Source: Clostridia bacterium (lineage in GTDB: Bacteria > Bacillota > Clostridia > Monoglobales > Monoglobaceae). From it: a DNA stretch of 38,591 bases. Both the position numbers and the translations under genes were made by a program. Shown in pieces: positions 1 to 38,591 of this stretch. Positions within the stretch are counted from its first letter, which is position 1. Each line of letters opens with the position of its first letter. The stretch covers positions 1 through 38,591 of the forward strand of contig JAFSDN010000061.1 in NCBI GenBank assembly GCA_017436245.1. Direction: 5' to 3'. A model generated the notes under the pieces. It was not told where the DNA came from. It was given only the letters and a program-made list of their open reading frames with translations, and did no database searches.

Positions 1-2465
1 GAAATTTCGGCATAGCAGTCTTCGCGGCTTATTGCTGAATAATCGGCGTTTTCCTCTGCTTTGCCTTTGAAATAGTCGCACAGAACGCTGTGGAGAATGT
101 TTCCTGTGTCGGAGGGGTTCAATCCGCCAAGAAGACGTTCCTGGGCAAGAAGACCGTACCTCATGAAAAACGAAAATGCACAGGCATTGTATTTTTCCAG
201 CTTTGAAACGCTGAATACAAGGTTACTTCCGTATAATTTTCTTGCAGTTTTCAGACTCAGAGGTGTGTTGGTTGATGTTGCCCGACTCATTTCTTTGAGA
301 CGAAGGAGCCGTGGCGCAAAATCGGTATCATTTTCAAGAAGATTGAAAACTGTTTTCCAGAGGGGCGAAAGTCCGGAGACTTCCATATTATTTTCAAAGA
401 GCTTTACTGCCAGACGGTTGAATGCGGCGGTGCGGCTTTCTATACTTTGAACGGTGTCGTCAGGACTTTCTTCAATATTGAGCTGCGGAAAAATGTCTTC
501 GGTAAGGGTTCGGATGATTTCTGATGGACGAAGACCTTTGCCGTCACGGTCACTCAAAGGTGCGTATATGTGGAGATATTCACGGGCGGTTGAAAGAACA
601 GAATAAATGAGGAATTGCTCCTCCTGCTGCTTTGTGAAGGTATCGGGGGCAAGATTCAGCCCGAAGTCCTTCATGGTGTTACGCTCGGCATCGGTGAGCA
701 GACCCTCGGTTGCGTAATCACGGGGGAACACACCGTCAAGGGCGCCCAGAACAATTACCGCCTTTGTGCCGATGCTTCGGAAAAGGTCAATTGAACTGAT
801 GATAACCTTGTCCTGTGTGGGAGGAATCATTCCCACAGACAGTTCGCTGCAGGCAGATGTGAAAATCTCGTAGAATTCTGTGAAGGTTGTTTTTTCGTTT
901 GCCATATAGTCTCGCATCTGTCCCATTACGGAAACAAAGCTGTTCCACACAAGCCTCAGATTTTCGGCTTGTTCGGGCTGTGAGGCGGCTTTGAAGTCAT
1001 CAATTTTTTTGCTCACCATTTGCGGAATCCGGTTGCTTGTCAGCCATGAACAAAGGTTATCGTGAATCACGGAGGCGGTTTTTCGTCCCGAAAACATATC
1101 CGAAAGGTCAAGGAGCGGATGAATTAAAGCTGATTTGACCGAGTTTATGTGCTCCATATCAAACTGATATTTATCGGGATTATATGTCCAGCTTTGTCTG
1201 CTTGTCCATAATTGGTGCGGAATATCTGCCGCAAGAATGTAGTTTTCAAATTTGTCAACATCTTCGGTTGAAATACCCCAAAAGCCTGAGCGTGCAATAA
1301 GCATTATACGGTCGTAGGAAAAGCCGTATGCCAGAATCTCAAGAATGGCGATTATCATACGGATAAAAGGACTGCTTGTGAGCGGTGTTTTGCGGTCAAG
1401 AAAGTAGGTTATGCGGTGCTCGTCAAAAATCTGAGGAATCAGAAATTCGTAGTTTTCCATATTCCCTGTCAGAATAAGAATGTCATTGAATGAATAGCCT
1501 TTTTCTCTGACAAGCTGTTTTATCAGTCGGGCGCAGTCGTTCACCTCGCTTCGGAAGTTTCGGGGACGTGAGATGTGAATGTGTTTGGGTTGTTTTTCAT
1601 ATACCATCGGTGACGGTTCAAAAAAGTTCTTTTTCAGATGAATGAGGTCGGGTGCAAGCTCCGTTTCCTGTGCCTCACTCAAAAATACGGGCGTAGCTGT
1701 TGGAATACCGTGTTGCTTTGTCCACGCAACAAGATTTTGATATGTTTTTTGCTGTGCTTTAAAAACGGTGGACTTTTTTGCGGGATTCTCTGCCGAAAGT
1801 GCAACACATACATCTGATTTCAGCATAAGCTCACAAATGACAGCATACTCTGTGGGAGTGAAGCTCTTGAAAAACGTGATGTAAAAGCTGCCGTTCAGGA
1901 AGTCTGCTTTTGAGAGCTTTGGAATTATTAACGACAGATTATCCTCGGCATTTGCGTGATTTTGGTCAACAAGGGTGTTGAACTGTTGGTAAATCAGCGA
2001 AAGGTCACGGAGCTTCATTGAAAAACGGACATCTTGAGTTTCTTTTGCAAAATCCGTAAGATTCTGAGGCGAAACACCATAACGCTTGAATTCGGAAACG
2101 GTTCGCTGTATCAGCCCCGCAAAGCCGTGACGGTGAATACTTCGCTTGAAAAACTCCAGATTATCTGCGCATAGGTTAAGGGCTTTTCGGGTCATTATGA
2201 ACTTTCCTGCTTTGTCAATATATTTTGTGCGCAAAGGCCCCATTTTTGAAAAAACAAGATTGCAAAGACGTGAGAAGGTGAGAATCTGTATTTTGTTTTG
2301 TGCGGAAAGCCCCATTTCCGAAATCAGACGGGCTTCGGCGTGCATGGAGTATTGCTCGGGCACAAGAATAAAAACGGATTTGCCATGTGCGGCATCCGTG
2401 GCTGCAAGTTTATATATTTCGTTGAGTTTCTGACCTTCATCGGTCCCGAAAATAAAGCTTAACAT
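1..2465 (-). CDS. addB: ATP-dependent helicase/deoxyribonuclease subunit B, AddB (partial)
   Basis: This is the AddB subunit of the AddAB helicase-nuclease, which processes double-strand breaks for RecA-dependent repair. About 821 residues are visible of a family length near 1150, so the C-terminal nuclease domain lies beyond base 1. Conserved blocks are readable: VPEQYSMHAEA near residue 45, YFLDRKTPL mid-protein, and GALDGVFPRDY before the end. The first Fe-S cluster cysteine is Cys762, in YNACAFSFFMRYGL; the other three should be off the window. The start ATG (2463-2465) follows AAAGGAGA on the minus strand. The N-terminal Walker A equivalent, GTDEGQKL, is degenerate: Lys is kept but the glycines and Thr/Ser are lost. 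addA is not visible. Confidence 0.93.
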   Translation of the reverse strand, partial: MLSFIFGTDEGQKLNEIYKLAATDAAHGKSVFILVPEQYSMHAEARLISEMGLSAQNKIQILTFSRLCNLVFSKMGPLRTKYIDKAGKFIMTRKALNLCADNLEFFKRSIHRHGFAGLIQRTVSEFKRYGVSPQNLTDFAKETQDVRFSMKLRDLSLIYQQFNTLVDQNHANAEDNLSLIIPKLSKADFLNGSFYITFFKSFTPTEYAVICELMLKSDVCVALSAENPAKKSTVFKAQQKTYQNLVAWTKQHGIPTATPVFLSEAQETELAPDLIHLKKNFFEPSPMVYEKQPKHIHISRPRNFRSEVNDCARLIKQLVREKGYSFNDILILTGNMENYEFLIPQIFDEHRITYFLDRKTPLTSSPFIRMIIAILEILAYGFSYDRIMLIARSGFWGISTEDVDKFENYILAADIPHQLWTSRQSWTYNPDKYQFDMEHINSVKSALIHPLLDLSDMFSGRKTASVIHDNLCSWLTSNRIPQMVSKKIDDFKAASQPEQAENLRLVWNSFVSVMGQMRDYMANEKTTFTEFYEIFTSACSELSVGMIPPTQDKVIISSIDLFRSIGTKAVIVLGALDGVFPRDYATEGLLTDAERNTMKDFGLNLAPDTFTKQQEEQFLIYSVLSTAREYLHIYAPLSDRDGKGLRPSEIIRTLTEDIFPQLNIEESPDDTVQSIESRTAAFNRLAVKLFENNMEVSGLSPLWKTVFNLLENDTDFAPRLLRLKEMSRATSTNTPLSLKTARKLYGSNLVFSVSKLEKYNACAFSFFMRYGLLAQERLLGGLNPSDTGNILHSVLCDYFKGKAEENADYSAISREDCYAEI

Positions 2466-2557
2466 AAGGCAGAGTCTCCTTTTTTATTTGTAAAAACCTT
2501 CGACAATGCTTGGGGTGACAGAGGGTTGTGCTGAAAAGTCATTTTGATTTTGCCGGA

Positions 2558-3226
2558 CTATAAAATATCCAGCAACTCAATAATGTCTTGGGCAATGAAG
2601 TCGGGGCTTTCGTTTTCAAGGGCTTCTTTTGAAAAAGAGCTTGTCACTGCAAAACAAAAAGCGCCTGATGCTTTGGCTGAGCGGATTCCGTTGAGTGCAT
2701 CTTCAATGATAATACATTCCTCGGGGTCGGCATCCAGCTCGTCCATGGCAAGAAAATATATCTCGGGCGAGGGCTTTTTTTCTGACACGTCGCTTCCTGT
2801 GATTATGATGTCAAAAATATCCTGAGGAATTCTTGCAGATTCAAGGGAAACCTTAACCTTGTCTGCGGATGAGCTTGAAGCAATGGCAAGATGAAAGCCT
2901 TTTTTCTTCAGTTCGTCAAGGAGCTTGTGAACTGATGGAAATGATTCAAGCTCCTTGCGGGCATATTCAATATAATAATCATACATCCGTGACATTGCCG
3001 GCTTTATGGCGCTTTCCTTGCCATGCTTGCGGCAGAGCTCGGTAATAAACTTGTCTTCGCCTGCACCGATATATGCTTTAAAGTCATCATGCTTTGCCGA
3101 AATTCCGATTTCGGAAAGTGCCGAAATTGCGGATTTTACAGAAATTGGCTCTGAATTTATCAAAACTCCGTCCAAATCAAATATTATGTATTTTATGTAG
3201 TTTTTGTCAAAATCAAATTGGGGCAT
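2558..3226 (-). CDS. HAD-superfamily hydrolase, beta-phosphoglucomutase-like subfamily
   Basis: A 222-residue HAD phosphatase or phosphomutase. Motif I is FDLDGVLINSE at about residues 16-26, with the nucleophilic Asp and the DGV acid/base Asp. Motif II is IASSSS near 115, motif III is the Lys in EKKPSPEIY near 150, and motif IV is IIEDALNGI near 175. A helical cap sits between motifs I and II, as in beta-phosphoglucomutase and phosphoglycolate phosphatase relatives. The start has an AGGAG site about 9 nt upstream on the minus strand. It is divergent from a GH13 gene, so a sugar-phosphate substrate is plausible, but the sequence does not fix it. The MITE-like element lies directly upstream and may supply or displace its promoter. 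Confidence 0.9.
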   Translation of the reverse strand: MPQFDFDKNYIKYIIFDLDGVLINSEPISVKSAISALSEIGISAKHDDFKAYIGAGEDKFITELCRKHGKESAIKPAMSRMYDYYIEYARKELESFPSVHKLLDELKKKGFHLAIASSSSADKVKVSLESARIPQDIFDIIITGSDVSEKKPSPEIYFLAMDELDADPEECIIIEDALNGIRSAKASGAFCFAVTSSFSKEALENESPDFIAQDIIELLDIL

Positions 3227-3250
3227 TTGTCTTTACTCCTTTGCGTTTTT

Positions 3251-3474
3251 GTGATATAATAGTGAGGCAAATTGAACACTATATGATGTGTCCTTGTTAC
3301 ATTTACGTCTTTCTGCCACACCGAATTTTGTAAGGCACAAAGCCTTGCTTTAATCCGCTGAGACGAAAATACTTTAAATTTTCCTGCGGACACAGAAACA
3401 TATATTGTTCAATTTGCCTCACCTTGGTGAGACAGAACACAATGATTTCATTTTCGATGAAATCATTATATCAT
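3251..3474. mobile_element. MITE-like inverted-repeat element
   Basis: The left end has GTGAGGCAAATTGAAC (3262-3277) and the right end its exact reverse complement (3407-3422). Extending inward gives 22 matches in 23. Outer tips also pair: GTGATATAAT (3251-3260) and ATTATATCAT (3465-3474). The right side carries two extra hairpins, CTCACCTTGGTGAG (3418-3431) and AATGATTTCA/TGAAATCATT (3441-3467). No ORF fits inside. The structure resembles a non-autonomous miniature element; I infer rather than know that it is multicopy. Confidence 0.6.
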
Positions 3475-3521
3475 CAAAACAAAAAAAAGACAATAGATTT
3501 TTGAAAGAGGTTCAGGAAAGT

Positions 3522-5426
3522 ATGCATATTTATCACAATTCACGGAACATTGAATACAGGAGCATGTTTGGGGCTGTTCCCACAGAGGCGGAGGTTCGAT
3601 TTTCGGTTTCGGTTGACTGCTCCCCCGACAATCTGTGGCTGCGCTTGTGGAATGGCGCAGAACAACTGATTCCAATGGGAAAGTCCGGTGATGGTTTTTA
3701 TTCGGCAGAGATAAAGATGCCGGATGAGCCATGCCTTTTGTGGTATTATTTTGTTGCGGAAAAAGACGGAAAGCGGTTCTTTTGCTGTAAGGGACAAAAG
3801 GGCGAAGGTCAGTGTCTTGAATTCTGTAATGAGGCATCCTGGCAGGTGACAGTTTATGACAGGGACTTCAAAACGCCCGACTGGTTCAAAAATTCGGTTA
3901 TGTATCAGATTTTTCCCGACAGATTTTATAAAAAAGGACAAAATTCTGAAATAACGGGACGCAAAGGTGAATATATTTTACATGAGGACTGGTACGAGCC
4001 TGTGTTTTTTAATAAGCATCCCCATGAAAACGGACCTGCCTGCAATGATTTTTATGGCGGAAATCTGAAAGGAATTATGGAAAAATTACCCTATCTGAAA
4101 GAGCTGGGGATTGGAGTGATTTATCTTAATCCTGTTTTTGAGGCATTTTCAAATCACCGTTATGATACGGGAAATTATGAAAATATTGACCCCATACTGG
4201 GCACACAGGAGGATTTTGAGGAGCTTTGCAAAAAGTGTGAGGAAATGGGAATCCGAATTATTCTTGACGGAGTTTTCAGCCATACGGGCAGCGATAGTGT
4301 ATATTTTAATAAGTACGGAAATTATGGGGATAATAACGGTGCATACAGAGATTGGAATTCGGAATACAGAAGATGGTTTCAGTGGAACGATACAGGCTAT
4401 GAAAGCTGGTGGGGCTGTTCAAATCTTCCAAATGTTAATGAGCTTGAACCGACATATATTGACTATATCCTTGGGAGCAAAGATGCTATAATAAAAAAAT
4501 GGCTCAGGTGCGGTGCTTCGGGCTGGCGGCTTGACGTGGCGGATGAGCTTCCTGACGAGTTTATAAAAATTCTCAGAAGAGAGGTGAAGTCGGAAAAGGC
4601 AGATGCAGTGATTATCGGTGAAGTATGGGAGGATGCCTCAAACAAGGAAAGCTACGGAAAAAGGCGTGAATATCTTTTGGGGCATGAGCTTGACAGTGTG
4701 ATGAATTACCCTTTCAAGGATAATGTGATTGCTTTTTTGAACGGAGAAATTGATGCGGAGTGTTTTGATGAAAGAATGATGACCATTGCAGAGCATTACC
4801 CCAAAGAGAGCTTGTATTCTGCAATGAATCTTCTGGGCACTCATGACACCATGCGTGTGAAAAATGTTCTCAGCGGACAGCATATTGACTTCAATATGAC
4901 GGCAGAGCAAAAGGCGGCATTCAGGATAGAGGCAAAATGCGAAACCCTTGCCATAAAGCGTTTGAAGCTGGCGGTATTTTTGCAGATGACCTTTGTGGGT
5001 GTTCCATGTATTTATTACGGTGACGAAATAGGTATGCAGGGGCTTGGAGACCCGTTTAACAGAATGCCCTATACGTGGCGGATGGTTGATGAGGAGCTGA
5101 GAGACTTCTGTAAACGAATGATTGAAGTCCGAAATTCAACGGATTGTTTGAGGACGGGAAGTTTTGAGACCGTTTTTGCGCAGGGTGACTTGTATGTATA
5201 TGTAAGAAAAATTTCGGGAAAAACCGATATTTTCGGTCATCCGGCAAGGGCAGGAATGGCTGTGTGCATTGTGAACCGAGGAGCTTGTGATGCTGAGGCA
5301 ACCTTTGATTTACCTGAAGGTGGCGATTTTTTTGGTATTGTGGAAAAGGAAAAAATCAGCTTTGAACAAGGCGAAAACAAGGTGAAAATCCCTGCATTTG
5401 GTGCGGAAGTGTATGTGGTTAGGTAA
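3522..5426 (+). CDS. GH13 alpha-glucosidase/neopullulanase-type enzyme
   Basis: A 634-residue alpha-amylase family enzyme, probably cytoplasmic since no signal peptide is seen. An N-terminal beta-sandwich of CBM34 type covers roughly residues 1-125, followed by the barrel opening VMYQIFPDRFY. The catalytic triad is readable: nucleophile Asp338 (WRLDVADE), acid/base Glu367 (IIGEVWED) and Asp442 (LLGTHDT). LGTHDT and the N-terminal domain fit the cyclomaltodextrinase/neopullulanase/maltogenic amylase group (GH13_20 type). An open frame extends upstream to 3405, but that part lies in the MITE-like element. I chose ATG 3522, where the family-like text MHIYHNSRNIEYRS begins; AGAGG sits 11 nt upstream. 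It probably opens maltodextrins for the glycogen pathway encoded next. Confidence 0.9.
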   Translation: MHIYHNSRNIEYRSMFGAVPTEAEVRFSVSVDCSPDNLWLRLWNGAEQLIPMGKSGDGFYSAEIKMPDEPCLLWYYFVAEKDGKRFFCCKGQKGEGQCLEFCNEASWQVTVYDRDFKTPDWFKNSVMYQIFPDRFYKKGQNSEITGRKGEYILHEDWYEPVFFNKHPHENGPACNDFYGGNLKGIMEKLPYLKELGIGVIYLNPVFEAFSNHRYDTGNYENIDPILGTQEDFEELCKKCEEMGIRIILDGVFSHTGSDSVYFNKYGNYGDNNGAYRDWNSEYRRWFQWNDTGYESWWGCSNLPNVNELEPTYIDYILGSKDAIIKKWLRCGASGWRLDVADELPDEFIKILRREVKSEKADAVIIGEVWEDASNKESYGKRREYLLGHELDSVMNYPFKDNVIAFLNGEIDAECFDERMMTIAEHYPKESLYSAMNLLGTHDTMRVKNVLSGQHIDFNMTAEQKAAFRIEAKCETLAIKRLKLAVFLQMTFVGVPCIYYGDEIGMQGLGDPFNRMPYTWRMVDEELRDFCKRMIEVRNSTDCLRTGSFETVFAQGDLYVYVRKISGKTDIFGHPARAGMAVCIVNRGACDAEATFDLPEGGDFFGIVEKEKISFEQGENKVKIPAFGAEVYVVR

Positions 5427-5483
5427 AATTTACCAAAAAATTTTCGTAATTATGTATTTAATGTAAGAAAAATTTTTTTCCGG

Positions 5484-5512
5484 TAGACAAAACACCGTTT
5501 GAGTGCTAAAAT
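5484..5512 (+). promoter_or_regulatory. Predicted sigma-A promoter of the glg operon
   Basis: TAGACA (5484-5489), a 17-bp spacer and TAAAAT (5507-5512), with a TG one base before the -10 box (extended -10). It lies about 90 bp upstream of glgB in a 176-bp gap. No other good promoter was seen before glgC, D, A or P, so it probably serves all five. Confidence 0.55.
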
Positions 5513-5602
5513 AGAATTAGTCAGTTTGCACAAAAATAAAAAAGACTTAAACTGACAATTGATTGAAAACAACTAAAGAAGGATTGACGGAGGATTTACA
5601 AA

Positions 5603-7531
5603 ATGATACATGAAAACAGCGGGATTTCGGAAGAACTTATGTTCCTTTTTAATACCGGAAGGAACAGTCAGGTTTACAATATCCTGGGGGCACACAAGGG
5701 TTGTGTCGGAGGGGTTTCCGGATATGGTTTTGCTGTTTGGGCACCCAATGCAAAATCGGTGTCGGTGGTTTGTGACAGCAACGGGTGGAACAGAGAAAAA
5801 AATCCCATGACTCTTTATCCCAATCACGGAATATGGTATTGCTTCATTGATGGAATTGATGTGGGTGAAAAATATAAGTTCAGCATTGAAGACAGAAATG
5901 GCGAGGTCTTTTTGAAGTCTGACCCATTTGCCTTTGAAAGTCAGGTGCGTCCTGAAACGGCTTCGGTGGTTGCCGACACTCAATTTGAATGGAGTGACAA
6001 AAGCTGGCTCAGAAAAAGGGCTGTTCAAAAGCCTTATGACAAGCCCATGAGCATTTATGAGGTTCATTTTGGGTCGTGGAAACGTCATGAAAACGGTGAG
6101 ATGCTCACATATTCCCAAATGGCGGAGGAGCTTATTCCCTATGTTCGGGATATGGGTTATACACATATTGAGCTTATGCCAATTTGCGAATATCCCTTTG
6201 ACGGCTCATGGGGGTATCAGGTTACGGGATATTATTCCGCAAACAGCCGATACGGAAAACCGTGGGAGCTGAAAAAGTTTATTGATGAATGTCATAAAGC
6301 AGAAATTGGTGTTATTATGGATTGGGTTCCTGCTCATTTCCCGCGTGATGCACACGGGTTGAGAATGTTTGACGGAACACCGCTTTTTGAACATCCCGAC
6401 TCACGTCTTGGTGAACATAAGGAGTGGGGCACACTGGTGTTCAACTGGGAAAAAAGTGAGATTAATTCCTTTTTGATTTCCAATGCTGTTTTCTGGCTTG
6501 AGGAATATCACATGGACGGCTTGCGTGTTGATGCGGTTTCAAGTATGCTTTATCTTGATTATAACCGCCGTGACGGTGAGTGGGTGGCAAATAAGTACGG
6601 CGGGCATGAAAATCTTGCCGCAATCGAGTTTTTGCAGAACCTTAACCGCACAGTTTTTGAAAGGTTTCCCAATGTTCTTATGATTGCCGAGGAGTCAACT
6701 GCGTGGGGCGGCGTTACCATGCCTGTTCATGAGGGCGGTCTTGGGTTCAATTTCAAGTGGAATATGGGTTGGATGAATGATATTCTGAGGTTTATGGCAA
6801 TGGACCCGTTCTTCAGAGGTTCGAATCATGATATGCTGACCTTTTCCATGATGTATGCATATTCCGAGAACTATATTCTTGCCCTGTCACATGACGAGGT
6901 TGTTCACGGAAAGAAGTCGCTTATTGACAAAATGTGGGGAAACTATGAACAAAAGTTCAAAGGGCTGAAACTGCTTCTGGCGTATATGTATGCCCATCCG
7001 GGCAAAAAACTGCTGTGTATGGGCGGTGAATTTGGGCAGTTTATTGAATGGAGATTTGCCGAGGGGCTTGAATGGCAGCTTCTTGGGTTTGATACACACC
7101 GTGGAATGAGCGAATTTTCAAAGGATTTGAATTGGTTTTACCGCAATAACCGTTCAATGAATGAAAATGATGAGGATTGGTCGGGCTTCAAATGGATTGA
7201 TGCCTCGGACCGTGAACATTCGGTTATTTCCTTTGTTCGCATCAGCCGCAGCGGCAGAGATAAAACCGTGGTTGTTGCAAATTTTGCGGCTCAGGAGCAT
7301 AAGGGCTACCGGCTGTGTGTGCCTTCCCGCGGAGAGTATGAGATTGTTCTTTCCACCGATGATAAAAAATACGGCGGTTTGACCGAAAAGCCCTGTATTA
7401 TGAAAGCAAAAAAAGTTAAAAATAAAGAATTTGATTATGCAATTGATATTGATATTCCTGAACTTTCTGCACTTTATATAAAGAGAGCGAATACACGCAA
7501 AATGCGTAGTTCGGATAGTCTGACTAAATAA
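5603..7531 (+). CDS. glgB: 1,4-alpha-glucan branching enzyme
   Basis: GlgB cuts alpha-1,4 chains and rejoins them by alpha-1,6 links, branching glycogen. The 642-residue protein has an N-terminal CBM48 module (about residues 25-120, with GYGFAVWAPNAKSVSVVCD) and a GH13_9 barrel. Catalytic residues are Asp310 (GLRVDAVSSM), Glu363 (IAEESTAW) and the His430-Asp431 pair (LSHDEVVHGK). A beta-rich C-terminal domain follows. GGAGG lies just before ATG 5603. It is shorter than the E. coli enzyme (728 residues), as is usual when the extra N-terminal domain is absent. First gene of the glgBCDAP operon. Confidence 0.97.
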   Translation: MIHENSGISEELMFLFNTGRNSQVYNILGAHKGCVGGVSGYGFAVWAPNAKSVSVVCDSNGWNREKNPMTLYPNHGIWYCFIDGIDVGEKYKFSIEDRNGEVFLKSDPFAFESQVRPETASVVADTQFEWSDKSWLRKRAVQKPYDKPMSIYEVHFGSWKRHENGEMLTYSQMAEELIPYVRDMGYTHIELMPICEYPFDGSWGYQVTGYYSANSRYGKPWELKKFIDECHKAEIGVIMDWVPAHFPRDAHGLRMFDGTPLFEHPDSRLGEHKEWGTLVFNWEKSEINSFLISNAVFWLEEYHMDGLRVDAVSSMLYLDYNRRDGEWVANKYGGHENLAAIEFLQNLNRTVFERFPNVLMIAEESTAWGGVTMPVHEGGLGFNFKWNMGWMNDILRFMAMDPFFRGSNHDMLTFSMMYAYSENYILALSHDEVVHGKKSLIDKMWGNYEQKFKGLKLLLAYMYAHPGKKLLCMGGEFGQFIEWRFAEGLEWQLLGFDTHRGMSEFSKDLNWFYRNNRSMNENDEDWSGFKWIDASDREHSVISFVRISRSGRDKTVVVANFAAQEHKGYRLCVPSRGEYEIVLSTDDKKYGGLTEKPCIMKAKKVKNKEFDYAIDIDIPELSALYIKRANTRKMRSSDSLTK

Positions 7532-7558
7532 AACACATATAAAACGGAGGTTTTTGTT

Positions 7559-8836
7559 ATGAAATCAAAAGAATGTGTTGCAATGATTCTTGCAGGCGGA
7601 CAGGGTAGCCGTTTGGGGATTCTCACAAAGAATATTGCAAAGCCTGCTGTACCCTTTGGCGGAAAGTATAAGATTATTGACTTTCCTTTGAGCAACTGTG
7701 CTCATTCGGGCATAACGGCAGTTGGAGTGCTGACTCAGTATCAGCCATTGGAATTGAATACTTATATAGGAAACGGACGGCCGTGGGATCTTGACAGAAA
7801 CAACGGTGGTGTTTATGTGCTTCCTCCGTATGTTTCGGCTGATAAGGGTGAATGGTATAAGGGTACGGCAAATGCCATTTATCAGAACATAGGGTTTGTT
7901 GACGGCTTTGACCCTGAATATGTTGTTATTCTTTCAGGTGACCATATATACAAAATGGATTATTCAAAGATGATTAAGGCGCACAAAATGGCAGGTGCGG
8001 CGGCAACAATTGCCGTTATTGAAGTGCCCTGGGAGGAAGCGTCAAGGTTCGGCATTATGAATACCGATGAAAATATGAATATTGTTGAGTTTGAGGAAAA
8101 GCCCAAAAAGCCAAAGAGCAATCTTGCGTCCATGGGTGTTTATGTATTTACCTGGTCCGTACTCAAAAAATATCTTATTGCTGACGAAAATAACCCCAAT
8201 TCGGACAACGATTTTGGAAAGAATATAATTCCCCAGATGCTCAACGACGGAAACAAAATGCTGGCGTACAGGTTTGACGGGTACTGGAAGGATGTTGGAA
8301 CAATTCAGAGCCTCTGGGAGGCAAACATGAACCTTCTTTCGGAGAATCCCGGTTATGAAATTGACGATGCCGACTGGAAGATTTTCAGCCGTAATCCTGC
8401 GGCACCGCCTCATTATCTTGGGGCTTCTTCAAGGGTTAAGAACTGTTATATAACCGAAGGCTGTGAGATTTACGGTGATGTGGAAAACTCGGTTATCTTC
8501 AGAGGCGTAACAGTTGAAGAAGGTGCGGTTATCCGTGATTCGGTTGTGTTCCCCGGTGCTCATATAGGCAAAAATGCGGTTGTTACAAAGGCGATGATTG
8601 GTACAGATGCGTATATTTCGGAGGAAGCGGAAATCGGAAGCCGTGACGAGTCAGCCATTGAAGATTTTTATAACACAAAAATCTGCTCGGATGATATTAC
8701 TCTGATTGGTCCGGCTGTGTTTGTTGACAAGGGAATCAAGGTTGCAACCTGTTCCATGGTGACACGAAACGTAAAGAATAAGTCCAAGAATGCAAAAGCG
8801 GAACAAAAATCTGCGAAAGGATCGGCAACTGCCTGA
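7559..8836 (+). CDS. glgC: Glucose-1-phosphate adenylyltransferase, catalytic subunit
   Basis: GlgC makes ADP-glucose from ATP and glucose-1-phosphate, the committed step to glycogen. The 425-residue protein has the nucleotidyltransferase signature [12 protein letters not shown] (residues 12-23) with the [10 protein letters not shown] loop, the metal-binding region [11 protein letters not shown], and a C-terminal left-handed beta-helix ([22 protein letters not shown]). A Lys/Ala-rich tail of about 20 residues ends the protein and looks disordered. CGGAGG precedes ATG 7559. It lies 27 bp after glgB and 13 bp before glgD, so the two subunits are probably co-translated in matched amounts. Confidence 0.97.
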
Positions 8837-8849
8837 AAGGTGAGATATT

Positions 8850-9983
8850 ATGGAGTATAATAATACATTAGGTTTGATTTTTTCAGAAAATGTTGAGGTT
8901 AGTCTGGGTGAGCTTATGAGAGTGCGCTCTCTTGCGGCTGTTCCCGTTGGCGGAAGATACAGAATCATTGACTTTATGCTTTCAAACATGATAAATTCGG
9001 GTATTGCCAATGTTGGTATCACCTCGGGCTACAAAAACCGCTCCCTTGTTGACCATGTGGGCAGTGGCCGTGCGTGGGATATGGCAAGAAAGGACAGCGG
9101 TCTGTTTATACTGCCCCCTCCCGAAACTATGGATATGGGCGGAAGAATTATTGGCGGAATTGACTATCTCAGCGGTGCAATGAGCTTTTTGTACCGGAGC
9201 CGTCAGGAGTACGTTATGGTTACTGACTGTAATACAATCTGCAATATTGATTTTGAAAAGGTTATGGATTTCCATTTTGAAAAAGAGGCTGATATTACCG
9301 TTGTGTACACCCAGGTTCCCAATCTCACCGAAAAGGAGCTTGAAAAGCATATCTTATTTGATGTTGAGGAGGACGGCAGGGTTAAGGATATTCAGATTTA
9401 TCCAAAACGGCAGAAGTCTGATTGCTCCTATATGCATATGTTCTTTATGAAAAAGAGCTTGTTTATTGAAATGATTGAGGATTGTATGGCGCATGACGAG
9501 CATATGATTTCAAAAAACATTCTCCTTGCCAATGTGAATCGGCGCAGGATATTTGCATATAAGTTTGACGGATATAAGAAAAAGATTGACAACATCAAGA
9601 CCTTTTATCAGTTTAATCTTGAGCTTCTTGACCCCATGGTTCGCCGTGAGCTTTTTGGAAACAGAGAGGGCAACAATATTTACACAAAGGTAAAGGACAG
9701 CGTTCCCACCAAGTACGGAAAGGATTCGGAAGTGAAGAATTCCTTTATTGCCGACGGTTGCCAGATTGAGGGAACTGTTGAAAACTGCATTGTTTTCCGT
9801 GGAGTGAAAATCGGCAAGGGTACTGTTGTTAAGAACTCTGTTATTATGCAGAAGTCTCAGATTATGGATAACTGTGATGTTGAAAATGTTATTTTTGACA
9901 AAGAGGTTATTCTCAAAGGCGGCAAGAGCCTTGTGGGCGAAAGCACATATCCTCTTGTAATCGGAAAGAGAACCGTGGTTTAA
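8850..9983 (+). CDS. glgD: GlgD, regulatory ADP-glucose pyrophosphorylase subunit
   Basis: A GlgC paralog of 377 residues that has lost the catalytic loop. Where GlgC reads GGQGSRL, this protein reads ENVEVSLGELM, and the metal-binding GDH is replaced by TDCNT. It keeps the AAVPVGGRYRIIDFMLSNM framework and the C-terminal beta-helix (ENCIVFRGVKIGKGTVVKNSVIM). In Firmicutes GlgD joins GlgC in a hetero-oligomer and changes its activity. The start ATG 8850 follows AAAGGTGAG. The missing motifs are seen directly; the regulatory role is family knowledge. Confidence 0.95.
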   Translation: MEYNNTLGLIFSENVEVSLGELMRVRSLAAVPVGGRYRIIDFMLSNMINSGIANVGITSGYKNRSLVDHVGSGRAWDMARKDSGLFILPPPETMDMGGRIIGGIDYLSGAMSFLYRSRQEYVMVTDCNTICNIDFEKVMDFHFEKEADITVVYTQVPNLTEKELEKHILFDVEEDGRVKDIQIYPKRQKSDCSYMHMFFMKKSLFIEMIEDCMAHDEHMISKNILLANVNRRRIFAYKFDGYKKKIDNIKTFYQFNLELLDPMVRRELFGNREGNNIYTKVKDSVPTKYGKDSEVKNSFIADGCQIEGTVENCIVFRGVKIGKGTVVKNSVIMQKSQIMDNCDVENVIFDKEVILKGGKSLVGESTYPLVIGKRTVV

Positions 9984-10016
9984 CTGACCTAAAACAAAGG
10001 AAAGGATGCGAAGATT

Positions 10017-11447
10017 TTGAATATTTTGATGCTGTCATCCGAGGTTGCACCCTATGCCAAGTCCGGTGGGCTGGGCGACGTTCTTGGTGCTCTTCCGCAG
10101 AATCTTGCGGCACAGGGGCATGATGTGCGTGTTATGCTTCCCAAGTACGGACTCATTGCCGAAAGATTTGTTTCGGAAATGCAGTTTGAACTATATATGT
10201 ACATTCCCCTGGGCTGGCGAAACAAATACTGCGGAGTTTTTTCAATCAAAAAAGCCGGCGTGACATATTATTTTATTGATAATGAATATTATTTTGGCGA
10301 AAAATGCCTTTACAAGTGGGATGACCTTGAACGGTTCTGCTTCTTTTCAAAGGCGGCCCTTGAGGTGTTGCCAAAACTGGGCTTCAAGCCTGATATTGTC
10401 CATTGCAATGACTGGCAGACGGGGGCTGTTCCCGTTATTCTTGAAGCATATTATAAGCAGAATGAATTTTACCGTCACATCAGAACGGTGTTTACCATTC
10501 ACAACCTGAAATATCAGGGTGTTTATTCCATAGAGGCGGTGCAGGAAATGCTGTCACTTGATGATAGCTTTTTCACCGACGACAAGCTGGAGTTCCACGG
10601 CTGTGCAAATCTTTTGAAGGCGGGAATTGTTTATTCTCACAGAGTCACAACCGTCAGCCCAACCTATGCGGAGGAAATAAAAACTCCCACGGGTGGTGAG
10701 CGCCTTGACGGACTGCTTTCGGCACGTTCAAATTCGCTTCACGGTATTCTCAACGGAATTGATTATGAGGAGTATAATCCAAAAACAGATGGGGCAATTT
10801 TCTGCAACTATGGTCTGAGGGATGCCGTTGAAGGAAAAAAGAAGAATAAAATGGCATTGCAGGAACAGCTTGGTTTGCCTGTGGATGGCGAAAAAGTGAT
10901 GATTGGGCTTGTTTCAAGACTTGTTGACCAGAAAGGTCTTGACATAATTGCCGATGCAATGGTAGAATTAACAGGTTTGGATATGCAGTTTGTTATTGTG
11001 GGCACAGGCGACGAGAAGTATGAGAATATGTTTCGTCATTATGCGTGGTGCAACCCTCAAAAGGTTTCGGCAAACATAATGTTCAGCAATGAAATGGCAC
11101 ACCGTGTATATGCATCAGCGGATTTATTCCTTATGCCGTCATTGTTTGAACCCTGCGGTCTTGGTCAGCTTATTGCCCTGAGCTACGGAACAATTCCCGT
11201 TGTGCGTGAAACAGGTGGGCTCAAGGACACAATAAAGTCATACAATGAGTTTACCGATGAGGGCAACGGATTCAGTTTTTATGCACCCAATGCGCACGAT
11301 ATGGTTTATACCATAAAGCGTGCAATCAGCTTTTTTGCTGACAAGCCGGTATGGAAAAAACTTGTTCAGCGTGCAATGAAAGAAGATTTTTCATGGACCG
11401 AATCGGCAAAGAAGTATCTGAGCATATATGAAGAACTTATGAAGTGA
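10017..11447 (+). CDS. glgA: Glycogen synthase (ADP-glucose)
   Basis: GlgA extends alpha-1,4-glucan from ADP-glucose. The 476-residue GT5 enzyme has the N-terminal KSGGLGDVLGALP motif (residues 15-27), which binds ADP-glucose, and the C-terminal GT-B region with LVSRLVDQKGLD and SLFEPCGLGQLIALSYGT, containing the conserved Glu. The likely start is TTG 10017, which gives MNILMLSSEVAPYAKSGG in register with other GlgA proteins. The next ATG (10029) would remove part of the first beta strand. AAAGGAAAGGA lies about 11 nt upstream. It follows glgD by 33 bp. Confidence 0.96.
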   Translation: MNILMLSSEVAPYAKSGGLGDVLGALPQNLAAQGHDVRVMLPKYGLIAERFVSEMQFELYMYIPLGWRNKYCGVFSIKKAGVTYYFIDNEYYFGEKCLYKWDDLERFCFFSKAALEVLPKLGFKPDIVHCNDWQTGAVPVILEAYYKQNEFYRHIRTVFTIHNLKYQGVYSIEAVQEMLSLDDSFFTDDKLEFHGCANLLKAGIVYSHRVTTVSPTYAEEIKTPTGGERLDGLLSARSNSLHGILNGIDYEEYNPKTDGAIFCNYGLRDAVEGKKKNKMALQEQLGLPVDGEKVMIGLVSRLVDQKGLDIIADAMVELTGLDMQFVIVGTGDEKYENMFRHYAWCNPQKVSANIMFSNEMAHRVYASADLFLMPSLFEPCGLGQLIALSYGTIPVVRETGGLKDTIKSYNEFTDEGNGFSFYAPNAHDMVYTIKRAISFFADKPVWKKLVQRAMKEDFSWTESAKKYLSIYEELMK

Positions 11448-11510
11448 TTTCAAAACACAAAATGCGTATTTGAATAAAAAGGTAAGAAAAGCGGAGGAAA
11501 TTACAGACTA

Positions 11511-13967
11511 ATGGCAAAAATGAAAAAGACAGAATACAAGTTGAAGAAGGAACAAATCAAAAGCACGATTTCAAGTAAGCTGCGCAGATATTACGGCAAA
11601 ACCGTTGAAACGGCAACGCCCGACCAGCTGTACAAGGCGTGTGCAATTACTGTTCGTGATGAAATAATGGAGGAGTGGGCAAAATCCAGAGAACTTCTGG
11701 AAAACGGTCACAAAAAGGAGCTTTATTATCTTTCCTTTGAATTCCTCATGGGAAGGGCACTTGGCAACAACATAATGAATATAATGCAGACGGATTTGTA
11801 CCGTGAGGCACTGGATGAGCTTGGCATTGATTTGTCTGCAATCGAGGATGTTGAAAACGATGCGGGTCTTGGCAACGGCGGTCTTGGACGCCTTGCGGCT
11901 TGCTTCCTTGACTCTCTTTCAACTCTTGAGCTTCCTGCCTTTGGCTGCGGTATTCGTTATGAATACGGCTTGTTCAAGCAGAAGATTGTTGACGGCTATC
12001 AGATTGAAATGCCCGACCCGTGGCTTGAGGATGGAAACGTGTGGGAAATTGAACGCCCGGAAGACAGCGTTGAGGTACACTACAACGGTTCTGTGGAAGA
12101 GTATTTTGAGGACGGCAGAATGAAGTTTCGTCATGTGGGCTACAACACGGTTATTGCCGAGCCTTATGATATGCCCATTTCGGGCTATGATTCAAAGCTC
12201 GTTAATACTCTCAGACTATGGAGAGCACGTTCGCCTCAGATTATCAATATGAATGAGTTCAACCGTGGCGATTATGCCATGGCGGTTAAGGACAAGGAGC
12301 TTGCGGAGGTTGTTTCGCAGATTCTTTATCCTGAGGATAATCATTATGAAGGCAAGATGCTGAGGCTGAAACAGCAGTATTTCTTTGTTTCGGCAACAAT
12401 TCAGTGGATTTTGTCAAAACAGAAAAGACGCGGCCATGGATTGTGGGAGCTTCCAAAGTATGTGCAGATTCATATCAATGACACTCATCCCACAATTGCA
12501 ATCCCTGAAATGATGAGAATACTTATGGATGACGAGGGCTTTGGCTGGGATGAAGCATGGGACATTGTGCAGAAGATTTTTGCATATACCAACCACACAA
12601 TCATGACCGAGGCACTTGAAAAATGGCCTATGTCCATGGTTGAAGGTCTCCTTCCAAGAGTTTCTATGATTATAAAGGAAATTGACCGCAGACAGCGTGA
12701 AAATCTTTATAATCGTTTTGGTAACGATATTGGAAAGATTGAATATATGGCAGTGATTTCAAACGGAAATGTTAATATGGCAAATCTGTGCCTTACTGCC
12801 TGCCACAGCATAAACGGTGTTGCGGCACTTCATACGGATATTCTGAAAAATGAGACATTCCGTGATTATCACATTCTTTCGCCTGAAAAGTTCAAGAATG
12901 TTACAAACGGTGTGACTCCAAGAAGATGGTTGCTCAAGGCAAACCCCAAGCTTGCGGGAATTATTACCGAAACCATTGGTGACGGCTGGATAAAGAATGC
13001 GCAGAATCTTGAAAAGCTTGAAAAGTTTGCGGAGGACAGTGCATTCCGTGACAAGTTTGCTGAAATCAAGCAGGAGAACAAGGTTAAACTTGCGGAATAT
13101 ATAAAGGAGCACAACGGAATTATTGTTGACCCAAGCTCCCTCTTTGATGTGCAGATAAAGAGACTTCACGAATATAAGCGTCAGCTTATGAAGGCAATGC
13201 ACATTGTTTATCGCTACAAAATGATAACCGAGAATCCAAGTCAGGCAAGTATGCTGCCCGAAACATTTATCTTCGGAGCAAAGGCGGCGCCCGGATACCA
13301 TACGGCAAAGCTGATTATCAAGCTTATCAACAATATTGCAAATGTGGTTAATAACGACCCCAGAACCAAGGATATTCTGAAGGTTGTGTTTATTGAGAAT
13401 TACAGCGTTTCAATTGCCGAGAAAATTGTTGCGGCGGCAAACCTCAGCGAACAGATTTCCACGGCAAGTAAGGAAGCATCGGGCACTGGCAACATGAAGC
13501 TCATGCTCAACGGTGCGTTGACAATCGGAACCCTTGACGGGGCAAATGTTGAGATTGCAGAACGTGTGGGACTTGACAATATCTATATTTTCGGTCTCAC
13601 ATCCCAGGAGGTTCTGAATATTTATGCATCGGGACATTCGGGAAGTGCCGAGGTTTATTCACAGAACATGGTTGTGAAAAGCATTGTGGACAGCTTTATT
13701 GACGGAACATTTACTCCCGACAATCAGAATTTGTTCCAGGAGATTTACCATAGCCTTGTGTTTGGACATGGTTTTGCCGACCCGTATCTGCTTCTTCGGG
13801 ACTTTGAATCATATCTTGATGCAGGACATCGTATGGCAAAGGATTTCCAGACTCCTGATGTATGGAACAAAAAGGCAATTATAAATGTTTCCAAGGCTGG
13901 ATATTTCTCCAGCGACCGTTCAATTTTGGATTATAACAACACAATCTGGGGACTTGAGAAAATATAA
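11511..13967 (+). CDS. glgP: Glycogen/maltodextrin phosphorylase
   Basis: GlgP releases glucose-1-phosphate from glycogen ends using phosphate and PLP. The 818-residue GT35 enzyme shows the substrate loop region DAGLGNGGLGRLAACFLDS (about residues 116-134) and the PLP lysine Lys663 in EASGTGNMKLMLNG. Phosphate-site residues lie in FDVQIKRLHEYKRQ. Length is normal for bacterial enzymes. AGCGGAGGAAA lies about 12 nt before ATG 11511; a second in-frame ATG is at 11520. Last gene of the operon, closed by the terminator that follows. Confidence 0.97.
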   Translation: MAKMKKTEYKLKKEQIKSTISSKLRRYYGKTVETATPDQLYKACAITVRDEIMEEWAKSRELLENGHKKELYYLSFEFLMGRALGNNIMNIMQTDLYREALDELGIDLSAIEDVENDAGLGNGGLGRLAACFLDSLSTLELPAFGCGIRYEYGLFKQKIVDGYQIEMPDPWLEDGNVWEIERPEDSVEVHYNGSVEEYFEDGRMKFRHVGYNTVIAEPYDMPISGYDSKLVNTLRLWRARSPQIINMNEFNRGDYAMAVKDKELAEVVSQILYPEDNHYEGKMLRLKQQYFFVSATIQWILSKQKRRGHGLWELPKYVQIHINDTHPTIAIPEMMRILMDDEGFGWDEAWDIVQKIFAYTNHTIMTEALEKWPMSMVEGLLPRVSMIIKEIDRRQRENLYNRFGNDIGKIEYMAVISNGNVNMANLCLTACHSINGVAALHTDILKNETFRDYHILSPEKFKNVTNGVTPRRWLLKANPKLAGIITETIGDGWIKNAQNLEKLEKFAEDSAFRDKFAEIKQENKVKLAEYIKEHNGIIVDPSSLFDVQIKRLHEYKRQLMKAMHIVYRYKMITENPSQASMLPETFIFGAKAAPGYHTAKLIIKLINNIANVVNNDPRTKDILKVVFIENYSVSIAEKIVAAANLSEQISTASKEASGTGNMKLMLNGALTIGTLDGANVEIAERVGLDNIYIFGLTSQEVLNIYASGHSGSAEVYSQNMVVKSIVDSFIDGTFTPDNQNLFQEIYHSLVFGHGFADPYLLLRDFESYLDAGHRMAKDFQTPDVWNKKAIINVSKAGYFSSDRSILDYNNTIWGLEKI

Positions 13968-13977
13968 GTATATTGCT

Positions 13978-14019
13978 AAAATCCTTGAAGTCTCATGGCT
14001 TCAAGGATTTTTGTTTATT
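13978..14019 (+). terminator. Rho-independent terminator of the glg operon
   Basis: A perfect 13-bp stem, AAAATCCTTGAAG (13978-13990) with CTTCAAGGATTTT (13999-14011), an 8-nt loop, then a T-rich run. It begins 10 bp after the glgP stop. Confidence 0.92.
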
Positions 14020-14148
14020 TTTGAGTCTCTTTTTTGCGGCAATGTCAATATATGAGGGTGTGTGGCGTGCCGAAACGGGAGCTTCGTCGCAGAAGTCTTC
14101 GGGAGGATTTTGTGCTGATGCGTTTTGTGGAATGGGGATAAGCTTCAT
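13993..14148 (-). CDS. Possible small protein, 51 residues
   Basis: A minus-strand frame opens at ATG 14146-14148 and ends with TGA at 13993-13995. AAGGCGG lies about 8 nt upstream of the start. The product starts MKLIPIPQNASAQNPPEDF, has an acidic and proline-rich first half and a lysine-rich end (IDIAAKKRLKNKQKSLKP), with one cysteine and no membrane segment. I do not recognise a family. Its 3' end overlaps the opposing glgP terminator. The ordered charge pattern and ribosome binding site favour a real gene, but length alone cannot exclude chance. The plus-strand frame opposite is less convincing. Confidence 0.42.
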   Translation of the reverse strand: MKLIPIPQNASAQNPPEDFCDEAPVSARHTPSYIDIAAKKRLKNKQKSLKP

Positions 14149-14219
14149 AAATGCACCGCCTTTTGATATGAGAATATTTGAGGTTTTGAAAAAAATTTTT
14201 CTTTATATACATATTATGG

Positions 14220-14248
14220 TTGATTTTTTGGAAAATATTCTGTATAAT
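14220..14248 (+). promoter_or_regulatory. Predicted promoter of asnS
   Basis: TTGATT (14220-14225), 17-bp spacer, TATAAT (14243-14248). Transcription would begin near 14255, just before the leader hairpin. The rest of the 376-bp gap from 13968 to 14343 holds only the terminator, the possible small ORF and that hairpin. Confidence 0.65.
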
Positions 14249-14265
14249 GTAAAATAGATTGTTAT

Positions 14266-14308
14266 GGGAACCTCTAAAAATTCCCCACACGAATATTCAG
14301 AGGTCCCC
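14266..14308 (+). promoter_or_regulatory. Hairpin in the asnS leader
   Basis: GGGAACCTCT (14266-14275) pairs with AGAGGTCCCC (14299-14308), with one A-C mismatch, around a 23-nt loop. It ends 35 bp before the asnS start. No T-box GGTGGNACCGCG-like antiterminator sequence was found and no T-run follows, so it is neither a standard T-box nor a clear terminator. Confidence 0.45.
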
Positions 14309-14343
14309 TTATGTATTTGATATAAGAAAGGTCTTGAAAACGA

Positions 14344-15726
14344 ATGAAGATTAAAGAAGTATTTTTGAAATCAGACGAAGTAGGCGGTCAGGTTATTTCG
14401 GTTAACGGTTGGGTCAGAACTTTGAGAGCTTCAAAGAATTTTGGCTTTGTTGAACTTAATGACGGTTCCTATTTCAAGAATATTCAGGTTGTTATTGAAG
14501 AAGAAAAGCTGGAGAACTTTGCGGAGCTTTGCAAGCTTAATGTTGGCGCGTCTTTGCGTGTTGAAGGCGTTTTGGAGCTTACTCCCGATGCAAAACAGCC
14601 TTTTGAAATCAAGGCAACGAATGTTTTGATTGAGGGCGAGAGCACTCCTGATTATCCTTTGCAGAAAAAACGTCATTCCTTTGAATTTCTCAGAACAATT
14701 CCGCATCTGAGAGCAAGAACAAACACATTCTCGGCAGTTTTTCGTGTTCGCTCGGTTATTGCCTATGCAATCCACAAATTCTTTAATGACCGTGGTTTTG
14801 TTTATGTTCACACTCCTCTGATTACAGGAAGCGATTGCGAGGGCGCAGGTGAGATGTTCAGGGTTACAACTCTTGATATGGAAAATCTTCCAAAGACAGA
14901 GGATGGAAAGATTGATTACACAAAGGACTTCTTCAGCCGTGAAACATCGCTGACCGTAAGCGGTCAGCTTGAGGGCGAGACCTTCTCCATGGCATTTGGC
15001 GATATTTATACCTTTGGCCCCACCTTCCGTGCCGAAAACTCAAACACAACCCGTCATGCGGCTGAGTTCTGGATGATTGAACCTGAAATTGCCTTTGCTG
15101 ATTTGAAGGATGATATGAAGCTGGCTGAGGATATGCTGAAGTTTGTTATCAGATATGTTCTTGACAATGCTCCCGAAGAAATGGCGTTCTTCAATAACTT
15201 TGTTGACAAGGGTCTCATTGACAGACTCAACAATATCCTTGAAAATGATTTTGGTCATGTTACCTACACCGAGGCTGTGGAGATTCTCAAAAACAGCGGT
15301 AAGGACTTTGAATATCCCGTTCAGTGGGGCATTGACCTTCAGACAGAGCATGAAAGATACCTTACGGAAGAAGTGTTCAAAAAGCCTGTTTTTGTTACGG
15401 ATTATCCAAAGGAAATCAAGGCTTTCTATATGCGTCTCAATGATGACGGCAAAACTGTTGCCGCTATGGACTGTCTTGTTCCCGGTATCGGCGAAATCAT
15501 CGGCGGAAGTCAGAGAGAGGAAAGAATGGATGTTCTTCTTGAAAGAATGGCAGAAGTTGGACTCAATGTTGATGATTACGGACACTATCTTGACCTGAGA
15601 CGTTACGGCGGAACAAAGCACGCCGGCTTTGGACTGGGCTTTGAACGTGCGGTTATGTATCTCACAGGTATGGGCAATATCCGCGACGTGCTTCCTTATC
15701 CCAGAACAGTTAACAATCTTGGTTAA
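14344..15726 (+). CDS. asnS: Asparaginyl-tRNA synthetase
   Basis: AsnS charges tRNA-Asn with asparagine. The 460-residue class IIb enzyme has an N-terminal OB-fold anticodon-binding domain ([22 protein letters not shown], from about residue 20). Class II motif 2 is [21 protein letters not shown] and motif 3 is [17 protein letters not shown] near the end. Family signatures such as ENSNTTRH, and the length, separate it from the longer bacterial AspRS. ATG 14344 has AGAAAGG about 11 nt upstream. It has its own promoter and leader hairpin and is followed 25 bp later by a TPR gene that may be co-transcribed. Confidence 0.96.
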
Positions 15727-15751
15727 ATTCAGTTAAGGAGCGTGCGGACTT

Positions 15752-16483
15752 ATGTTGCCATGGATAACTTTGATTATTGTTATTGTTTTTTGTGTAATAA
15801 AAAGGTCGGAACTGATTTCGGTTCTGGCAAAGCGCAAGTTTGCCAAGGGTGACTTGCAGGGGGCTTTGCAAAAGTTTGCTCTTGCAAAAAAAATCGGAAA
15901 GCTGAGTGCGGCAAGTCTGTTCTTTTACGGCTATCTTTTGCTCAGAGACGGACAGGTTGACTATGCAGCAACAATCCTGACCCATGCATCTCTGGAGGCA
16001 AAAAAGCCTGCACTCAAAAAACGCATAAAATCCATGCTTGCGGTTTGTGAGTGGAAGAATGGCAACCTTGACAATGCAATTGAAATGACCGAGGAGGCAA
16101 TGGTTGATTACAAAACAACCAATCTCTATCAGAATCTTGGGCTTATGTATGTGATCAAAGGTGATGCAAAAAAAGCCGTTGAGTTTAACAAGGAAGCCTA
16201 TGAATACAACTCGGACGATATGATTATTATGGATAATCTTGCAGAGGCGTATGCCATTGCCGGCGATGTGGAAAATGCAACCGAAATTTATGAGAAACTT
16301 CTTGAAAAAGAACCTCATTTTCCTGAACCCTATTACGGTTTTGGTTTGCTTCTTGTTGAAAACGGTCAGAAGGAGCGGGGGATAAAGCTCATTGAGCAAT
16401 CCCTTGAAAAACGGTTTACCTTTTTGAGTGTTTTGCAGAAGGACGAGGTTGAGAAGCTGTTGGAAGAGGCAAGAAATAAATAA
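15752..16483 (+). CDS. Membrane-anchored tetratricopeptide repeat protein
   Basis: A 243-residue protein with an N-terminal hydrophobic stretch (PWITLIIVIVFCVI, residues 3-16) that probably anchors it in the membrane. Several TPR-like helical pairs follow: GDLQGALQKFALAKKIGK, NGNLDNAIEMTEEAMV, KGDAKKAVEFNKEAYEYN and AGDVENATEIYEKLLEKEP. TPRs bind proteins, but no partner can be deduced. AAGGAG lies about 14 nt before ATG 15752. It sits 25 bp after asnS and ends at a bidirectional terminator. Confidence 0.85.
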   Translation: MLPWITLIIVIVFCVIKRSELISVLAKRKFAKGDLQGALQKFALAKKIGKLSAASLFFYGYLLLRDGQVDYAATILTHASLEAKKPALKKRIKSMLAVCEWKNGNLDNAIEMTEEAMVDYKTTNLYQNLGLMYVIKGDAKKAVEFNKEAYEYNSDDMIIMDNLAEAYAIAGDVENATEIYEKLLEKEPHFPEPYYGFGLLLVENGQKERGIKLIEQSLEKRFTFLSVLQKDEVEKLLEEARNK

Positions 16484-16494
16484 AAAAAGTTTGC

Positions 16495-16517
16495 GGCACG
16501 GTGAAAACCGTGCCTTT
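16495..16517. terminator. Bidirectional terminator between convergent genes
   Basis: GGCACGG (16495-16501) pairs with CCGTGCC (16508-16514) around TGAAAA. TTT follows on the plus strand. On the minus strand the stem is followed by GCAAAC and a run of seven T. It sits between the TPR gene and the minus-strand DUF6472-type gene. Confidence 0.85.
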
Positions 16518-16524
16518 AAAATAT

Positions 16525-16719
16525 TCAGTTTTGCTTTCTTACGATTTTGTATTCGTCGTAAAAGCTGTAATAGGGGCAGGAATTGTGCCCTGATGCATAA
16601 AAGCCTGAAACCTCGTCTTCGTCAAGGTTAACCGTGCATATATCGCAGTCGGTTTCGTAGTCATAGTCGAAGTAAGCGCAGGTTTCGCATTGAGTTATTT
16701 TCTTTTCGTTTTTTTTCAT
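16525..16719 (-). CDS. Small Cys-rich DUF6472-type protein
   Basis: A 64-residue protein starting MKKNEKKITQCETC, with paired cysteines (CETC, then CDIC), an acidic NLDEDE stretch and the end CPYYSFYDEYKIVRKQ. This matches my memory of the DUF6472 family of short clostridial proteins; its function is unknown, and the cysteines suggest a metal site. The open frame extends 34 codons further upstream, but that part is AT-rich and covers the predicted promoter, so I prefer ATG 16719, with GGTGAT just upstream. It is divergent from the OLE RNA gene and converges on the TPR gene. Confidence 0.75.
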   Translation of the reverse strand: MKKNEKKITQCETCAYFDYDYETDCDICTVNLDEDEVSGFYASGHNSCPYYSFYDEYKIVRKQN

Positions 16720-16735
16720 TTTCATCACCAGGGAT

Positions 16736-16764
16736 ATTTTATCACAACCGTGATTATATTGCAA
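16736..16764 (-). promoter_or_regulatory. Predicted promoter of the DUF6472-type gene
   Basis: On the minus strand, TTGCAA (16759-16764), 17-bp spacer, TAAAAT (16736-16741). It would leave only about 10 nt of leader before ATG 16719. Confidence 0.5.
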
Positions 16765-16814
16765 GAACAAAAGTATATTATATAGATTCGGTTTAAAATT
16801 AAAGAGCAGAGTCC

Positions 16815-16843
16815 TTGACATTATGAGTCAAATAGGATATAAT
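16815..16843 (+). promoter_or_regulatory. Perfect-consensus sigma-A promoter of OLE RNA
   Basis: TTGACA (16815-16820), exactly 17 bp, TATAAT (16838-16843). Both hexamers match consensus in full, the only such promoter noticed in this window. Transcription should start near 16850, about 11 nt before the closing helix of the RNA. Confidence 0.85.
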
Positions 16844-16849
16844 ATCATT

Positions 16850-17481
16850 GAGAAATCATAGGGTAACGGTATTCTAGTCAGCTATTTCATTTCCCAGGGC
16901 GGGCCTAAAAATTCGCCGAAGGGCATATCGATGAAGTTCCTTGTGCGTGCTTGCGACGCCCAGTCGTGGGTGTGTGCTGGGAGTTAAGGTTTAGGGGCGA
17001 TCCGCAACGGCATGTGGGCGTTGACCCCTTTTCCGCGGAGGCCTGTGACCGTGTATTGGTGGGACATCCTGCCTCTGTACGTATCAGGTTAAAACCTGCG
17101 TTGCGGTATCAATTTTCATATGAAGAAAGATGCTGTGGGCAGTGTAGCCTGCCTTGAGTGGATATGGTGAATAATTGTTCAGACTTTTGCTTCGCGGCCA
17201 CGAAGCATTTGTTATCGCTTTTTGAAACCATATTTGCAAAAGAGGCTAAGAAACGGATTTAGCTGTCGAGGAAAACTCCTAGACCGGTATGTATGTGCAG
17301 GATTGTAGTGCGTACTCAGTGGCAATCAGGTAACGCAGAGCGTCGGAACATTTTTCCGATGTTTCAACGGCAACGGTGCGAGCCGGATTTTAAACGGAAA
17401 CATCCCTCTTGGCGACGATTGGGAAGTCCGGCGGGAAATCCAACCTGACCTAAGGCGCAAAGTTTACTGCATATGCTACCC
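16850..17481 (+). ncRNA. ole: OLE RNA (ornate large extremophilic RNA)
   Basis: A 680-bp stretch without a credible gene has the base composition and internal hairpins of a structured RNA. GGGTA (16861-16865) can pair with TACCC (17477-17481) and close it. Clear internal stems include GCTTCG/CGAAGC (17189-17206) and TCGGAA/TTCCGA (17343-17359). Size near 630 nt, the position directly before a gene for the OLE-associated membrane protein, and dxs-tlyA-nadK-recN downstream match the known OLE locus. OLE RNA binds OapA at the membrane as a ribonucleoprotein; mutants elsewhere are sensitive to alcohols, cold and high Mg2+. The identification rests on size, structure and context, not a covariance search. 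The 5' end is predicted from the promoter, the 3' end from pairing. Confidence 0.88.
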
Positions 17482-17531
17482 TTTATTTTCTTTTATAAAA
17501 GTTTATGTTGAATTATACTGGAGTTGAGATT

Positions 17532-18113
17532 TTGAAAGAGGAAGTTCCCCGAAAACAAAAGATAAAGTTCAAACCGTCAAATTCAAAAAAGACCGACAAA
17601 AGCTGGATTGCCAAAACAACCGTTATCACCTTTACCATGTCGGCGGTATTTTCGTTGCTGTCCAACAGTGTCATGGATATGGTGAGCATCTGGGTTGCAA
17701 TTCTGATTCTTCTGGCTATTGTTTTTGTGGGTATTTTGTTTGATATAATAGGCATGGCGGTTACATCTGCCGAGGAAGCGGTTTTTCATTCCATGGCGGT
17801 GCAGAGGGTGAAGTATGCAAAGGGTGCCATAGCCTTGATTAAATCAAAGGAAAAGGTTTCGAACTTTTGTAACGATGTGGTTGGCGACATCTGCGGTATT
17901 GTCAGCGGTTCGGCTTCGGCGGCGGTGGTTGCCTTTGTTCTTAATTCAAATCCAAATCTCAACAGTGTTGTTATGAGTCTTGTTATCACGGCAACTGTTG
18001 CGGCTTTGACTGTTGGCGGCAAGGCTGTTGGCAAGAGTATTGCCATGAGATACAGCAACTATATTATATATAATGCGGCAAGAGTATTGTCCATTTTGAA
18101 ATTCCGTAAATAA
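17532..18113 (+). CDS. oapA: OLE-associated membrane protein A
   Basis: A basic N-terminus (RKQKIKFKPSNSKKTDKSW) suited to RNA binding is followed by hydrophobic segments: a pair at TTVITFTMSAVFSLL and VSIWVAILILLAIVFVGILFDII, then a second pair near VSGSASAAVVAFVL and VVMSLVITATVAAL. Acidic and polar residues (FDIIGMAVTSAEEAVFHSM; NFCNDVVGDICG) lie in conserved parts recalled from OapA. OapA binds OLE RNA and holds it at the membrane. I prefer TTG 17532, with CTGGAG 8 nt upstream, giving 193 residues. An ATG at 17505 would add nine residues but lacks a ribosome binding site. It lies about 50 bp after the RNA and 36 bp before dxs. Confidence 0.88.
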   Translation: MKEEVPRKQKIKFKPSNSKKTDKSWIAKTTVITFTMSAVFSLLSNSVMDMVSIWVAILILLAIVFVGILFDIIGMAVTSAEEAVFHSMAVQRVKYAKGAIALIKSKEKVSNFCNDVVGDICGIVSGSASAAVVAFVLNSNPNLNSVVMSLVITATVAALTVGGKAVGKSIAMRYSNYIIYNAARVLSILKFRK

Positions 18114-18149
18114 AAGATAAAGATTACGGCAGAAAAAACGGTGTGTTTT

Positions 18150-20003
18150 ATGAAGAAATTTTTGGATGCAATTAATTCATCTGATGATGTTAAAAAACTG
18201 AATATCCCTGAGCTTGAAATACTTGCGGCGGAAATCCGTGAGTTTTTGATTGAAAATATTTCAAAGAGCGGGGGACACTTGGCATCAAACCTTGGTGCGG
18301 TGGAGCTTACGCTTGCCTTGCACAAGGTTTTTGATTTTTCTTCGGACAGAATTGTGTGGGATGTGGGACATCAGTCATATGCCCACAAGATTATCAGCGG
18401 TCGGAAAAATGTTTTTGGCACATTGCGTCAAAAAGGCGGAATCAGCGGGTTCCCCAAAACTGAGGAATCGGAGGCTGATGCATTCAACACGGGACATTCG
18501 TCAACGGCGATTTCAGCTGCAATGGGCTTTGCAAAGGCTTTTGAGCTTTCGGGGGCTTGCGGCAAGGCGGTTGCGGTTGTTGGTGACGGAGCATTGACCG
18601 GCGGCATGGCTTATGAGGCGCTGAACCATGCAGGAAGCGGAAAAACGCCTTTGGTTGTTATTCTTAATGACAACGGAATGTCCATTTCGGAAAATGTCGG
18701 CGGACTTTCACGGTACCTCAGAAAGATTGTGAGCAGTTCGGAATACATTGGTGTTAAAAAGTCGGTAAAGAATTTTTTGCGTGACCTTCCGGTACTGGGT
18801 AAGCCTTTTGGCATAATGATGAGGTCGGGAAAGAGGTTCATAAAAAAGATTCTTTTGCCCAAAAAGCTCTTTGAAAATATGGGGCTTGAATATCTTGGTC
18901 CCATTGACGGACATGACCTGAAGGAGCTTATTGCAATTTTTGACTATGTGAAATCATTTGATAAGCCTGTTATGATTCATGTTGTCACAAAAAAGGGGAA
19001 GGGCTATGAGCCGGCAGAAAAACGGCCTGCACAATTTCACGGAGTGGGGGCTTTTGACCCTGCAAGCGGTGAGCTTGAACCAAATGGAAGAGTTACGTAT
19101 TCGGACACCTTTGGCTCGGAAATTTTGAGGCTTGCAAAAAGAAATGAGAAAATTTGCTGTATAACTGCGGCTATGCCCATGGGAACGGGATTGATTGACT
19201 TTTCAAGGTGCTTCCCCGAAAGATTTTTTGATGTGGGCATTGCGGAACAGCACGCCGTGACCTTTGCGGCGGCATTGGCAAAGGCAGGGCGGATTCCTGT
19301 TTTTGCGGTGTATTCCACTTTTTTGCAAAGGGGATATGACCAGATTTTGCATGACGTTGCTCTTCAGAATTTGCACGTTGTTTTTGCCATAGACCGTGCG
19401 GGGGCATCGGGAAATGACGGTGAAACCCATCAGGGAATTTATGATTTTTCGTATCTTTCACATATACCGAACATGACAATTATGGCACCCTCGTCCAATG
19501 AGGAGCTTGCCGAAATGCTTGATTTTGCAATTAACAAATGCACAGGTCCTGTTGCCGTGCGTTATCCCAAGGGCGAAAATTCCGTCAAAGGGAAAGCCCT
19601 TGCCAAAATTGAATACGGTTGCGGCATTGTTGAACGGCAGGGAACCGATGTTTTGATTGCGGCGGCAGGCTCGCAGGTTGCGGAGGCTGTTTTGGCGGCT
19701 GAAGAGCTTTTTGAGCGAGGAATTTCGGCAGAGGTGCTGAATCTCAGATTTATCAAGCCTTTTGATGAAAAACTGTTCGGTGAGGCGGTAAAGGGAAAGA
19801 AGCTGATTGCGGTGACTGAGGACAATGTGGGAATCGGCGGTTTGACAGATACTGTGCGTAGGAGCTTTGACGGCAGAATCATTGGATTTTCGTTTCCTGA
19901 TGTGCCCCTTGAACACGGAACGATTAAGGAACAGAAGATGCTTGCCGGAATTGACGGACACAGCATGGCAGAGAGAATAATTTCAGAACTTACGGGTGAT
20001 TGA
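18150..20003 (+). CDS. dxs: 1-deoxy-D-xylulose-5-phosphate synthase
   Basis: Dxs condenses pyruvate and glyceraldehyde-3-phosphate, using thiamine diphosphate, to begin the MEP isoprenoid pathway. About 617 residues. Family motifs are WDVGHQSYAHKI, the TPP/Mg2+ motif GDGALTGGMAYEALNHAG with a later NDN, and the pyrimidine-binding half YSTFLQRGYDQILHDVALQ with AIDRAG. I chose ATG 18150, giving MKKFLDAIN as in relatives; an in-frame GTG at 18141 is the alternative. The ribosome binding site is weak, so translation may couple to oapA. The next gene starts 1 nt after the stop, or overlaps if its GTG is used. Confidence 0.97.
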   Translation: MKKFLDAINSSDDVKKLNIPELEILAAEIREFLIENISKSGGHLASNLGAVELTLALHKVFDFSSDRIVWDVGHQSYAHKIISGRKNVFGTLRQKGGISGFPKTEESEADAFNTGHSSTAISAAMGFAKAFELSGACGKAVAVVGDGALTGGMAYEALNHAGSGKTPLVVILNDNGMSISENVGGLSRYLRKIVSSSEYIGVKKSVKNFLRDLPVLGKPFGIMMRSGKRFIKKILLPKKLFENMGLEYLGPIDGHDLKELIAIFDYVKSFDKPVMIHVVTKKGKGYEPAEKRPAQFHGVGAFDPASGELEPNGRVTYSDTFGSEILRLAKRNEKICCITAAMPMGTGLIDFSRCFPERFFDVGIAEQHAVTFAAALAKAGRIPVFAVYSTFLQRGYDQILHDVALQNLHVVFAIDRAGASGNDGETHQGIYDFSYLSHIPNMTIMAPSSNEELAEMLDFAINKCTGPVAVRYPKGENSVKGKALAKIEYGCGIVERQGTDVLIAAAGSQVAEAVLAAEELFERGISAEVLNLRFIKPFDEKLFGEAVKGKKLIAVTEDNVGIGGLTDTVRRSFDGRIIGFSFPDVPLEHGTIKEQKMLAGIDGHSMAERIISELTGD

Positions 20004-20004
20004 T

Positions 20005-20802
20005 TTGGATAAAATTCGACTTGATGTTTTTTTGGTTGAACAGAATATGGCTCCAAGCCGCAGCGCCGCACAGGCAATGATTATGGCGGGGGATGTTTAT
20101 ATTGACAATCAGAAGGCGATGAAAGCCGGTGAAACGGTTAAAGGAACTGAGAATATTGAAGTGCGGTCAAATGGACCTGCGTATGTGAGCCGTGGGGGGC
20201 TCAAACTGGAAAAGGCAATGAAGGTTTTCCCCGCAACTCCTTTGGGAAAGGTTTGCATGGACATTGGCGCGTCAACCGGAGGCTTTACAGATTGTATGCT
20301 CCAAAACGGAGCGGTGAAGGTATATTCCGTTGACGTGGGCTACGGTCAGCTTGCGTGGAAGCTCCGTCAGGACGCAAGGGTTGTGAATATGGAGCGCACC
20401 AATATCCGTTATATTGACAGAGAACTGGTGACAGAACCGCTGGAGTTTTTCTCGGTGGATGTTTCGTTTATTTCGTTGAAGCCTGTTTTGCCTGTTGCTT
20501 ATGAATTGCTGAAAGAGGGCGGTGAGGGCGTTTGCCTTATTAAGCCCCAGTTTGAGGCAGGCCGCGAAAAGGTTGGTAAAAAAGGTGTTGTGAGAGAAAA
20601 ATCAACACATATCGAGGTTATTGAAAAGGTGCTGGAGTTCACAAAGGAAATCGGTTTCTCGGTGAGGGGGCTTGATTTCTCGCCCATAAAAGGCCCTGAG
20701 GGAAATATTGAGTATCTTATGTATATAAAGAAGGATGATGCCGAATCTGAAAGTTTTGATGTTGCAGATTTGGTGGAACAATCGCACAACCTTAACAAAT
20801 GA
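20005..20802 (+). CDS. tlyA: TlyA family rRNA 2'-O-methyltransferase
   Basis: A 265-residue protein with an N-terminal S4 RNA-binding domain (KIRLDVFLVEQ to about residue 60) and an FtsJ-like Rossmann methyltransferase domain with the SAM motif CMDIGASTGGFTDCMLQNGA. Catalytic-tetrad candidates are the Lys in GGLKLEKAM, the Asp in FSVDVSFISL, the Lys in LIKPQFEAG and a late Glu. TlyA methylates the ribose of cytidines in 16S and/or 23S rRNA. I chose TTG 20005, with GGGTG 6 nt upstream; GTG 19996 is an alternative that overlaps dxs by 8 nt. tlyA between dxs and nadK is common in Firmicutes. Confidence 0.94.
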   Translation: MDKIRLDVFLVEQNMAPSRSAAQAMIMAGDVYIDNQKAMKAGETVKGTENIEVRSNGPAYVSRGGLKLEKAMKVFPATPLGKVCMDIGASTGGFTDCMLQNGAVKVYSVDVGYGQLAWKLRQDARVVNMERTNIRYIDRELVTEPLEFFSVDVSFISLKPVLPVAYELLKEGGEGVCLIKPQFEAGREKVGKKGVVREKSTHIEVIEKVLEFTKEIGFSVRGLDFSPIKGPEGNIEYLMYIKKDDAESESFDVADLVEQSHNLNK

Positions 20803-20822
20803 GTTTGAAGGAAGGGATAATT

Positions 20823-21671
20823 ATGGAAAATATTGCGTTGTTTGTAAACAGAGACCGTGATGCTGACCTCTCGGCTACCAAAGAGGTTATTTCCCTTTTG
20901 AAAAAATATAATAAGACTGTTATTCTTGATGTGTCGCTGAAGGATGAGTTGGACTTGCCGGATTTGTATTATGCAAAGGGTGACGGAATTTTTGAGATTT
21001 GTGATGCGGTTTTTGCCCTTGGAGGTGACGGAACAATTCTGAAAATTGTCAATCAGGCGGCAGAGTTTGATGTTCCCGTTGCGGGAATAAACCTCGGACA
21101 TCTTGGGTTTCTTACTCAGGCGGAACGTAACGACCTTTCAAATCTTGTGAAAATTCTTGATAACGATTTTTCGGTTGAATACAGAATGATGATTGATGCC
21201 CGGGTGGTTTCGGACGGAAAGGTTGTTGAAACACATTCGGCACTGAATGATATAATTGTCCGTGGCGATTCGGCAAAGATGATTTCCCTTACGGCAGAGG
21301 TGGACGGAACCGAGGCCAGCAGTTATCTTGCTGATGGGATTATTGTTGCAACCTCAACGGGTTCAACGGCGTACTCCCTTTCCTGCGGCGGCCCTATTGT
21401 ACACAAGGCGCTTGACTGCATGATTGTGACGCCTGTGTGCCCTCATACAATGAAATCAAGGTGTATACTTGTTCCTCCCGAATCGGCGGTGGTTGTTCGT
21501 TTTGATGCAACATATTCCGACGAGATTGATTTGAAAATTGACGGCATCTCGGTTCGCAGACTCGGCGACGGTGAGTACATAGAGGTGGTGCGCAGTTCAA
21601 AGCGTGTACCAATGATTAATGTGGATTCAAGAGGATATTTTGATGTTATCCGTGAGAAGCTTTCGGATTGA
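20823..21671 (+). CDS. nadK: NAD kinase
   Basis: NadK phosphorylates NAD to NADP. The 282-residue protein shows the hallmark GGDG at residues 67-70 (FALGGDGTILK), the NAD-binding ND in SALNDIIVRG, and the Gly-rich TSTGSTAYSLSCGGPIV near the C-terminal beta domain. I chose ATG 20823, with AAGGAAGGG upstream; an earlier in-frame ATG at 20799 would overlap tlyA and adds only eight residues. In many Firmicutes argR lies between nadK and recN, but here recN follows after 18 bp. Confidence 0.96.
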   Translation: MENIALFVNRDRDADLSATKEVISLLKKYNKTVILDVSLKDELDLPDLYYAKGDGIFEICDAVFALGGDGTILKIVNQAAEFDVPVAGINLGHLGFLTQAERNDLSNLVKILDNDFSVEYRMMIDARVVSDGKVVETHSALNDIIVRGDSAKMISLTAEVDGTEASSYLADGIIVATSTGSTAYSLSCGGPIVHKALDCMIVTPVCPHTMKSRCILVPPESAVVVRFDATYSDEIDLKIDGISVRRLGDGEYIEVVRSSKRVPMINVDSRGYFDVIREKLSD

Positions 21672-21689
21672 TGAAAAGGGTGTGAGGAT

Positions 21690-23384
21690 TTGCTTAAAGA
21701 ATTGCATATAAAAAATATTGCTGTTATTGATGAAGTACACATTGAGTTTTTTGAAGGATTTAATGTTCTCACCGGTGAAACGGGTGCAGGGAAGTCAATA
21801 TTGATTGATTCCATTAATATGGCTCTTGGCAAGCGTGTGAGCCATGATTTGCTTCGGAGCGGATGTGACAAAGCGGTGGTTAATGCCTGCTTTGAGGTGT
21901 CGGGACAAAAGATTCTGGAAGCACTTTCGGATATGGGTGTTGATGCAGAGGACGGGCTTGTTGCCATAAACCGTCAGCTGACCGAGGACGGAAAGTCAAC
22001 GTGCAGAATAAATGGTGTTGCCATGCCTCTTGGTGTGGTGCGTGAGGTGACCTCGCTCCTTATTGACATTCATGGTCAGAACGACAATCAGTCCCTTCTG
22101 AACGCAAACAGCCACAGGGGCTTGCTTGATGATTTTGGCAATTGCGGCGAGCTTTTGGAGGAGTACAGGGGAATTTACAAAAGGATGAAGGCTCTGCGTC
22201 GTGAAGAAGAGGAGCTTTCGGCTTCCTTTGATGAAAGGGAACGCAGAATGGAGCTTTTGTCATTTCAAATTAATGAGATTGAAAGTGCAAAGCTGAAAAT
22301 CGGCGAGGACGAAGAGCTTGAAACAAAACGGGATTATTTGTACAATATGGAAAGTATTGTGTCGGGGACGGGAACTGCTTACGGTGCTTTGTACGGTGGC
22401 GAACAGATGTCGGCTTATGACCTTTTGAGGCAGGCAGAACGCAGTCTTTCGGGGATAAGTCAGTATCTCCCCAACCTCTCGGAATGTTATGAACGGCTGG
22501 AAAGTGTTATTGCCGAGACCGAGGATATTGCATCGGAGCTGAATTCCTGCCTTTCGTCAACGGATTTCAATATGGCAGAGCTTGACATGATTGAGGAACG
22601 TCTTGACACAATCGGGAATTTGAAACGCAAATACGGAAATACTATTGAAGAGATTATTGAATACGGAAAGAATGCTCAGCTTGAAGCATCAAACATTGAA
22701 CACAGTGACGAGAAGCTTGAACTTATACGTGCCGAAATTAAGGCGGTCGGGGCTGAGCTTGAAGCTGTGGCGGCAAAGCTGACGGAAAAACGTAACGATT
22801 CTGCAAGGGTTCTTGAAAAAAGGATTGCCAATGAGCTTGCAGACCTTGATATGCCAAAGGTGAGATTTGAAATTCAGGTTTCGGAGAGGTGCGAAGACGG
22901 CAAAACGGCTTACGGAGATTCGGGCAAGGACAAGGTTGAATTTCTGCTTTCAACAAATCCCGGTGAGGATTTGAAGCCCATGTCAAAAATTGCATCAGGC
23001 GGTGAGCTTTCAAGAATTATGTTGGCGGTGAAATCGGTTCTTTCGGATTCGGAGGATATTGACACCATGATATTTGACGAGATTGATACGGGTGTCAGCG
23101 GACGTGCGGCACAGAAAATTGCCGAAAAACTGGCGCTTCTGGCAAGAAAGAAGCAGGTTTTTTCAATCACTCATCTTGCACAGATTGCAAGCATGGCTGA
23201 CAATCATTATCTGATAAAAAAGACCTCAACCGATGAAAAAACCTCAACACAGGTGACTCTTCTTGAGCAGGAGGGCAGAATTGAAGAGCTTTCAAGAATC
23301 ATTGGCGGTGTCAGCGTTACCGACCTGACACGTAGCAGTGCGCTTGAAATGCTTGAACTGGCAAAATCTATAAAGGAAAATTAA
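21690..23384 (+). CDS. recN: DNA repair protein RecN
   Basis: RecN is an SMC-like ATPase acting early in double-strand-break repair. The 564-residue protein has Walker A GETGAGKS (residues 29-36), a long charged coiled-coil middle interrupted near its centre, the signature ASGGELSRIMLAVKS, and Walker B MIFDEIDTGVSG near residues 457-468. The start is TTG 21690, giving MLKELHIKNIAVID, the family's usual opening; AAGGG lies 9 nt upstream. Same operon as nadK. Confidence 0.96.
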   Translation: MLKELHIKNIAVIDEVHIEFFEGFNVLTGETGAGKSILIDSINMALGKRVSHDLLRSGCDKAVVNACFEVSGQKILEALSDMGVDAEDGLVAINRQLTEDGKSTCRINGVAMPLGVVREVTSLLIDIHGQNDNQSLLNANSHRGLLDDFGNCGELLEEYRGIYKRMKALRREEEELSASFDERERRMELLSFQINEIESAKLKIGEDEELETKRDYLYNMESIVSGTGTAYGALYGGEQMSAYDLLRQAERSLSGISQYLPNLSECYERLESVIAETEDIASELNSCLSSTDFNMAELDMIEERLDTIGNLKRKYGNTIEEIIEYGKNAQLEASNIEHSDEKLELIRAEIKAVGAELEAVAAKLTEKRNDSARVLEKRIANELADLDMPKVRFEIQVSERCEDGKTAYGDSGKDKVEFLLSTNPGEDLKPMSKIASGGELSRIMLAVKSVLSDSEDIDTMIFDEIDTGVSGRAAQKIAEKLALLARKKQVFSITHLAQIASMADNHYLIKKTSTDEKTSTQVTLLEQEGRIEELSRIIGGVSVTDLTRSSALEMLELAKSIKEN

Positions 23385-23392
23385 GAGCAGAT

Positions 23393-23782
23393 ATGGAAAA
23401 GTTGGGAACAGTAAAGGAAGTTTTGGGAGCGGATATGATTGTGAGCGTTGTCCGTGATTCGGCTTGTGGCGACAACTGTGCCGCCTGCGGACTTTGCGGA
23501 AACAGCCGTGAAATGACCGTGCGGCTGAAAAATACCAAAGGCTTTAAGCGGGGCGACAGGGTGAGGCTTGTGTCGGAGGACAAAAAGGTTTTGGGGAATT
23601 CGGCACTTGGCTATCTTTCGCTCACGGCGCTGCTCATTGCAGGCGGCGTCATTGGAGGAATCTTTGGCGGCGACTGGGCGGCATTTTGCGGTGCAGCTGT
23701 TGGACTTGCTCTGGGGATTGGTGCTTTGAAGCTGTTCTTTAAGGATAAAATTGACATTGAAGTGCAAAAGGTTGAAAATTAA
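23393..23782 (+). CDS. RseC/MucC-like (SoxR reducing system) membrane protein
   Basis: A 129-residue protein with a cysteine cluster, Cys25, Cys29, Cys32 and Cys35 (C-x3-C-x2-C-x2-C), followed by a beta-rich part and two membrane segments (about 71-88 and 92-112). This is the layout of the RseC/MucC family, whose relatives act in electron transfer to SoxR or with Rnf-type complexes. The cysteines may hold an Fe-S cluster. It begins 9 nt after recN and ends 2 nt before the ABC-F gene, so it is probably co-transcribed; no rnf genes are in the window. Confidence 0.85.
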   Translation: MEKLGTVKEVLGADMIVSVVRDSACGDNCAACGLCGNSREMTVRLKNTKGFKRGDRVRLVSEDKKVLGNSALGYLSLTALLIAGGVIGGIFGGDWAAFCGAAVGLALGIGALKLFFKDKIDIEVQKVEN

Positions 23783-23784
23783 TT

Positions 23785-25710
23785 ATGCTTATAACCATTG
23801 ATGGGCTGAATAAATACTTCGGCGAGGAACAAATTCTGAAAAATGTTAAAATGACAGTAAACGAAAAATGCCGTTACGGTCTTATTGGCGTAAACGGAGC
23901 CGGAAAGTCCACTCTCCTTAAAATCATCATGGGTGTTCTTGAGTTTGAGGAAGGGGAGCTGGTAAAAAAACCGGGGTTGAGAACGGGTTATCTTGAACAG
24001 AACAACGGTCTTGAACGTGACAGCTCCATTATTGCCGAAATGCGAAAGGTTTTTGATGATGTTTTTGAAGCAGAACGTAGGATGCGCCGCCTTGAGGTGG
24101 ATATGTCAGAAATAACCGACCATAATTCGGATGAATACAGACGGATTTCTTCGGCATATACTGCGGCTCAGAATTATTTTGACAGCCGTGACGGCTATAA
24201 CATTGACGTGAAAATAAAAACAATTCTCAACGGTATGGGCTTTGGTGACAAGGATATGGAGACGGTTATTTCCACCCTTTCGGGCGGCGAAAAGACCCGT
24301 CTTGCCATTGCGCGGCTTCTTTTGGAGGAGCCTGAGCTTCTTATTCTTGACGAGCCCACCAACCATCTTGATTTCAAAACCCTCAGATGGCTTGAGGATT
24401 ATCTGGTGAATTACAACGGAGCAATTCTCACCGTTTCCCATGACCGTTATTTTCTTGACAAAATTGTTTTGCATATATACGAGGTGGAACGTGGAAAAGT
24501 TTTTTCCTATGCAGGAAACTATTCAAAATATCTTGTGCAAAAGGCCGAAAGGCGTGCCCGTGAGGAAAAGGAATATGAGATGCAACAAATGCAGATTGCG
24601 CAGTTGCAGACTTATGTTGACAAAAATATTGCACGCGCATCCACCTCAAACAGTGCAAAATCAAGGCTCAAAACCCTTGAAAATATGGAGATTCTTGAAC
24701 GCCCTGACGGCGAACTGAAGTCTATGCGGTTGAAGTTTGAGCATACAAAAGAGCCGTATAAGGATGTGCTGACGGTAAAGAATCTTGATGTTGTGGTTGG
24801 CGAAGAAAAAAAGGTTCTGTGCCGTGACATCAGCCTTGAGGTGAAGAAAAAGGAAAAGATTGCAATTATCGGCTCAAACGGTATTGGAAAGTCGTCATTT
24901 CTGAAAATTATTCAGGGTATTATTCCCTATTACAGCGGAAGTGTTCAATGGGGAACAAATGTGAGCATCAGTTATTATGAGCAGGAAAATCTTAATCTCA
25001 ATCAGGACAAAATCGCTCTTGATGAATTGTGGGACAGATTTCCCGATGTTCCTGAAGCGGAAATCAGACGTGTTCTGGGAAATGTTCTGCTCACCAAGGA
25101 CGATGTGTTCAAGCCTGTGAAGATTATCAGCGGCGGTGAGCGTGCCAAGCTTGCTTTTTGCATAATCATGCTTGAAAAAGCCAATGTGATTATACTTGAC
25201 GAGCCAACAAACCATCTTGACCTTGCTTCAAAGGAGGTTCTTGAATCGGCAATGTCGGAATATGGAGGAACCATGATTTTTGTTTCCCATGACCGTTATC
25301 TTTTGAACAAGGTTCCTGACAAGATTGTGGAGATTGATGAAAAGGGTCTCAGGGTTTATCAGGGAAATTATGATTATTATTGTGAGGTTCAGGAACGGGA
25401 GGCTGTAAAGGCGGCAGAAATTGCGGCACAGCTTGCGGCGGAAAAGGCGGTTCAGGCGGCAAAATCTCCTTCGGACAACGGGTATAAGTCCAAGGAGCAG
25501 CGTCGTGCAGAAGCACAGCGCAAAAACAGAGTCCGTGAGCTTGAGGGCTTGATTGAACAGTCAGAAATGCGACTTGCGGAGCTTGAGGAGGAAATGACCC
25601 GTGAAGAAGTTTTTTCGGATTACAAGCTCATGAACGAAAAGTGTCTGGAGTCCGAAGAAATCAGAAAAATGCTGGAAGACTATTATGATGAGTGGAGCGA
25701 GCTATCGTAA
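23785..25710 (+). CDS. ABC-F family ATPase (YdiF/Uup type)
   Basis: A 641-residue protein with two ABC domains and no membrane segment, hence an ABC-F translation factor rather than a transporter. Walker A motifs are GVNGAGKS (35-42) and GSNGIGKS. Signatures are LSGGEKTRLAIARLL and ISGGERAKLAFCIIM; both Walker B regions read LDEPTNHLD. The interdomain linker is charged and helical, and a C-terminal coiled coil (KEQRRAEAQRKN onward) resembles Uup/YdiF. ABC-F proteins act on the ribosome E site; some give antibiotic resistance, which this sequence alone cannot decide. Its upstream ribosome binding site is weak. Probably last in the OLE transcription unit. Confidence 0.93.
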   Translation: MLITIDGLNKYFGEEQILKNVKMTVNEKCRYGLIGVNGAGKSTLLKIIMGVLEFEEGELVKKPGLRTGYLEQNNGLERDSSIIAEMRKVFDDVFEAERRMRRLEVDMSEITDHNSDEYRRISSAYTAAQNYFDSRDGYNIDVKIKTILNGMGFGDKDMETVISTLSGGEKTRLAIARLLLEEPELLILDEPTNHLDFKTLRWLEDYLVNYNGAILTVSHDRYFLDKIVLHIYEVERGKVFSYAGNYSKYLVQKAERRAREEKEYEMQQMQIAQLQTYVDKNIARASTSNSAKSRLKTLENMEILERPDGELKSMRLKFEHTKEPYKDVLTVKNLDVVVGEEKKVLCRDISLEVKKKEKIAIIGSNGIGKSSFLKIIQGIIPYYSGSVQWGTNVSISYYEQENLNLNQDKIALDELWDRFPDVPEAEIRRVLGNVLLTKDDVFKPVKIISGGERAKLAFCIIMLEKANVIILDEPTNHLDLASKEVLESAMSEYGGTMIFVSHDRYLLNKVPDKIVEIDEKGLRVYQGNYDYYCEVQEREAVKAAEIAAQLAAEKAVQAAKSPSDNGYKSKEQRRAEAQRKNRVRELEGLIEQSEMRLAELEEEMTREEVFSDYKLMNEKCLESEEIRKMLEDYYDEWSELS

Positions 25711-25773
25711 ACATTTTTGTAAAAATGATTTGGGATAATTTACAAAAATATACTAATTGATTACTAAAATGTA

Positions 25774-25802
25774 TTGCATTTTGAAGGCAACTGAGATATA
25801 AT
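25774..25802 (+). promoter_or_regulatory. Predicted promoter of the Gfo/Idh/MocA gene
   Basis: TTGCAT (25774-25779), 17-bp spacer, TATAAT (25797-25802), 37 bp upstream of the start ATG. Confidence 0.7.
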
Positions 25803-25839
25803 AAAAACAAATTCAAGAACTTTTACGGAGGGTATTAAA

Positions 25840-26868
25840 ATGCTTAGAGTTGGTATTGTTGGATGCGGAAATATTTTTACAATGCACGCAACAAGTGCAC
25901 ATCATTTGAAAAATGCAGAAATTGTCGGTGTTTGTGACATCAAAAAGGACAGAGCTGACAAGGCTGCGGAAAAATACGGCTGCAAAGCGTATTATGATTA
26001 TGAAGAAATGATTGACAAAAACAACATTGATGTTGTACACGTTTGTGTTCCTCATTATCTTCACCCCATTATTTCGAGATATGCCATTGAAAAGGGTGTT
26101 CACGTTATTTGCGAAAAGCCAATGAGCATCAAGTATGAGGATGCTGTCCGCAATGTTGAACTTGCTGAAAAGAACAATGTTACATACGGCATTATCTTCC
26201 AGTGCAGATTCAATGATTCGGCAAAGCTGGTAAAGGAAAAAATTATGGACGGAACCTTGGGCAAAATCCTTTCGGCAAGGGTTGTTCTCACATGGTGTAA
26301 GCCTGATGAATATTACAGCCTGTCTGACTGGAAGGGCACTTGGGAAAAGGAAGGCGGCGGCGTTCTTATTGACCAGGCAATTCACTCGGTTGATTTGGCA
26401 AACTGGTTTATTGATGATGAGATTGAAAGTGTTCAGGCTCACCTTGCCAACCGCGGACACTCCATCATGGAGGTTGACGACACAGCAGAAGGCTTCATAA
26501 AGTATAAAAACGGTGCAACCCTTGGCTTCTGGGCAATGAACAACTATGGCTGCGATGACCCCATTGAAATTCGTCTTTGCTGTGAAAACGGTAAGGTTAC
26601 AATGGATTATGACCATGCAGAAATTGTTTTGAATGACGGACAGAGATTTTCGGTTGAGACCACGGTTGACCCTGATGTTGTTTACGAGGACGGCAAGGAT
26701 TACTGGGGATTCCAGCATATTCGTGAAATTGCTGACTTCTATGATGCTGTGGAAAATAACCGCGAACCTATGATAAGCGGCAGAGAAGCTCTGAAAATCC
26801 AAAAGCTCATTTGCGATATTTATGAAAAAGGAACTGCCAATTTTGAAAGAAATTCCGAGGGAATTTAA
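25840..26868 (+). CDS. Gfo/Idh/MocA family oxidoreductase
   Basis: A 342-residue NAD(P)-dependent sugar or inositol dehydrogenase. The Rossmann motif is VGCGNIF (residues 7-13), and the family EKP triad with the catalytic Lys93 is in CEKPMS. A second conserved segment, GGGVLIDQAIHSVDL, carries the Asp and His that shape the active site. AGGGTATTAAA precedes ATG 25840. The substrate cannot be set from sequence. A separate promoter and hairpins separate it from the next gene. Confidence 0.93.
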   Translation: MLRVGIVGCGNIFTMHATSAHHLKNAEIVGVCDIKKDRADKAAEKYGCKAYYDYEEMIDKNNIDVVHVCVPHYLHPIISRYAIEKGVHVICEKPMSIKYEDAVRNVELAEKNNVTYGIIFQCRFNDSAKLVKEKIMDGTLGKILSARVVLTWCKPDEYYSLSDWKGTWEKEGGGVLIDQAIHSVDLANWFIDDEIESVQAHLANRGHSIMEVDDTAEGFIKYKNGATLGFWAMNNYGCDDPIEIRLCCENGKVTMDYDHAEIVLNDGQRFSVETTVDPDVVYEDGKDYWGFQHIREIADFYDAVENNREPMISGREALKIQKLICDIYEKGTANFERNSEGI

Positions 26869-26873
26869 CCGCA

Positions 26874-26902
26874 TTGACAATTTTATTTTTCTTTGATACA
26901 AT
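26874..26902 (+). promoter_or_regulatory. Predicted promoter of the 2-hydroxyacid dehydrogenase gene
   Basis: TTGACA (26874-26879), 17 bp, TACAAT (26897-26902). It starts 6 bp after the previous stop, and transcription would run through two hairpins before the gene. Confidence 0.7.
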
Positions 26903-26917
26903 CAAATAAGGAACTAT

Positions 26918-26944
26918 GGAGCTGTCGCATTTTGCGACAGCTCC
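26918..26944 (+). terminator. Perfect 12-bp hairpin in the leader (terminator or attenuator-like)
   Basis: GGAGCTGTCGCA (26918-26929) pairs fully with TGCGACAGCTCC (26933-26944) around TTT. Only three T follow, so termination may be partial. It lies downstream of a predicted promoter rather than directly after the previous gene. Confidence 0.55.
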
Positions 26945-26947
26945 TTT

Positions 26948-26973
26948 GGGGTGGACGCAAAATGCGACACCCC
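26948..26973 (+). repeat. Second palindrome sharing the same core
   Basis: GGGGTG (26948-26953) pairs with CACCCC (26968-26973), with inner CGCA/TGCG. Read on the minus strand its core TGTCGCATTTTGCG matches the first hairpin, so the two look like related palindromic units in opposite orientation. Confidence 0.55.
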
Positions 26974-27004
26974 TGTATAATCAAAAAGACAGGAGATTGG
27001 GAGC

Positions 27005-27949
27005 ATGAAAATTGCAATTCTTGACAAGGCAACTCTGGGCGAGGATATTGACCTTTCAGCCATCCGTGCCTTGGGTGAAACTTATGAGCATCAGGGAACA
27101 AGCCCTGAGGAAATGACGGAGCATATCGGTGATGCGGATGTGATTGTTGTGAACAAAATTAAGTGTAATGAATCCACCCTTGAAAACGCAAAGAATCTGA
27201 AGCTCATTTGTGTTGCGGCAACGGGATATGACAATGTTGACCTTGAATACTGTAAGTCAAAGGGGATTGGTCTTTGTAATGTTCCGGGATATTCAACCGA
27301 CAGTGTTGCTCAGGTGACAGTTGCAATGGCAATGAACCTTGCCACACATATTCCCGAATATACACGCTTTGTTTCATCGGGGAGGTACACCATGGGCGGA
27401 GTTGCCAATTGTCTTGTGCCTGTTTTCCATGAAATGAGTGCAATGAAGTGGGGCGTTGTTGGCGGCGGAGGAATCGGCACAAAGGTTGCTGAAATTGCAA
27501 GGGCAATTGGTTGTGATGTTGTTGTTTGCCGCAGAAAGCAGGAGGGGGATTTCCCTCTTGCGGATATTGATACGCTGTGCCGTGAATGTGATATTATTTC
27601 TCTTCATGTGCCATTGTCGGAGAAAACACGAAATTTGATTAATCGTGAACGAATTGAGTCAATGAAGCAAGGGGCAATTCTTGTGAACACAGCAAGAGGC
27701 GCTGTCTGTGACGAAAAGGCGGTTGCAGAGGCGGCAAGGATGGGGAAAATCATGTTTGGGTGTGACGTGTATTCCGTTGAGCCCTTTGGAAAAGAGCATC
27801 CGTTTAATGAAATCATGAACCTTGACAATGTGTGCCTGAGCCCACATATGGCGTGGGGCGCATTTGAATCACGGATGCGTTGTGTTAAAATTATTTCCGA
27901 CAACATAAGATGTTATTTTGAGGGAGCTGCACAAAACAGAATAGTCTGA
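27005..27949 (+). CDS. D-2-hydroxyacid dehydrogenase (NAD-dependent)
   Basis: A 314-residue enzyme interconverting a 2-hydroxyacid and a 2-keto acid. The Rossmann motif GGGGIG is at residues 153-158. The catalytic trio is Arg231 (NTARGAV), Glu259 (YSVEPF) and His281 (SPHMAW). The NVPGYSTDSVAQ segment near residue 92 is typical of the hydroxypyruvate/glycerate reductase and lactate dehydrogenase branch. Asp254 after GC (FGCDVYS) is also conserved. Its position after a Gfo/Idh/MocA enzyme hints at sugar-acid metabolism, but this is only a suggestion. AGGAG lies about 11 nt before ATG 27005. Confidence 0.93.
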   Translation: MKIAILDKATLGEDIDLSAIRALGETYEHQGTSPEEMTEHIGDADVIVVNKIKCNESTLENAKNLKLICVAATGYDNVDLEYCKSKGIGLCNVPGYSTDSVAQVTVAMAMNLATHIPEYTRFVSSGRYTMGGVANCLVPVFHEMSAMKWGVVGGGGIGTKVAEIARAIGCDVVVCRRKQEGDFPLADIDTLCRECDIISLHVPLSEKTRNLINRERIESMKQGAILVNTARGAVCDEKAVAEAARMGKIMFGCDVYSVEPFGKEHPFNEIMNLDNVCLSPHMAWGAFESRMRCVKIISDNIRCYFEGAAQNRIV

Positions 27950-27970
27950 ATATAAAACGGAGTTGGGGTT

Positions 27971-28243
27971 ATGATATATTTTGTGACATTTGCTGTGTGG
28001 AATATTTTTGTTGCGGCGGTGTATGGACTTGACAAGCTGAAGGCAAAAGGCAAAAAGAGAAGAATCAGCGAAAGGACGTTGTTGCTCCTTGCCTTTTTTA
28101 TGGGAGCAGTTGGGGCGTTTTTTGGAGTATTTCTTTTAAATCACAAAACCCGAAAACCAAAATTTGTGCTGGGTGTTCCCTTTTTTGTTGCTGTGAATCT
28201 TGCTGTAATATGGTTTTTCCGAAATGAGTTTGGAGGCATATAA
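27971..28243 (+). CDS. DUF1294 family membrane protein
   Basis: A 90-residue protein with three hydrophobic segments (about residues 3-17, 36-54 and 68-84). The basic stretch DKLKAKGKKRRISE and the NHKTRKPKF turn are typical of DUF1294. Function is unknown. ACGGAG lies upstream of ATG 27971. It is 21 bp after the dehydrogenase gene and 2 nt before the formyltransferase gene, so co-transcription is likely. Confidence 0.85.
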   Translation: MIYFVTFAVWNIFVAAVYGLDKLKAKGKKRRISERTLLLLAFFMGAVGAFFGVFLLNHKTRKPKFVLGVPFFVAVNLAVIWFFRNEFGGI

Positions 28244-28245
28244 AA

Positions 28246-29019
28246 ATGAAGATTGCATATATCGGAATTGATTTGTTTTTTACGGCTCTTGAAAGTCTTG
28301 TGGAAAAGGGCTGTGAAATTGTGGAGATTTTCACCTGTGAAACCGATAACAAGACGGAGTTTAATGTGAAGATATGCGATTTTGCAAGGCAAAATGGAAT
28401 TCCCTGCCAAATGACCCGAATAACTGCAGAGGATATTCAAATGCTGAAGCAAAAGGGCTGTAAAATGGCTGTGTGCGCAGGATATTATTTCAAAATTCCG
28501 TGGGATGCGGGCTTGCCCATTGTGAATATTCACCCAAGCCTTTTGCCTGTGGGCAGAGGGGCGTGGCCCATGCCTCAGACCATACTGAGGGGAATGAAAA
28601 AAAGCGGTGTTACATTCCATAAAATTGCCGAAGGCTTTGATACGGGTGATATTTTGCTTCAAAAAGAATTTTTCCTTGACCAAAAGGAAACTCTTGTGGG
28701 GTTTATGGAAAAGGTGTACGCCTTGATTCCGCAAATGATAAAAGAACTGACAGAAAATTTTGATTCCCTCTGGGATAATGCTCTTTTGCAGGATGGTGAT
28801 GAATACTGGGAAGCTCCAACTCGTGAAGACATGACAGTGGGAGCCGGTATGACAGTTGGTGAAGCGGATTTGATTCTTCGGGCGTTTTTGGGATATGAAT
28901 GTTATTATGAAGACGAATTTGAAATAATCGGCGGACGTGCCTTTGAGGGAAGTGGCATAACTGACACCCTTCCGTTGAAAGATGGATATATTGCGTATGA
29001 AAAAATAGAGAGAATGTAA
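28246..29019 (+). CDS. Formyltransferase-family protein (single N-terminal-type domain)
   Basis: A 257-residue protein with the formyl-transfer fold and the catalytic trio Asn94-His96 (VNIHPSLLP) and Asp135 (DTGDIL). It matches the N-terminal domain of methionyl-tRNA formyltransferase and sugar N-formyltransferases. The usual Fmt C-terminal OB-fold is not evident; a C-terminal region with GEADLILRAFLGYECYYEDEF follows instead. It is therefore unlikely to be the housekeeping Fmt, and a small-molecule or amino-sugar acceptor is possible. ATG 28246 is 2 nt after the DUF1294 stop. Confidence 0.85.
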   Translation: MKIAYIGIDLFFTALESLVEKGCEIVEIFTCETDNKTEFNVKICDFARQNGIPCQMTRITAEDIQMLKQKGCKMAVCAGYYFKIPWDAGLPIVNIHPSLLPVGRGAWPMPQTILRGMKKSGVTFHKIAEGFDTGDILLQKEFFLDQKETLVGFMEKVYALIPQMIKELTENFDSLWDNALLQDGDEYWEAPTREDMTVGAGMTVGEADLILRAFLGYECYYEDEFEIIGGRAFEGSGITDTLPLKDGYIAYEKIERM

Positions 29020-29028
29020 AAAAGTAAT

Positions 29029-29106
29029 GTCATTCTGAACGTAGTGAAGAATCTTTACTAAAAATAAGATTCTTCGACTTCGCCTTGCGGCTACGCTCAG
29101 AATGAC
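29029..29106. repeat. REP/MITE-like palindrome, family A
   Basis: GTCATTCTGA (29029-29038) is mirrored by TCAGAATGAC (29097-29106), with GAAGAATC and GATTCTTC arms inside. Further copies or halves lie at 35841, 37482, 37829 and 37926. Here it sits between convergent genes and could end transcription both ways. Confidence 0.8.
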
Positions 29107-29164
29107 ACTTTCACATATATGCTTAACTTAATGACAGTTTTAACACTTCATTACTTTGCTTATA

Positions 29165-29839
29165 TTACAGTAATTCGATTTGTTGTGCAATATTTTGCAT
29201 TTCTTCGTCGGTGGCAGATATTACATCGGCACATTTTTTCAGACGAGCCGCTATGGCATCGGGATTGGGAATGTCGTGCTTATATTTTACCTGATGTTCA
29301 AGACTTGCCCAGAAGTCCATGGCAATTGTGCGTATCTGAACCTCAACCTTTACGGACTGTTTTACGTCCGAAAAGAAAACAGGGATTTCAATTATCATGT
29401 GATAACTGCGGTAGCCGTTTGGCTTTGGGCTTTTTATATAGTCTTTCACGGCAATGAGTTTTACGTCATCCTGCCTGGTGAGCATATTTGCAACGGTATA
29501 AATATCGTCAATGAATGAGCATATAACCCGAACCCCGGCAACGTCATTCAGATTTTCAGAGACCGATGCAATTGTTATGTCCTTGCCGTTGCGAATAAGT
29601 TTTTCGGCAATGCTTTGAGGTTTTTTGATTCGGTATTTTATGCTTTCGATGGGATTGCGGCGGTGACGCACCGACATTTCCTGACTGAGAATTTCCAGCT
29701 TTGTTGTTACTTCCTGAATGGCACATTGGTAAATCATCATCAGTTCTTCAAACTGTTTTGCGTAGTCGGCAAAAATCTTGCTCGTGTCTTCGGGAATGTT
29801 AATTTGTGCCAGAAAGGCTCTTTTTATATCCTTTTCCAT
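29165..29839 (-). CDS. relQ: Small alarmone synthetase, RelQ/YjbM type
   Basis: A 224-residue single-domain (p)ppGpp synthetase. Synthetase motifs are VSENLNDVAGVRVICSF, KDYIKSPKPNGYRSYH (GTP binding) and VEVQIRTIAMDFWASLEHQ, whose Glu is catalytic. It has no hydrolase domain, TGS or ACT domain, so it is not the long RelA/SpoT enzyme. AAAGGAA lies about 8 nt upstream of ATG 29839 on the minus strand. It follows proA by 27 bp and probably shares its transcript, an unusual pairing of stringent response with proline synthesis. Confidence 0.92.
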   Translation of the reverse strand: MEKDIKRAFLAQINIPEDTSKIFADYAKQFEELMMIYQCAIQEVTTKLEILSQEMSVRHRRNPIESIKYRIKKPQSIAEKLIRNGKDITIASVSENLNDVAGVRVICSFIDDIYTVANMLTRQDDVKLIAVKDYIKSPKPNGYRSYHMIIEIPVFFSDVKQSVKVEVQIRTIAMDFWASLEHQVKYKHDIPNPDAIAARLKKCADVISATDEEMQNIAQQIELL

Positions 29840-29866
29840 TTGGGATTCCTTTCGTACAATGTTTGT

Positions 29867-31111
29867 TTATCTGATTTGTCCGTTTCCACGGACGATATAT
29901 TTTGTTGTGGTCAGGGCTTTGAGACCCATTGGGCCTCTTGCGTGGATTTTTTGGGTGCTGATTCCGATTTCTGCACCAAATCCAAACTCAAAACCGTCGG
30001 TGAATCGGGTTGATGCGTTTACGTAGACTGCCGCGGCATCAATTGATTCAAGGAATTTTTGTGAATTGCCGTAGCTTTCGGTTATGATTGCTTCGGAGTG
30101 GCGGCTGCCGTATTTGTTGATGTGGGCAATTGCTTCGTCAATGGTTTCAACAACCTTTACACCAATTTTTAAATCAAGATATTCTGTTCCCCAATCATCA
30201 GATGTTGCAGGAGTTGCGGAGGGGAATACCTTACATACCAATTCATCACCTATAATTTCAACTGATTTCTCAGTTAATGCCGTCAGGATGCGGGGTAAAA
30301 ATTCTTCTGCAATGTCACGGTGTACAAGAAGTTTTTCTTCGGAATTGCATACCGAGGGTCGTGAGGTTTTTGCGTTGATTATAATTCTTTCCGCCATGTC
30401 CAAATCGGCACTTTTGTCAACGTAAACATGACAGTTGCCTGTTCCTGTTTCGATTGCGGGGACAGTTGCATTTTCAACAACGCTTCGGATTAAGCCGGCA
30501 CCGCCGCGGGGAATGATTACGTCAAGGTAGTCGTTGAGCTTCATAAGTGCCAGTGCGCTTTCTCTGCTTGTATCTTCAACAAGGTTAACACAATCGGCAG
30601 GCAGTCCTGCATCGCTCAGCGCTTCACGAATAACCTTTGTGATTGCCATGCTTGATTTGTGGGCTTCTTTGCCGCAACGGAGAATGCAGGCGTTGCCCGA
30701 TTTGATGCAAAGGGCAGCGGCATCTGCCGTAACGTTGGGACGGGCTTCGTAGATAATTCCCACAACTCCCAGAGGAACACGCATTTCACCGATGTGAAGT
30801 CCGTTTGGACGCTTAAATTCGCCTGTTACTTCGCCAATGGGGTCAGGAAGCTCTGCAATCTGGCGTATTCCTTCAGCCATGCCGTCGATTCGTGATGCGT
30901 TCAGGGTCAGACGGTCAATGAGTCCTTCGGAGATTCCGTTTTTCCGTGCGCTGTCAATATCCTTTTGGTTTTCTTCAAGGATGAAGTGGGCTTTTTTTGA
31001 AAAAGCCTCTGCGATTTTATGTAATGCGGCATTTTTGGTGTTGGTTCCTGCTGTGCCAAGAACAGCTGCCGCTTTTTTTGCGGATTGTCCTTTTGTTATA
31101 AGTTCTTCCAT
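29867..31111 (-). CDS. proA: Gamma-glutamyl phosphate reductase
   Basis: ProA reduces gamma-glutamyl phosphate to glutamate semialdehyde with NADPH in proline synthesis. The 414-residue aldehyde-dehydrogenase-fold enzyme has the catalytic Cys255 in TSRPSVCNSEEK, the VPLGVVGIIYEARPNVTADAA region near residue 112, and FGAEIGISTQKIHARGP near the end. GAGGTG lies about 10 nt upstream of ATG 31111. proB, usually adjacent, is absent from both sides. Confidence 0.97.
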   Translation of the reverse strand: MEELITKGQSAKKAAAVLGTAGTNTKNAALHKIAEAFSKKAHFILEENQKDIDSARKNGISEGLIDRLTLNASRIDGMAEGIRQIAELPDPIGEVTGEFKRPNGLHIGEMRVPLGVVGIIYEARPNVTADAAALCIKSGNACILRCGKEAHKSSMAITKVIREALSDAGLPADCVNLVEDTSRESALALMKLNDYLDVIIPRGGAGLIRSVVENATVPAIETGTGNCHVYVDKSADLDMAERIIINAKTSRPSVCNSEEKLLVHRDIAEEFLPRILTALTEKSVEIIGDELVCKVFPSATPATSDDWGTEYLDLKIGVKVVETIDEAIAHINKYGSRHSEAIITESYGNSQKFLESIDAAAVYVNASTRFTDGFEFGFGAEIGISTQKIHARGPMGLKALTTTKYIVRGNGQIR

Positions 31112-31133
31112 TTTTCAAGTTCACCTCAAAATT

Positions 31134-31162
31134 ATTTTATCATATCAAACATAAAAATGCAA
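31134..31162 (-). promoter_or_regulatory. Predicted promoter of proA-relQ
   Basis: On the minus strand, TTGCAT (31157-31162), 17 bp, TAAAAT (31134-31139), 22 bp upstream of the proA start. Confidence 0.6.
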
Positions 31163-31212
31163 TGTTTGTAACCAAATGTTTAAATATTGTTAATCTTGTA
31201 TTAAAATATCGG

Positions 31213-31791
31213 TTATTTGATGAATTTTGTCTGGCGAATGTCCAACTCTGTGGGTTGATAGCTTTCAATGTAGTCACAAATCTCCGCAGGGGTATTGCCG
31301 CATTTGTAGAGCTTTTTTACCGTTGGCCTCATAAAGTTCATATTTGCAGTTTCGTCCATGAGTTTTTCCATTGTGTTGTAGTAGCCCATGGTGTTCAGAA
31401 CAGCAATGGCTTTGGAATGTCTGCCAAGCTGTTTCAAGGTCAGAATTTCAAAGAACTCCTCATATGTGCCAATTCCGCCGGGGGTCATTATAAAGGCATC
31501 GGACATCTCTTCCATCATTTTCTTTCGTTCACGCATTGTTTCGGGATAATGAAATTCGGTACATTTGTCATAAAGGATTCCGTCAACATTGAAAAAGGAC
31601 GGTGCAATGCCAATGATTTTTCCGTTGTGCTTTGACATTCCACGGGCAACTGCACCCATGAGTCCCTGTGCTCCGCCGCCAAAAATCAGGGTATGACCGC
31701 GTTTTGCCATTTCTTCGCCAAGAAGCTCGCCTGCAAGAATGTATCCTTTGTCAATTGCATCGCTTGATGCACCGTATACGCATATGTTCAT
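31213..31791 (-). CDS. LOG family protein (TIGR00730 type)
   Basis: A 192-residue Rossmann-fold protein with the LOG signatures: GGGAQGLMGAVARG (from residue 38), the Arg-Lys pair in MRERKKMM, and PGGIGTYEE (104-112). Plant and bacterial LOG proteins hydrolyse nucleoside monophosphates to base and ribose-5-phosphate. The bacterial role is often unclear. I chose the ATG at 31789-31791, with GGAGG about 9 nt upstream; the frame opens 14 codons earlier but this would cross the ribosome binding site and reach toward the promoter. Confidence 0.92.
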   Translation of the reverse strand: MNICVYGASSDAIDKGYILAGELLGEEMAKRGHTLIFGGGAQGLMGAVARGMSKHNGKIIGIAPSFFNVDGILYDKCTEFHYPETMRERKKMMEEMSDAFIMTPGGIGTYEEFFEILTLKQLGRHSKAIAVLNTMGYYNTMEKLMDETANMNFMRPTVKKLYKCGNTPAEICDYIESYQPTELDIRQTKFIK

Positions 31792-31823
31792 ATAAATTAC
31801 CTCCGTTTGACCAGTATATGCAT

Positions 31824-31852
31824 ATTGTATCACATATGTGCATCAAAATCAA
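31824..31852 (-). promoter_or_regulatory. Predicted promoter of the LOG gene
   Basis: On the minus strand, TTGATT (31847-31852), 17 bp, TACAAT (31824-31829). The spacer holds the palindrome CACATATGTG (31831-31840). Its -35 box directly abuts the -35 box of the opposite promoter. Confidence 0.6.
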
Positions 31853-31881
31853 TTGACTATTTTATGCAAATAGTGTATAAT
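31853..31881 (+). promoter_or_regulatory. Predicted promoter of the PLP-enzyme gene
   Basis: TTGACT (31853-31858), 17 bp, TATAAT (31876-31881), 23 bp before the preferred TTG start. Confidence 0.7.
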
Positions 31882-31904
31882 TTTTTGTTAGGAAAGGATT
31901 GATT

Positions 31905-33197
31905 TTGTTGAAAGAAAATGTTTATGCAAATATAGGAATCTGTGACGAGGTTTTTGATTTTGGTGAGAGAATCCTCAAAAGCCTTGAAGAACGGTTCAAA
32001 AATATAGATGAAACGGCTGAGGTGAATCAGATTAAGGTCATTTCGGCAATGCAGAAAAACCGTGTTGATGCGGCGTGCTTCAATGAATCCACGGGATATG
32101 GCTATGATGATGTGGGCAGAGATACTCTTGAAAGGGTGTATGCAGATTGCTTCAATTGTGAGGATGCTCTTGTGAGACCTCAGATAACCTGCGGAACCCA
32201 TGCTCTTGCTCTTGCTTTGAGCGCAAATCTTCGTCCCGGTGATGAGCTGCTGTCGCCTGTGGGCAGACCCTATGACACCCTTGAGGGGGTTATTGGAATC
32301 AGACCCACCGTTGGCTCGCTGGCAGAGTATGGCGTTACCTACCGTCAGGTTGACCTGCTGCCTGACGGCGGTTTTGACTGGGAGGGCATAAAGAATGCCA
32401 TTAATGAAAAAACAAGGGTTGTTACCATTCAGCGATCAAAGGGGTACCAGACCCGAAAGACCTTTTCAGTGGAGGAAATTGCAGAAATCATCAGCTTTGT
32501 AAAGAAAATCAAGCCTGAGGTCATTTGCATGGTTGACAACTGCTATGGCGAATTTGTTGAGCGGGTTGAACCCTCGGATTTTGGCGCAGATATGATTGTG
32601 GGTTCTCTCATCAAAAATCTTGGCGGCGGACTTGCTCCGTCGGGAGGTTATATCTGCGGAACATGCGAGTGTGTTGAGCGTTGCGGCTACCGCCTCACCG
32701 CTCCCGGTCTGGGCAAGGAAGTGGGAACAAATATGGGCATGATGCGGCAGTTTTATCAGGGCTTATTTATGGCACCCACGGTGGTTGCAGGGGCTCTCAA
32801 GGGTGCAATTTTTGCGGCAAATATTTATGAAAGGCTGGGCTTCAGAGTTGTTCCCAACGGATGTGAGTCACGGCACGATATTATTCAGGCGGTTGAGTTT
32901 GGTACAGCAGAAGGTCTCAGAGCATTTTGCGAGGGGATTCAGGCGGCGGCGCCTGTTGACAGTTATGTGACGCCTGTTCCGGGGGATATGCCCGGTTATG
33001 ATTCTCAGGTGATTATGGCGGCAGGAGCTTTTGTTCAGGGCTCGTCAATTGAGCTTAGTGCGGACGGACCTCTCCGCGAACCTTATGCCGCTTATTTTCA
33101 GGGCGGAATCACATGGTATCATGCAAAGCTGGGAATCCTCAAATCCGTTCAGAGCCTTGTTGACAAGGGCATTGTTTCGGTTGATGTGATGAAATAA
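31905..33197 (+). CDS. Aluminium-resistance/methionine gamma-lyase family PLP enzyme
   Basis: About 430 residues of the PLP fold-type I family often annotated as aluminium-resistance protein or methionine gamma-lyase family protein. The PLP lysine is probably Lys237 in VGSLIKNLGGGLAPSGGY. Conserved parts include FNESTGYGYDDVGRDTLERVYA and QITCGTHALALAL (cofactor phosphate site), and MVDNCYGEF, whose Asp contacts the pyridine nitrogen. Start choices are TTG 31899, 31905 or 31908; AAAGG (31893-31897) fits 31905 or 31908 best. The family's true substrate is not settled. Divergent from the LOG gene. Confidence 0.9.
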   Translation: MLKENVYANIGICDEVFDFGERILKSLEERFKNIDETAEVNQIKVISAMQKNRVDAACFNESTGYGYDDVGRDTLERVYADCFNCEDALVRPQITCGTHALALALSANLRPGDELLSPVGRPYDTLEGVIGIRPTVGSLAEYGVTYRQVDLLPDGGFDWEGIKNAINEKTRVVTIQRSKGYQTRKTFSVEEIAEIISFVKKIKPEVICMVDNCYGEFVERVEPSDFGADMIVGSLIKNLGGGLAPSGGYICGTCECVERCGYRLTAPGLGKEVGTNMGMMRQFYQGLFMAPTVVAGALKGAIFAANIYERLGFRVVPNGCESRHDIIQAVEFGTAEGLRAFCEGIQAAAPVDSYVTPVPGDMPGYDSQVIMAAGAFVQGSSIELSADGPLREPYAAYFQGGITWYHAKLGILKSVQSLVDKGIVSVDVMK

Positions 33198-33305
33198 CTG
33201 ATACTTTTTTTGACGGTTTTTGTCGCTTTTGGATTTGTATATTTGTTTTGACAGTGAAAAAATCGAAATTCTCCGTAATTATGCGGATTTTGCATATGGA
33301 AAAAT

Positions 33306-33334
33306 TTGTAAATCTTGTTTTTTTGTGATAAAAT
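33306..33334 (+). promoter_or_regulatory. Predicted promoter of the ParB/Noc gene
   Basis: TTGTAA (33306-33311), 17 bp, TAAAAT (33329-33334), 59 bp before the start ATG. Confidence 0.55.
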
Positions 33335-33393
33335 TGAGATAACAAAGGATACGGACAATCTGTGACGGTTGTTCGGGAAAGGTGAGATTTTTT

Positions 33394-34218
33394 ATGTCAG
33401 GAATGTATACAGAAGAAAAAAATACAAAAGCGGTTTATTTGCCAATTGAGAGTGTCAGACCAAATCCGTATCAGCCAAGACGGGAAATGTCGGAGGAGGC
33501 ACTTTCGGATCTTTGTGCGTCAATAAAGCAATACGGACTGATGCAGCCAATTGTTGTGCGGCAGATTAACGATTATGATTTTGAGCTTATTGCAGGCGAG
33601 CGACGACTCAGGGCGTGCAAAAGGCTGGGAATGGGTCAGATTTCGGCAATTGTTGTCAGGGCAGGCGGAACAGACAGTGCAGTTATGGCTTTGATTGAAA
33701 ACATTCAAAGGGAGAATCTGGGATATATGGAGGAGGCAGAAGCGTTTTGCTCTTTGTTGTCGGAACACGGTATAACTCAGGAGGAATTGGCGGAAAGGCT
33801 TGGAAAAAAGCAGTCAACAATTGCCAACAAAGTCCGTATTCTGAAACTTTCGCCACAGATTCGTGCAATTCTTGCGGAGCATAATCTCAGCGAAAGACAC
33901 GCAAGAGCTTTGCTGAGGCTCACCGATGAAAAGAGCAGACTGAGAGCTTTGAATGTTATGGTTGCAAGAGGTCTTAATGTTGCAAAGTCTGAAGAGCTGG
34001 TGGAGTCTATGCTTAATGTGGGTCAGGAGAACAAGGAGGAAGAAAAAACAAGAAATATCCGTGTTTTCAAGGATGTGAGGATTTTTTCCAACACAATCCG
34101 TCAGGCTGTGGATATGATGAAAAAATCGGGTATTGCTGCTCAGTCAACCAGAGTGGAGAATGAAGAATATATTGAATATACCATAAAAATTCCAAAAAAT
34201 ATGAAAAATGCGGTATAA
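33394..34218 (+). CDS. ParB/Noc family DNA-binding CTPase
   Basis: A 274-residue ParB-like protein. The N-terminal CTPase domain has PNPYQPRREM, the GERRLRA motif (residues 68-74) and ENIQRENLGYMEEAEAF. The central helix-turn-helix is ITQEELAERLGKKQSTIANKVRILKLS, and the C-terminal part probably dimerises. ParB/Noc proteins load at parS-like sites and slide as clamps for chromosome segregation or division-site control. I chose ATG 33394 with AAAGGTGAG upstream; GTG 33382 is an alternative. parA and gidB are absent from the neighbourhood, and no convincing parS was seen in this window, so Noc-like or accessory ParB are both possible. Confidence 0.9.
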   Translation: MSGMYTEEKNTKAVYLPIESVRPNPYQPRREMSEEALSDLCASIKQYGLMQPIVVRQINDYDFELIAGERRLRACKRLGMGQISAIVVRAGGTDSAVMALIENIQRENLGYMEEAEAFCSLLSEHGITQEELAERLGKKQSTIANKVRILKLSPQIRAILAEHNLSERHARALLRLTDEKSRLRALNVMVARGLNVAKSEELVESMLNVGQENKEEEKTRNIRVFKDVRIFSNTIRQAVDMMKKSGIAAQSTRVENEEYIEYTIKIPKNMKNAV

Positions 34219-34231
34219 AAGTTCATAAATG

Positions 34232-34259
34232 GTCAACACTTACATATGGAGGTGTTGAC
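34232..34259 (+). promoter_or_regulatory. Hairpin displaying the ribosome binding site of the M23 gene
   Basis: GTCAACAC (34232-34239) pairs exactly with GTGTTGAC (34252-34259). The 12-nt loop holds GGAG of the strong GGAGG site (34248-34252), and the last G starts the stem. It begins 13 bp after the ParB stop. Confidence 0.6.
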
Positions 34260-34294
34260 TTATAAAAGAAAAGAAATTTGCGAAATCAAAAAGT

Positions 34295-35035
34295 ATGCTC
34301 AAGCGGATTGTAACAAGCAAGAGGCTATACATAGCCTTGTTTTTTCTGGCAGTTGCATTTGGCGGAATACGGTATGTAGCTGATTTGCAATCTGATTTGA
34401 GAAAGGAGACGGCTGCATTTGATGAAGATGCATGGCGTGAGGCTGTGGAAGAAAGCGGTATAAATCTTGTGGAAAAGGGGCTGGTTGCCGAAGCTGAAGA
34501 CGTGCCAAAACCGGAAATCGAGCCTGAAACGGAACCAATCTCTGTTGAACCTGTTGCGCGGGAGGAGAACATTGAATTTAAAGAAGAACCCATACAGGAG
34601 GCTTCGGCTGAAGCGGAAAAGCCATTTTCCATGGTGAAGCCTTGTGAGGGTGACATTATTGCCCATTGTTCCCTTGAAGAGCTTGTTTACTGCAATGCTC
34701 TGGACGACTGGCGTACTCACAACGGCGTTGACTATACCGCAAAAGCCGAAGCGCCTGTTTTTGCAACGGCTGACGGTGTTATTGCAAAGGTTTTTGAAGA
34801 TGAGCTTTTGGGTCTTGTTCTTGTTCTTGACCATCAGAACGGTGTTTCGTCCATTTACGGGAATATTCAAAGCACCAATGTTGTGAATATTGGTGCTTCG
34901 GTTAAACAGGGCGAGGTCATCGGTGCGGTGGGAGCTTCGGGAACAATGGAAGCGGATATGGATGAGCATCTGCACTTTGAGGTGCAGTGCAACGGTGAAT
35001 ATAAAGACCCTCTTGAGTATATAATCGCTCAATAA
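34295..35035 (+). CDS. SpoIIQ-like M23 peptidase-family protein
   Basis: A short basic N-terminus, one membrane segment (residues 11-24), an acidic linker (about 45-110) and an M23 domain outside the membrane. Zn-ligand candidates His142, Asp146 (THNGVDY) and His227 (HLHFEV) are present. The usual Tyr-x-His before the final strand reads YGN, so one catalytic His is replaced by Asn190. The LDDWRTHNGVD text and the layout resemble SpoIIQ, the forespore partner of the engulfment channel. ATG 34295 has no ribosome binding site. The frame continues up to a TGA at 34256, and an ATA at 34262 lies 9 nt after GGAGG, so the true start may be upstream. Confidence 0.83.
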   Translation: MLKRIVTSKRLYIALFFLAVAFGGIRYVADLQSDLRKETAAFDEDAWREAVEESGINLVEKGLVAEAEDVPKPEIEPETEPISVEPVAREENIEFKEEPIQEASAEAEKPFSMVKPCEGDIIAHCSLEELVYCNALDDWRTHNGVDYTAKAEAPVFATADGVIAKVFEDELLGLVLVLDHQNGVSSIYGNIQSTNVVNIGASVKQGEVIGAVGASGTMEADMDEHLHFEVQCNGEYKDPLEYIIAQ

Positions 35036-35064
35036 TTTTGCCCCCCTAAAATATTTATATATAC

Positions 35065-35110
35065 AAAGAAGAAATGCAGGAGGAAATGTGCCTGCGTTTC
35101 TTCTTTTTTT
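35065..35110 (+). terminator. Strong Rho-independent terminator
   Basis: AAAGAAGAAATGCAGG (35065-35080) pairs with CCTGCGTTTCTTCTTT (35091-35106), one G-T pair, a 10-nt loop and a T-run. It ends the ParB-M23 unit. Confidence 0.93.
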
Positions 35111-35150
35111 AAGATGATAAAAGATTTTTAAGGAATATGAGGATAATTCA

Positions 35151-35179
35151 TTGACTTTTGATAATTGCTGATATATAAT
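35151..35179 (+). promoter_or_regulatory. Predicted promoter of the SGNH hydrolase gene
   Basis: TTGACT (35151-35156), 17 bp, TATAAT (35174-35179), 28 bp before the ATG. Confidence 0.75.
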
Positions 35180-35207
35180 GTCCCTATCAAAAAAAGGGGT
35201 GGTATAA

Positions 35208-35828
35208 ATGAAAATATTATTTCAAGGTGATTCGATAACAGATGCAGGCCGTTCACGTACTGATGATGTGTATGTTGGTACGGGATACCCATTGCTTGTG
35301 AAATCATCGCTGGGTCTTGAAAATCCTGATAAATATGAGTTTTTCAACAGAGGAATCAGCGGAAACCGCATTGTGGACCTTTATGCAAGAATAAAGGCTG
35401 ATATTATCAATATCAAGCCTGATGTGATGAGTATTCTTATTGGTGTTAACGATGTGTGGCATGAATTGAGCGACAATCCCAACGGTGTTGATGCGGACAA
35501 GTTTTTCAAAATCTATTCCATGCTTATTGAGGAAATTAAGGAAGCGCTTCCTGCTGTTAAAATTATGATTCTTGAACCTTTTGTGCTTAAAGGTTCAGGA
35601 ACAGAAGGTGCTTATGAGCAGTTCCGTCCTGAGGTTGAAAAACGTGCCGCAATGGCAAGGAAGATTGCTGAAAAGTTCGGACTGCCGTTTATTCCTTTGC
35701 AGGCAGGTTTTGATGAAATGTCAAAAAACACAGATGCATCATACTGGCTTGCAGACGGCGTGCATCCAACACCCATGGGTCACGAATACATAAAACGTGA
35801 ATGGCTGAAAGAATTCAGCAGTTTGTAA
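35208..35828 (+). CDS. SGNH/GDSL family hydrolase
   Basis: A 206-residue esterase/lipase-fold enzyme with all four SGNH blocks: Ser9 in GDSI (7-10), Gly52 in GISGNR, Asn81 in GVND, and Asp183/His186 in LADGVHP. No signal peptide is seen, so it is probably cytoplasmic. Relatives remove acetyl or acyl groups from sugars. AAAGGGGTGG precedes ATG 35208. It is a single-gene unit with its own promoter and a following hairpin terminator. Confidence 0.93.
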   Translation: MKILFQGDSITDAGRSRTDDVYVGTGYPLLVKSSLGLENPDKYEFFNRGISGNRIVDLYARIKADIINIKPDVMSILIGVNDVWHELSDNPNGVDADKFFKIYSMLIEEIKEALPAVKIMILEPFVLKGSGTEGAYEQFRPEVEKRAAMARKIAEKFGLPFIPLQAGFDEMSKNTDASYWLADGVHPTPMGHEYIKREWLKEFSSL

Positions 35829-35840
35829 AAAAATAAAAAA

Positions 35841-35909
35841 AGATTCTTCGCTAATCGCTCAGAATGACACAGTGCTGTTGTTTGCGATATGCGAAGAATT
35901 TTGTTTTTT
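35841..35909. terminator. Terminator built from a half copy of the family A repeat
   Basis: ATTCTTCGCTAATCGC (35843-35858) pairs with GCGATATGCGAAGAAT (35884-35899), 14 of 16 matching, followed by TTTGTTTTTT. The left arm runs on as GCTCAGAATGAC, the repeat seen at 29029 and 37829. Confidence 0.7.
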
Positions 35910-36612
35910 AGTTGTTTGAATAAGGGAGGACAGTACATCCGCCGATTTCAATCAGATAGTCACGGCTTCGGAGAACCTTTTGAATGTCATGGGAAGTATT
36001 CATTTTTGTTTTTGTGAGCAGTGCGGTCATTCCCTGATGTCCTTCGTGGTGGAAATCTGTTCCGCAGGTTACAATCAGGTTGTGCTTTTGAGCATGCTTT
36101 GCGGCAAATGCCACACGGGAGTTGTGACCGGGATGAAGATTGAAAACCTCAATGCCATCAATAAGCTTGGGTGAAATTTCGGTCATTCCGTCTCGGTATG
36201 GATGTGCCTGAATAATCAGGGTGCTTTCGCCTCGGAAGGTTTTTGAAAAGGCTTCAAGACCCTTTGGCATACTATCATAGGCTAAATCCGCAAAGTCGGG
36301 GTCTATACCAAAAATCAGATAGTCATTGTAGTTCTCGGTGAAGCGTAATTCACAACCAAAAATCACATTGATTCCATATTCTTTGCCCCATTTGATTGAT
36401 TCCTCATAGTCCTTGAGATATTCTGATATGCATTTTTCTTTGTCCTCAAGAAGCTGCATTCCGGGAAAAAAGTGGTTTGAAATTACAATGCTGTCGTATC
36501 CGATTGAGGCATATCTTTCAATAACCTCTTGAGGTGTGAAGTTGCTGCATGGGCTTGCAGGATTTGTGTGAGCGTGGAGCTCGGTTCTGAATTTGTATTC
36601 GCATATGTTCAT
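35908..36612 (-). CDS. PHP-domain metal-dependent phosphoesterase
   Basis: A 234-residue PHP protein. Metal ligands are His13 and His15 (ELHAHT), His47 (ISNHF), further Glu/His in the middle (CELRFTE, QAHPYRDG), and CGTDFHHEG near the end. Relatives include histidinol-phosphatase-like and DNA-polymerase-associated phosphoesterases; the substrate is unknown. The ribosome binding site is GAGG close to ATG 36612 on the minus strand, and a good promoter lies 46 bp upstream. It converges on the SGNH gene. Confidence 0.9.
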   Translation of the reverse strand: MNICEYKFRTELHAHTNPASPCSNFTPQEVIERYASIGYDSIVISNHFFPGMQLLEDKEKCISEYLKDYEESIKWGKEYGINVIFGCELRFTENYNDYLIFGIDPDFADLAYDSMPKGLEAFSKTFRGESTLIIQAHPYRDGMTEISPKLIDGIEVFNLHPGHNSRVAFAAKHAQKHNLIVTCGTDFHHEGHQGMTALLTKTKMNTSHDIQKVLRSRDYLIEIGGCTVLPYSNN

Positions 36613-36658
36613 TTTTCCTCATTGCCTTCTTTACTTTTTTTATTCACATCAATAAATT

Positions 36659-36687
36659 ATTGTATCAAAGGATAAATCAAAAGTCAA
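36659..36687 (-). promoter_or_regulatory. Predicted promoter of the PHP gene
   Basis: On the minus strand, TTGACT (36682-36687), 17 bp, TACAAT (36659-36664). It begins 8 bp after the stop of the 77-residue gene. Confidence 0.7.
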
Positions 36688-36695
36688 TTTAAAAA

Positions 36696-36929
36696 TTAAA
36701 AATCATGGCAACTTCCACAGTCAATGTTGAGTCGGTTGAAAAGCATTACAATTTCGTCAACAATTTCAAAATCCGAAAGCTCTTCGCGAAGAAGAATTTC
36801 TCGCACAGCATCTAAAATCAGGGTCGCACGCGAATCTGCAACTTTATCTTCATCAATTTCAAAATCGGTCAACTGACTGCATACCGCATCTGCAATATAT
36901 CCCTTTATAAGTTCTGTTTTTATTTTCAT
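36696..36929 (-). CDS. Uncharacterised 77-residue protein with CGSCHDF end
   Basis: I do not recognise a named family. The protein is acidic and helical, with no membrane segment, and ends NIDCGSCHDF; Cys-x2-Cys-His suggests a metal or redox site. A strong GGAGGGGG site precedes ATG 36929 and a promoter overlaps an operator-like palindrome upstream, so the gene is very probably real. It is divergent from the XRE repressor array and may be controlled by it. Confidence 0.8.
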   Translation of the reverse strand: MKIKTELIKGYIADAVCSQLTDFEIDEDKVADSRATLILDAVREILLREELSDFEIVDEIVMLFNRLNIDCGSCHDF

Positions 36930-36961
36930 GATTTGCCCCCTCCAAAGTTGGTTATATATAG

Positions 36962-36990
36962 AATATACACTATTTATGGTGTAAAGTCAA
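36962..36990 (-). promoter_or_regulatory. Predicted promoter of the 77-residue gene
   Basis: On the minus strand, TTGACT (36985-36990), 17 bp, TATATT (36962-36967). Its spacer is filled by an inverted repeat, so a bound repressor would block it. Confidence 0.6.
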
Positions 36991-37008
36991 CACATCTTTT
37001 TTGGTGTA
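36966..37008. promoter_or_regulatory. Two operator-like inverted repeats
   Basis: Site 1: TACAC (36966-36970) and GTGTA (36979-36983). Site 2: ACAC (36990-36993) and GGTGTA (37003-37008). They share half-sites and repeat about 23-25 bp apart, between a 77-residue gene and the first XRE repressor gene, which is where autoregulatory operators of XRE repressors usually lie. Confidence 0.5.
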
Positions 37009-37033
37009 TGATAGAGTTTATTTGGTGATATAA

Positions 37034-37252
37034 ATGAAATCGTATTATGAAAGACTTCGTGACTTGCGCGAGGATAGAGATATGAAGCAGAAAGAAATTG
37101 CAGATATTCTCGGCACAACACAACAGGTATATTCACGTTATGAAAATGGAATAAATGAGTTGCCGATACATCATCTTATTGTTCTTTCGGAATTTTATAA
37201 TGTTTCAACTGATTATATACTTGGATTGACTGATGATATGAAAAAAGATTAA
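37034..37252 (+). CDS. Small XRE-family repressor, copy 1
   Basis: A 72-residue protein that is almost only a Cro/CI-type helix-turn-helix: MKQKEIADILGTTQQVYSRYENGINELP, then a conserved tail FYNVSTDYILGLTDD. No effector or protease domain is present. GGTGAT lies 7 nt upstream of the ATG. It lies next to two operator-like repeats and starts a run of three paralogs. Its tail diverges more from the other two, suggesting it is the oldest member or a separate subtype. Confidence 0.88.
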   Translation: MKSYYERLRDLREDRDMKQKEIADILGTTQQVYSRYENGINELPIHHLIVLSEFYNVSTDYILGLTDDMKKD

Positions 37253-37264
37253 TATGGTGGTAAT

Positions 37265-37480
37265 ATGGCATATTATAAAAGGCTGAGAGATTTGAGAGAA
37301 GATAACAATTACAGTCAGAGGGAGATTGCGGAAATAATTTTCACAACTCAACCTCAGTATTACAGATATGAAAGTGGACTCAGAGATTTGCCTGCTGAGT
37401 TGCTTGTGATTTTAGCAAAGTTTTATAATGTTTCAACTGACTACATTCTTGGACTCACGGACAATCCGAAAAATGGTTAA
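37265..37480 (+). CDS. Small XRE-family repressor, copy 2
   Basis: 71 residues, 12 bp after copy 1, with GGTGGTAAT before ATG 37265. HTH: YSQREIAEIIFTTQPQYYRYESGLRDLP. About 47 of 71 residues match copy 3, and the last 18 are identical (YNVSTDYILGLTDNPKNG). The recognition-helix region differs from copies 1 and 3 (TTQPQYYRYE, against TTQQVYSRYE and TTQQQYSLYE), so operator choice may differ. A family A repeat begins right after the stop. Confidence 0.88.
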   Translation: MAYYKRLRDLREDNNYSQREIAEIIFTTQPQYYRYESGLRDLPAELLVILAKFYNVSTDYILGLTDNPKNG

Positions 37481-37481
37481 T

Positions 37482-37554
37482 CAGATTCTTCGACAAGCTC
37501 AGAATGACTACCCTTCCGGGTCTTTGACCCACCTTCCCTGACAAGGGAAGGCAA
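37482..37554. repeat. Family A repeat, 5' part, after XRE copy 2
   Basis: GATTCTTCGACAAGCTCAGA (from 37483), then AATGAC, then a second palindromic part CCTTCCC/GGGAAGG (37532-37551). Almost the same text follows XRE copy 3 at 37829. The mirrored end found there is missing here, so this copy is incomplete. Confidence 0.75.
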
Positions 37555-37611
37555 GAGTGTTGTTTATGTGTGACGCTTGGTGATATAAAAAAAGAGTAGC
37601 ATGGTGATGAT

Positions 37612-37827
37612 ATGGCGTACTATCCAAGACTGAAAGATTTGAGAGAAGATAAGGATTTAACACAGCAAGAAGTTGCAAAGCTGTTGTTTACAACACAACA
37701 GCAATATTCGTTATATGAAAAAGGATATAGAGACATCCCTACAACGGCACTTACAACACTTGCTCGACTTTATAATGTTTCAACCGACTACATTCTTGGA
37801 CTCACGGATAATCCGAAAAATGGTTAA
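37612..37827 (+). CDS. Small XRE-family repressor, copy 3
   Basis: 71 residues, with GGTGATGAT before ATG 37612. HTH: LTQQEVAKLLFTTQQQYSLYEKGYRDIP. Its 3' end and downstream repeat are nearly identical in DNA to copy 2, while the 5' two-thirds is clearly diverged, which suggests recombination or gene conversion anchored on the repeat. The small stand-alone HTH form fits autoregulatory repressors of accessory genes; no target beyond the neighbours can be proposed. Confidence 0.88.
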   Translation: MAYYPRLKDLREDKDLTQQEVAKLLFTTQQQYSLYEKGYRDIPTTALTTLARLYNVSTDYILGLTDNPKNG

Positions 37828-37828
37828 T

Positions 37829-37952
37829 CAGATTCTTCGACAAACTCAGAATGACTACCCTTCCGGGGTTTTGACCTACCTTCCCTGATAAGGGAAGGCA
37901 AGAACCCTGATGGACGAAAGTTGAGGTCATTCTGAACGTAGTGAAGAATCTT
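37829..37952. mobile_element. Complete MITE-like family A element
   Basis: GATTCTTC...CAGAATGAC (37830-37854) and its mirror GTCATTCTGA...GAAGAATC (37926-37950) bound about 120 bp with an internal CCTTCCC/GGGAAGG hairpin. It has no ORF and sits between XRE copy 3 and the tmcAL stop. Confidence 0.7.
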
Positions 37953-37956
37953 TTTG

Positions 37957-38591
37957 TTATATCTTGAACAGTTGATATAAGTTATCAAAAATCCGTTCCC
38001 TTTCCCAAAAACTTTTGATTTCGGGATTTTTCAGCTTATTTACCTGAGAAGTGTTCCGAACAATGGGGAGGGAGGCGGTTTTTTTCATTTTTGAAATAAG
38101 CTCCTGACCCTTTTGGTTGTGTGCGAGAATTTTCAGATAGGGGATGGGATTATGACGGTCCGATTCGGTGATGCCAAGATATGCCGTAAGAAGGATTCGG
38201 CGTATTCGGCTGTGGGTGTATCTTTTTGTTTTTATGCTGTCGGTCAGTTCTTCAAGGCTTTTTGCGTTGAGGGCGGCTGATTTTATTCGGTTTTCGATTC
38301 CTTCGTTCACGTCGGGAGTTTGCGCAAGCTGTGACAAAGGCATTTTTATAAGCTCCGCAATTATGGATTTTTCCATTGCCGTCAGGGAATGTATTTCGGC
38401 ATTTTTAAAGATATGATGACATCCCTGCGGTATATATGAAAGTGCAGTCTCTGTATCTCCTGAAAGAATGAGCTTGCGGAGATTTGTGGCAGAAGAAAAA
38501 CCGTCTTTTGCTTCATCTGAATCATGATTTGCTCCTGTGCGTTTTACAGCAACGGGAATGATTGCGCTTTTTGATGACAAGAGAGCTTTGC
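37957..38591 (-). CDS. tmcAL: tRNA(Met) cytidine acetate ligase TmcAL (partial, N-terminus missing)
   Basis: The frame stays open to the window edge, so the N-terminal nucleotidyltransferase part lies beyond 38591. The visible 210 residues begin KALLSSKSAIIPVAVKRTGANHDS, the family stretch after the NTP-binding core, followed by SSATNLRKLILSGD and a helical C-terminal half with LTAMEKSIIAELI and YTHSRIRRILLTAYLGI. TmcAL (former DUF795/YlbM) makes N4-acetylcytidine at the wobble base of elongator tRNA-Met using acetate and ATP. A TTG near 38580 is internal, not the start. Confidence 0.88.
   Translation of the reverse strand, partial: KALLSSKSAIIPVAVKRTGANHDSDEAKDGFSSATNLRKLILSGDTETALSYIPQGCHHIFKNAEIHSLTAMEKSIIAELIKMPLSQLAQTPDVNEGIENRIKSAALNAKSLEELTDSIKTKRYTHSRIRRILLTAYLGITESDRHNPIPYLKILAHNQKGQELISKMKKTASLPIVRNTSQVNKLKNPEIKSFWERERIFDNLYQLFKI

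Follow-up and report, generated by a model that had tools for sequence, protein, structure and literature searches.

A stretch of roughly 630 nt without genes, followed by a gene for a membrane protein and then by dxs-tlyA-nadK-recN, raised the question of whether this Clostridia contig carries an OLE RNA together with its protein partner OapA and, if so, whether the pair is intact. OLE RNAs, characteristically abundant, stable and about 600 nt long, rank with the largest conserved RNAs of bacteria whose biochemical function is still unsolved; ribozyme activity and c-di-AMP synthase activity are proposals in the literature. We analysed the whole stretch of DNA (38,591 nt, hereafter the window), its own genome (G000, 74% complete) and the genomes of its relatives. 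Note that absences in G000 were judged by genome search together with the genus mates.

A full-length OLE RNA behind a consensus promoter

The Rfam covariance model for OLE (RF01071) matched 654 nt of the window far above its gathering threshold of 50 bits (E 5.4e-128), which establishes the identity that had been proposed without a search; the structured region had been estimated at about 630 nt. No other Rfam match was found in 16000-18500, even in a permissive scan at E<=0.1. The promoter and the elements of the RNA are:

16815..16843, + strand: ole promoter, TTGACA-17 nt-TATAAT, 12/12 consensus
16845..17498, + strand: OLE RNA, full length (RF01071 positions 1-616), 446.3 bits
16901..16917, + strand: P4 hairpin with an A-rich loop, an RNA dimer contact in cryo-EM (PMC12286853, PMC12265935)
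16954..17016, + strand: P5 loop CGACGCCCAGTCG (16954) and P6 loop CAACGGCATGTG (17005), GCC/GGC kissing contacts (PMC12265935, PMC9723947, PMC12054373)
17193..17202, + strand: P9 loop with a GGCC palindrome, the symmetric kissing loop of the dimer (PMC12286853)
17335..17373, + strand: enlarged hairpin in the P12 region, lineage-specific, longer than in most relatives
17401..17428, + strand: P13 region with the conserved GGCGAC loop, the OapB-binding region in Halalkalibacterium halodurans (PMC9723947, PMC11332333)

When 22 OLE RNAs were aligned, RNAalifold predicted 166 pairs, of which 98 showed one or more compensatory changes; these pairs are those of the program's own structure and not of Rfam's. 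The universally conserved OLE positions are intact in the window copy. As in the full-length OLE type (PMC11332333), the match to the model is complete, including P7-P9 and P13, the RNA has its own promoter, oapA adjoins it and the partner genes are present in the genome; the window RNA differs in its enlarged P12-region hairpin and in a shortened peripheral hairpin. The loops that join two RNAs in the cryo-EM structures, P4, P5/P6 and P9 (PMC12286853, PMC12265935), are all present here. P5 and P6 make kissing contacts, the base of P5 forming the kink-turn region for OapC and P6 serving as the region for bS21 (PMC12265935, PMC9723947, PMC12054373), and in the window the GCCC of P5 could pair with the GGC of P6. 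The CCUCCU anti-Shine-Dalgarno mimic of the H. halodurans P6 is absent here in its exact form (CCCCUUUUCC), but the G-C pairs are kept. An apparent second OLE copy in a related genome, G007, was discarded as an assembly duplicate, its contig C20 being 99.96% identical to part of C1.

Position 16815, at which the original prediction began the locus, is exactly the -35 box of the promoter. By chance, 0.32 consensus promoters with at most one mismatch would be expected in the whole window. Among the ole loci of relatives (n=18), seven carry a 12/12 promoter with a 17-nt spacer at the same place, and seven more a promoter matching at 10-11 of the 12 positions. Three further near-consensus promoters were observed on the + strand of the window (26874-26902, 31853-31881 and 35151-35179, each with one mismatch and 17-nt spacing), making four with that of ole against the same expectation. 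On the other strand, a short, cysteine-containing DUF6472 protein (16525-16821, - strand, 75.7 bits) is encoded between a TPR protein and ole. Since the start of its gene overlaps the region of the ole -35 box (16815-16821), both may be under divergent control.

OapA, the neighbouring genes and the partner proteins

The genes downstream of the RNA, and the motif that marks OapA, are:

17532..18113, + strand: oapA, 193 aa, TTG start, with a GGAG Shine-Dalgarno at 17520-17523, 8 bases before the TTG
17874..17888, + strand: DxxxD motif (D115-V-V-G-D119), the mark of OapA
18141..20003, + strand: dxs (TIGR00204, 737.5 bits)
19996..20802, + strand: tlyA (TIGR00478, 255.9 bits)
20799..21671, + strand: nadK, NAD kinase (best score 208.9 bits, below the equivalog cut-offs)
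21690..23384, + strand: recN (TIGR00634, 549.3 bits)

The oapA gene starts 33 nt downstream of OLE, most likely at the TTG at 17532, and with this start the predicted length of 193 residues is correct; no Shine-Dalgarno is evident for the alternative in-frame ATG at 17505. The sole curated family match of the protein is Pfam CNNM, at 18.0 bits and so below the cut-off of 28.4. The OapAs of OLE-bearing relatives all likewise stay under the CNNM gathering score, and OapA has been described as a separate cluster that scores lower for CNNM (PMC11332333), so reaching that score does not define the family. This score alone is no proof of OapA, because the unrelated PlsY reaches 16.2 bits. A supposed OapA without OLE, in the OLE-free genome G021, was rejected for this protein: it is PlsY (188.7 bits), and its 16-bit CNNM score arose by chance. 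A second OLE-free genome, G024, encodes a short CNNM-like protein of the same length as the G021 PlsY, the separate domain scan having covered G021 only.

The DxxxD motif is the distinctive feature of OapA and is missing from CNNM domains (PMC11332333); N114-D115-V116-x-G118-D119 was invariant in 49/49 sequences. The OapA profile found no match among the PDB sequences, and the folds therefore had to be compared. The AlphaFold2 model (mean pLDDT 82) superimposed on the CNNM protein MtCorB (7m1t) with Z 13.8 and 2.0 Å over 126 residues, and on the transmembrane domain of a bacterial CorC (7cff) with Z 12.2. The best unrelated fold reached 8.3, and Foldseek by itself gave a weak match (E 0.01). 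Moreover, a scan of GTDB genomes with the OapA alignment yielded 80 loci, chosen by the protein alone, and OLE lies directly upstream in 79 of them. In the 80th, L155, only 67 bases of contig precede the protein match. The nearest named loci belong to assemblies of uncultured Oscillospiraceae/Clostridia, and many of these carry sample names that point to ruminant guts. Synteny, motif and modelled fold thus agree that the downstream protein is OapA, as had been predicted.

Binding of OLE RNA at P2/P4a is one mark of the OapA family. Like the OapAs of H. halodurans and other Bacillota, the window protein has about 190 aa, four long helices, a basic N-terminus, the DxxxD motif and a CNNM-like fold, and its gene comes directly after ole; it is about 40-45% identical to the OapA of Halalkalibacter species, and no structural novelty was seen. 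With the Mg2+ transporters of the CNNM family (MpfA, CorB and CorC) OapA shares the transmembrane fold, and their occurrence is mutually exclusive. It differs from them by the DxxxD motif and by lacking CBS and CorC_HlyC domains, neither of which was matched in the 193-aa protein; the transporter architecture of CNNM, CBS and CorC_HlyC is therefore not that of the window protein, whereas the MpfA of a genus mate, G005, has all three.

The gene order dxs-tlyA-nadK-recN was confirmed. Upstream, asnS and the TPR protein precede ole; this side varies by species within the genus, where a membrane protein, argH or an ispE-like gene takes the place. The position of OLE beside ordinary metabolic genes, which the original prediction singled out, is seen, but its surprise was overestimated: isoprenoid, DNA repair and translation genes are typical neighbours of ole (PMC12265935). 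In two genomes, G026 (C14/C6; L019, L090) and G028 (C14/C86; L013, L091), OLE and oapA are split over contigs, an uncommon arrangement, and in G028 an unrelated gene lies downstream of OLE.

In H. halodurans four partners have been validated: OapA, OapB, OapC and bS21 (PMC9723947, PMC12054373). Homologues of OapB and OapC were indeed found elsewhere in the window's genome. OapB (93 aa, G000:C74) was located via its map-infA neighbourhood and has 7k9b ('OLE-associated protein B') as its best solved relative (E 1.5e-11); the KOW profile PF00467 was abandoned as a route to it, giving only two matches in G000, which resemble L24 and NusG by size and place. The OapC candidate is an L7Ae-family protein (G000:C110) encoded directly before rpsL-rpsG and matching the YbxF-type chains 4lck/3v7e (E ~1.5e-10). 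Because L7Ae proteins score alike, YbxF was singled out by synteny. Together with OapA and bS21 (G000:C89, PF01165, 86.8 bits), all four validated partners are therefore encoded. Note that bS21 was not found in four OLE-bearing genomes that are 81-93% complete (G009 and G017 of genus g2, G030 and G033 of genus g15), so its partnership with OLE may not be general. The P6 G-C pairs are kept in these four genomes despite the missing match, and P6 may perhaps be conserved not for bS21 alone.

Could the RNA be a decayed, non-functional remnant kept beside oapA by chance? Its score is the lowest of the full-length copies in the genus (446 vs 455-486 bits) and its P12-region and peripheral hairpins have changed in size, but the full-length match, the intact conserved positions, the perfect promoter, the intact oapA with its DxxxD motif and the presence of all partners make decay extremely improbable. 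A related question is whether the region is a separate RNA gene at all, or a long cis-regulatory leader of oapA-dxs. OLE has the same orientation, stands directly before these genes with no clear terminator between, and the cluster is also co-transcribed in H. halodurans (PMC12265935). In that species, however, OLE exists as an RNA of its own, abundant and processed, and works with proteins (PMC9723947), and the OLE and oapA of G026 and G028 lie on separate contigs, with the G028 OLE preceding an unrelated gene. A leader is thus a very unlikely explanation, and we retain a separate, intact ole gene paired with oapA.

OLE and MpfA within the genus and the order

OLE is present in 8/9 genomes of the window's genus, the ninth, G005 (88% complete), being without it. 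In the tree of methionine aminopeptidase, which is one gene only, G005 is nested inside the OLE-bearing genus (node 98/97). Its argH is followed by dxs across a gap of about 160 nt (C32, L028), while G002 (C26, L009) has argH-ole-oapA-dxs. G005 encodes a complete CNNM-CBS-CorC_HlyC protein, that is, a full-length MpfA, and the search of its OLE-bearing genus mates gave no MpfA match above the cut-off. At the level of the order, we compared 41 genomes, namely the window's own genome and those at least 80% complete. CorC_HlyC was found in 2/17 OLE-bearing genomes, one of the two being a fragment at the edge of a contig, and in 23/24 OLE-free ones (Fisher 3e-8, uncorrected for kinship). These data agree with the anticorrelation of OLE and MpfA published across Bacillota (PMC11332333) and extend it down to the genus scale. 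One contig, G034:C1 (L003, L189), carries a full OLE-oapA and a full-length MpfA, and is an exception to the exclusion.

How this exclusion arose can be read in two ways. The MpfA of G005 clusters with those of the OLE-free neighbouring genus g4 (100/99), and to judge from the sequences it may have been transferred or retained, the two being indistinguishable. Tentatively, OLE-OapA and MpfA could have been exchanged within the genus as functional equivalents in Mg2+ handling, with G005 having lost ole-oapA cleanly and relying on its g4-related MpfA; we consider this possible but doubtful. That the exclusion is due instead to lineage or genome size, and not to functional replacement, is a serious possibility, if one short of an even chance. 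In its favour, the genomes of OLE-free genera in the family are mostly larger, kinship makes the compared genomes non-independent, MpfA occurrence clusters by phylogeny, and both systems occur together in G034. Yet the G005 genome, at 1.3 Mb, is like those of several OLE-bearing genus mates and still shows the exchange, and the anticorrelation also holds Bacillota-wide (PMC11332333).

The proposed OLE particle and its relatives

We think it likely that the full-length ole and its oapA form a stress-supporting membrane ribonucleoprotein, partly in place of MpfA. The gene would be transcribed strongly from its own promoter, and the RNA would fold and then dimerise via the P4, P5/P6 and P9 loops. 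An OapA dimer, with its CNNM-like transmembrane fold and DxxxD motif, would anchor the RNA dimer at the cell membrane, while OapB would sit on P13, OapC at the kink-turn of P5 and bS21 at P6. Such a particle would sustain growth under stress, including excess Mg2+, and would partly substitute for the Mg2+ exporter MpfA, which is absent from the OLE-bearing species of the genus. The RNA identity, the promoter, the partner genes, the conserved contact sequences and the MpfA exclusion were observed directly; binding, membrane localisation, the dimer and stress phenotypes published for other species suggest that assembly and function of the particle in this organism are most likely the same.

The locus is a further example of the established OLE system and leaves the knowledge of OLE unchanged. 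A role beyond extremophiles, as originally suggested, fits the established presence of OLE in anaerobic and gut Bacillota but is not new, since the 2,822 published OLE matches across Bacillota already include uncultured gut clades (PMC11332333). As the biochemical function of OLE is unsolved, this well-conserved copy, accompanied by every known partner in Clostridia related to gut species, is a good comparative case. The loss of ole-oapA within a genus, together with the presence of MpfA, makes the published idea of functional replacement testable on close relatives. If this exchange is true, G005 and its OLE-bearing genus mates would be a close natural pair for testing the role of OLE.
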